Positions 1 through 38,389 of a stretch of 38,389 bases of DNA are shown here, in pieces (the stretch's first letter is position 1; every line of letters starts with the position of its first letter). Origin of the DNA: a virus. Where the stretch lies: positions 1 through 38,389 of the IMG/VR virus record IMGVR_UViG_3300028025_001979; one strand, 5' to 3'. A program made the translations under genes and the position numbers. The notes beneath the pieces were generated by a model that saw nothing but the letters and a program-made list of their open reading frames with translations, had not been told where the DNA came from and did no database searches.

Positions 1-129
1 ATGGGGGGGGACGTATCTCAATTTGAGGGCTGAACTTTGGCATAAAGCCAAGGCTTGGCTGGAGAAAAGGGACTGCAAAATACCGAATAACGAGGATTTG
101 ATTGCTGAACTGGCGACAGTCCGGTACAC
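1..129. repeat. Left copy of terminal redundancy (contig circularisation overlap)
   Basis: Bases 4-129 are identical to 38264-38389. The repeat lies inside the large terminase gene, and joining the copies restores one open frame. The two copies differ only at the outer edge: this copy has a run of eight G (3-10) and the right copy seven G (38264-38270). Seven G keeps the terminase frame open, so the extra G here is probably an end-of-contig error. The overlap indicates a circular assembly, from a circularly permuted or terminally redundant genome, and is not a biological duplication. Confidence 0.93.
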
Positions 130-313
130 ATTTACCTCTAACGGCAAGATCAAAATCGAGTCCAAGGACGATATTCGCAGACGAGGACTGAAGTCTCCTG
201 ACATGGCTGATGCGTTTGTGTTGACATTTGCCTCAGACGCTGCCACCATCTCTTGGGGAAAGAGCAGTTCATGGGGTAAGCCGATCAAAAGGCTGATCCG
301 TGGGTTGGTTTGA
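2..313 (+). CDS. terL: Terminase large subunit, C-terminal part (continues from the right end)
   Basis: This is the 3' part of the terminase gene that begins at 37179. Joined across the repeat it gives one 464-residue protein. This part carries the end of the RNase-H-like nuclease domain, including the KSPDMADAF motif (full-length residues about 425-433) whose aspartates D428 and D431 are the usual metal ligands at the end of this domain. It ends in a basic tail. A strong terminator follows 20 bp after the stop. Any start inside this fragment is an artefact of linearisation. Confidence 0.95.
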   Translation, partial: WGGTYLNLRAELWHKAKAWLEKRDCKIPNNEDLIAELATVRYTFTSNGKIKIESKDDIRRRGLKSPDMADAFVLTFASDAATISWGKSSSWGKPIKRLIRGLV

Positions 314-332
314 CCCGAGGGTTGAGAACATT

Positions 333-360
333 GAGCCACTTAATACGTGGCTCTTTTTTT
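333..360 (+). terminator. Rho-independent terminator after terL
   Basis: The arms GAGCCAC (333-339) and GTGGCTC (347-353) form a perfect 7-bp stem with a 7-nt loop and are followed by seven T (354-360). It separates the terminase transcript from the structural genes that start at 400, so these genes need either read-through or their own promoter in 361-399. Confidence 0.92.
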
Positions 361-399
361 GCCTTATGGTAATATTCCCGCACCTTTCTGGAGACTTCT

Positions 400-582
400 A
401 TGAATATGGACAAAGCCGCCAAGAAAATTGGCATGGTCATGGGTGAATACAAAGAAGGCAAGCTCAAGTCTTCTTCTGGTCAAAAGGTCAAATCTCGGGA
501 TCAGGCTGTTGCCATTGCCATGTCAGAAGCCAAGATGCCTAAGCGTGGTCAGCGTACTGCAACCAACAGGAGCAAGAAATGA
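400..582 (+). CDS. Small basic protein (DUF6496-like)
   Basis: A 60-residue, Lys-rich protein. The pattern KIGMVMGEYKEGKLKSSSG followed by VKSRDQAVAIAMSEA resembles the short basic DUF6496-type proteins of phages and bacteria, whose function is unknown. The start is the ATG at 400, preceded by GGAG (392-395 region). It is the first gene after the terL terminator and its stop overlaps the next start (ATGA). The charge would suit nucleic-acid or capsid-interior binding, but that is inference. Confidence 0.8.
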   Translation: MNMDKAAKKIGMVMGEYKEGKLKSSSGQKVKSRDQAVAIAMSEAKMPKRGQRTATNRSKK

Positions 583-725
583 AACAAGGTCTGTATGCCA
601 ACATTAATGCCAAGCAAGAGCGCATTAAAGCTGGCTCCAAAGAAAAGATGCGTCCTGTTGGGAGCAAAGGCGCTCCAACCGCCAAAGACTTCAAACAAGC
701 AGCCAAGACTGCTAAAAAGAAATGA
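579..725 (+). CDS. Small basic conserved phage protein, 48 aa
   Basis: ATG at 579 overlaps the previous stop (ATGA) and the ORF ends at 725. The 48-residue product begins MKQGLYANINAKQERIKAG and ends in a Lys-rich tail. I know this signature (KxGLYANIxAKQERIxAGS...KMRxPGxKGAPTAxxF) from many phages, always as an uncharacterised small protein near the packaging or head genes. It is shorter than most automatic gene-length cut-offs. Tight coupling on both sides (ATGA overlaps at 579 and 722) supports translation. Confidence 0.85.
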   Translation: MKQGLYANINAKQERIKAGSKEKMRPVGSKGAPTAKDFKQAAKTAKKK

Positions 726-973
726 TTAAGCGTGGCTCGGAAGAGTTCTCTGGCTACAACAAACCAAAGAAGACACCAGGCCACCCAAAGAAAAGTCACG
801 CAGTACTAGCCAAGTCTGGTGACCAAGTTAAGTTGATCCGCTTTGGACAACAAGGTGTTTCGGGTAGCCCTGATGGCTCCAAGCGAAACGAAGCCTTTAA
901 AGCACGACACGCAGAGAATATTGCCAAGGGCAAGATGAGTGCAGCTTTCTGGGCCAACAAAGTGAAATGGTGA
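722..973 (+). CDS. Conserved phage protein with FGxxG...ARHxxNIAKGKMSAAFWANKVKW motif
   Basis: An 83-residue basic protein. The C-terminal half, from VKLIRFGQQGVSG to AFWANKVKW, matches a widespread phage family of unknown function (DUF6321-like) usually encoded next to portal or packaging genes. The ATG at 722 overlaps the stop of the upstream gene. The next gene begins three bases after this stop. Its position and basic charge suggest a DNA-facing or assembly role, which is inferred. Confidence 0.85.
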   Translation: MIKRGSEEFSGYNKPKKTPGHPKKSHAVLAKSGDQVKLIRFGQQGVSGSPDGSKRNEAFKARHAENIAKGKMSAAFWANKVKW

Positions 974-976
974 TCT

Positions 977-1417
977 ATGAAATGCCCTATTGCGACCTAT
1001 GACATCAAAGCCAACTTGAAGGCTCGTAATTGGGCTATCAAGAATGTAGATTACGGCCCTGCCAATCCTGAAGACGAGAACGAGGAATACTGGCAGAACT
1101 TGGCTGACATCTGGAAAGTCTCCATTGAAGATGTCCAAGAGATGCGTTGCGGTAACTGCGCTGCTTTCATCCAAACCCCCGAAATGCTGGACTGCATCGT
1201 TAAAGGCATTGACGATGAAGAAGATGGCTACGCTGCTGACGTACAAGATGCAGCAGACCTTGGGTACTGCGAGTTGTTTGACTTCAAGTGTGCTGGTGAC
1301 CGTACCTGCTCGGCTTGGCTCACTGGTGGCCCCATTACCCAAAAGATGACCAAGGGTCAGCAGAATATGCTGATGATGGCTAAAACCGAATACGACATGG
1401 AAGATGAGGAAGATTAA
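977..1417 (+). CDS. Cys-rich acidic phage protein (HiPIP-like cysteine pattern)
   Basis: A 146-residue acidic protein with a cysteine cluster in its second half: MRCGNCAAF (about residues 55-63), then C, then LGYCELFDFKCAGDRTCSAW (about residues 95-114). The C-x2-C...C...C-x6-C-x5-C spacing ending in a small aromatic-rich segment resembles the high-potential iron-sulphur-like proteins found upstream of portal genes in other podoviruses. Metal or cluster binding is inferred from the cysteines. A Glu/Asp tail closes the protein. Confidence 0.75.
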   Translation: MKCPIATYDIKANLKARNWAIKNVDYGPANPEDENEEYWQNLADIWKVSIEDVQEMRCGNCAAFIQTPEMLDCIVKGIDDEEDGYAADVQDAADLGYCELFDFKCAGDRTCSAWLTGGPITQKMTKGQQNMLMMAKTEYDMEDEED

Positions 1418-1419
1418 TC

Positions 1420-1836
1420 ATGGAAGCAATAATTGCAGCGTTGTTAAAACAATTTGAAGCTGATAATGAATCAGTTGCGAATGCTGGACAAGCGGCGATG
1501 TCTCAGCCAATGTCATCTCCTGCACCTCAAGCAACTCCTATGACTATGGGCCAAGCGGCAGGGAATATTGCCACTCAGTCTTTGGGTCAGCAGATCCAAC
1601 CAGCCATAAACTTGTACAACCAAGTTACAGCCCCCGGTGCTACTGCTGGCGACATGGCAAGCTCTGCCTTCCAGTACAGCATCCAATCTGAAAAAGATCC
1701 ACAGAACAGGGTCGCCATCCCTGCTATGGCTCCAATGAACCCCTACGCCAACATGGCAAACAACACTGTAGGCGGTATCCCCTCTTTGTTGCAAAACACC
1801 CAATCTGGCCTCTTGCCGTATATCGGCTCACGGTAA
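1420..1836 (+). CDS. Hypothetical Pro/Gln/Ala-rich protein upstream of portal
   Basis: A 138-residue protein I do not recognise. It has a short helical N-terminus (about residues 1-25), then a low-complexity stretch rich in Met, Pro, Gln and Ala, and no obvious catalytic motif or membrane segment. The ATG at 1420 follows the preceding stop by two bases. It sits directly before the portal gene, so an assembly or minor virion role is plausible, but nothing in the sequence demonstrates it. Confidence 0.75.
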   Translation: MEAIIAALLKQFEADNESVANAGQAAMSQPMSSPAPQATPMTMGQAAGNIATQSLGQQIQPAINLYNQVTAPGATAGDMASSAFQYSIQSEKDPQNRVAIPAMAPMNPYANMANNTVGGIPSLLQNTQSGLLPYIGSR

Positions 1837-1845
1837 GGAATTGAT

Positions 1846-3990
1846 ATGAACGAAAACCCAATGCTGATGGCCGAAACTCTGCAAGGCCAAATGGAAGGCG
1901 ATGAGGTCATGTCAGAGGAAGAGCTTCAAGGCGTAATCTCTGCTGAAATCTACGATGCCATCTCCTTTATTGATGACGATATTGGTGGTAATCGTGCCTT
2001 GGCTACTGGCTACTACTACGGCGCACCCTTTGGTGACGAAGAGGATGGCCGTTCACAAGTAGTCTCAATGGATGTACGAGATACCGTACAAGGCATTCTG
2101 CCAAGCCTGATGCGTATTTTCTTTGGTCCAGAGCGTGTGGTTGAGTTCATGCCTCAAGGCCCAGAAGACATTGCAAACGCAGACCAAGCCACTGATTACG
2201 TGGACTTCATCTTCAAGCGTGACAACCCCGGCTTTAAGATTCTGCACTCTGCTTTCAAGGACGCATTGGTCCGTAAGTGCGGTATTGTGAAGTACTGGTG
2301 GGATGAGTCGGTTGAGGTCAGTGCTGAGTCGTTCTCTATGCTGGACGAGCAAAGCATGATGATGCTGGTTGAGAACCCAGACGTTGAGATCTCTGCTGTC
2401 CGTGAGTACCCAATCCCCGGTGCTATGCCTATGAACGAGGCTCAGGGCATTATGACCCCTCCTCCAATGATGTATGACGTTGAGATCAAACGCCGCATCA
2501 AGTCAGGCAAAGTCAGGATTGAGGCTCTGCCACCAGAAGAGTTCCTGATTGACCGCCGTGCCAAGTCCATTGATGAGGCGATCTTTGTTGGTCACCGCAC
2601 CATGAAGACCGTCAGCGAATTGGTCGCTATGGGCTATGACTATGACGAAATGGTCGAAGCATCAGGGAACGGCAACGACTTTGATAACAACCAAGAGTAT
2701 CAAGCTCGTAACCCGTTTGCTGTGATCAGCACATCGAACAACGGCGATCCCTCCAGCAAGAGCGTTCTGTACATTGAAGGCTACCTCAAGGTGGACTTTG
2801 ACAATGACGGTATCGCAGAATTGCGCCGTATCTGCACTATTGGTACAAGCAACAAGATTATCCGTAACGAGATCGTTGCTGAACGACAATTTGCTGACTT
2901 CTGCCCAGATCCAGAGCCACACACCTTCTTTGGTATGTGCCCTGCTGATGTGGTCATGGACATTCAGCGCATCAAGTCCAACGTCCAACGTGGCATCTTG
3001 GACTCCTTGGCCCAAGCTATCCACCCCCGTACAGCCATTGTCGAGGGTCAGGCCAACATGGAAGATGTGCTGAACACTGAAGTTGGTGCAGTTATCCGTA
3101 TGAGAGCGCCAGGAATGGTCCAGCCTTTTGTCACTCCTTTTGTTGGTCAAGCAGCATTCCCCATGCTGGACTACTTGGATGACATCAAGCAGACCCGTAC
3201 AGGCATCTCCAAAGCCGCTGCTGGCCTAGATGCTGATGCACTGCAAAGCACCACCAAGGCTGCTGTGTCTGCCACTGTTAACGCTGCTCACCAGCACATT
3301 GAGATGATTGCCCGTATCTTTGCTGAAACGGGTATGCGTAAGCTGTTCACAGGCATTCTGAAGCTGGTCATTGAGAACCAAGACCGTGCCCGAATGATCC
3401 GTCTGCGTAACACCTTTGTGCCGATTGACCCCCGTTCTTGGGATGCCAATATGGATGTCATTGTTAACGTGGGTGTTGGTGACGGCACTATTGAAGACCG
3501 CATCAATATCTTGAACCAAGTGGCAATGCGTCAGGAAATGCTGATTAAAGAAACTGGGCCTAATAACCCTGTTGTTTCTGTACAACAGTACACCAATACT
3601 CTGACCAAGATGCTTCAGTTGGCTGGCATTAAAGATTCGCAGAATTACTTTAACCAGTTACCTGCTGATTTCCAATTGCCAGAACCACCAGCACCTAAGC
3701 CAACTCCAGAGGAAATGCTGGCGCAGGTACAAGTCCAATCTATTCAGGCTGATATTGAAAAGAAAGCCGCTGAATTGCAATTGGACCGTGAAAAGGCATT
3801 GTTGGCAGATGACCGTGAACGTGACCGTATTGAACAAGATGGAATCTTGCGTAGATATGAGCTAGAATTGAAATACGGTGTACAAATTCAAAGTGCGGAG
3901 ATAAATGCCGCAATGAATAAAGACCGAGAGTTAATCCGTCAACAAGCTGCAATGAGTCAAGTGCCTCAACAGCCCCAACCTATGATGTGA
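1846..3990 (+). CDS. Portal protein (head-tail connector)
   Basis: A 714-residue protein, close in size to the P22 portal (725 aa). The ring of portal subunits forms the DNA gate at one capsid vertex and docks the terminase. Supporting features are the acidic N-terminus, the central segment with the DIQRIKSNVQRGILDSL helix and the following beta region, the GISKAAAGLDADALQS stretch typical of portals of this type, and a long charged coiled coil from about residue 620 to 695 that could form a barrel. The start at 1846 has AAGGAA upstream. It lies directly before a scaffold and capsid pair, the canonical order. Confidence 0.9.
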   Translation: MNENPMLMAETLQGQMEGDEVMSEEELQGVISAEIYDAISFIDDDIGGNRALATGYYYGAPFGDEEDGRSQVVSMDVRDTVQGILPSLMRIFFGPERVVEFMPQGPEDIANADQATDYVDFIFKRDNPGFKILHSAFKDALVRKCGIVKYWWDESVEVSAESFSMLDEQSMMMLVENPDVEISAVREYPIPGAMPMNEAQGIMTPPPMMYDVEIKRRIKSGKVRIEALPPEEFLIDRRAKSIDEAIFVGHRTMKTVSELVAMGYDYDEMVEASGNGNDFDNNQEYQARNPFAVISTSNNGDPSSKSVLYIEGYLKVDFDNDGIAELRRICTIGTSNKIIRNEIVAERQFADFCPDPEPHTFFGMCPADVVMDIQRIKSNVQRGILDSLAQAIHPRTAIVEGQANMEDVLNTEVGAVIRMRAPGMVQPFVTPFVGQAAFPMLDYLDDIKQTRTGISKAAAGLDADALQSTTKAAVSATVNAAHQHIEMIARIFAETGMRKLFTGILKLVIENQDRARMIRLRNTFVPIDPRSWDANMDVIVNVGVGDGTIEDRINILNQVAMRQEMLIKETGPNNPVVSVQQYTNTLTKMLQLAGIKDSQNYFNQLPADFQLPEPPAPKPTPEEMLAQVQVQSIQADIEKKAAELQLDREKALLADDRERDRIEQDGILRRYELELKYGVQIQSAEINAAMNKDRELIRQQAAMSQVPQQPQPMM

Positions 3991-3991
3991 C

Positions 3992-4276
3992 ATGGATGAT
4001 TTTGAAATTAACCTCGCAAGAGGTGACAGAGCAAAACTTCTACTAGAGGACGATCTTCTAGTAGAAATGCTGAAGAAGATTGAGGATGATTGTTACCGTG
4101 AAATTCGGGCCTCCAAGTTAATGGAGGGTCCGATTAGAGAGCAAGCTTATTTGCTTTTGACCACGGTCGATATTCTGCGATCTAAACTGCGTTCTGTTAT
4201 GGATACCGGGAAGATGGCAGAAGTAGCGTTAGCACGAACTCGTGGCCGTCCCCGTAAAAATCCAGATTTCAACTAA
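3992..4276 (+). CDS. Small helical protein between portal and scaffold
   Basis: A 94-residue, mostly alpha-helical, charged protein ending in a basic RGRPRKNP motif, which resembles an AT-hook core. It starts one base after the portal stop and ends nine bases before the scaffold start. Similar small proteins are found at this place in other podoviruses, without assigned function. The basic tail could touch DNA or the portal. I do not recognise a domain. Confidence 0.78.
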   Translation: MDDFEINLARGDRAKLLLEDDLLVEMLKKIEDDCYREIRASKLMEGPIREQAYLLLTTVDILRSKLRSVMDTGKMAEVALARTRGRPRKNPDFN

Positions 4277-4285
4277 GAGGTAAAT

Positions 4286-5272
4286 ATGTCCGATAACGCA
4301 CAAGCAGTCGGTTCGATTACAGTTAATCAAGCAGCGCAAAGCTTTGCTTCCATGCTAGACACCCAAGAGGGCGTTGACACTGGTGCAGAGGCGCAACCGG
4401 AGGAGGAGCAATCCGAATCTGAGTCTGAAGAGGTGGAATCTGCGGAGCCGCAAGATGAAACAGAGGAATCCTCGGAGGAAGTAGAAAGCGAAGACGAAGA
4501 GGCTGAAGAGCAAGCGCCAGCGGTCGAGAAGTTTGTTGTCAAAGTTGACGGCAAAGAAATCGAAGTACCGAAGGAAGAGCTTATCCGAGGCTATCAACGT
4601 GAAGCTGACTACACACGGAAAACGCAGAAACTTGCAGAAGAGCGCAAATTTGTCGAGTCTGAGTTTCAGCAAGTACGTGGAGAGCGTGAACAATACGCTC
4701 AGATATTGGGACAATTACAGCAAAAATTGCAGGAGTTTGAGCCAGCAGAGCCTGATTGGAACCGCTTAGAAGTTGAAGACCCGACTGAATATGCCCGTCA
4801 ATGGACATCACATCAGCGCCGTCAGCAGCAAAAATATGCGGTTCAAGCCGAGCAAATGCGTGTTCAACAATTGCAACAAGCTGAGACACAAAAGCAGATA
4901 CAAGCTGTTTTGGCAAAAGAAGTTGTTGCTTTGAAAGAGAAAATTCCTGAGTGGAGTTCTCCAGAGAAGGCCAAAGCAGAAGGTAAGGCTTTGTTGGAAT
5001 ACGGTCAGAGCATGGGCTTTTCCGAGCAGGAACTGAACGGTCTTACTGATTCACGGGCATTGCTTGCACTCCATAAGGCGTGGAAGTATGACCAGATGAT
5101 GAGTAAGCGTCCAGAACTCCAGGCGAAGATTAAAAAAGCACCACGTATGGCAACTCCAGGGTCAGTGGGTAGCGTGAGTTCCAAGTCTGGTGATATCAAT
5201 AACGCAAAAAAGCGTCTTGCACAGACCGGAAGCGTCAGAGATGCCGCATCCCTTTTTGAAAAGTTCATTTAA
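4286..5272 (+). CDS. Capsid scaffolding protein
   Basis: A 328-residue protein with a very acidic, Glu/Ser-rich N-terminal third (about residues 30-75), a short conserved-looking segment EKFVVKVDGKEIEVPKEELI (about 81-100), then a long Gln/Glu/Lys coiled coil (about 100-215) and a basic C-terminus. That order (acidic low complexity, coiled coil, basic capsid-binding tail) is characteristic of scaffolds, which direct procapsid assembly and leave before DNA packaging. RBS AGAGG lies before the ATG at 4286. It is immediately upstream of the major capsid gene. Confidence 0.88.
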   Translation: MSDNAQAVGSITVNQAAQSFASMLDTQEGVDTGAEAQPEEEQSESESEEVESAEPQDETEESSEEVESEDEEAEEQAPAVEKFVVKVDGKEIEVPKEELIRGYQREADYTRKTQKLAEERKFVESEFQQVRGEREQYAQILGQLQQKLQEFEPAEPDWNRLEVEDPTEYARQWTSHQRRQQQKYAVQAEQMRVQQLQQAETQKQIQAVLAKEVVALKEKIPEWSSPEKAKAEGKALLEYGQSMGFSEQELNGLTDSRALLALHKAWKYDQMMSKRPELQAKIKKAPRMATPGSVGSVSSKSGDINNAKKRLAQTGSVRDAASLFEKFI

Positions 5273-5281
5273 GGATTTATC

Positions 5282-6262
5282 ATGGCAGCGATTACCAATA
5301 CCTACACCCGATATGATGCCAAGGGCATTCGGGAAGACCTCTCCAACGTGATCTATCAGATCTCGCCAGAAGAGACCCCATTCATGAGCAACATTGGCCG
5401 TGAGAACGTGTCCAATACTTTCTTTGAGTGGCAAACTGATGACCTCGCATCTGCCGTTACTACTAACGCCCAGATCGAAGGTGATGACGTTACTACCTTC
5501 ACAGCAGCCACTCCTACAGTTCGTTTGGGCAACTACACCCAGATCAGCCGTAAGGATGTGATCATCGCTGGTACTTTGGAAGCCGTTGACAAAGCTGGTC
5601 GCCGTAGCGAACTGAGCTATCAGATGGCCAAGAAGTCTGCTGAAATCAAGCGTGACATGGAAGCCACAATGCTGGCTAACCAAGCCGCTGCTGCTGGCTC
5701 CACATCTTCTGCTCGTACCACTGGCGCTTTGCTGGCCTTCTTGAAGACCAACACAAACGAAGGTACAGGCGGTGGCGATCCTTCTTACACAACCATTCCT
5801 ACTGATGACCGTACAGACGCCACTGCTGGTGACCTGCGTTCGTTCAGCGAAGTGTTGCTGAAGGACGTTATCCAGAAGGTCTGGACACAAGGCGGTAACC
5901 CATCCATCGTTATGGCTGGTCCTGTCAACAAGCAGAACCTGTCCAAGATGGCTGGCATTGCTGGTCAGCGTTTCAACGTCACTGGTCCTAAGCCATCGAC
6001 CATCATCGGCGCTGCCGACATCTACGTTTCCGATTTCGGTAACGTGAGCATTGTTGCTAACCGCTTCCAGCGTGAGCGTGATGTGTTCGTGGTTGATCCA
6101 GAATACGCAAGCGTCTGCTTCTTGCGTCCTTTCCAGACAGTCGAACTCGCCAAAACAGGTGACGCTGAGAAGCGTATGCTGTTGGTCGAGTGGGGCTTGA
6201 AGGTTAAGAACGAAAAAGCCCACGGCGCTGTGTATGACCTGAACAGCACGATTCAGGCCTAA
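5282..6262 (+). CDS. Major capsid protein, SU10-type (HK97 fold)
   Basis: A 326-residue protein matching the family of the phage SU10 capsid protein (formerly DUF5309). The N-terminus around YDAKGIREDLSNVIYQISPEETPFM (given here in outline, about residues 9-36) and the segment GNYTQISRKDVIIAGT (about 83-98) are typical. The last third, with FQRERDVFVVDPE and LVEWGLKVKNEKAHG, is also characteristic. It follows the scaffold with RBS AAGGA and is followed by a strong terminator, as expected for the most highly expressed virion protein. No protease motif is visible in scaffold or capsid. Confidence 0.95.
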   Translation: MAAITNTYTRYDAKGIREDLSNVIYQISPEETPFMSNIGRENVSNTFFEWQTDDLASAVTTNAQIEGDDVTTFTAATPTVRLGNYTQISRKDVIIAGTLEAVDKAGRRSELSYQMAKKSAEIKRDMEATMLANQAAAAGSTSSARTTGALLAFLKTNTNEGTGGGDPSYTTIPTDDRTDATAGDLRSFSEVLLKDVIQKVWTQGGNPSIVMAGPVNKQNLSKMAGIAGQRFNVTGPKPSTIIGAADIYVSDFGNVSIVANRFQRERDVFVVDPEYASVCFLRPFQTVELAKTGDAEKRMLLVEWGLKVKNEKAHGAVYDLNSTIQA

Positions 6263-6265
6263 TCA

Positions 6266-6299
6266 AAAAGGGGGGAGGCTAAAACCTCTCCCTTTTTTT
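6266..6299 (+). terminator. Rho-independent terminator after the major capsid gene
   Basis: GGGGGGAGG (6270-6278) pairs with CCTCTCCCT (6285-6293), with a G-U wobble, around a CTAAAA loop and is followed by a run of seven T. The A-run in front and T-run behind can extend the stem. It probably limits expression of downstream tail genes relative to the capsid. Confidence 0.93.
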
Positions 6300-6313
6300 A
6301 TCCTCTTACGACC

Positions 6314-6628
6314 ATGACATCTAAACTTTTTGACTTTGATCCCTTAATGGGAACAAAAAAAATGTGGCATTACGATGATGCTACGGATGAAGCAGTGATT
6401 GAAACAATCATTGATGTATCAGGCGTTGTTGCTGACAACCAACAGAAATTCAATCAATTTGATGAAAAGGCCAATTGGAAGGGCGATATGCACCATGTTG
6501 CATCCATTCCTATGGCGCTGTTTTATAAAATGAAAGCAGAAGGAAAACTTGATGACCAAGCTTATATGAAGCGTTGGCTCAACGATCCTGACAACCGAGC
6601 ATTTCGCACACGACCTGGAGAAGTTTGA
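6314..6628 (+). CDS. Hypothetical protein following the capsid gene
   Basis: A 104-residue acidic protein with Trp/His motifs and the C-terminal segment AYMKRWLNDPDNRAFRTRPG. Proteins of this type are common right after capsid genes in podoviruses. Their function is not established to my knowledge. The start ATG at 6314 has no clear Shine-Dalgarno sequence and lies 15 bp after the capsid terminator, suggesting low or coupled translation. Its TGA overlaps the next ATG (TGATG). Confidence 0.8.
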   Translation: MTSKLFDFDPLMGTKKMWHYDDATDEAVIETIIDVSGVVADNQQKFNQFDEKANWKGDMHHVASIPMALFYKMKAEGKLDDQAYMKRWLNDPDNRAFRTRPGEV

Positions 6629-7293
6629 TGGATAGTAAGACCATTGGGATTTTGATCCCAACACGGGACTTTGTTAATTCTGGATTTTCTTATGATCTCG
6701 CCCGACTAGTTGGGTTTACGGTGGGGACATCCCATCACAAGGTAGTTCTGTACACCAGTTCTGGCACTTTGTTGTCAGCACAACGTCAGGATCTAGCCAA
6801 ATCAGCCATTGAGGCTGGTTGTACCCATACTCTGTGGCTTGACAGTGATATGCGGTTTCCCAAGGACACCATCATTCGTCTTTTGAAGCACGACACAGGA
6901 ATTGTCTGTGCTAACTATGCCAAGCGTAGGTTTCCGACTGAACCTATTGCTGTACGCAAAAATGGCACTGATGAGGATGCCAAAACAATTCAGAGGGTAT
7001 ATACTGAGGACCATTCAACTGGACTAGTTGATGTAGATTACTGCGGAATGGGTGTAATGCTCGTCAAATCCGAGGTCTACAAGACAATGGAATATCCTTG
7101 GTTTGCTATCCCTTGGGTTCCAAATGCACAAGACTACATGGGCGAAGATGTCTGGTTTTGTCGCAGAGCCGCTGAAAACGGCACAAAAACATATATTGAC
7201 CAAGATCTCTCAAAAGAGGTTCACCACATTGGTTCGTTTGAATTCAAGCATGAACACACAATTGCGTGTAGGGATGTAGAAAATGGCACTTGA
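6628..7293 (+). CDS. Glycosyltransferase family 2-like protein
   Basis: A 221-residue protein with a GT-A-like layout: an IGILIPTRD beta strand at the N-terminus (residues 6-14), the DxD metal/nucleotide-sugar motif in LWLDSDM (D72, D74), and a later GEDVWFCRRAAENG segment (about 172-185) matching the catalytic-base region of GT2 enzymes, followed by HHIG. It would transfer a sugar from a nucleotide-sugar donor. The acceptor is unknown and may be a virion or host-surface glycan. The ATG at 6628 (GGAG upstream) is preferred to the TTG three bases earlier. It overlaps the adaptor gene by 11 bp. Confidence 0.85.
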   Translation: MDSKTIGILIPTRDFVNSGFSYDLARLVGFTVGTSHHKVVLYTSSGTLLSAQRQDLAKSAIEAGCTHTLWLDSDMRFPKDTIIRLLKHDTGIVCANYAKRRFPTEPIAVRKNGTDEDAKTIQRVYTEDHSTGLVDVDYCGMGVMLVKSEVYKTMEYPWFAIPWVPNAQDYMGEDVWFCRRAAENGTKTYIDQDLSKEVHHIGSFEFKHEHTIACRDVENGT

Positions 7294-7903
7294 CACATAC
7301 GCAGGGTTGAAAACAACCATAGCAGACTACCTAAACCGGGATGATCTAACTGCGATCATTCCTAGTTTTATTGCTCTTGCAGAGGCTAAGTTCAACCGTA
7401 AACTGCGTGTGCGTCAAATGATCAAACGTGCAGAAGGACAGATTGAAACGTCCTTCTTTGCATACCCTGCTGATTGGGTTCAGGCCAAAGAGTTTCAACT
7501 GAACACTGATCCGATTATCAGGTTGAAGTTTGTAACCGAGGCTCAAGGTGACGAACTCAAGGCTACGAGCTACATGGCTCCTGGTCAGCCGCTGTACTAC
7601 ACCATCACTGGTAGCCAGCTAGAGTTCATCCCTTCCCCAGACGTAACATACTCCGCAGAACTTACATATTATGCTAAGATTCCTGCGCTGAGTGATTCAA
7701 ACACAAGCAACTGGCTCTTGCTTTACGCCCCAGACTTGTACCTGTACGGAGCTTTGTTAGAAGCTATGCCGTATCTGAAAGACGATGAACGAGTCGCTAC
7801 ATGGGGTCAGTTATATACCAACTCCTTAGGCGACATTGAAGTAGCAGATCAAAGGGCTTCTGTTTCTTCAACTCCTATTGTCCGTGCCCGATCATTGGGG
7901 TAA
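7283..7903 (+). CDS. Head-tail adaptor protein (SU10/P22 gp4-like)
   Basis: A 206-residue protein. The N-terminal helical region TYAGLKTTIADYLNRDDL...FIALAEAKFNR and the central beta segment around ADWVQAKEF are typical of the adaptor that forms a ring under the portal in SU10-like podoviruses. It also resembles many proteins annotated simply as phage adaptor. Position after capsid and before tail genes fits. The 11-bp overlap with the glycosyltransferase implies translational coupling. Confidence 0.82.
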   Translation: MALDTYAGLKTTIADYLNRDDLTAIIPSFIALAEAKFNRKLRVRQMIKRAEGQIETSFFAYPADWVQAKEFQLNTDPIIRLKFVTEAQGDELKATSYMAPGQPLYYTITGSQLEFIPSPDVTYSAELTYYAKIPALSDSNTSNWLLLYAPDLYLYGALLEAMPYLKDDERVATWGQLYTNSLGDIEVADQRASVSSTPIVRARSLG

Positions 7904-7906
7904 TAA

Positions 7907-8302
7907 ATGTCATCTTTTACAAATTACACAGAGAATTTGGCTCTGACTTGGCTGTTTACAGGCTCGTCAGCAACTCGTCCAACAGCTTGGTTTGTTGGCC
8001 TGTTTACTGCTGCTCCAAGTGATACTGGCGGTGGTACTGAAGTTTCTGGCAGTGGCTATACACGAGTAGCCACAGGAACAATTTCCGGTAGTGGCACAGC
8101 AACCACGTTTACCAATGCAGCGGCCATTGAATTTGGTGCTGCTTCTGGTGGTAACTGGGGAACAATTGGCTGGGCTGCTATCTTTGATGCCTCTACTAGT
8201 GGCAACATGATTGCTTGGGCGCCCTTGACCACTGCCAAAGCAATTAACGATGGTGACATCTTCCGCATTCCGGCAAACAGCCTGTCTATCACACTGAGCT
8301 GA
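7907..8302 (+). CDS. Conserved virion-associated protein (FTxYTENLALTWLFTG family)
   Basis: A 131-residue beta-rich protein. The opening SFTNYTENLALTWLFTG and the WFVGLFTAAPSDTGGGTEVSG segment belong to a family found beside tail-fibre genes in many phages. Family members have no proven function but are probably structural. It begins four bases after the adaptor gene and ends one base before the next start region, in the same transcription unit. Confidence 0.8.
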   Translation: MSSFTNYTENLALTWLFTGSSATRPTAWFVGLFTAAPSDTGGGTEVSGSGYTRVATGTISGSGTATTFTNAAAIEFGAASGGNWGTIGWAAIFDASTSGNMIAWAPLTTAKAINDGDIFRIPANSLSITLS

Positions 8303-8303
8303 T

Positions 8304-8708
8304 ATGGCTGCTTACGGGCGTGGTGATTACGGTGGAGGTCGTTACTCCTTTGGGGCGTACTTAGGTGCGCTTGCAATAGTTGACGAGTCCACTGTTGTCA
8401 TTGCTGGAGACAAGATTAAAGATGCTCAGTTTGAGATCTTCTCAACTAGCTCAGTCTCCGTAGATGCTGTAAAGATATCGAACACATCGTTATCAATCGT
8501 AAGTAATTCTGAAATGACGGCTGCTGGCGGTTTGGATGCTGTTGGCAATGTTGACATGGTTGGAGTGAGTAACTTGACCATTCAATACAACCGTAAGCGT
8601 CCAGGCGAAGTCATCATCATTGATGTTTCTAGTGTTGCGATCAATGCTAGAAAGAAATGGGAAACAGAGCCTGATGTGTCTGAAATCTGGACAACAGTGT
8701 CTGTGTAA
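8304..8708 (+). CDS. Hypothetical virion protein
   Basis: A 134-residue protein with a Gly/Tyr-rich N-terminus (GRGDYGGGRYSFGAYLG) followed by predicted beta strands rich in Val, Ser and Asn. I do not recognise a family. The composition and its place between two tail-associated genes suggest a structural role. No clear ribosome site precedes the ATG at 8304, which lies one base after the upstream stop, so coupled translation is likely. Confidence 0.75.
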   Translation: MAAYGRGDYGGGRYSFGAYLGALAIVDESTVVIAGDKIKDAQFEIFSTSSVSVDAVKISNTSLSIVSNSEMTAAGGLDAVGNVDMVGVSNLTIQYNRKRPGEVIIIDVSSVAINARKKWETEPDVSEIWTTVSV

Positions 8709-8726
8709 ACAATTAAGGGGTAATTC

Positions 8727-9653
8727 ATGGCTGATACAACCACCACCAATCTTGGCTTAACAAAGCCTGAAGTTGGAGCTTCTACGGATACGTGGGGAAC
8801 CAAGATCAACAACGATCTGGACTCTATTGATGGTTTGTTTGACGCTGGTCCACTGCTGAAAGTCACAAAAGGTGGAACTGGTGTTGGCACAAGCACTGGT
8901 TCTGGCAACAACGTGTTGTCTACCTCGCCTACATTGGTGACTCCAATCCTTGGTACGCCACAGTCCGTGACCCTGACAAACGGCACAGGTTTGCCACTGA
9001 CAACAGGTGTTACTGGCACTCTTCCAGTGGCTAATGGCGGTACAGGTGCAACATCCCTGACAGCCAACAACGTATTGCTGGGCAACGGTACTTCTGCTTT
9101 GCAAGCAGTTGCTCCAGGTACATCTGGCAACGTGCTGACCTCTGACGGCACTACATGGCAATCGACAACCCCTGCTGCTGGTTTCAGTACATCAGCAGAC
9201 AATACCTTCACAGGCACACAGACTTTCTCAGGCACAAGCGCCAAGTTGGCTATTGTCCTTAACGATGCCGCTGAAGTTGCTACTGTCTCGGCCACAGCAG
9301 CTACAGGCACGATCAACTATGACATCACCACTCAGTCGGTGCTGTACTACACCTCTGACGCATCAGCCAACTGGACGGTTAACTTCCGCGCCTCAAGTGG
9401 TACATCACTGAACACTGCACTGTCCACAGGTCAGTCGGTCACTGTGGCTTTCTTGGTCACTCAAGGCGCTACTGCTTACTACAACTCTGCTGTTCAAGTG
9501 GATGGCACAACCTCTGGCGTGACGACACGCTGGTTGGGTGGTGCGCCTACAGCGGGCAACGCAAGTGGCATCGATTCGTACAGATTTCTGATTCTGAAAA
9601 CTGGAAGTGCAACCTTTACTGTTCTCGCCTCGGTGACACAGTTCAAAGCCTAA
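8727..9653 (+). CDS. Tail fibre / receptor-binding-like protein
   Basis: A 308-residue protein. It begins [20 protein letters not shown], a head common to many phage fibre proteins, then has Thr/Gly/Ser-rich beta repeats including [16 protein letters not shown] and [11 protein letters not shown] (the GGTGAT fibre repeat, about residues 48-118). A C-terminal beta domain of about 150 residues follows. Such proteins form trimeric fibres and contact the host receptor. RBS AAGGGG precedes the ATG. An HNH gene follows three bases later, and further fibre-like genes lie beyond it. Confidence 0.85.
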
Positions 9654-9655
9654 TC

Positions 9656-10330
9656 ATGTGCATTTGCAAAAAATGTAACGTGGACAAACCGCTGGACGAG
9701 TTCCAGTTGGATAAGCGCCGCAACAAGCACTACGGTACTTGCCGTAAGTGCCGTGTTAAAGCGCAGAATGACCGCAGACTTGCAAACCTTGATGAAAGCC
9801 GCAAGAAAACACGTGAGTACTTACGTGAGTGGCGTGCCAAGAATCCAGACAAAGTGGCAGCAACCAACAAGAAGTACGATGAAAAAAACAGGGAAAAGCG
9901 AAGCGAGTATGCCAAGCAGTACCGCAAAGACAACCCTGAAAAAGTCAAAGCTGATCAAGCCAAATGGGCACAGGAAAATCCTGAAAAGATTAAAGCCTAT
10001 GCGCTTAAGGCTAGTACCGATTGGCGTGTGCGGAACCCTGAATACATCAAGGAACACTACAAGGCCAACAAGGAGCGGTATGTGGCAGCAAGAGCTAGAC
10101 GTAGGGCTGCTCAAGAGTCCGCTACACCAACTTGGTTGACCGCAGTGGATAAAGCAATGATCCAAGAAATGTACGATGTGTCGGAAGCAAGATATGTCCA
10201 AACTGGTATAAAACACCATGTTGACCATATCGTCCCGATCAACGGCAAAGACGTGGCTGGTATGCACGTTCCTTGGAATTTACAAGTTATAACTGCTCAA
10301 GAGAATTTGAGCAAAGGATGGAGGTTTTAA
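9656..10330 (+). CDS. HNH endonuclease (free-standing, homing-type)
   Basis: A 224-residue basic protein. An N-terminal zinc-ribbon-like pattern (C4-x2-C7 and C29-x2-C32) is followed by a long Lys/Arg/Glu-rich helical stretch with repeated DNPEK/ENPEK units (about 60-150). The C-terminal HNH core is HHVDHIVPINGKDVAG...WNLQVITAQEN (about 187-217). Such genes are mobile endonucleases that nick or cut DNA near their insertion site. There is no Shine-Dalgarno sequence before the ATG, and its stop overlaps the next gene (TAATG). It interrupts a row of tail-fibre genes, suggesting an insertion. Confidence 0.9.
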   Translation: MCICKKCNVDKPLDEFQLDKRRNKHYGTCRKCRVKAQNDRRLANLDESRKKTREYLREWRAKNPDKVAATNKKYDEKNREKRSEYAKQYRKDNPEKVKADQAKWAQENPEKIKAYALKASTDWRVRNPEYIKEHYKANKERYVAARARRRAAQESATPTWLTAVDKAMIQEMYDVSEARYVQTGIKHHVDHIVPINGKDVAGMHVPWNLQVITAQENLSKGWRF

Positions 10331-12249
10331 TGCCATTACAAGCAACATCAGGTGCAGCAAGCTATGACGCTTTCGGTGGTGGTGTCCCGTTTGAACCAAT
10401 ATATATAGAGCAGGTGTTCCAAAATTGGCTGTACACAGGCAACGGCTCTACACAGACCATCACCAACAACATTGATCTGGCGGGTGAGGGTGGTTTGGTT
10501 TGGATTAAAGATAGAAGCGCGGCAGTTAGTCATGGCTTGTTCGATACTGTCAGAGGTGTTAACAACTATTTATCTTCTAATTCGGCAAATGAACAGAACG
10601 TTTTCGGTGTTGTCACCAATGCGCTAACTGCTTTCAACTCAAATGGATTTTCTGTAGGTACATCTTTAGGGTGGCTTAACGCTTCTGGTGACAACCTCGC
10701 CTCATGGACATTCCGCAAGCAGCCGAAGTTTTTTGATGTGGTGACGTATACGGGGACAGGATCAACACAGACCATTGCTCATAATCTTGGTTCTGTGCCG
10801 GGTTGCATCATCGTAAAAGCAACGAATGACACTAGGTCTTGGGCTGTCTATCACCGTTCTTTAGGAGCCACAAAATACATATACCTTAATTCAACAGGTA
10901 TTGGTGGCACAACTAATGGTTTTTGGGATGACACAGAGCCGACAAGCACGGTATTTACTGTTCGCAATGATGGTGACGTTAACGGCCCCGGTACTACCTA
11001 CGTAGCCTACCTATTCGCCCACAACGCAGGAGGCTTTGGCCTGTCTGGTACGGACAATGTGATTTCGTGTGGGTCTGTTGTTAATACAGGCAATCCTCAA
11101 GTAACACTTGGTTATGAGCCTCAATGGGTTTTGTTTAAAAGCTCAACTTCTACGTCCCCGTGGTACATAGTTGACAATATGCGTGGTTTACCCGTTGGGG
11201 CAGACCAAGCTGTGCTTTTGCCAAATTCAACTGCGGCTGAAGTAACAAACTCTAATTACATAAACATAAACGCAACGGGATTTACTACAAATTCTTCGTT
11301 ACTAGCGGGTCAAACACTCATTTACATCGCCATACGCCGTGGCCCGATGAGGACTCCTACGACCGGGACGAGTGTTTATCAAGCGGAAATTGGAAATTCT
11401 TCAAGCGCACCCGAGTTTAATGCGGGGTTCCCCGTTGACATGGCTTTGATGAAAGACGCCTCTGGGGTCGAAGATTGGTACAACAGTTCACGGCTGTTGC
11501 AAGGCACGTATTTGGTGACAAACTCAACTGCAACAGAAGGCGCTTCAAGCAATTTCAACTTTGCGTATCAGAGCGGCTGGTATGCAACGGCAACAACCAG
11601 AACTTCTTGGATGTTCAGGCGTGCTCCGGGCTTCTTTGATGAGGTTTGCTATACGGGTGATTCCACTGCAAGAACCTTGGCACATAACTTAGGTGTTGCA
11701 CCTGAGTTGTGGATTATTAAACGCAGAAGTGGCACTAGTAACTGGATAGTTGGGGGTGGTATTTTAAGTTCGCCAACTAATAATTTTCTTTTGCTTAACG
11801 GGACAACTCAGCAAAGTTCAATTACGGATTTTTTCACCACCCCAACGTCAACTACATTTGGGTTTGGCTCTGGTGCTCCATCAGACAACTCAATAAATGC
11901 TTCAGGGCAAACTTACGTTGCATACTTATTTGCATCAGCGCCTGGTGTCAGCAAAGTTGGGACTTTCACAGGCACAGGAGCAACCCAAGTCATTGACTGC
12001 GGATTCACAGGTGGTGCAAGGTTTGTTCTCATTAAGGCCACCAGCACCACAGGTCCTTGGTTGGTGTGGGACAGCGCACGAGGCATTGTTTCGGGTGATG
12101 ACCCCTACCTTGTTTTGAACAGCACAGCCGCCGAAGTCACCAACACCGATTGGGTGGACACTGCTGCAACAGGGTTTGAACTGAGCAACGCTGCTGGCAA
12201 TGGTGCAAACAACAGCGGTATTTCGTATTTGTTTATGGCAATAGCCTGA
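10330..12249 (+). CDS. Large repeat-containing tail protein (about five tandem beta domains)
   Basis: A 639-residue protein using the ATG at 10330 (GGAGG seven bases upstream). An in-frame ATG at 10318 and a TTG at 10273 would lie inside the HNH gene. The unit YTGxGSTQTIxHNLGxxP...I.K..., then Trp-rich strands, then TTYVAYLFA or TYVAYLFA recurs about five times (near residues 35, 155, 255, 455, 560). Repeats of this type occur in side-tail proteins of aquatic phages. Adhesion or virion decoration is inferred. Confidence 0.82.
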   Translation: MPLQATSGAASYDAFGGGVPFEPIYIEQVFQNWLYTGNGSTQTITNNIDLAGEGGLVWIKDRSAAVSHGLFDTVRGVNNYLSSNSANEQNVFGVVTNALTAFNSNGFSVGTSLGWLNASGDNLASWTFRKQPKFFDVVTYTGTGSTQTIAHNLGSVPGCIIVKATNDTRSWAVYHRSLGATKYIYLNSTGIGGTTNGFWDDTEPTSTVFTVRNDGDVNGPGTTYVAYLFAHNAGGFGLSGTDNVISCGSVVNTGNPQVTLGYEPQWVLFKSSTSTSPWYIVDNMRGLPVGADQAVLLPNSTAAEVTNSNYININATGFTTNSSLLAGQTLIYIAIRRGPMRTPTTGTSVYQAEIGNSSSAPEFNAGFPVDMALMKDASGVEDWYNSSRLLQGTYLVTNSTATEGASSNFNFAYQSGWYATATTRTSWMFRRAPGFFDEVCYTGDSTARTLAHNLGVAPELWIIKRRSGTSNWIVGGGILSSPTNNFLLLNGTTQQSSITDFFTTPTSTTFGFGSGAPSDNSINASGQTYVAYLFASAPGVSKVGTFTGTGATQVIDCGFTGGARFVLIKATSTTGPWLVWDSARGIVSGDDPYLVLNSTAAEVTNTDWVDTAATGFELSNAAGNGANNSGISYLFMAIA

Positions 12250-12262
12250 TAGGAGAAATCAA

Positions 12263-12751
12263 GTGCAAATCAGAATCCGACAAACAGGCGCAGTGATGTA
12301 CGAGGCAGAGTTTCGTGCATACCAGCAAGCCAACGGTGGCCCTACATGGGGTCAAACAACAGAGGAAATCCTCGACAGCTTGGGTGCTGATGTGGTCTTT
12401 GAAGGCCCACAAGCAACTGGCGGCACGGTCTATCAGTACTCTATGCCTGACGGTGTTGAGCAGATCGAAGGTAAGTGGTACACCAAGTACATCCTTGGCC
12501 CTACCTTCACAGATACCGAGGAATCCTCGGCTGCTGAACAGGAAGCTGCTTACAAAGCCATGAAGGATGCTGAACAAGCTAAATCTGTTCGCACCCAACG
12601 TGGTGAGAAGCTGAAGGACAGCGATTGGACTCAGGTGGCTGACGCTCCTGTTGACCAAGCTGCATGGGCTGCATACCGTCAAGCATTGCGTGATGTCACT
12701 ATTCAACCAGGATTCCCTTGGACTATCGATTGGCCTACTCAACCGGAGTAA
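12263..12751 (+). CDS. Tail fibre assembly / tail assembly chaperone-like protein
   Basis: A 162-residue protein starting at GTG 12263 with RBS AGGAG. The C-terminus contains KLKDSDWTQVADAP followed by AWAAYRQALRDVT and PWTIDWPTQPE, the characteristic tail of small phage assembly-chaperone proteins encoded next to fibre genes. It probably assists folding or trimerisation of an adjacent fibre. The N-terminal part is less conserved. Confidence 0.82.
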   Translation: MQIRIRQTGAVMYEAEFRAYQQANGGPTWGQTTEEILDSLGADVVFEGPQATGGTVYQYSMPDGVEQIEGKWYTKYILGPTFTDTEESSAAEQEAAYKAMKDAEQAKSVRTQRGEKLKDSDWTQVADAPVDQAAWAAYRQALRDVTIQPGFPWTIDWPTQPE

Positions 12752-12754
12752 TAA

Positions 12755-12961
12755 ATGCCGGACAAGATTGATGCAACGGAGGCCAGATTGACCACCCATG
12801 AAGCCGTTTGCGCCCAGCGTTATGAGGGCATCCAGAAAAGCTTTGAATCAGGATCTAAGCGCATGGCAAAGATTGAGTATCTGCTTTATGCAGTGATCGC
12901 TGCTGTCTTGCTTGGTCCTGGTGTTGCTGCTGAGTTTGTCAAGAAAGTCTTTGGTATTTGA
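12755..12961 (+). CDS. Small membrane protein, XhlA/holin-like
   Basis: A 68-residue protein with a soluble helical N-terminal half (TEARLTTHEAVCAQRYEGIQ) and one C-terminal membrane segment (about residues 45-62, LLYAVIAAVLLGPGVAA) ending in a Lys-containing tail. The layout, coiled helix then a single anchor, resembles haemolysin XhlA-type phage proteins that help holins. Its location within the tail cluster, away from the endolysin, leaves the role uncertain. RBS CGGAG. The TGA overlaps the next ATG. Confidence 0.7.
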   Translation: MPDKIDATEARLTTHEAVCAQRYEGIQKSFESGSKRMAKIEYLLYAVIAAVLLGPGVAAEFVKKVFGI

Positions 12962-13608
12962 TGGCTAACGTAAAACAACAACTAGACAGCCCTGCCCTGC
13001 CTTCTTTGGGCTTGTCGGGTGCTGTTTACTCTCAGGATGTCCAGAACCAAAACAATGGCATCTTGAGGTTGTTTTTCACCAAGCTGGTAAATATCATTGG
13101 TTCTTTGATTGGCCCTTCTGGTGGCAAGTATCTGAACTTCCCATACGGAGCCTTTCAGAGCGTAGTTGATCAAACTGCTGCATCTGTAAATACTCCATAT
13201 GCAATGACACTTGGCACGTTAGACTATGCCAATGGTGTAACCGTTGCAAGCAATTCACGGATCACAGTTGCTGATGCTGGAATTTGGAATTTGCAGTGGT
13301 CTGGTCAGTTTACAAATACAGACAGTCAAATTCATGACGTAAGAGTTTGGCTGAAAATAAATGGAACATCGGTCACTGGTTCAACTGGTTACATTTCAAT
13401 TCCAAATAGTCACGGAGGAATCTCTGGTCACTTAATTGCTGGTTGGAATTATTATGTCAGCTTGAATGCAAATGATTACGTTGAGATTTGGTGGGAAACT
13501 GATAACACGAGCATATCAATTCAACACTTTGCGGCATCAGGAAACTATCCTTCAACAGCCTCTGTAGTAGCCACAATAAGTTTTGTGTCTAACTTGCCTA
13601 ACCAGTAA
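12961..13608 (+). CDS. Tail protein with C1q/TNF-like jelly-roll domain
   Basis: A 215-residue protein. After an N-terminal helix-containing segment, the region from about residue 60 to the end has alternating beta strands with FxxxxDQTAASVNTPYAM, a GIWNLQWSGQF strand and a YVEIWWETDN strand. This pattern is like the C1q/TNF-type domains in phage tail-tip proteins. It may bind surface glycans or proteins, which is inference. The ATG at 12961 overlaps the upstream stop (TGATG). It precedes the tail hub gene. Confidence 0.75.
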   Translation: MANVKQQLDSPALPSLGLSGAVYSQDVQNQNNGILRLFFTKLVNIIGSLIGPSGGKYLNFPYGAFQSVVDQTAASVNTPYAMTLGTLDYANGVTVASNSRITVADAGIWNLQWSGQFTNTDSQIHDVRVWLKINGTSVTGSTGYISIPNSHGGISGHLIAGWNYYVSLNANDYVEIWWETDNTSISIQHFAASGNYPSTASVVATISFVSNLPNQ

Positions 13609-13614
13609 AACATC

Positions 13615-15090
13615 ATGGCCTACATCCCACTCCCAATACCCGCAGGTGTCTACAAGAACGGTACTGAATACCAATCTAAAGGGCGCTGGAACGATGCCAA
13701 CCTAGTTCGGTGGTACGAGGGTACTTTGCGTCCTGTTGGTGGCTGGAGGAAGCGTTCTGCTACTCAGCTAAGTGGTTTGTCTCGTGGCCTGATTAACTGG
13801 CGTGACAACAACAACAACAGACGTATCGGTATTGGTACACACACTCATTTGTACATAATGAATGAGGCTGGTACTGTCTTTGACATCTCTCCCAATGACT
13901 TGGTTGCGGGTGATCCCAATGCTGTTCTGAAGATCGGTTACGGATACGGCACTTATGGCAGTTCTGCCTACGGTGTTGCCCGTCCAGACCTTGGTCAGTA
14001 CACCCCTGCTACCACTTGGAGCATGGACACCTTTGGTCAATATCTGGTGGCTTGTTCCTCTAAAGATGGCAGGTTGCTTGAGTGGCAGTTGAACACATCT
14101 TCTGATGCTGCTCCTATTACTAACGCACCAACAAGTTGCACAGGCCTGATCGTTACTCAAGAGCGATTTGTCTTTGCTTTGGGTGCTGGTGGTAATCCCC
14201 GTAAGGTTCAGTGGTGCGACCAAGAGAACAATACTCTGTGGACCCCTGCTGCTACAAACCAGGCTGGTGACTTTGAACTGACAACCATTGGCTCCTTGAT
14301 GTGTGCCAAGCGGATTCGTGGCTCCACCATCTTGTTTACAGACGTAGATGTCCACACAGCCACCTATATTGGCCCACCATTCATTTACAGTTTTGAGCGT
14401 GTTGGTACGGGTTGTGGGGTTATCTCCAAGCAAGCTGTTGCTGCTACTGATAACGCCTGTATCTGGATGTCTGGCTCAGGATTCTGGGTGTACGATGGCT
14501 TTGTGAAACCACTGCCTTCTGACGTTGGTGACTATGTGTTCTCCAACATGAACCACACTCAGTCCTCCAAGGTCTACTGCGTACACAACTCATCTTACGG
14601 TGAGATCTGGTGGTTTTATCCTAGTTCTGGGTCCAACGAAGTGGATTCTTACGTGACCTACAACTACCGTGAAACCCATTGGGCTATCGGTACATTGGCT
14701 CGTACTTCAGGTACTGACCGTGGAATCTTCTCAAACCCAATCATGATGTCCACAGATGGGTATCTGTATGAGCATGAAGTTGGGTTTAACTACGATTCCC
14801 AGATCCCATTTGCTGAGTCTGGACCTGTTGAATTGGGTGCTGGTGACAGGGTATTGAGCCTTACTGGGCTTATTCCTGATGAAAAGACTGCTGGTAATGT
14901 CCAAGCCCGTCTAAGCACCAAGTTTTACCCCAATTCTGTGGAATATAACCACGGTCCATATTCAATGAATTCGCCAACATCTTTGCGGATTACTGGACGG
15001 CAGATTGCTGTCAAGATTGAGGGTGTTGATTTGAGTGATTGGCGAGTGGGGGTTATTCGTTTTGATGGCAAGCCTGGAAGTATGCGCTGA
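13615..15090 (+). CDS. Tail hub/nozzle or DNA-stabilisation protein (P22 gp10-like)
   Basis: A 491-residue beta-rich protein. The start IPLPIPAGVYKNGTEYQSKGRWND and the recurring W...DNNNNRR, TTWSMDTFGQYLVACSS and WMSGSGFWVYDG segments fit the beta-propeller tail proteins that close the portal channel in P22- and SU10-like phages. Length is close to P22 gp10 (472 aa). No Shine-Dalgarno sequence is obvious before the ATG at 13615. The stop overlaps the next start (TGATGG). It was chosen by layout and position rather than by a catalytic motif. Confidence 0.75.
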   Translation: MAYIPLPIPAGVYKNGTEYQSKGRWNDANLVRWYEGTLRPVGGWRKRSATQLSGLSRGLINWRDNNNNRRIGIGTHTHLYIMNEAGTVFDISPNDLVAGDPNAVLKIGYGYGTYGSSAYGVARPDLGQYTPATTWSMDTFGQYLVACSSKDGRLLEWQLNTSSDAAPITNAPTSCTGLIVTQERFVFALGAGGNPRKVQWCDQENNTLWTPAATNQAGDFELTTIGSLMCAKRIRGSTILFTDVDVHTATYIGPPFIYSFERVGTGCGVISKQAVAATDNACIWMSGSGFWVYDGFVKPLPSDVGDYVFSNMNHTQSSKVYCVHNSSYGEIWWFYPSSGSNEVDSYVTYNYRETHWAIGTLARTSGTDRGIFSNPIMMSTDGYLYEHEVGFNYDSQIPFAESGPVELGAGDRVLSLTGLIPDEKTAGNVQARLSTKFYPNSVEYNHGPYSMNSPTSLRITGRQIAVKIEGVDLSDWRVGVIRFDGKPGSMR

Positions 15091-15491
15091 TGGATTATGA
15101 GAAGTACAAGCTCAATGGTGAACTTCCACTGTGGGCTGTGCTTTTCCAAAAAGTAGAGCAAATACTTGAACCTGCCTTAGAATACGATAACACTTACAAC
15201 ATTGAAGATGTAGCTGATTGCATCTCAAATGGGACAATGCAGCTATGGCCGACTAGTAATAGTGCCGTAGTGACGCAAGTGCAGAACTTTCCAAGGATGA
15301 AGGTTTTGCACATTTTTTTGGCTGGTGGCAATCTAGAGGAACTAGAAACGCTAACCCCCCATATTCAGAAGTTCGCTGAAGACATGGGATGCCGCAAGAT
15401 CACTCTAACAGGGCGTAGAGGTTGGTCACGAACTTTTGTCACTAAATTCAACATGAAGCCAACACATTATTGGCTTTCAACGGAGGTGTAA
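15090..15491 (+). CDS. Small virion protein with GNAT-like fold (T7 gp13-like position)
   Basis: A 133-residue protein. Segments VLHIFLAGGNLEELETL and KFAEDMGCRKITLTGRRGW resemble the acetyl-CoA-binding half of GNAT folds, as in other podovirus proteins encoded just before the internal virion proteins. The usual R/Q-x-x-G-x-G/A signature is not present, so it is probably not an active acetyltransferase. ATG at 15090 overlaps the previous stop by one base. Confidence 0.7.
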   Translation: MDYEKYKLNGELPLWAVLFQKVEQILEPALEYDNTYNIEDVADCISNGTMQLWPTSNSAVVTQVQNFPRMKVLHIFLAGGNLEELETLTPHIQKFAEDMGCRKITLTGRRGWSRTFVTKFNMKPTHYWLSTEV

Positions 15492-15493
15492 TT

Positions 15494-16981
15494 ATGTCTG
15501 GTGGTAGCAGCCAAAGCACGCAGCAGCTTGATCCTGCAATGCGTGATGCGTTTCTAGGAAACGTAACCCGTGCAACAGGTGTCGCTGAAGGATTGCAAGC
15601 CCGACAGTTTGCTGATTTCACTCCTGACCAACAGCGGTCTTTTGAAGTTACTCGTCAGTTTGCAGACCCCAATAGTCAGCAAATGCGTCAACTCAACACT
15701 TCTGCCAATTTGGCTACAAGTGCTGGTATGTACCGTCCTCAGCAAGTTGCCTCTCGTGATGTAACTGCACAAGGCTACACAGCCGCACAAGCACAAGCTG
15801 CTCAACTTGGCCGTGATGCCGTTCGTGATGTTAATGCCGAGCGTATCAATGCTGAACGTGTTGCTGCTGCCCAAGCCAATCGTGCTGGTGCTAGAGATGT
15901 TGGCATTACTGGTGTATCTGGCGCTCAAGTGGCTTCTGAGGCTCTTGGTCAGATTGCTCCACAAGCCCGTGAGAATGTTCGTGATATTCAGGCTAATTCT
16001 TTCCTGAATCAGAATATTCAGTCGTACATGAACCCATACACACAGGCTGTGACAGAGCAAAGCTTGCGTGATTTGGAGCGTTCACGACAGTTGCAACAAC
16101 AACAGACTGCTGCCCAAGCTACTGCTGCTGGCGCTTTTGGTGGATCTCGTCAGGGTGTTGCTGAGGCTGAGACTAACCGAGCTTTTGGTGAGAATGCTGC
16201 TCGTTTGGTTGCTCAACAAAATGCTGCTGCCTTCCAAGCTGCTCAACAAGCTTCTGAGGCCGATCTTGCTCGTGCTATGCAAGCCCAACAGCTTAACCAA
16301 GCCCAAGACGCTGCCACTACTCAGCAGTCCTTGCAATTGGCTGGTCAGTTCGGTCTTGCTAACCAAGATGCTGCTTTGCGTGCTGCCTTGGCAAATCAGG
16401 GTGTAGACACTCAGTTTGGCCTGACCAACGCTCAGTTGGAGCAACAAGCTCGTTTGGCTAACCAATCTACAGGTTTGGCTGCTTCTCAGGCTAATCAGGA
16501 TGCCATGCTCAGGGCTGCTTTGTCCAACCAAGGCTTTGACTTCAATGTTGGTCAGCTTAACACGCAAAACCAACAACAAACCAGCTTGGCAAATCAAGCG
16601 GCTACGAATCAAGCAAGCCAGTTTACTGCTGCTGCTCAGAATCAGATTGCCCAACAGAATGCTGCTAACTTCTTGCAAGCCAACCTAGCCAATCAAGGTG
16701 CTGGTCTTCAGGCTAACCAACAGCGTCTTGGTGCTTCTGGTCAGCTTGCCAGTGTGGCTGCTCAAGGCCAGCAAATGGGTCTTACAGGGGCTAATGCTCT
16801 TGCTCAACAGGGTGGAGCGCAACAGCAGTTCTCGCAAGCTCAGTTGGATGCAATCCGTAATCTGCCTCTTGAGCAACAACAGATCATTAACCAAGCATTG
16901 GGTCTTAATGTTGGTGGTGGTTCTGGTATGCAACAGCAATCTAGTTCACGCCAAGGTCTACTTGGTGTTCTCGGCCTGTAA
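15494..16981 (+). CDS. Ala/Gln/Asn-rich internal virion or ejection protein
   Basis: A 495-residue protein. The ATG at 15494 has GGAGG eight bases upstream and is preferred to the TTG at 15470. After an N-terminal helical part (about 1-110) with DFTPDQQRSFE, the rest is very rich in Ala, Gln and Asn with degenerate repeats of the form LRAALANQGxD and ARLANQS (about residues 290-420). This suggests long amphipathic helices. It is the first of three large proteins before the lysis region, the usual place for proteins ejected into the host periplasm. No enzymatic motif is visible. Confidence 0.78.
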   Translation: MSGGSSQSTQQLDPAMRDAFLGNVTRATGVAEGLQARQFADFTPDQQRSFEVTRQFADPNSQQMRQLNTSANLATSAGMYRPQQVASRDVTAQGYTAAQAQAAQLGRDAVRDVNAERINAERVAAAQANRAGARDVGITGVSGAQVASEALGQIAPQARENVRDIQANSFLNQNIQSYMNPYTQAVTEQSLRDLERSRQLQQQQTAAQATAAGAFGGSRQGVAEAETNRAFGENAARLVAQQNAAAFQAAQQASEADLARAMQAQQLNQAQDAATTQQSLQLAGQFGLANQDAALRAALANQGVDTQFGLTNAQLEQQARLANQSTGLAASQANQDAMLRAALSNQGFDFNVGQLNTQNQQQTSLANQAATNQASQFTAAAQNQIAQQNAANFLQANLANQGAGLQANQQRLGASGQLASVAAQGQQMGLTGANALAQQGGAQQQFSQAQLDAIRNLPLEQQQIINQALGLNVGGGSGMQQQSSSRQGLLGVLGL

Positions 16982-16990
16982 GGAGTATTT

Positions 16991-18553
16991 ATGCCCGTCA
17001 ATTTTGGCTTACTGTCAAACGCTGCTCTTACTGGTCTTAGCGAACAGGAAAGAACCGATCTTCAAAAGCAAGCCACTACACAGTTCTTGCTTGGCTCTTT
17101 ATTGAGCAATGACCCTTCTATGGGTTTGCGCTCTGCCCTGAGTGTTCCTGAGCAATACACAACAGCGCAAAGAGGAATTACAGAGGCCCGACAAAAGGCT
17201 TCTGAGCGTCAAGCTGTTGCTGATTTTCAGAATCGCTACTTGCCTACGCAGTTCAATGAATCTAGCCCACAGTTCACAGGTCCAGTAACGCCTGATGTTG
17301 AGGCTCGTCAGAATGAGTTGGCTGCTGCTCGTAGTCAAGGTATGCCATTCAACATTCAGAATGCTTTGCAAGATGTTCTGAGACTGCCTCCAACAGTACA
17401 AGGTCCAATCCGAGAGACTATTACTGCTATGCAGCCCAAGCTTCAGGGTAACTTGCTGCTCAATCCTAACCAGCAAATTGTTGGTGGTATTCCTACTTTT
17501 GATCCGAGATCTGGCACTGTTGTTACGCCATCTGTTGAAGGTGGACAGGCAACATTTAATGTAACTAATGCTCCAGGCTATGCTGGCGCTGTTGCAAGGA
17601 ATGCATTGCCACCACTTAAGCCAAACCAAGAATACGTGTTTGACAGAAACGGTAACCCAACAGGCATTCGTACTGCAAGTGGCGCTCTTCAATCAATTCA
17701 AGATATTGCAAGTGCTGAAGCAGTTGGTCAAGCCTCAGGTCAGCTTCAAGAGATTATTGATCCACGTACCCAGCAAAAAATACTTGTTCCAAGGTCATCT
17801 TTGCTTAGTGGCCCTAATGCTTCTACTCAAGGTACTGGTGCGCCTACTGGCGCATCCGCAAGTAATGTTTCCGCAGTATCCCCCGGTCAAGCAACACTTA
17901 ATGCTGCTGCTGATGAGCGTTTTAAGACCTTCTCCAACGATAGCTTGGCTGGCTCTAACTCTGCCAGTGGTCGTAAGCTTGCTGCTGAACAGTTATACGA
18001 CCTGTCAACACGAATCCAAAACAACAGACTTACTGGATTGCAAGCAGGTGCTTACGGCTTCATGAATGCGATTCCAGGTATTGGCAAGATGTTTGAACAA
18101 GACATCACTGACATTACCCGAATGAACCAGTCTGTTGCTACCGCCCAGCTTGAGAAGACAGCACAGCAAAAGGGTGCTGCTAGTAACTTGGACGCTCAGG
18201 TCATTGCTCGTGGTTATGCAAGTTTGACAGACCCTGCTGCTGCAACACGAATTCTTGCTGCACAAGAGATTGCTTTGGCTGACAAAGACATTGCTCGTAA
18301 TCAGTTCGTTGAGAACTACACGGGTGATCCTGGAAAGATTGCTACGGCATGGGCTAACTCTCCTGACAACAAGCCAATCTTTACACACCCTAAGTTCAAC
18401 CAGTTCTTGTCAGAACAAGTTAACGCATGGAATCAAGGTGGTAGGAAAGACAAACCAGTGTTGCCAGCAGGTTTCCAGTTTGGTACAGGCAAGCAATCTG
18501 GTCAGTTCCAAATCAAACGTCCTGATGGCTCAATTTACATAGTAGGTCAGTAA
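16991..18553 (+). CDS. Internal virion / ejection protein
   Basis: A 520-residue Ala/Gln-rich protein of mixed helix and loop without a recognised catalytic motif. It starts with RBS AAGGAG nine bases after the previous gene and overlaps the transglycosylase gene by one base (TAATG). Its order and size match the middle protein of the three-protein ejection complexes of podoviruses (compare T7 gp14-gp15-gp16), an inference from position. The C-terminus (FGTGKQSGQFQIKRPDGS) is beta-rich. Confidence 0.75.
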   Translation: MPVNFGLLSNAALTGLSEQERTDLQKQATTQFLLGSLLSNDPSMGLRSALSVPEQYTTAQRGITEARQKASERQAVADFQNRYLPTQFNESSPQFTGPVTPDVEARQNELAAARSQGMPFNIQNALQDVLRLPPTVQGPIRETITAMQPKLQGNLLLNPNQQIVGGIPTFDPRSGTVVTPSVEGGQATFNVTNAPGYAGAVARNALPPLKPNQEYVFDRNGNPTGIRTASGALQSIQDIASAEAVGQASGQLQEIIDPRTQQKILVPRSSLLSGPNASTQGTGAPTGASASNVSAVSPGQATLNAAADERFKTFSNDSLAGSNSASGRKLAAEQLYDLSTRIQNNRLTGLQAGAYGFMNAIPGIGKMFEQDITDITRMNQSVATAQLEKTAQQKGAASNLDAQVIARGYASLTDPAAATRILAAQEIALADKDIARNQFVENYTGDPGKIATAWANSPDNKPIFTHPKFNQFLSEQVNAWNQGGRKDKPVLPAGFQFGTGKQSGQFQIKRPDGSIYIVGQ

Positions 18554-20730
18554 TGGCAACTAAAGACGAAATCTTTGCATTCGCTGCTCAAGAGGCAGAG
18601 CGTCAAGGGGTTCCGTTGCCCTTGGTGCAAGGCGTTATTGACGCTGAGTCTGGTGGTAGGTTTGATGCTCGTGGTCCTAAAACACGATCAGGAGAGTCTG
18701 CATTCGGTCCAATGCAATTGATGTCTGCCACCGCCAAAGAGCTTGGTGTTGACCGCATGAACTGGCAGGACAACATCCGTGGTGGCGTGAAGTATCTTGG
18801 TCAACTTAGCCAACGCTTCTCTTCACCTGAGTTGGTTCTTGCTGCCTACAACGCTGGTCCTGGTAATGTGGAAAAGTATGGTGGTGTTCCACCATTCAAA
18901 GAAACCCAAAACTATGTGAAGAAGGTCCAAAACTTTATGTCTAAACCTACAGACGATGATTTTGTTCCATTTGAGACGGCCCCTCAGAAGGCGACTCAAC
19001 AAGCAAGCACAGCCCCTGCCCAACAAGCGGCTGATGACTTTGTTCCGTTCTCTGCTGCTGCACCAGCGCCAGCACCTCGTCCAACACCAAACGTGGCCAA
19101 CATTGTTGACGCTGTTAGAGCGCAAGCTAATCAGCCACCCAGCCAATTCCTGCAAGACGTTCGTGCCAGCTTCAATCCTTTGGATGTGTTCCGTGGCAAG
19201 ACAACTACAGGCCAATTGGCAATGGGTGCTGGTAACCTGATCAACACAGGCATCCAGAATGTCTTGGGTAGCCTTGGAGTTTCTGATGAGTACATGGGCA
19301 GAACCCGTACTGCTCCTAGCCCTGCTGCTCCTACACAGTCTATTAGCGACATTATTACTGGTGTTGCTAGAACGGCTCAGGAGCGTCCTGGACTGCTTGT
19401 TGGTAGTCTCGGTACGGCAATGCTTGATCCACTCAACGTAGCCATTCCTGGTGGCATTCAGAGGTCATTGGCGACTGCTACACCTAGAGTTGTGGCACAG
19501 AATGCTCCACGTACTGCTGCTCTTGCACAGAATGTTGGTGCTGCTGCTGGTGGTGGTGCTGTTTCTTCTACTGCTGCTCAGTTGGCAGAAACTGGTACTG
19601 TCAACCCTGCCCAGTTGAGTAACGAGATACTTGCTGGCACTTTGATGTCTGCTCCTTTTGCTGCTACTGGTGCTGTTACAACACCTCGTCAGCCAGCCCA
19701 ATTGACACAATCACAGCAAGTTGCTCAACGTGCTATTACTGAAGGTGCAACACTGCCTCCAACTCAGGTCAACCCTACCATTCTGAATCGTTTGCTTGAA
19801 GGCTTTTCTGGCAAACAACAGACAAGCCAAGTTGCGTCACTGAAAAACCAAGAGGTTATCAACACTCAGGCTCGTAAGTCTTTGGGTCTTGCTCCTGACA
19901 CACCGATTACTCCTCAAGTATTGCAGGAATATCGTACTGTCAAAGGCCAAGCATACGATGCTTTGAGGTCTAACCCTGCTTACTACACAGACCGTACATT
20001 CATTGGCGATGTCAATAAACGTATTGCTGACTTGCAGAAGATTGGCGACACGACTGATGTTCGTGCCGAGATCAATGTTCTCAATGGCCTAAAGCAACTT
20101 AGGTTTGATGGCGATGGTCTTGTTGAGCAAATTAAGAGGTTGCGAGGTGATGCTGAAGCAAACTTATCATCTGGCAATGCAAGAGATATGAGCTTGGGAA
20201 GGGCGCAAAAGTTTGCCTCTCAACAACTTGAAGATCTTGCAGAACGTAACCTGCAAAAATTCAACCAACCAGATGTCATGAAGAACTTTAAGCAAGCTCG
20301 TCAGGACATTGCCAAGAGCTACACGATTGAAAAGTCGTTGAATGCCGCTACTGGTGACGTATCTGGTGCTAAGTTGGGTCAACGTGCTGCTGCTGGCAAG
20401 ATTGTTCCCGCTGAACTTCAGGCCGTGTCTGATGCTGCTGCTGCATTCCCAACAGCGTTCCAGAACACTGCACGTATTGGTAGCGTTCCCGGTATCAGCC
20501 CATTTGATTTTGCTGCCGCAACAACTGGTGCAGTTGCAACTGCCAATCCTTTTGTAATGGGTGCTGTTTTGGGCCGTCCTGGAGCTAGGGCTGCAATTAC
20601 TAGCGCACCATTCCAAAACCGGATGCTGCCAAACACAACTCCTAGAGTCCCAGGATTGCTAAGCAGGATTACGACCGATCCATTAGCCAACTACGGCATC
20701 GGGATGTTGCCTCAATACGGCGTGCAATGA
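18553..20730 (+). CDS. Internal virion protein with lytic transglycosylase domain
   Basis: A 725-residue protein with an N-terminal SLT domain (about residues 5-130). The catalytic glutamate is E32 in DAESGG, with GPMQLM (52-57) and AAYNAGPG (97-104) completing the goose-type lysozyme signature. The enzyme opens a local hole in peptidoglycan so that DNA can cross the periplasm, as T7 gp16 does. The rest is Ala/Thr/Pro-rich with two near-identical DDFVPF motifs (about residues 134-139 and 160-165) and long helices. It is last in the ejection trio. Confidence 0.9.
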   Translation: MATKDEIFAFAAQEAERQGVPLPLVQGVIDAESGGRFDARGPKTRSGESAFGPMQLMSATAKELGVDRMNWQDNIRGGVKYLGQLSQRFSSPELVLAAYNAGPGNVEKYGGVPPFKETQNYVKKVQNFMSKPTDDDFVPFETAPQKATQQASTAPAQQAADDFVPFSAAAPAPAPRPTPNVANIVDAVRAQANQPPSQFLQDVRASFNPLDVFRGKTTTGQLAMGAGNLINTGIQNVLGSLGVSDEYMGRTRTAPSPAAPTQSISDIITGVARTAQERPGLLVGSLGTAMLDPLNVAIPGGIQRSLATATPRVVAQNAPRTAALAQNVGAAAGGGAVSSTAAQLAETGTVNPAQLSNEILAGTLMSAPFAATGAVTTPRQPAQLTQSQQVAQRAITEGATLPPTQVNPTILNRLLEGFSGKQQTSQVASLKNQEVINTQARKSLGLAPDTPITPQVLQEYRTVKGQAYDALRSNPAYYTDRTFIGDVNKRIADLQKIGDTTDVRAEINVLNGLKQLRFDGDGLVEQIKRLRGDAEANLSSGNARDMSLGRAQKFASQQLEDLAERNLQKFNQPDVMKNFKQARQDIAKSYTIEKSLNAATGDVSGAKLGQRAAAGKIVPAELQAVSDAAAAFPTAFQNTARIGSVPGISPFDFAAATTGAVATANPFVMGAVLGRPGARAAITSAPFQNRMLPNTTPRVPGLLSRITTDPLANYGIGMLPQYGVQ

Positions 20731-20819
20731 AAGATCTTGCTGTTGCCATTCTGGGAGCAGCAGTTCTAACGGGGTTCGTCCTCTATTGTCTCCGTATTCT
20801 TCATTGGGCATTTTCATGA
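20727..20819 (+). CDS. 30-aa single-span membrane micro-protein
   Basis: The ATG at 20727 overlaps the stop of the transglycosylase gene (ATGA), and the ORF ends at 20819, where the next ATG overlaps in turn. The product is 30 residues with one hydrophobic segment (LAVAILGAAVLTGFVLYCL) and a basic end. Overlaps on both sides are the main support. It is a possible holin regulator, but function is unknown. Confidence 0.6.
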   Translation: MKDLAVAILGAAVLTGFVLYCLRILHWAFS

Positions 20820-20893
20820 GAGTGAAATTTGCCATTGGTATTGTTGTTGTGTGGTGGCTTCTTCAGGTCGCCCTTGTTGTAGTGAGGGGCTAA
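20816..20893 (+). CDS. 25-aa single-span membrane micro-protein
   Basis: ATG at 20816 overlaps the upstream TGA (ATGA), and its TAA overlaps the next ATG at 20893 (TAATG). The 25-residue product is almost entirely one hydrophobic segment (FAIGIVVVWWLLQVALVVV) flanked by Arg/Lys at the start and Arg at the end. It may be a leader or membrane micro-protein that serves translational coupling. No family is recognised. Confidence 0.55.
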   Translation: MRVKFAIGIVVVWWLLQVALVVVRG

Positions 20894-21381
20894 TGTTAGA
20901 TCCAGTAAGCGCAATGGCTGCTGTGAGTGCAGCGGTAAACATGATCAAGAAAGCATCGGCAACAGTCGATGATGTTTCAAGCCTTGGTCCACTGATCGGC
21001 AAGTACTTTGATGCCAAACACACGGCCACCAAAGCAGCTAATCAGGCCAAGAAGGCTGGTGGATCAAACATGGGTAAGGCCATTGAGATCGAACTGGCAC
21101 TCAAGGCTCAGAGAGATTTTGAAGAACAACTCAAGGGTATGTTTTTCTCCACCAACAACATGGACGTTTGGAACTCAATCCAACAACGTGTGATGGAGAT
21201 GAACAAGGAGGAGATTGCCGAACAGCGTAGAGAGGCTGCAAGGGCACTTAACGCCTCTAAGAAACGCAAAGAAATGATTGAGTTGACCATTGCCATCACA
21301 TTGATTGCAGTGATCGCAATCATCATCTTCTGGGGCATTATGGAATTGCTCTTTTACTGTGCTGGTAACGGATGCGGTTGA
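20893..21381 (+). CDS. Membrane-anchored helical protein, 162 aa
   Basis: The ATG at 20893 has GAGGGG upstream and overlaps the preceding stop. The alternative GTG at 20851 lies inside the previous micro-ORF and is disfavoured. The product has an N-terminal Ala-rich helix, a charged coiled coil (about 85-130) and one C-terminal membrane segment (about 132-152, LTIAITLIAVIAIIIFWGIM) with Cys near the end. The family is known from phages only as hypothetical. Placement just before the lysis genes suggests a membrane-linked late function. Confidence 0.75.
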   Translation: MLDPVSAMAAVSAAVNMIKKASATVDDVSSLGPLIGKYFDAKHTATKAANQAKKAGGSNMGKAIEIELALKAQRDFEEQLKGMFFSTNNMDVWNSIQQRVMEMNKEEIAEQRREAARALNASKKRKEMIELTIAITLIAVIAIIIFWGIMELLFYCAGNGCG

Positions 21382-21541
21382 TGTGGACAAGTGGAAAGAA
21401 GTCAAGGATGGTTTTGACAAGTGGCTCAAAATCAACTGCTATCTTGGCTTTATCTGGGTCGGATTCAAGGTGCTTCAGTTCTTGCCACCAGACATTGCCG
21501 ACCGAGTCATTGAAGCTTTCTTGGGGAAACTAGGCATATGA
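21359..21541 (+). CDS. Small hypothetical protein with hydrophobic centre
   Basis: A 60-residue protein. It opens with a charged KWKEVKDGFDKWLK helix, then a hydrophobic stretch (CYLGFIWVGFKVLQFLPP) and an amphipathic end. The start is uncertain: GTG 21359 overlaps the upstream gene by 23 bp, and GTG 21383 is the alternative. The TGA overlaps the next ATG at 21538. The amino-acid composition is more protein-like than the competing ATG frame at 21380. Confidence 0.65.
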   Translation: MLVTDAVDVDKWKEVKDGFDKWLKINCYLGFIWVGFKVLQFLPPDIADRVIEAFLGKLGI

Positions 21542-21711
21542 AAGTCGAGATGTACCAAAGACACCTGAAAGACTTGCAAGAGCGTTTCAGGCTAAATCAC
21601 GAGCAGCACTTGAAGCAGTTGCAGTCAGACATCAGGCAGACAAAAGAACATAACGCCAAGCTGATTGAGCAGAGTAAGCCCCAACAACACACAGTGGATG
21701 TACGAGCATGA
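21538..21711 (+). CDS. Small coiled-coil protein, 57 aa
   Basis: ATG at 21538 overlaps the previous stop (ATGA) and the TGA at 21709-21711 overlaps the next ATG at 21708. The 57-residue product is a charged, Gln/His/Lys-rich helix (MYQRHLKDLQERF and so on) with no hydrophobic segment. No family is recognised. It is one of a chain of six to seven overlapping genes leading to the spanins. Confidence 0.65.
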   Translation: MKVEMYQRHLKDLQERFRLNHEQHLKQLQSDIRQTKEHNAKLIEQSKPQQHTVDVRA

Positions 21712-21917
21712 AATACTTTTTGTTGGCTGCTTTTCTTTTGCTTGCAGGGTGTGAGAACTCATACCGTTATCCATGCCAGAACCCTGACAATTTCCACAAG
21801 CCTGAGTGTTCAAAGCCACGGTGCTTGTTCACTCAAGACTGCCCTGAATACTTGGTAGCACCTATCTTGGAGAAGCAAATTGATCAAACTAAACCAGCCG
21901 AATCAGCAAAGCCCTGA
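21708..21917 (+). CDS. Small lipoprotein
   Basis: A 69-residue protein with a signal peptide MKYFLLAAFLLLAGC. The LLAGC lipobox places the lipidated cysteine at residue 15. The mature part has further cysteines (YPCQNPD, PECSKPRC, QDCPEY) that could form disulphides in the periplasm. It is likely anchored in a host membrane. It resembles small phage lipoproteins near lysis genes, for example exclusion or o-spanin-like proteins, but a proper Rz1 is encoded downstream, so this is something else. Confidence 0.75.
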   Translation: MKYFLLAAFLLLAGCENSYRYPCQNPDNFHKPECSKPRCLFTQDCPEYLVAPILEKQIDQTKPAESAKP

Positions 21918-22404
21918 AGATCGGCTAAGTGCCGAGGCCATTGAGGTCAGGGTATGGGGATTTGTGGTCGTAATGATCACCCTGATCTTGGCGGGTATTG
22001 TCTTTGCTCTTTTGTATAGCGTGACATTTGTTACCCAGCCCATCAAATCGATGGCTCCGATTGATCAGGCTTACACCAAGATGTTGAACGACATCGTGTT
22101 GCTGATCGTAGGCGGTATTGGTGGCATTGTTGGCAAACGTGCTGTATCTGGTGCTGTGAATGCTATGCGGCCAACACCTGTACCACCTACCCAACCACCA
22201 CATTACTATGCTCCACCTGTGCAGCAGTATGCTTATGCTCCGCAGCCAACTAATGCCATGCCAGACTTCAACTGGATGGGCTACAAGAATCCTGAACTTG
22301 ATGAGTCTTGGACACCTGGACCACCTCCAACAACACCACCAGAGCATCAAGAGCCTGATGATGAACGTGCTGAAATAGCCCTTGCTCGTAAGGAGTCCAC
22401 ATGA
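21880..22404 (+). CDS. Two-span membrane protein with Pro-rich tail (holin candidate)
   Basis: A 174-residue protein starting at TTG 21880, supported by GGAGAAG seven bases upstream. No ATG occurs before the first membrane segment. Membrane segments span about residues 26-48 and 70-86, followed by a long Pro/Gln/Tyr-rich cytoplasmic tail (about 96-174). It overlaps the lipoprotein gene by 38 bp and the Rz gene by 4 bp (ATGA). Two spans directly before spanin and endolysin genes make it the best holin candidate here, although the tail is unusually long. Confidence 0.65.
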   Translation: MIKLNQPNQQSPEDRLSAEAIEVRVWGFVVVMITLILAGIVFALLYSVTFVTQPIKSMAPIDQAYTKMLNDIVLLIVGGIGGIVGKRAVSGAVNAMRPTPVPPTQPPHYYAPPVQQYAYAPQPTNAMPDFNWMGYKNPELDESWTPGPPPTTPPEHQEPDDERAEIALARKEST

Positions 22405-22922
22405 CCTCAATCCAAAGAACAGCATTGGTGGTGTTTCTAGCCCTGCTGGTGGTGTTCGGGATTTACAAGTGGGGGTATGGCAGGGGGTGGGGTGATCGTG
22501 ATGCTGAGATGCAAATACAGATTGCCAAGAAGAATGACGAAGCCCGAGCCAAAGAGCAAGACATGGCTAAAGCTGTGGCTGAGAAAGATGCTGAACTACG
22601 AAAGGCCAACGATGATGTCAACAAAAAACAGTCTGATCTTAATCGCCTCATTGCTAATGGTAGGGTGCGCCTCCCCGCCGCAAGTTGCGTACAAGCCCCC
22701 GCAAGTACCCCCATTGCCCCCAGAGATAGCAATGAAACGAGAAGCCAACCTAGTGGATCGCCTGACCAAGCTCCTAGTAATACAGGACCAACCGAGTCAG
22801 AGCGTGAAACCTTGAGATTGATTGCAGAGATTGCAGCAGATGGCGACAGAGCTATTAACCAGCTAAATGCTTGTGTAGCAGCTTACGAGAACATGAGGAG
22901 CATCATCAATGGTAACAACTGA
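22401..22922 (+). CDS. Rz: Rz-like inner-membrane spanin (i-spanin)
   Basis: A 173-residue protein with an N-terminal membrane anchor (about residues 8-24, LVVFLALLVVFGIYKWG) and a periplasmic helical region of charged heptads (about 35-85). The later part carries two cysteines. Rz joins with Rz1 across the periplasm to fuse inner and outer membranes at lysis. The Rz1 frame is nested inside at +1, and the endolysin gene follows with a 14-bp overlap, the classical lysis arrangement. Confidence 0.88.
   Translation: MTSIQRTALVVFLALLVVFGIYKWGYGRGWGDRDAEMQIQIAKKNDEARAKEQDMAKAVAEKDAELRKANDDVNKKQSDLNRLIANGRVRLPAASCVQAPASTPIAPRDSNETRSQPSGSPDQAPSNTGPTESERETLRLIAEIAADGDRAINQLNACVAAYENMRSIINGNN
22612..22815 (+). 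CDS. Rz1: Rz1-like outer-membrane lipoprotein spanin (o-spanin), nested in Rz
   Basis: A 67-residue protein entirely within the Rz gene in another frame. The ATG at 22612 (or 22615) follows AAAGG. It has a signal sequence with lipobox LMVGC (Cys19) and a Pro-rich mature part (PPQVAYKPPQVPPLPPE), as in Rz1 proteins. After lipidation it would sit in the outer membrane and meet Rz in the periplasm. A longer upstream frame (from 22477) has no suitable signal and is not preferred. Confidence 0.9.
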   Translation: MMSTKNSLILIASLLMVGCASPPQVAYKPPQVPPLPPEIAMKREANLVDRLTKLLVIQDQPSQSVKP

Positions 22923-23523
22923 TCAACTAAAACAGCTACACATTGGACCTGAATGGGCTGACCCGTTGAACTACACATTTCAGCGGTTTGGCATCACAAC
23001 TCCAAATCAAATGGCCGCATTCATTGGTCAATGTGGTCATGAGAGTGCCAACTTTAGGGTGTTGGAAGAGAACCTGAATTACCGTGCTGCTACGCTGTTG
23101 AAGCTGTTCCCACGGACACCTCGTAGAACATGGGGATTTACCCCTGAAGAAGCTGCTGCTTATGAGCGTCAACCAAAGAAAATTGCAAACCGTATTTACA
23201 GTAACCGTATGTCAAATCGGGATGAGGCTTCTGGTGATGGCTGGCGTTTTCGTGGCCGTGGTTGTATTCAGTTGACGGGTACTGCCAACTATCACCATGC
23301 AGGTAAAGCCCTGGGTGTGGACTTCATCATGGAGCCTGACCTTGTAGCTACACCTCAGTACGCTGCTCTAACGGCTGGGTGGTTTTGGGATACCCAGAAA
23401 CTCAACGCAATTGCTGAGTCTGGGAATCACTTGGCTCTGACAAAGAAGATCAATGGTGGAACTATCGGCCTTGATGACCGAATCAAGCACACCAATCATG
23501 CTTTGTCTTTGTTTGGCGGCTGA
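22909..23523 (+). CDS. Endolysin, glycoside hydrolase family 19 (chitinase-like)
   Basis: A 204-residue single-domain lysin. The GH19-type signature includes FIGQCGHESANF (about 38-49) with catalytic E45 and the GDGWRFRGRGCIQLTG region (about 109-124), typical of phage lysozyme-like chitinase-fold enzymes that cut the peptidoglycan glycan strand. No signal peptide or SAR segment is seen, so release depends on a holin. The ATG at 22909 overlaps Rz. Its 3' end overlaps the convergent DUF3310 gene by 28 bp. Confidence 0.93.
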   Translation: MVTTDQLKQLHIGPEWADPLNYTFQRFGITTPNQMAAFIGQCGHESANFRVLEENLNYRAATLLKLFPRTPRRTWGFTPEEAAAYERQPKKIANRIYSNRMSNRDEASGDGWRFRGRGCIQLTGTANYHHAGKALGVDFIMEPDLVATPQYAALTAGWFWDTQKLNAIAESGNHLALTKKINGGTIGLDDRIKHTNHALSLFGG

Positions 23524-23792
23524 CTGTACTGAAGTTCCAGAAGCAGTTCAAGGTAATGGATTGCTTTCTGGATGTCAGCAGCACCATTCTTCTCTTTGTG
23601 CCTAGTAACGTATTTGATGACGTTACCTTCACAAAATCCAAGATTGTTGGCGTGAATGTAGACAATGGGCTGGATGCCTTTGTCTTTGTAGTGACCACCT
23701 GATACCTGCTTATCAAGGGCCGACAACTTAACCTTGGGTATACACCCATGTGTCATGCAGTGATTGACTGTTTGGCATTCATCACAAAGCAT
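23496..23792 (-). CDS. DUF3310 protein (nucleotide kinase-like small phage protein)
   Basis: A 98-residue protein. The core ALDKQVSGGHYKDKGIQPI (about 25-43) followed by EGNVIKYVTRHKEKNG and AIHYLELLL is the DUF3310 signature, found in many phages including T7 gp1.7-type proteins linked to nucleotide metabolism. The ATG at 23792 has GGAGTC upstream and overlaps the stop of the MazG-like gene. It is the last gene of the leftward operon, with no terminator seen between it and the endolysin. Confidence 0.88.
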   Translation of the reverse strand: MLCDECQTVNHCMTHGCIPKVKLSALDKQVSGGHYKDKGIQPIVYIHANNLGFCEGNVIKYVTRHKEKNGAADIQKAIHYLELLLELQYSQPPNKDKA

Positions 23793-24097
23793 CACGACTC
23801 CTTGATGAAAATGCCTTCTGGTGACAGATAACCCTTGCGGTCTTTGATCTGCTCATAGGCATGGTTAAAACAGGTCACAAGGTCCAAATCAGCAGTGGCG
23901 CAACCCATAACAAGAGTAACAAGAATATCGCCGTACGCATCGATCATGGCCTCTCTATCATTAGATGCAATTGCATCAAGCAGTTCTTGCAATTCTTCTT
24001 TTGTTTTCCAAGCCTGAGCCATTGGATTGCTGTTCTGGACAATGCCCCTAGCCTCACCCCATTGGATGACTTGCATTTCAATTTGTGCGTAACTCAT
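23792..24097 (-). CDS. MazG-like nucleotide pyrophosphohydrolase
   Basis: A 101-residue all-helical protein. KTKEELQELLDAI (E34, E35, E38) followed by DAYGDILVTLV (D53, D57) is the MazG/all-alpha NTP pyrophosphatase metal site. Such phage enzymes hydrolyse (d)NTPs or alarmones and help maintain nucleotide pools. The ATG at 24097 overlaps the preceding stop (ATGA). A GTG three codons earlier is possible. It is paired with DUF3310, a common phage combination. Confidence 0.86.
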   Translation of the reverse strand: MSYAQIEMQVIQWGEARGIVQNSNPMAQAWKTKEELQELLDAIASNDREAMIDAYGDILVTLVMGCATADLDLVTCFNHAYEQIKDRKGYLSPEGIFIKES

Positions 24098-24405
24098 ACC
24101 GTCCACTCTCTTTCATTGCGTCCTGAATCTGATTTGACTGTCTTGCCTGTCAAGAACACAAGACCCATGACTTTCATTTCGTTCATACGCCGAGAAATCT
24201 GTGTGCCGTCCATGTTGGTCAACCTGGCAATCCCGTCCTTGCCAAGAGGTCCATGTTCTTTAAGACACTGGTAAATCACTTGCTGATGTTTTACCGCAGC
24301 TTCTTTGATTGAATCTGCCGCCTCAAACGAGGTGATCGGATCTGTTGACCGAACACGAGGAAACTTGATGTCAAAGAACTCTTTGAATGTTTTGATGGCT
24401 GTCAT
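24094..24405 (-). CDS. Winged helix-turn-helix protein
   Basis: A 103-residue protein. After a short N-terminal part, the segment KHQQVIYQCLKEHGPLGKDGIARLTNMDGTQISRRMNEM (about 38-77, quoted in outline) is a winged-helix DNA-binding domain, followed by a two-strand wing ending ERTV-like. RBS AGGA precedes the ATG at 24405. It may regulate the leftward operon or take part in replication. Neither is shown. Confidence 0.78.
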   Translation of the reverse strand: MTAIKTFKEFFDIKFPRVRSTDPITSFEAADSIKEAAVKHQQVIYQCLKEHGPLGKDGIARLTNMDGTQISRRMNEMKVMGLVFLTGKTVKSDSGRNEREWTV

Positions 24406-24500
24406 ATTTTGTCCTATTAGGAGGGGTACTCGCTGCGTCTGGTTTATGCAATCTTAAAAAAGTCTTGACTTAACAACCAGCATCCGCTTTCCCCCGTTAA

Positions 24501-24746
24501 TCAGAAGAAGTCTTCAAAGTCATCAGCCTTGGCCTTGTTGGTAGGCTGGCTAGATTGACGAGTTGGGTCTTTAGGACGTACAGACAAACTGATGAAGTTG
24601 TTGCCTTGTTTGCTTTGTTTCTTCCATCCAGAGATCCAGTGTTCAACACCATCAATGTTGATAGATCCACTAAAGTCTGGATGCTTCTTTTCAGTCTTCT
24701 TGTCATTTTTGGACAAGATGCCACGATTTGTATTGTCGAATTCCAT
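24501..24746 (-). CDS. SSB-like single-stranded DNA-binding protein
   Basis: An 81-residue protein with an OB-like strand pattern: NRGILSKNDKK, then DFSGSINIDG, WISGW and NFISLSVRPKD. It has a disordered linker and an acidic/aromatic end (KADDFEDFF) like SSB C-terminal tails that recruit partner proteins. It lies directly downstream of the ERF annealing protein in the same operon, which fits a recombination/replication role. It is shorter than bacterial SSB. Confidence 0.75.
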   Translation of the reverse strand: MEFDNTNRGILSKNDKKTEKKHPDFSGSINIDGVEHWISGWKKQSKQGNNFISLSVRPKDPTRQSSQPTNKAKADDFEDFF

Positions 24747-24749
24747 TAT

Positions 24750-25385
24750 TTAACCTTTTGCATTTTTAAGTGCTGTACGCACGGTGGAAGACATCTGGTT
24801 AGCCAACCAAACACGTTGATCAGCCTCCAGTGCCTGTTCGTCAATCATGGCAAGACCTTCTTTGGCCATACCCTGGTCAACCAACTCTGTTACTCCCGCT
24901 GCCAAGTCAGTCAGGAATTCTTTGATATCTTGCGGTAGGTCATCACCAATGCCACCACGAGGTGTTACCACTGGAGCAGTGCCTTTTTTCTTGATGCCTT
25001 CATCTGTCAACTTAGGAGATGAGTCTAAGGCATCGTGTTCAACGATTTCAAGCGCTGCAACCCACAAATACCTGCGGAGGTATGTTTGTACTGCCCCAAG
25101 GTTTTGGACCTCGTGACAGCCCTTTAAAGCTGCGCTAGACATGGGACTGTTGATGACAATTCGGTCTTCTGGCTTGTCAACGTCAATGATGGTCATGGAC
25201 GCTTCTTCTTTGCCAAAACTGATGACACCTGTGATGCCATGTTGCTTGAAGATTTGCAAAGCAGGGATCAGGAAGTCACCCAACTCAAAGTAATAGTAGT
25301 TGGAAAACTTGTTGTGGCCTGTTTTCTTGAGCTTGGTCTTGTGAAATTCATCACGAGCAGCATTGAGTTTTTGGTAAATATTCAT
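24750..25385 (-). CDS. erf: ERF-family single-strand annealing protein
   Basis: A 211-residue protein using the ATG at 25385 (TGGAAATGAA upstream) rather than GTG/ATG codons upstream. The ERF core is KFSNYYYFELGDFLIPALQIF (about residues 24-44, in outline) and VQTYLRRYLWVAALEIVEHDALD. ERF proteins anneal complementary single strands and promote phage DNA circularisation and recombination. It is followed by the SSB-like gene, and RusA is encoded in the rightward operon. Confidence 0.92.
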   Translation of the reverse strand: MNIYQKLNAARDEFHKTKLKKTGHNKFSNYYYFELGDFLIPALQIFKQHGITGVISFGKEEASMTIIDVDKPEDRIVINSPMSSAALKGCHEVQNLGAVQTYLRRYLWVAALEIVEHDALDSSPKLTDEGIKKKGTAPVVTPRGGIGDDLPQDIKEFLTDLAAGVTELVDQGMAKEGLAMIDEQALEADQRVWLANQMSSTVRTALKNAKG

Positions 25386-25386
25386 T

Positions 25387-25575
25387 TCATTTCCAGTTTG
25401 CTGAGTCATATTCGTCTTGGATGATTTGTTTCTGTGTGTCATCATCAAAGTCTTGGAACTCTATGAAGTGGTTCTCACCACAGCAAGAGCGTTTGTCGTT
25501 ACGAGGTTCCATGCAGTAAGGGCAGTACTGAACCCCGTGCAGGTCTTCTTTGGCTTGGATCAGGAAGTCTTTCAT
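25387..25575 (-). CDS. Small zinc-binding-type protein
   Basis: A 62-residue protein with CPYCMEP and SCCGENHF motifs (C18-x2-C21...C30-C31) that could bind one zinc, followed by an acidic helical tail. ATG at 25575 overlaps the stop of the next upstream gene (ATGA). It ends one base before the ERF start region. Nothing further can be said about function. Confidence 0.75.
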   Translation of the reverse strand: MKDFLIQAKEDLHGVQYCPYCMEPRNDKRSCCGENHFIEFQDFDDDTQKQIIQDEYDSANWK

Positions 25576-25727
25576 TGTGTCCTCCCAACTGGTTTAGCCA
25601 ACAGCCATTTGTCACCAAGGAAGCGGATGGACCGTACCCACTGGCGGCAGTTATGACGCTGGATGTGTGCTGGGACACCATCAACACAGAACAGTTGACG
25701 GACCTTAGTAAGAGCTTGCGTGTTCAT
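25572..25727 (-). CDS. Small basic protein, first gene of the leftward operon, 51 aa
   Basis: The ATG at 25727 has AAGGAA upstream (complement of TTCCTT at 25733-25738), and the TGA at 25572-25574 overlaps the next ATG. The 51-residue product begins MNTQALTKVRQLFCVDG and has a basic, Trp-rich centre (RHNCRQWVRSIRFLGDKW). I do not recognise it. The good ribosome site and overlap make it a likely real gene. Confidence 0.72.
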   Translation of the reverse strand: MNTQALTKVRQLFCVDGVPAHIQRHNCRQWVRSIRFLGDKWLLAKPVGRTQ

Positions 25728-25835
25728 TGAATTCCTTTCATTTAGCAAGAAACTTGACTTTATCTGCTGTTTTTACAAAAAAACATAGGTGTTTTCCCTA
25801 GTTGCGGGTTTCCTAGTTCTTGGTAGGCTCACCAC
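25728..25835. promoter_or_regulatory. Divergent early control region
   Basis: This 108-bp gap separates the leftward and rightward early operons and must hold promoters for both. It contains TTGACT (25754-25759) as a possible rightward -35 box, but no well-spaced -10 box. The heptamer CCTAGTT occurs twice, at 25797-25803 and 25812-25818, 15 bp apart, a possible operator. Promoters are not called precisely. Confidence 0.5.
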
Positions 25836-26018
25836 ATGAGCCACATAACCAACATCGAAGAAGTCCTGGCATACGACCTGATCGTCCTTGCTACTGACAG
25901 ACTGTCCCAACACCTCCAAGAGGAAGATTGGGAGGCAGCTATTGTCGGTGCTTTAGTGAGGGCGGTAGAGATTGCCAGCCATAGAGAAGTTAAGCCTATC
26001 AATGAGATCTTTAAGTGA
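25836..26018 (+). CDS. Hypothetical small protein, first gene rightward
   Basis: A 60-residue acidic helical protein (SHITNIEEVLAYDLIVLATD...). It is the first gene after the divergent region and the ribosome site is weak (GGTAGG well upstream of ATG 25836). No domain is recognised. Its place as the leader gene of the replication operon would suit a regulator or host-takeover protein, which is speculation. Confidence 0.65.
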   Translation: MSHITNIEEVLAYDLIVLATDRLSQHLQEEDWEAAIVGALVRAVEIASHREVKPINEIFK

Positions 26019-26072
26019 TCTTGTGATACAGTGTTTTGAAACTTGGCTAGGGTAGCTCCCGAAAAGACGATT

Positions 26073-26105
26073 CGTTACCGTCCTGCCACTGTTTCTTCAG
26101 TAACG
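26073..26105. promoter_or_regulatory. Inverted repeat upstream of the replication protein gene
   Basis: CGTTAC (26073-26078) and GTAACG (26100-26105) are inverted copies. The wider AAGACG..TTAC and GTAACGTCTT arms also correspond if five bases are bulged. It lies 24 bp upstream of the start at 26130 and may be an operator or a hairpin in the leader. Confidence 0.4.
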
Positions 26106-26129
26106 TCTTACCGATAACGTGAGGTAAAA

Positions 26130-26828
26130 ATGTACTTCTATCCGCATCATATTGGCGACTATAAAGCCGCCACTACCTATCTTTCCAACGAAGAAGATTT
26201 GGCTTATCGCCGTCTTTTGGAGCTGTATTACGACACCGAAAAAGCAATTGAGGATGACATTTCTTTGCTTTCCAAGAGGCTAAGGGTCACTCCTGAGTCC
26301 CTGTCTTTTGTTCTCAAAGAGTTCTTTAGCCACACCAAAGATGGCTGGAGAAACAAGAGATGTGATGTTGTCATCAAAGACTACCAAGAGATGGCTGAGA
26401 AAAACAGGAAAAATGGTAAGTTAGGTGGTCGTCCGAAAGGCAGTAAACAAGCCATAGAAAACCCAGTGGGTTTCCATTCGGTTCCCAGTGGCATCCCAGT
26501 GGTAACCCAACTCGAACCTAACCAAGAACCAATAACCAGAAACCAAAAACCAAAGAAAGCAACTACCGTTGCTGCGCCTGAAGGCGTGTCATTGGAAGTT
26601 TGGGAATCTTTTGTTCAACACAGAAAAGCCAAGAAGGCTCCAATTACGCCAATGGTTATTGGTTATCTTGAAGAGCAGTCAAAGCTTGCTGGATGGACTT
26701 TGGAAAACGTATTGAAAGAAACTTGTGTTCGTGGATGGCAATCTTTCAAAGCTGAATGGGTTGCAAATAAACCCATCCCTGGTCAACTGTCTGCTGCTGA
26801 CAGAGAAAAGCGTAGGTTGCTGTCATGA
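26130..26828 (+). CDS. DUF1376/YdaU-family replication protein
   Basis: A 232-residue protein. The N-terminus MYFYPHHIGDYKAATTYLS followed by EDLAYRRLLELYYDTEKAI is the DUF1376 signature found in phage and prophage replication modules. KNGKLGGRPKGSK (about 96-108) ends that domain, then a Pro/Asn/Gln linker leads to a C-terminal helical domain (about 155-232). It probably acts in initiation or helicase loading, in view of the DnaB-like helicase two genes on. RBS GAGG before ATG 26130. Confidence 0.85.
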   Translation: MYFYPHHIGDYKAATTYLSNEEDLAYRRLLELYYDTEKAIEDDISLLSKRLRVTPESLSFVLKEFFSHTKDGWRNKRCDVVIKDYQEMAEKNRKNGKLGGRPKGSKQAIENPVGFHSVPSGIPVVTQLEPNQEPITRNQKPKKATTVAAPEGVSLEVWESFVQHRKAKKAPITPMVIGYLEEQSKLAGWTLENVLKETCVRGWQSFKAEWVANKPIPGQLSAADREKRRLLS

Positions 26829-27160
26829 GAGGTCATGAACCTTTGATCAAAATGAGGATGTCTGGCAAGGCTCCTCAAGCCGTTTACATTGATGACCACA
26901 AGTCCCTGAACTGCGATGAATGGCATTTGTTCGGTGATATGCCAACTATCTGTGTTGACGGTGATCGTTTGCAAGACATCGACTTTCGGTTTGCTGTTGG
27001 CCTTATTGTCAACATCAGTAGTTTTTCTGAACAACGAGCCAAGGCACTGTTTGCTATTGCCAAACAAGCAAAAGCTAGGGTTGTCACCAGTTGTGTGCTG
27101 ATACCAAATGCACCACACTGGAAACAGACAGGTTGGTCAGAAATCTATTTCGGTAAATAA
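26825..27160 (+). CDS. Hypothetical protein between replication genes
   Basis: A 111-residue protein that I do not recognise. ATG at 26825 overlaps the DUF1376 gene stop (ATGA), and the helicase starts two bases after its TAA. It has alternating strands and helices including LFGDMPTICVDGDRLQDIDF and ARVVTSCVLIP. Sandwiched between two replication genes, it probably serves the same process. Confidence 0.72.
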   Translation: MRGHEPLIKMRMSGKAPQAVYIDDHKSLNCDEWHLFGDMPTICVDGDRLQDIDFRFAVGLIVNISSFSEQRAKALFAIAKQAKARVVTSCVLIPNAPHWKQTGWSEIYFGK

Positions 27161-27161
27161 A

Positions 27162-28142
27162 ATGATAATTACTCCAGACACCATCGACTTCTCTGCTTAC
27201 ATGAGAGAGTCAGATGCCCAAGCAAAGGTTAAAAGTGCCTTCATCTACTCAGAAGCACTGAAAGACAAGCTCAGAATCAAGAAGACAATCAACCCGATTG
27301 TTCTTCCTTGGTTGTCACACAAAGATTCGTTTGAGTTCCGCAAGGGTGAAATCACTATCTGGGCTGGGCAGAACAGTTCGGGTAAGTCACTGGTTACCTC
27401 TCAGATTGCTTTGTCACTGATGGGCCAAGGTGAGAAAGTGGCTATTGCCTCCTTTGAGATGAAGCCTGTCACAACCTTACAGCGTATGGCTCGTATGTGG
27501 ATTGGCATGAACCCTATGTCTCCAGAGTTCCAAACGGAAGATGGCTACAAGGTTATTGATGACCTGTATGACCAGTTCAGCGAATGGACAGATGACAAGT
27601 TATGGCTGTATGACCAGATGGGTGCTGTTGACCAAGACCTGATCATTGGGATGTGCAGATACTGTGCCAAGGAACTTGCTATCGGCCACATCTTCATTGA
27701 CAACTTGGCTACCTGTGTCATGGGTGAAGACGATATGTCTGGTCAGAAGAACTTTGTCAGTGAGTTGATTACGATTGCTCGTGACTACAACATCCATGTC
27801 CACCTTGTCCACCACCTACGGAAACCAGCAAATGAGTATGCCGTACCCAACAAGTACGACACCAAAGGATCAGGAGCGATTGTTGACCTTGTGGATAACG
27901 TGTGGATGGTTTGGCGTAACAAGGAAAAAGAAGATGATGTGAAAGATCTTGGCAGAGCTTCATCCAAGTTCTCAGAGGCTGATCAGCTTTTGTTATGCCG
28001 TAAGCAGCGTAACTATGAAGGCTCGTTAAACGGTGAGCCAACAATTAAGCTGTGGTTTCACTCAGATGCCCAGCAGTATCTTGAGAGACACGGTGAAGAC
28101 CCAATGGCCTTTTACGTATTCCCACATATCAAATCAGGATGA
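27162..28142 (+). CDS. DnaB-like replicative helicase (RecA-fold ATPase)
   Basis: A 326-residue protein from ATG 27162; an upstream in-frame start at 27108 lies inside the previous gene. Walker A is GQNSSGKS (69-76), the Walker B strand HIFID is at 176-180, and a HLVHHLRKP sensor segment follows (214-222), then KGSGAIVDLVDNVWMVWRNK. The DnaB N-terminal domain is absent, as in several phage helicases. It unwinds duplex DNA at the phage replication fork. Neighbours are DUF1376 and RusA. Confidence 0.9.
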   Translation: MIITPDTIDFSAYMRESDAQAKVKSAFIYSEALKDKLRIKKTINPIVLPWLSHKDSFEFRKGEITIWAGQNSSGKSLVTSQIALSLMGQGEKVAIASFEMKPVTTLQRMARMWIGMNPMSPEFQTEDGYKVIDDLYDQFSEWTDDKLWLYDQMGAVDQDLIIGMCRYCAKELAIGHIFIDNLATCVMGEDDMSGQKNFVSELITIARDYNIHVHLVHHLRKPANEYAVPNKYDTKGSGAIVDLVDNVWMVWRNKEKEDDVKDLGRASSKFSEADQLLLCRKQRNYEGSLNGEPTIKLWFHSDAQQYLERHGEDPMAFYVFPHIKSG

Positions 28143-28146
28143 GTGA

Positions 28147-28350
28147 ATGTACAAACTGAAGAAACAAGAGGGCGACAGAGTACAGATTGAGATGGGTGAA
28201 GCCAGAGTGATTTTTAGATCCTGGCAGACAACCCAAGACCGTGAGTTCGTTAGAGCCATGCTTGAACGAGCAGAGAAGTTTTACGGCATGGGAGCCAAAG
28301 AGCGCATCAGGGCTTACATGAACCAAATGAAAGAAGGGACACTTGAATGA
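28147..28350 (+). CDS. Small hypothetical protein
   Basis: A 67-residue charged protein, five bases after the helicase and overlapping RusA by four bases (ATGA). It has beta strands at the N-terminus (YKLKKQEGDRVQIEMGEARV) and a basic helix later. No domain is recognised. Confidence 0.72.
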   Translation: MYKLKKQEGDRVQIEMGEARVIFRSWQTTQDREFVRAMLERAEKFYGMGAKERIRAYMNQMKEGTLE

Positions 28351-28775
28351 CTTTCCATGTCACTTTCATGGTTGAGGGAACTCCTGTTGGCAAGGGAAGG
28401 CCACGATTTTCCCGTAGAGGTAACTTTGTCTCCACCTACACACCTACCAAGACCAGAGACTATGAGGATCTGATCCGTGAAGCCGCCAAACAAGCAATGG
28501 GAACCAATGAACCATTAAAAACGCCTGTAGCAGCTTATATCTACATCACAGTACCTATCCCTCAGTCGTACTCTAAAAGTCGCTCTAAGGCCTGTTTAGA
28601 GGGTTGGGAGAGGCCTTGCAAGAAGCCAGACATCGACAACATCATCAAAGCCTACTTAGACAGCATGAATGGAATCGTTTATGACGATGACACCCAGGTT
28701 GTTTCCTTGCACAGCACTAAGGTGTACGGGACTATTGGAATGGTTGAGGTGTTAATCAAAGAAGACATAGGGTAA
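28347..28775 (+). CDS. rusA: RusA-family Holliday junction resolvase
   Basis: A 142-residue protein. The RusA core is visible: GKGRPRFSRRG at about 15-25 and the acidic active-site cluster in KKPDIDNIIKAYLDSMNGIVYDDD (about 92-115, D95, D97, D113-D115). It cuts four-way junctions formed during recombination or replication. RBS AAGGGA and a four-base overlap with the upstream ORF. It completes a recombination set with ERF and SSB. Confidence 0.93.
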   Translation: MTFHVTFMVEGTPVGKGRPRFSRRGNFVSTYTPTKTRDYEDLIREAAKQAMGTNEPLKTPVAAYIYITVPIPQSYSKSRSKACLEGWERPCKKPDIDNIIKAYLDSMNGIVYDDDTQVVSLHSTKVYGTIGMVEVLIKEDIG

Positions 28776-28802
28776 GTCCCAATACAAATTCAAATAAATC
28801 AA

Positions 28803-28825
28803 GTCAACAATTGATCTGTCAACAA
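28803..28825. repeat. Short direct repeat GTCAACAA x2
   Basis: GTCAACAA occurs at 28803-28810 and 28818-28825, a 15-bp period, in the 64-bp gap before the gene at 28840. It could be a binding site or part of a promoter. The evidence is small. Confidence 0.4.
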
Positions 28826-28839
28826 CGAAAGGTAATGCA

Positions 28840-29031
28840 ATGACAGAAATTCAAACAACAATTTACACGGAAGATAACGTGCGAGTACACGTTGACGAGT
28901 GGGATGATGGAGGTGTGTGGCTTTCTTTGCAGAGTCGCGGATCAAGTCACTATGTAGCACTCACTCGCAAGGAAGCCGAGCAGATGCTTAAAGGTTTGCA
29001 AACCATCTTGGCTAAAGAGGTAACAGCATGA
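28840..29031 (+). CDS. Small hypothetical protein
   Basis: A 63-residue acidic protein with an N-terminal beta sheet (IQTTIYTEDNVRVHVDEWD, VWLSLQ) and a C-terminal helix (TRKEAEQMLKGLQTIL). It is the first of a new small cluster, with RBS AAAGG, and overlaps the next start (ATGA). The fold looks like a small DUF-type phage protein; no function assigned. Confidence 0.75.
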   Translation: MTEIQTTIYTEDNVRVHVDEWDDGGVWLSLQSRGSSHYVALTRKEAEQMLKGLQTILAKEVTA

Positions 29032-29357
29032 AAGCAGCACTAATTCTTGTTGCGTTGTTATGTACAAACGCATCTGCTCAACAAAGTTCAATCCTGTACA
29101 CAGGTCAAGATCTTTTTACTAGGTTCAACACTGATCGACCATTTTTTTTAGCGTACATCGCTGGTGTTGCTGATTCGCAGTCAGGTGTGACGATCTGTAT
29201 CCCTGCTGGTCAAGTCACGCTAGGACAAATGGGTGACATGGTTAAGCAGTCATTGGATCGTATTCCGTCTGAGCGACATTTGGCTGCTGATGTTTATGTG
29301 ACCGTTACCTTGGGCAACCGTTGGCCTTGCAACAACAAGAGAGGTGGTGGGGTATGA
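29028..29357 (+). CDS. Rap1a/Tai-like periplasmic protein
   Basis: A 109-residue protein with a signal peptide (MKAALILVALLCTNASA, cleavage after residue 17). The mature part, FLAYIAGVADSQSG...VCIP-like TICIPAG, TLGQMGDMVKQSLDRIP, RHLAADVYV and WPC, matches the Rap1a/Tai4 immunity family. That family protects type VI secretion users from amidase-type toxins. The two mature cysteines (C57, C101) would form the family disulphide. A phage-borne copy is unusual; it may protect the infected host or have been recruited for another periplasmic role. GAGG RBS; overlap with next gene. Confidence 0.82.
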   Translation: MKAALILVALLCTNASAQQSSILYTGQDLFTRFNTDRPFFLAYIAGVADSQSGVTICIPAGQVTLGQMGDMVKQSLDRIPSERHLAADVYVTVTLGNRWPCNNKRGGGV

Positions 29358-30022
29358 GCAAAGAAACAATGAAGCTGGCGCTGGGCAAAATTAAATCAGC
29401 CAGAGATTGCCATCCAAACGCAGTGAACACCCTGCTGTTTGAAGCAGAGGAAATTCTTGAAGAAGCACGGGCAAAGCCTGACTTCTGGGAAGGCTACGTG
29501 CCTGAGCCAGTGAAGCCAGCACAACAGGAGTTTGTATCGCCCGGAGGCGGCTACGTACCTGCTATCCCTGCACAGCAAGCCCTCGACAAGAAGGCAGAGA
29601 ACGCCAGAGAGTTGGGGCTGGACTATAAGCCAGCACAGAAGCCTGTGGCGTGGACATCTTGGCGAGAACTTGCTGGCGCAAGACACTACCGCACACCGGG
29701 ATGGGAAATGTATGCCGACAAACGCAACCCTGACGATGTTGCCCTCTACACATCCCCACCAGCACCCGTGCAAGACAACCCACTTGATTGCGGTGTGTAT
29801 TTGGGGTCAGGCAAACGCCACGAAATCAAACACCATGTTAGCTATGGGCCAGAGCCTATTGATACGTTAATTGCCGCTTGGCAAGCACTTGAAGAAACAA
29901 GTGGTCATGTGTTGGATGAAGGTGACGTTGAGGGTCGAATGCACATGAGCGTTATTCGAAGTGCATGGGAGCAAATGGACAGCCTTGTGCGTGACTTGTG
30001 GGATGAAAGGGGTTGCAAATGA
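29354..30022 (+). CDS. Hypothetical early protein, 222 aa
   Basis: The ATG at 29354 overlaps the previous stop and is preferred to the upstream GTG/ATG frame (29321). The N-terminus is a helical hairpin (SKETMKLALGKIKSARDC...). It is followed by a Pro/Gln-rich linker and a KPVAWTSWRELAG...VALYTSPPAP module like those in variable early proteins of many phages. The C-terminus has a helical segment. No catalytic motif. Mosaic early-region proteins of this type are often host-range or takeover accessories. Confidence 0.72.
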   Translation: MSKETMKLALGKIKSARDCHPNAVNTLLFEAEEILEEARAKPDFWEGYVPEPVKPAQQEFVSPGGGYVPAIPAQQALDKKAENARELGLDYKPAQKPVAWTSWRELAGARHYRTPGWEMYADKRNPDDVALYTSPPAPVQDNPLDCGVYLGSGKRHEIKHHVSYGPEPIDTLIAAWQALEETSGHVLDEGDVEGRMHMSVIRSAWEQMDSLVRDLWDERGCK

Positions 30023-30273
30023 AAGACGCATTTGAGCAACTGATGCGCGAAGTTGATAAGCCCACATCTGTGCCTGAGAGTATTGCCAAGTACGCTGCTG
30101 CATTGGTGGCAGGTACTCACGAAATAACCAGCGTAACCATTCAACCTAAGCGCACATGGGTTGGGCTGACAAATGATGAGGTCAACAACTTTGCTGCGGG
30201 ATGCCATCTGGGTAAGTCTGTGCAAGGTGCTATTTACGAAGCAGAAGCCAAACTCAAGGAGAAGAACACATGA
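30019..30273 (+). CDS. Small hypothetical protein
   Basis: An 84-residue protein from ATG 30019, overlapping the upstream TGA (ATGA) and the next gene by four bases. It is mainly helical with a central strand segment (TSVTIQPKRTWVGLTNDEV). The TWVGLTNDEV motif also appears in phage early proteins of DUF-type composition. Function unknown. Confidence 0.72.
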   Translation: MKDAFEQLMREVDKPTSVPESIAKYAAALVAGTHEITSVTIQPKRTWVGLTNDEVNNFAAGCHLGKSVQGAIYEAEAKLKEKNT

Positions 30274-30980
30274 CCACACAACTGGTTCGTGACTCTATGA
30301 AGCTGATGGCTGATGCTGGTGTAGACATTGTGGACATCAAATGGTTCGACCTGACCGGGGCGTTCTCGGAGCATCAACATGCCAACCTTGAGCCTGTGAT
30401 GACGCATCGCCCACCATTTGACAAATGCTTTGTCACTTGGAAGGGGAAAACTCGCAGCCACCCGAGCTATGAGGTTCTTATGCTGGTGGCTGGGACTGAT
30501 CCAAACGAGGGCATTACGGTGTCAATGTGGAAGGGGCCAAGCGGCACAAGGCTACGCCCCATCCCTGCGATGTTCTACTTCATCGAGGATGACAACATCC
30601 GTTACGGCGCAGTCAGTGATGATGAGCCGATAGATAAGGAACTGGCAGAAATTATGCTGGCGCAGATTGGGGCTTGGTACAGCGCTATGGATCAGCGTAT
30701 TGAGGCTTACATCCCATCGGTGCGAGACACCTTCACCAACCGCCGCAAGGTGCAGCAGGGCAAGCTGCCAACCTACGACTGGACAACGGTGTGGATTGAG
30801 CCATCTAAGCCCCGCCAAGACCCAAAAGGGGGCACACACGCATCACCCCGTCTGCACGAGCGTAGGGGCCACCTGAGAAGGCTCAAGACGGGAAAGAATG
30901 TCTGGGTCAAGTCCTGCAAGGTTGGTGACGCAAGCAAGGGGGCGATATTTCACGACTATGCAATCAAGGAGAACACATGA
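30270..30980 (+). CDS. Hypothetical protein with HxSPRxHxRRGHxR C-terminal motif
   Basis: A 236-residue protein. The N-terminal two thirds are mixed alpha/beta without a recognised domain. The C-terminus has HASPRLHERRGHLRRLKTG followed by VWVKSCKVGDASKG and a short HDYAI-like end. This His/Arg-rich ending is seen in various phage proteins of unknown role and may be nucleic-acid binding. ATG overlap with both neighbours indicates one polycistron. Confidence 0.72.
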   Translation: MTTQLVRDSMKLMADAGVDIVDIKWFDLTGAFSEHQHANLEPVMTHRPPFDKCFVTWKGKTRSHPSYEVLMLVAGTDPNEGITVSMWKGPSGTRLRPIPAMFYFIEDDNIRYGAVSDDEPIDKELAEIMLAQIGAWYSAMDQRIEAYIPSVRDTFTNRRKVQQGKLPTYDWTTVWIEPSKPRQDPKGGTHASPRLHERRGHLRRLKTGKNVWVKSCKVGDASKGAIFHDYAIKENT

Positions 30981-31255
30981 AGACCGTAATTGAAATGGCG
31001 CGGGAGGCTGGGTTGGTAGGTGGGCCGGTATATGCGCGAGGACTTGAACACTTTGCCGAGCTTGTCCGTGCTGACCAAGACGAAAAATACAAGTGGGACG
31101 TTCATTCATGTGGCCCTACTTGCAAGCGGTATGGGTGTGTAGCTATGCGTGAGGCTGTTAAGGCCGAGCGTGAGGAGTGTGCCAAAACGGTTGAAGGTTT
31201 CTATGGATCTCGTGACGAATATGCCGCAGCCATCCGAGCAAGGAGCAACACATGA
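30977..31255 (+). CDS. Small hypothetical early protein
   Basis: A 92-residue protein. Helical opening (KTVIEMAREAGLVGG...HFAELVRADQDEKY) and an ending with REECAKTVEG...YAAAIRARSNT, a common pattern of accessory early phage proteins. It contains the Cys segment SCGPTCKRYGC. Four-base overlaps on both sides. Confidence 0.72.
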   Translation: MKTVIEMAREAGLVGGPVYARGLEHFAELVRADQDEKYKWDVHSCGPTCKRYGCVAMREAVKAEREECAKTVEGFYGSRDEYAAAIRARSNT

Positions 31256-31392
31256 CCATCATCATCAACTGGATCAAGCGTTGGTTTGGTCCTGTAAAAC
31301 CAGCAGAGACTGACGATAAATGCCCGTACTGTCACGGTATTGGCTATGACAGCAGCGGATGGACTTGCACTTGCTTGAGGGAAAAGAAATGA
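31252..31392 (+). CDS. Zinc-finger-like micro-protein, 46 aa
   Basis: ATG 31252 overlaps the previous stop and the TGA ends at 31392, overlapping the next ATG at 31389. The 46-residue product has CPYCHGIGYDSSGWTCTC (C24-x2-C27...C39-x-C41), a zinc-knuckle pattern, and a basic end. It was found by continuing the ATGA chain. Confidence 0.7.
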   Translation: MTIIINWIKRWFGPVKPAETDDKCPYCHGIGYDSSGWTCTCLREKK

Positions 31393-31616
31393 GCGAAGAA
31401 CTGAAAGCACACAACGCTGCTGTGGAAAAGATGTTTCAACAGATCAAACCAATTGTTGAGGGCAATGACTGCAACGTAGCGCTTCATACCTTGCTGATTA
31501 CTTTGGCCGCTTGTGGAAGCCAAACTGATATGCCAACTGAGCATTTCAAAGCATTGGTGGTTCAAGAGCTTGATCGTCTGATGCTTGTCCATGCAAAACC
31601 AGAGGGCACAGCATGA
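31389..31616 (+). CDS. Small hypothetical helical protein
   Basis: A 75-residue protein from ATG 31389, part of the overlapping chain. It is helical (EELKAHNAAVEKMFQQIKPIV..., LLITLAACGSQ). No family is recognised. An earlier in-frame start would extend it into the preceding gene and is not needed. Confidence 0.72.
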   Translation: MSEELKAHNAAVEKMFQQIKPIVEGNDCNVALHTLLITLAACGSQTDMPTEHFKALVVQELDRLMLVHAKPEGTA

Positions 31617-31738
31617 ACTGCAAACACCGCTGGGAGCCGAGCAACTTTGCGATCAAGTACCGCACACCCAACCACTACATTTACCAGTGCCAACGGTGCT
31701 GGAAAACGATCAGCGCAATACTGAAGGAGAAGACATGA
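31613..31738 (+). CDS. Zinc-ribbon-like micro-protein, 41 aa
   Basis: ATG 31613 overlaps the preceding stop, and the TGA ends at 31738 over the next ATG (31735). The 41-residue product has C3-KH and YQCQRCWKT (C26-x2-C29), a small zinc-ribbon-like layout. Overlap on both sides supports translation. Confidence 0.68.
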   Translation: MNCKHRWEPSNFAIKYRTPNHYIYQCQRCWKTISAILKEKT

Positions 31739-32037
31739 CTCCTGTTCGGCAAAAAAGAATCCGCACACTATTGCGTACAAGGCCGGGAGGCATGACTCCT
31801 CTTGAGATTTCAGATGAGTTAAACCTGCACCCTGCCAACGTCAGGAAGTCACTGTTAACCATGCCTGATGTGTATGTTGATCGCTGGCGCTTGGGAAAGC
31901 GTGGTCAGTATGAAAAAGTTTGGGTTGCTGTTCATGTGCCTGAAGACTGCCCACATCCCAAAGACCGCCTCAAGTGGGGTGCTTTTTATAAGAAACCAAA
32001 GACCCAGTGGGTCGTCGTTGAAGGAACAATGCAATGA
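31735..32037 (+). CDS. Winged-helix DNA-binding protein
   Basis: A 100-residue protein. RQKRIRTLLRTRPGGMTPLEI followed by LNLHPANVRKSLLTMPDVYVDRWRLGKRG is a MarR/ROK-like winged-helix motif (about residues 5-55). Pro/Lys-rich end. The frame also opens earlier, but ATG 31735 overlaps the previous stop. It could regulate early or late genes. Role inferred only. Confidence 0.75.
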   Translation: MTPVRQKRIRTLLRTRPGGMTPLEISDELNLHPANVRKSLLTMPDVYVDRWRLGKRGQYEKVWVAVHVPEDCPHPKDRLKWGAFYKKPKTQWVVVEGTMQ

Positions 32038-32246
32038 AATGTAAATGCCACCCAGAATCCCCGTTCCTTTGGATGAACAACCCTCAATTAAGCATGTTTG
32101 TCAAAGACGTTTATTTCCGTCCCAAGAAGACTCAGGTCTACGAGAACTTAACCAAAGAAGAGAACGTCATTGCTTACAAGCAGTTTTCTATCTACAGCAG
32201 AGCAAACCCAGGTGTCAAACCAACATTGAACAAGCACGAGCTATGA
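32034..32246 (+). CDS. Small hypothetical protein
   Basis: A 70-residue basic protein (KCKCHPESPFLWMNN...). Overlaps the upstream and downstream genes by four bases each. Two cysteines near the N-terminus. No domain. Confidence 0.68.
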   Translation: MKCKCHPESPFLWMNNPQLSMFVKDVYFRPKKTQVYENLTKEENVIAYKQFSIYSRANPGVKPTLNKHEL

Positions 32247-32719
32247 AGAAAAAATCAAAGTACAAACCCCGTGGTGTTCGCTACGACAACTTGTCTTGGA
32301 TTCTTGCAGGGATGAAAAAGGTTGGTTCATTGCCTACTGCTGGCGTAGAACTCAAGTTAAAAAATCACAATTCTCTTAACATGATCCTAATGGGCAACGG
32401 CACACGGGAACACGTTGATGTGCTGATCTCTGCTGTCAACATGAGTGAAGCCCTTATCCGTATTAGAGATGAGTTGGGTATGGATTGGAAGGACGAGATC
32501 AAAGCAGCACAGGACGCCATTTACACAATGGGTAAGCGTGGCATTGAGAGGGAAAGATTTGCTTTCACAGGCCCAGAGATGACTGCTGTCAAGCTGGTGA
32601 TGGATCTGCATGATGCCCAACTGGACGATTGTTCTGTCAAAGAGATGGAGCAAGCCTTGTTCATTGTGAACGAGGAGATCCGACTTAAGAAGTGCAGACC
32701 TATTGTGGAGATGGCATGA
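32243..32719 (+). CDS. Conserved phage protein, possible late regulator
   Basis: A 158-residue protein from ATG 32243; an upstream in-frame start lies within another gene. Basic N-terminus (KKKSKYKPRGVRYDNLSWILAG), then a helical body with HVDVLISAVNMSEALIRI and a C-terminal helix. It resembles hypothetical proteins found near the end of the early region in phages of Burkholderiales. Antiterminator-like position, but no known motif supports that. Confidence 0.72.
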   Translation: MKKKSKYKPRGVRYDNLSWILAGMKKVGSLPTAGVELKLKNHNSLNMILMGNGTREHVDVLISAVNMSEALIRIRDELGMDWKDEIKAAQDAIYTMGKRGIERERFAFTGPEMTAVKLVMDLHDAQLDDCSVKEMEQALFIVNEEIRLKKCRPIVEMA

Positions 32720-32746
32720 TTGATTTTGTAGCTTATAATTCAAGCC

Positions 32747-33070
32747 ATGAAACAACGTGGTGGCTCCAGAAAAGGTGCTGGTCGTAAAAAGATCAGTGAA
32801 GAGGGTCGGACTATCCGAGCAAGGGTAGGTCCGGTTCACGAACAAGCATTGATGCTGGCAGGGAACGGTTCCTTGTCAGAAGGCATTCGTAGATTAGCTG
32901 ACAAGCACTGGAGATTGGTACATGGAGAACCCAAACAAAGCAATTCAGTACATCATAAATACAGCCCCCCTGTACGCACAGGCCAAGGGCCAAAGGATGT
33001 ACCTGGAGGAGATGAGAAAGTCGGTCAAGGCAAAGTTGATGAAGTCTTGCTCGGAGACAGTACTGGGTAA
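32747..33070 (+). CDS. Small basic ribbon-helix-helix/GAGRK-type protein
   Basis: A 107-residue ORF. The first 60 residues look real: KQRGGSRKGAGRKK opening, then RTIRARVGPVHEQALML and a helix GSLSEGIRRLADKHW, as in small DNA-binding proteins of the RGGARxGAGRK type. The last 50 residues are out-of-frame shadow of the next gene and low-complexity. It overlaps that gene by 149 bp. It may function as a DNA-binding regulator. Confidence 0.62.
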   Translation: MKQRGGSRKGAGRKKISEEGRTIRARVGPVHEQALMLAGNGSLSEGIRRLADKHWRLVHGEPKQSNSVHHKYSPPVRTGQGPKDVPGGDEKVGQGKVDEVLLGDSTG

Positions 33071-33242
33071 GCAAGAGATCTATGCCTATGCCCATCCTGA
33101 CTACATAGAGATCCTAGAGGGGATCAAGGTAGCTGTTGAGCAAGAGGAGAACTACCGCTGGATGATGGCTGCTGCTCAGGCTCGCGTGGAAGTATGGAAG
33201 ACCCAGAAATATTCAGAACGTGCAGAAGCCAGAAATCTTTGA
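32922..33242 (+). CDS. Conserved phage protein (ENPNKAIxYI family)
   Basis: A 106-residue protein. It starts MENPNKAIQYIINTAPLYAQ and carries YLEEMRKSVKAKLMK and EAYAHP-like YAYAHPDYIEILEGIKVAVEQEENYRWMM segments, with a helical end. I know this family from many phages as a hypothetical protein, often near packaging or replication genes. The ATG at 32922 is inside the previous gene in another frame, so it is translationally nested. Confidence 0.8.
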   Translation: MENPNKAIQYIINTAPLYAQAKGQRMYLEEMRKSVKAKLMKSCSETVLGKQEIYAYAHPDYIEILEGIKVAVEQEENYRWMMAAAQARVEVWKTQKYSERAEARNL

Positions 33243-33274
33243 TACACTACGCTCGTTGTAGTGACTCACAACAA

Positions 33275-33357
33275 ATGAAAGCCGTTTACACATGCGTTTG
33301 GCCCCCTGAGAAATCGTGGGGGGAGTCACCCGAATGCAGTTGTAAACGGCTTTTTTT
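33275..33357 (+). terminator. Structured terminator / possible RNA element
   Basis: AAAGCCGTTTACA (33278-33290) pairs with TGTAAACGGCTTT (33341-33353), a perfect 13-bp outer stem followed by a T-run (33351-33357). Inside are a 3-bp TGC/GCA pairing and a CCCCC/GGGGG hairpin (33302-33306 with 33318-33322). The distance between the arms is 50 nt, large for a simple terminator, so a structured leader or small RNA is possible. It ends the rightward early operon before the gene at 33592. Confidence 0.7.
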
Positions 33358-33591
33358 GTTTCACAACGACTCGGACACCATGCGGTACGTCAGTGGTGGA
33401 GTCTTAAATAACCCTGTTACACGAGCAAGCCAGAGCAGGGACGGTGGGCGAATTCCTAGAGCCGGGTGGTTGAAACAAGTCTGGGATAGTGCAGTGCGAG
33501 GACATGGCTCCAAAGATCACAGGCACAGAGCGAACTGTATTCACTTACGGTAAGGCTGTGCTTTGCTCAGACATTCACCAAAGATCACTTT
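33358..33591. other. Unassigned segment after the structured terminator
   Basis: A 234-bp stretch without a convincing gene. A 92-residue open frame (33275-33553) continues from the hairpin but looks like read-through of structured DNA. A 35-residue ORF (33504-33611, MAPKITGTERTVFTYGKAV...) overlaps the next gene by 20 bp and may be real. GC-rich tracts such as CAGAGCAGGGACGGTGGGCG suggest RNA structure. I see no tRNA fold. Confidence 0.45.
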
Positions 33592-33855
33592 ATGAACAAC
33601 AAACTCAATAAAGAAGAACGTATCCACCTTGCTCTGATCAAGGAATTACCTTGTTCAGTGTGTGATGCTCCCGGTCCAAGTGAGGCTCACCACATCAAAC
33701 AAGGCCTTCAGTACACCTGTGTAGCTCTTTGCGTTGACTGCCACAGAGGTCCAGTACTAGGCTTACACGGCCAAAAAAGGATGTGGGCCATCAAAAAGAT
33801 GGATGAGTTGGATGCCTTGAACGTCACTTTGAAGAATTTGTTCAAGATCATTTGA
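33592..33855 (+). CDS. Ref/NinG-like zinc nuclease
   Basis: An 87-residue protein with CSVCDAPGPSEAHHIKQG (C21, C24, H33, H34) and CVALCVDCHRGPVLGLHG (C43, C47, C50, H51, H59). This is the Cys/His core of the Ref-type HNH-like nucleases of phages, such as P1 Ref, which cut DNA in a RecA-dependent way. It probably assists recombination together with ERF and RusA. The gene stands alone between a terminator and a non-coding region. Confidence 0.78.
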   Translation: MNNKLNKEERIHLALIKELPCSVCDAPGPSEAHHIKQGLQYTCVALCVDCHRGPVLGLHGQKRMWAIKKMDELDALNVTLKNLFKII

Positions 33856-33968
33856 AATCCAAAAGCCTTTGGAATCTCAAAACTTTCAAAACCTTTGAGA
33901 TCCAAAAAATTGGTTAACTTGACTTCCAAAATCCTTAGCAAAAGTTTTCTGAAAAACTGCCTCTTTTA

Positions 33969-33980
33969 AGGGTTTACCCT
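33969..33980. repeat. AGGGTTTACCCT motif (distal copy)
   Basis: A 12-bp motif identical to the copies at 36188 and 36496, but on the far side of the leftward accessory operon. It is followed by AATACCCTGAAAG and then operator-like palindrome A. The motif has AGGG/CCCT symmetry around TTTA. Confidence 0.65.
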
Positions 33981-33991
33981 AATACCCTGAA

Positions 33992-34005
33992 AGTGAGCAC
34001 TCACT
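33992..34005. promoter_or_regulatory. Operator-like palindrome A (AGTGAGCACTCACT)
   Basis: AGTGAG and CTCACT form inverted arms around CA, and the symmetry extends by one base on each side (33991-34006). It shares the pattern AGTRAGCRCTYACT with palindrome B at 34158. Two similar dyads in one gap are typical of dimeric regulator sites. Confidence 0.55.
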
Positions 34006-34157
34006 TCACCAGAAAACTAGCAGCGCATGAGACACTGGTGACAATGCCCCTAGAAACCCCTTAAAAAGCCCATGCAAGCCACTTTTGATGCTTGCCTATA
34101 CCTAGTATGCCAAAACGGTAAAAATCGCTTGTAGGCCGTTTAAATCAATGTTCAAAG

Positions 34158-34171
34158 AGTAAGCGCTTACT
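34158..34171. promoter_or_regulatory. Operator-like palindrome B (AGTAAGCGCTTACT)
   Basis: A perfect 14-bp palindrome. It differs from palindrome A at three symmetric-type positions (G/A, A/G, C/T), so both fit AGTRAGCRCTYACT. It lies 35 bp from the leftward terminator, at the end of the leftward operon. Either regulatory or part of a replication element. Confidence 0.55.
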
Positions 34172-34185
34172 AACTTGGCAAACCC

Positions 34186-34209
34186 AAAAAAACCCGGAAC
34201 GAATCCGGG
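34186..34209 (-). terminator. Rho-independent terminator of the leftward accessory operon
   Basis: On the minus strand CCCGGA (34209-34204) and TCCGGG (34198-34193) make a 6-bp stem with a TTCGT loop, followed by seven T (complement of A run 34186-34192). It ends the operon that runs from 36063 to 34228. Confidence 0.9.
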
Positions 34210-34227
34210 ATTCTTTGGAATTGTCAG

Positions 34228-34404
34228 TTAGACAAAATCAACTAACACCCAAAAATTGTCAGGTTTGACACTTCGCCATTGTTTAGGGTTATCGCAACAA
34301 GTGACTATCAAACCCAATTCATGCACCCCGGTGACTTTCCACAATGTCGCAGCATCCAGCGTAGTGATAACGCCTATTTGGCCGATTTGGTTTTCTATGT
34401 GCAT
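34228..34404 (-). CDS. Small hypothetical protein, last gene of accessory operon
   Basis: A 58-residue protein. The ATG at 34404 is preferred since AAAGGGG lies upstream; an in-frame ATG at 34434 is further up, inside the previous gene. The product begins MHIENQIGQIGVITTLDAAT and is mostly beta strands, with one CC pair. It overlaps the previous gene by ten bases. Confidence 0.68.
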   Translation of the reverse strand: MHIENQIGQIGVITTLDAATLWKVTGVHELGLIVTCCDNPKQWRSVKPDNFWVLVDFV

Positions 34405-34577
34405 GATGGAAGCCCCTTTGTTAAGCAAATGCAAGATACGCCGTTTTCACGGACAGTGAAGCGGTCATAGGTGATAGATCCCTCGTGATCTAAAAATTCG
34501 TTTTCTGTGACCCGTTTTATATCCGGCCCGTCTTCCAGGTCAAAGTCAACGATAAAAAAACGTACATCAATTTTCAT
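34395..34577 (-). CDS. Small hypothetical protein
   Basis: A 60-residue beta-rich protein (MKIDVRFFIVDFDLEDG...). ATG at 34577 overlaps the GP88 gene stop by four bases (ATGA). No domain. It is translated in the same chain. Confidence 0.7.
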   Translation of the reverse strand: MKIDVRFFIVDFDLEDGPDIKRVTENEFLDHEGSITYDRFTVRENGVSCICLTKGLPSCT

Positions 34578-35221
34578 GCTGCCACCAATCGAATTACTTT
34601 GTTCATCTTCTTGCCATGCGCTGGGTAAGCAATGAGAGGGATAGATTTATCCCAGCAAGCCCTACAACCTGAGCAGTTACCGCCGTGAGCATAAGCTTCG
34701 CACAATTTGACCCCTTCAGAAGCTTGGAAGGTCTCAGGATCAGGGCCGATAACAGACCCATGTAAGCCAGGGATATATTCCCCGATAACGCTATCACTTG
34801 AAAAGCGCACCATTACGTTATCCAAGCTTTGCATCTCACGCAAAACAAGGGCGAATTTAGGGAATTTATGCATCCTTGTTGGCAACCAATGATTGCACCA
34901 AGGGGTACGGCGCATAACCTCTAACATCTTTTCCGCTAAACCCAGCGAATACATATCGCCTGAATCAAACCACCGGAAATATCGGTCTGAATCTAACTCT
35001 TCCACCATGTCATCAACCCATTCCATGCGCTGCCAATCTTCACGATTAGACAATCTTGGGGCTTTGACGTTGGGGTAGTTGTAATTCCCTGTAGTTGCAT
35101 AGCATCCTTTGCAAGCATCAACCAAGACACCGGGAGAGGATATAGATCCGGGACAAGTGTCCAAAGCCTGAAGAGACCATGAACGAGCATTCAATTTTGA
35201 GGTGTTAGATATTTTGATCAT
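34574..35221 (-). CDS. GP88-family protein
   Basis: A 215-residue protein. TCPGSISSPG, DACKGCYATTGNY, REDWQRMEWV, RYFRWFDSGDMYS, TPWCNHWLPTRMHKFP, VMVRFSSDSV and CSGCRACWDKSIPLIAYPAHGK are the conserved motifs of the gene-product-88 family in phages and plasmids. The conserved cysteines (C-x2-C-type sets at both ends) suggest metal or iron-sulphur binding. The biochemical function is unknown to me. It begins 32 bp after a micro-gene, with GGAA before ATG 35221. It anchors the accessory operon. Confidence 0.9.
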   Translation of the reverse strand: MIKISNTSKLNARSWSLQALDTCPGSISSPGVLVDACKGCYATTGNYNYPNVKAPRLSNREDWQRMEWVDDMVEELDSDRYFRWFDSGDMYSLGLAEKMLEVMRRTPWCNHWLPTRMHKFPKFALVLREMQSLDNVMVRFSSDSVIGEYIPGLHGSVIGPDPETFQASEGVKLCEAYAHGGNCSGCRACWDKSIPLIAYPAHGKKMNKVIRLVAA

Positions 35222-35252
35222 ATTAATTCCGTGAATATATTGAAGGGGTTAT

Positions 35253-35342
35253 TTACATCTGGTAGATATAAACAAACAAGGGAGTAAAAGCAGTGATAAC
35301 AAAAATCACAGCATATGCAAGGTCAATAAAAAAGCTTTTCAT
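35253..35342 (-). CDS. 29-aa membrane micro-protein
   Basis: ATG at 35342 overlaps the stop of the next upstream gene (ATGA), ORF ends at 35253. The 29-residue product has one hydrophobic segment (FIDLAYAVIFVITAFTPLFVY). This segment is AT-rich compared with the late genes. The overlap supports translation; function is unknown. Confidence 0.6.
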   Translation of the reverse strand: MKSFFIDLAYAVIFVITAFTPLFVYIYQM

Positions 35343-35572
35343 TTTGAAACCTCAAAAATGTATTCAAGACAATCACAGGCCAATACATAATCTCTTGCAT
35401 CATGATATTTTGTAAATTTATATTCATCAGACACAGACAGGCAATGGCCGGGCTTAACATTCAAAAGCCATTCATTTAATTGATCATGTTCATCATCATC
35501 CAAGCCTGATGCATCATCATTTATCAAAGCAGAAGCCCAAAAATCAGGCAGTGTGAATTTAATGGTTTTCAT
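35339..35572 (-). CDS. Small acidic protein (DUF6926-like)
   Basis: A 77-residue protein. FTLPDFWASALINDDASGLDD followed by EHDQLNEWL and KYHDARDYVLACDCLEYIF resembles small mobile-element proteins with the W-x-x-x-LIN-x-DxSGLxDxE pattern (DUF6926-like). These occur on plasmids and phages and have been linked to no established function. Very AT-rich. Confidence 0.75.
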   Translation of the reverse strand: MKTIKFTLPDFWASALINDDASGLDDDEHDQLNEWLLNVKPGHCLSVSDEYKFTKYHDARDYVLACDCLEYIFEVSK

Positions 35573-35576
35573 TTGG

Positions 35577-35855
35577 TTATCTCACTGAATAGGGGTGTGG
35601 CAGGGTGTCTGATCCTGTGGCTTTTCTTTCCCCAGCATCAGCATGTATAGCGGGTTCAATGGCATCAGTTAAATCTGTCAAATCGTCTTCTGTCAGAAGC
35701 TCCAAGACGCTAGTGCCGTCCAATGAAACATCATTCAATTGAACCTTGTAGATGCCCTCGAAATCGTGCCATGCTGATCCCTCTACCCATACATGGGCAT
35801 TACGAACCTGATGTTCGAATTCGATTGTGATTGTGGGGGGATTGTGTCTGTACAT
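35577..35855 (-). CDS. Hypothetical protein, 92 aa
   Basis: A 92-residue protein from ATG 35855 (AAGGTG upstream). A longer ORF starting at 35927 overlaps the upstream gene and is not used. It is beta-rich at the N-terminus (TITIEFEHQVRNAHVWVEGSAW), acidic in the centre (ELLTEDDLTDLTDAIE) and has a short basic end. No family recognised. Confidence 0.72.
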   Translation of the reverse strand: MYRHNPPTITIEFEHQVRNAHVWVEGSAWHDFEGIYKVQLNDVSLDGTSVLELLTEDDLTDLTDAIEPAIHADAGERKATGSDTLPHPYSVR

Positions 35856-35856
35856 G

Positions 35857-36063
35857 TTAAGCACCTTGATTTGTGAATTGATCGTAAGCCACCATATCGG
35901 CATGGACACGGCCAAAAAGGGCAGCAAAGGCCTCTAGCAGGGTTTCGCGGTTATTTGTGTCTGCCAGCATGTAAGCGCATCCAATGGCACATGCAAAGCT
36001 GCCATATGTTTCTTGCATGCGCTTTGCTGCTTTCCAAGCTTGATCGTGTGTCAGTGTGTTCAT
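35857..36063 (-). CDS. Hypothetical protein, first gene of accessory operon, 68 aa
   Basis: A 68-residue protein from ATG 36063 (AAGGAAAT upstream) rather than the longer start at 36087. Helical (HDQAWKAAKRMQETYGSFACAIGCAYML...). Two cysteines. The family is unknown. It lies at the border of the repeat-rich region, so its promoter should be within 36064-36180. Confidence 0.7.
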   Translation of the reverse strand: MNTLTHDQAWKAAKRMQETYGSFACAIGCAYMLADTNNRETLLEAFAALFGRVHADMVAYDQFTNQGA

Positions 36064-36187
36064 GATATTTCCTTGATAGTTGAACAAATGAAGGGGAAAA
36101 AAGTCTGCCCTTTCACATACATAGCAGGAAAGATTCGTGCCAGTTGCTGTAAGTCGTTGATTCCATTGACTGCTCCAAATCCCTAAT

Positions 36188-36199
36188 AGGGTTTACCCT
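36188..36199. repeat. AGGGTTTACCCT motif (single copy)
   Basis: Identical to copies at 33969-33980 and 36496-36507. CCCTAATA lies directly on its left, and follows the 33969 copy on the right (TACCCTAATA). It has partial two-fold symmetry (AGGG/CCCT). Confidence 0.65.
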
Positions 36200-36275
36200 T
36201 GGGACTAAAGAATTCATTTGATTTTGTAGCCACAGTACAACCCGCGAACAACCAACAGCCTCATGCATTGTGATG

Positions 36276-36301
36276 CTCTATCTATAGGGGATTAGATAGA
36301 G
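36276..36301. repeat. 9-bp inverted repeat CTCTATCTA / TAGATAGAG
   Basis: CTCTATCTA (36276-36284) and TAGATAGAG (36293-36301) are perfect inverted arms around TAGGGGAT. Purine-rich repeats follow directly. It could be a protein site or a cruciform. No T-run follows, so it is not a terminator. Confidence 0.65.
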
Positions 36302-36317
36302 TCTGTAGTAAGGGATA

Positions 36318-36369
36318 AGACAAGGGCTATAGAGGGAAACCATAGAGGGTAGAGGGTAGACAAGGGCAG
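36318..36369. repeat. Purine-rich direct repeats
   Basis: AGACAAGGGC occurs twice exactly 40 bp apart (from 36318 and 36358). Between them AGAGGG occurs at 36331, 36344 and 36351, two of them as ATAGAGGG. The strand is nearly all purine, giving a possible triplex or melting zone. Confidence 0.6.
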
Positions 36370-36495
36370 CTATAGATCAAGCCTCATAGACCCTAAGATC
36401 AAACCATAACCAACTTTAATGCTACCGCTCTATCATTAGCATTTGCGTGCATGAGACAAGCTGTATAGATCCACAGTACTGGGCATCCATCCAGC

Positions 36496-36585
36496 AGGGT
36501 TTACCCTCATAGGGTTTCTACCTAGGGGTTAACGAGCATAGGGTTATCCCTGATAGGGTTAGTGCGTAAGGGTAGGGTTTACCCC
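36496..36585. repeat. Iteron-like AGGG array, period about 15 bp
   Basis: AGGG units begin at 36496, 36511, 36524, 36540, 36555 and 36569/36574, with spacings 15, 13, 16, 15 and 14. Two are full or near-full AGGGTTTACCCY and one is AGGGTTATCCCT. The regular phase of about one and a half helical turns and shared core resemble replication iterons. It lies 160-250 bp upstream of the small terminase gene. Confidence 0.65.
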
Positions 36586-36742
36586 CCCTTGTTAGAAAAG
36601 AGGGGGCGTCTGTGACAGGGGCGCTAAACACACATGAATTCCATAGACCCCCCTATAGGCCTAACAAACAGTCCCTACCCTTCCAAAAAATTTTTTCAGG
36701 TTTTAGGATTAGAATTTGTAGACATTAAATCAAGGAGCAGAT

Positions 36743-37186
36743 ATGGCTGGATTTCCTATGCGTAGGGCACTAGAGAAGAAGATTGAGGGTATGGGAGGGA
36801 TAGAGTTTGTTGCTGCTCACATAGCGCAGGGTATGACGATAGGTAGGTTGGCTGAGTTCATTGAGTGTTCTCGGCCTATGCTCAGTTTCTGGATCAACCA
36901 AACGGAAGAGCGTAGGACTGCTGTACTGGGGGCTAGGAAGTTAAAGGCTGAGAAGTTAGCTGAAGAGGCTTTGGAGATTGCTGACCAAGTGGATGAGACA
37001 AGTAACTCGGGGGTTAATAAGGCGAGATTACAGGTGGATACGAGAAAATGGATGGCTGGTAAGCTGGACCCTGAGAATTATGGGGATACGGCCAAGACGC
37101 AGGTTAATGTGAATCTGGGTGATTTACACCTCCAAGCGTTGAAGCACTTAAAGGCTGAAGTCATTACATTGGAAAGCAATGAATAA
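36743..37186 (+). CDS. terS: Terminase small subunit
   Basis: A 147-residue protein. An N-terminal helix-turn-helix-type region (GGIEFVAAHIAQGMTIGRLAEFIE...MLSFWINQ) and a C-terminal ...ARLQVDTRKWMAGKLDPENYGD followed by QVNVNL match phage small terminases. TerS recognises the packaging site and feeds DNA to TerL. RBS AAGGAG precedes the ATG. The last eight bases overlap the TerL start (ATGA region), the usual coupling. Confidence 0.88.
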   Translation: MAGFPMRRALEKKIEGMGGIEFVAAHIAQGMTIGRLAEFIECSRPMLSFWINQTEERRTAVLGARKLKAEKLAEEALEIADQVDETSNSGVNKARLQVDTRKWMAGKLDPENYGDTAKTQVNVNLGDLHLQALKHLKAEVITLESNE

Positions 37187-38389
37187 TCCGTTTATTGATT
37201 TTATTAAGCTTTACAGAAATGACCCTGTTAAGTTTGTCAAAGAGGTTCTGGGAGTAGAGCCTGATGAATGGCAACAGGATTTTCTAACTGCTGTGGCTAC
37301 CGGAGAAAGGAAAATCTCCATTCGTTCTGGTCACGGTGTTGGTAAATCTACAACCGCCAGTTGGGCCATGCTTTGGTTCTTGTTAACCAGATATCCCGTT
37401 AAGGTGGTGGTTACTGCCCCCACTTCTGCCCAACTCTACGATGCTTTGTTTGCTGAACTAAAGCGATGGGTTAAAGAACTCCCTCAACCGATTCAGGATC
37501 TTCTTGATGTCAAACAAGAGCGTATTGAACTGAAGGCCAGTGCGACAGAAGCGTTTATCTCGGCAAGAACAAGTAGAGCAGAACAACCAGAAGCCCTACA
37601 AGGCGTTCACTCGGATAACGTGATGTTGGTGGCAGACGAGGCTTCCGGTGTTCCTGAGGCGGTGTTTGAGGCCGCTGCTGGTTCTATGTCCGGCCATAAC
37701 GCTTTGACCATCCTACTGGGTAACCCCGTCCGGTCTTCTGGGTTCTTTTTTGACACACACAATCGCCTAAAAGACGAGTGGTGGACCAGTAGAGTCTCTT
37801 GTATTGACAGTACTCGGGTGAGTGATGAGTACGTCAATGACATGAAATCTCGCTACGGAGAGGAATCTAACGCCTTCCGCATCCGTGTTCTAGGTGAGTT
37901 CCCAAGAAGCGATGACGACACCATCATCCCTATGGAGCTACTGGATACTGCCAAACACAGAGATACCCGTGCCTATGAAGACGCTCCCATCGTTTGGGGG
38001 CTGGACGTTGCCCGTTTTGGTTCCGATTCGTCAGTTCTGTGTAAGCGTCAGTCTAACGTGGTCCATACTTTGGAGAGGTGGAGGAACTTGGACCTGATGC
38101 AATTAACGGGTGCGGTGGTTGCTCAGTACGAAGCCTGTGACCACAAGACCCGTCCAACAGAGATCCTGGTTGACAGTATCGGCTTGGGGGCTGGTGTGGT
38201 TGACCGACTGAGGGAGCTAAACCTTCCGGCTCGGGGAATCAACGTGTCCGAGAGTCCGGCTATGGGGGGGACGTATCTCAATTTGAGGGCTGAACTTTGG
38301 CATAAAGCCAAGGCTTGGCTGGAGAAAAGGGACTGCAAAATACCGAATAACGAGGATTTGATTGCTGAACTGGCGACAGTCCGGTACAC
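37179..38389 (+). CDS. terL: Terminase large subunit, N-terminal part (runs off the contig, continues at base 2)
   Basis: The ATG at 37179 opens a frame through the contig end to 313, total 464 residues. Walker A is GHGVGKST (51-58), Walker B VMLVADEAS (148-156, D153 E154) and a coupling motif TILLGNP (177-183) follow. The RNase-H-like nuclease begins with GLDVARFGSD (D276) and continues with EILVDSIGLG (D332). The enzyme packages DNA into the procapsid and cuts it. It was recovered by joining the two contig ends. Confidence 0.96.
   Translation, partial: MNNPFIDFIKLYRNDPVKFVKEVLGVEPDEWQQDFLTAVATGERKISIRSGHGVGKSTTASWAMLWFLLTRYPVKVVVTAPTSAQLYDALFAELKRWVKELPQPIQDLLDVKQERIELKASATEAFISARTSRAEQPEALQGVHSDNVMLVADEASGVPEAVFEAAAGSMSGHNALTILLGNPVRSSGFFFDTHNRLKDEWWTSRVSCIDSTRVSDEYVNDMKSRYGEESNAFRIRVLGEFPRSDDDTIIPMELLDTAKHRDTRAYEDAPIVWGLDVARFGSDSSVLCKRQSNVVHTLERWRNLDLMQLTGAVVAQYEACDHKTRPTEILVDSIGLGAGVVDRLRELNLPARGINVSESPAMGGTYLNLRAELWHKAKAWLEKRDCKIPNNEDLIAELATVRY
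38262..38389. repeat. Right copy of terminal redundancy
   Basis: Matches bases 1-129 except that this copy has seven G (38264-38270) after AT where the left copy has eight. With seven G the terminase frame reads SPAMGGTYLNLRAELW without interruption, so this copy is taken as the correct one. Indicates a circular assembly of about 38.26 kb. Confidence 0.93.

Follow-up and report, generated by a model that had tools for sequence, protein, structure and literature searches.

In bacteriophage λ, the promoter pR′ yields only terminated 6S RNA at first, and the late genes are transcribed once antitermination sets in. In P4, seqA and seqC are two sites for seqB, and bridge or omega RNAs match their targets. 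The Betaproteobacteria-1 RNA (RF02932) is typed as "Gene; sRNA" in Rfam, and we know of no function described for it. The locus considered here lies in a stretch of viral DNA of 38,389 nucleotides (IMG/VR record IMGVR_UViG_3300028025_001979, positions 1 to 38,389; hereafter the window), among whose products are portal, scaffold and primosomal proteins and a helicase. Upstream of the gene at 33592, one segment of about 104 nt, named A, has the appearance of an RNA with its own promoter and an intrinsic terminator, and the segment behind it is, judged by its covariation, a second structured RNA of about 215 nt, named B (Table 1). The folds of both RNAs and the promoter box are supported by the comparison of related sequences, and so are the linkage of A and B, the termination signal and the low copy number; both RNAs are presumably transcribed.

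Table 1. Coordinates of the features in and next to the A-B cassette (window positions)
Feature	Position	Strand	Evidence or remark
Extended −10 promoter-like element, TGA-TACACT	33240..33248	+	Overlaps the upstream gene's stop codon; start would be near 33254
RNA A, putative small structured RNA ending in a predicted intrinsic terminator	33254..33357	+	Model R1, 91.9 bits (window in model); fold z −6.4; covariation
RNA A, 5′ hairpin H1 (33255-33259 with 33268-33272)	33255..33272	+	Cells paired: 94.5% in A2, 96.1% in A4
RNA A, pseudoknot: H1 loop 33261-33267 (GTGACTC) with 33323-33329 (GAGTCAC)	33261..33329	+	7-bp pairing in all members compared
RNA A, outer terminator stem 33278-33290/33341-33353 (AAAGCCGTTTACA/TGTAAACGGCTTT), inner stem 33293-33299/33332-33338, C/G hairpin from 33302	33278..33353	+	Covariation in 51 sequences; outer stem of 13 bp without mismatch, 50-nt loop between its strands
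RNA B, pseudoknotted by covariation, ending 3 nt before the next gene's ATG	33374..33588	+	Alignment A3; model R2, 234.7 bits (window in model)
RNA B, helix P2 (33412-33417 with 33435-33440)	33412..33440	+	Pairing in 100% of cells; both-side changes in 4 of 6 pairs
RNA B, pseudoknot P3 (33442-33444 with 33462-33464) and P4 (33454-33460 with 33480-33486)	33442..33486	+	Cells paired: P3 99.5%, P4 84.7%
RNA B, internal repeat copy S, CCAAAGATCAC, after GGCT	33510..33520	+	Identity covariation with S′
RNA B, H-type pseudoknot P6 (33523-33528 with 33556-33561) and P7 (33529-33534 with 33562-33567)	33523..33567	+	
RNA B, 3′ repeat copy S′, CCAAAGATCAC, after TTCA, upstream of ATG 33592	33578..33588	+	Identity covariation with S
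Neighbouring 87-aa gene, downstream of the cassette and outside it	33592..33855	+	phrog_1588, unknown function; HNH-like by motif reading only

The preliminary description of this locus had drawn attention to a nested hairpin with a perfect 13-bp outer stem, whose 50-nt loop contains a C5/G5 hairpin as well as a TGC/GCA pairing, and to a T-run behind it. The hairpin is exactly of this form: C5 (33302-33306) lies opposite a G run from 33318, the TGC/GCA pairing joins 33293-33295 and 33336-33338, and the T-run ends at 33357. The fold of 33275-33360 has an energy of −43.9 kcal/mol against a mean of −21.8 (sd 3.5) for shuffled sequences, and 0 of 200 shuffles equalled it. The extent given earlier, from 33275 onward, is right for the hairpin but not for the start of the feature, which was moved about 20 nt upstream, to near 33254, because a 5′ hairpin and the promoter-like box belong to it; this 5′ end is derived from promoter spacing and the family boundary. 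In the aligned members of RNA A, the 5′ hairpin (H1), the long hairpin and the T-run are found together, and the loop of H1 pairs inside the long hairpin.

Related loci were fetched from IMG/VR by exact patterns, and conservation within the patterns themselves therefore carries no weight; the pseudoknot lies at positions outside them. The hairpin pattern was found in 71 contigs, a pattern from the 3′ part of the follow-on stretch in at least 119 and an independent 5′ pattern in at least 119; the follow-on 3′-pattern set includes at least one chance match (L130), which is kept in the counts for repeats, neighbours and ORF distances. In a free MAFFT alignment (A2) of 55 of the 59 A sequences, from which L083, L218, L228 and L235 were left out by hand, 98.5% of cells are paired, and both-side changes are seen in 6 of 28 pairs. 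Thirteen of the 28 pairs, in the outer arm and elsewhere, are invariant there, partly because the search pattern fixed them, and the number of further pair types is not above that of shuffles, 155 of 500 of which reach it. At least five T stand at the terminator in 55 of 55 A2 rows, the search pattern having forced only the first. A second alignment (A4, 51 sequences) was fitted to the model structure, which it therefore favours; in it, 98.2% of cells pair, against 39-58% with the partner slid, both-side changes occur in 19 of 28 pairs (9 of 13 in the outer stem and 6 of 7 in the inner), and 157 cells show such changes against 38.9 in shuffles. The pairing between the H1 loop and the terminator arm is perfect (7/7) in all 55 aligned members, with 15 loop sequences among them, and loops swapped between members give 7/7 in 75 of 2740 cases. 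Model R1, which does not contain the pseudoknot pairing, found 38 A sequences, the window included, in 98 hand-picked loci fetched through RNA B plus the window and L279; each of the 38 has the perfect 7-bp pairing, with 24 different loops, and swapping gives 17 of 1342.

The check that had been suggested, a covariation analysis with relatives, thus finds covarying base changes clearly present, and the opposite outcome, that of no covarying changes, did not arise. The earlier remarks that the hairpin is more structured than a terminator needs and that it may be a small RNA are both well supported by the covariation, the pseudoknot and the conserved promoter-like box. In the close relative L003, B is kept and the A-like hairpin is a different one, with GCTGGCAC/GTGCCAGC in matching arrangement as read by eye.

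A −10-like hexamer occurs in the 12-nt stretch just upstream of A in 52 of 55 sequences, against 2 of 55 for a control stretch of equal length, and its first base lies at −12 in 58% and at −11 in 36% of the 55. A −35-like hexamer 16-18 nt from the −10 is found as well in 27 of 55 A sequences. The −35-like hexamers peak at −36, where 59% of 54 A sequences have one, against a mean of 14% further upstream; in the window, a convincing −35 was not found upstream of RNA A. At the level of sequence, A has both a GC-rich hairpin with a T-run and a promoter-like box at fixed distance, as an intrinsically terminated small RNA should. Because the promoter-like box and the terminator stand together, A would be a transcription unit of its own and also the terminator of the gene before it.

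The stretch behind the hairpin had been described as GC-rich, with further complementary tracts. The enrichment is mild only (33361-33591 has 0.515 against 0.476 for the window, and 18% of 231-nt segments are as high), and the complementary tracts are real, being part of the second structured RNA seen by covariation. Taken as a single sequence, 33361-33591 is no better folded than shuffles (z 0.07), and the structure of the stretch after the hairpin is visible only by comparison with relatives. The structure of B was assigned by us and includes two pseudoknots; the alignment in which it was evaluated (A3) contains 70 sequences, near-identical rows and rows without a recognised second repeat having been dropped. 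In A3, 94.6% of cells are paired, against 34-48% in slid versions, 18 of 35 pairs changed on both sides, and 317 cells show such changes where shuffles give 90. The number of further pair types stands out less, since 23 of 500 shuffles reach it. The lower value for P4 (Table 1) seems to come from misalignment, MAFFT displacing the 3′ strand of this helix where a row contains an additional hairpin. For the second pseudoknot, three of the six pairs of P6 changed on both sides and none of P7, where changes are one-sided only.

B also contains a pair of direct repeats, S and S′, which differ between phages and match within most phages. Identity covariation links 33514-33519 with 33582-33587, 33504 with 33573 and 33497 with 33566. 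The longest run common to both flanks is at least 8 nt in 56 of 82 own places, against 71 of 600 mixed pairs, which also reach this length because many loci have one common S. The 5′-pattern set contains 112 places; in the 90 where both repeats were recognised by the script, the common run is 5-11 nt long and reaches at least 8 nt in 60. Counted by distinct S′ sequences, 24 of 36 in this set have a common run of at least 8 nt, and 16 of 1260 swapped pairs do. In the 22 places without a script-recognised second repeat, several show one by eye; L284, L330, L332 and L350 are examples that by eye seem to be without it. Among 92 rows, an ORF of at least 50 codons starts 7-14 nt after S′ in 26, closer in 2, 15-60 nt away in 36 and more than 60 nt away in 28, so S′ is not always a ribosome-binding site, and an action on the start of the next gene is not general. 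Matching repeats that change together are an unusual constraint, and they predict that the function is lost when one copy alone is edited and retained when both are edited in the same way, which opens the mechanism to direct test.

A complementary partner of S was sought in the fetched stretches and, for the window, in the whole record. Within 4 kb, complements of the own S occur at 0.066 per kb against 0.025 for other S, and the excess is one conserved terminator end, which complements the commonest S. In the fetched contigs, complements of S (8.05 against 7.88 nt) show no excess over control, and duplex energies from −300 to +700 nt reveal only the trivial repeat antisense, otherwise t −2.2 at best in about 65 tests. 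A 10-nt complement of the B repeat at window positions 26013-26022 is within chance. Near it, at 26040-26105 on the plus strand, an int-alpA RNA (Rfam RF02996) narrowly exceeds its cut-off with 35.9 bits; a primosomal/replication gene follows directly at 26130. A P4-like partner at the int-alpA RNA was considered and rejected, since this RNA is over the cut-off in 1 of 22 other records and appears in 2 of 22 at E ≤ 1.

Eighty phage loci were fetched with the protein of 33592-33855, the best 80 of 462 encoding a relative. By blastn, some relatives contain the A-B block, others have the same two genes without it in between, and in still others it is found elsewhere. Among the matches listed (34 of the 80 loci), no block is found in L008, L009, L016, L019, L020, L027, L039, L040 and L041, and in these nine the homology of the upstream gene runs to within about 30 nt of the next ATG. 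The 33228-33591 site is an apparent insertion hot spot; in L004, L006, L007, L017 and L024 it holds another gene end, methyltransferase-like by eye. The cassette is modular, turns up in numerous phage sequences from the environment and lies at different positions in phage genomes. According to model R1, A stands upstream of B in 36 of 98 B-pattern loci, with a gap of 11-30 nt in 31 and of 119-124 nt in 5; among the 62 without A, some are cut off upstream and many have other RNAs there. As far as can be seen by eye among the matches listed, other RNAs with promoter boxes and terminators seem to replace A in further loci. One such terminator RNA type occurs upstream of B in L092, L097 and L045; its promoter box is TATAAT, and its large hairpin, CTGTGTGGTCTTG...CAAGACCACAGAG, ends in GGGGTTTTTGC; further types are seen in L105/L347 and in L318/L351. 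L105 (8106-8179) and L347 (1419-1490) each have a tRNA gene some 220-280 nt before B. ARAGORN reported one tRNA in 28 A loci (L217, 4272-4346, far from A at 891-994), and none of the B-type blocks was read as a tRNA.

The 60 distinct stretches after A fall by single linkage into clusters of 37 (B2), 9 (B), 8 (B3), 2, 2, 1 and 1; the structure tests of what follows A covered B and RF02932, and nine members of the B2 cluster are among those listed. In B2 (L207, 3015 onward), several rows end in CCACCCTTGGNGAACCTATG, so a ribosome-binding site and start codon seem to be built in; B2 is possibly another structured RNA family. Towards its 3′ end, B3 (L216, L202, L212 and five other loci) contains sequences resembling DnaA boxes (GTGGATAA). 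When model R2, built from B, was run on 58 A-pattern loci outside the known B set, a single further B was found (L259, 201 bits), along with two weak short matches (L204, E 0.0016; L250, E 0.01). In 30 long contigs, hand-picked for holding A or B, one A is present in 24 and one B in 18; both are present in 12, and in 12 of 12 they are adjacent, at most about 125 nt apart. Second A matches in these contigs are the antisense shadow of the first, and a 30-nt B match of 14.2 bits in G381 was set aside; copies of A or of B number at most one in each. Strong covariation in a non-coding phage element that occurs at most once per long contig (n = 30) indicates that it is selected for.

A was matched in one named phage record, MW202484.1 (Podoviridae sp. 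ctfne034, Manatee Spring; record positions 33510-33609, corresponding to L279 3306-3405), which also has a B2-type match. The hypothetical protein UOF77725.1 of this record (33533-33892) overlaps 77 of the 100 bases of A and is possibly a false gene call; annotated phage "hypothetical proteins" can thus overlie RNA. Other queries against named phages gave nothing beyond MW202484.1 (A, B2-type) and MW202545.1, in which the gene at 33592 had a match, and plasmids gave no match. In host genomes (genome_contigs), the A pattern had 0 matches and the B pattern 13; none of the 13 was matched by model R2 at E 0.1, so they look like chance. A search for RF02932 in 369 genomes of one class, around a chance-match genome, gave 0 matches, a result that does not amount to absence.

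The commonest family among the neighbours, with 64 ORFs over 146 A and B places, matches replication initiation proteins (phrog_9474 and phrog_270, by one representative). The second is Cro-like (representative PF14549, P22_Cro), with 34 ORFs over 146 A and B places, counted in the two nearest genes; 49 of 105 B places have a member of a cluster of Cro-like ORFs at about −400 nt. Single copies stand beside terminase (L105, L188), HNH (L100) and C-5 DNA methylase (L264) genes, and no protein is common to most of the 146 places. By-eye names given to some neighbours, PAPS reductase (L049), zinc ribbon (L086), scaffold (L090) and VRR nuclease (L113), were dropped, as no family was over its cut-off; for the L113 protein, HSDR_N is just below its cut-off. 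The gene at 33592 had been called a zinc nuclease, a label that finds no backing in Pfam, where it has no match, or in PHROGs (Table 1).

The Betaproteobacteria-1 RNA is among the blocks that follow A. In L213, it follows A with 86.8 bits; the Rfam match (8239-8356) stops before the second part of the repeats and the 3′ part (8342-8430). A pattern from the RF02932 region was found in 19 contigs; RF02932 was present in 11 of the 11 given to Rfam, and A, by model R1, lies upstream in 10 of 16 new loci. The 3′-side layout GGCTCC-S ... CACC-S′ is common to RF02932 and B, with the second motif present in 13 of 14 distinct RF02932 places. There, the common run is 7-8 nt in 11 and 5 nt in 2, nine distinct S′ occur, and 9 of 136 swapped pairs reach at least 7 nt. 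Both RNAs have A upstream, which is an association and not homology. The RF02932 model did not match B of the window at the gathering score, nor at E 5 in 33200-33640, and model R2 did not match L213 or L242 at E 0.1. In L369, L377 and L379, RF02932 comes after genes that we labelled helicase-like; the IMG numbers of L369 and L377 have what we take to be the isolate-genome form. At gathering scores, Rfam 15 has no match to A or B in the window or in the 30 further loci scanned, some of which do not contain both; under a lax threshold, 33200-33640 showed a single weak snoRNA match, on the opposite strand, and nothing credible. The analysis therefore adds two RNA families without an Rfam 15 match and a neighbour for the Betaproteobacteria-1 RNA.

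Because of its promoter-leader-terminator layout, a two-RNA cassette with a unit like λ pR′-6S RNA-tR′ is our first choice for the function, with a probability of about 0.6. It assumes that transcription of RNA A begins at a σ70-type promoter of its own and ends at the intrinsic terminator that A itself contains. The H1 loop would lock into the terminator arm by the 7-bp pseudoknot, giving a compact small RNA, and A would have two roles, as a stable small RNA and as the point where the unit stops. B and the gene behind it would be transcribed only when polymerase passes the terminator of A; A would thus limit transcription into B and the next gene, and B, which ends at the start region of that gene, would act in the read-through transcript. 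Several points weigh against this model: 62 of the 98 loci gave no A, a simple read-through product needs no structure in B, S and S′ are left unexplained, and an ORF start 7-14 nt after S′ is seen in only 26 of 92 rows.

The simplest alternative is an ordinary intrinsic terminator of the upstream gene followed by a spacer only. The strong GC-rich stem and T-run soon after a gene ending at 33242 fit it; however, a terminator needs neither the loop-arm pairing (55/55 and 38/38) nor a promoter box at a fixed place, and the "spacer" covaries, which makes this explanation very unlikely. That B is a small protein gene, a 57-aa ORF from 33380 to 33553 in the window, can be given almost no weight. 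The frame is open in the window, as part of ORF 33194-33553, and one plus-strand frame is open through 26 of 70 B sequences, but the codons from ATG to the first stop number 6 to 76 across members, the lengths of B spread over all three classes modulo 3 (28, 21 and 21), and base changes follow base pairs. Protein coding in 33361-33591 as a whole was rejected on the same spread of lengths and on the early break of the frame in many members. The preliminary description had named, as one possibility, a leader controlling the gene at 33592. In the window, the position of B directly before the ATG, with the 3′ repeat where a ribosome-binding site would be, agrees with a leader or riboswitch devoted to this gene, but the specific link is not supported: many relatives have homologues of the gene without A-B, and elsewhere the next genes are replication-initiation-like (phrog_9474), HNH (PF01844), terminase (PF03237, L188) or unassigned (one representative each). 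A leader of this kind is therefore quite unlikely.

The λ-like unit has two main rivals, an antisense immunity system and a replication R-loop. In the former, as in P4 CI or P1 C4, S and S′ would be two sites for one RNA encoded elsewhere. They change together between phages and stay alike within each, and a Cro-like gene is often upstream (in the B and A places counted above), but in the stretches searched no complementary partner exceeds control levels, and the int-alpA RNA is rarely found in other records; we regard this explanation as doubtful. In the latter, an RNA containing S would hybridise to template DNA at S′, and replication would start near replication genes. It is a main rival because it makes the identity of S and S′ necessary: identity, not complementarity, is what such pairing needs. 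The single copy in the 30 long contigs, the match of the commonest neighbours to replication initiation families and the place of the related Betaproteobacteria-1 RNA after the helicase-like genes are in line with it. Elsewhere, however, the neighbour is a terminase gene (L105, L188) or a DNA methylase gene (L264), and the R-loop seems improbable. If B were the RNA guide of a mobile element, its internal guide S would match the flank S′. Such a match at the 3′ edge and the presence or absence of the block at one site can be read in this way, but the empty sites listed (one site family) have no S′, so S′ seems to travel with B, and no recombinase or nuclease family is common to most loci; a mobile guide is hardly probable. 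A tentative and broader possibility is a widespread, single-copy, mix-and-match control by two RNAs, in which A (or a substitute), a pseudoknotted RNA with promoter and terminator, is joined to one of several large structured RNAs; those of the B and Betaproteobacteria-1 types have two phage-specific, co-changing matching segments of about 8-12 nt. Their identity would mean that the RNA of one copy acts on the DNA or RNA of the other; for example, it could hybridise to the template strand of the other copy. To our knowledge, no self-addressed RNA control of such kind has been described.

In the literature searched (titles and the first parts of abstracts), no description of A or B was recognised, and we therefore call them phage structured RNAs in an arrangement without description in that literature. 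P4 CI RNA and P1 C4 resemble them as phage regulatory RNAs, P4 having two like sites for one RNA; they differ in that no complementary partner of S was found in the stretches searched and no Rfam family matches A or B over its cut-off in the scanned loci. The put RNA of HK022 is likewise a structured phage RNA at the start of a transcript, whereas A ends in a predicted terminator and has a loop-arm pseudoknot. With the λ pR′-6S RNA-tR′ unit, A would have in common a promoter, a short leader RNA, a strong terminator and a single copy. Unlike the λ leader, A belongs to a covarying, pseudoknotted family with a conserved arm, and it is followed by a second structured RNA.
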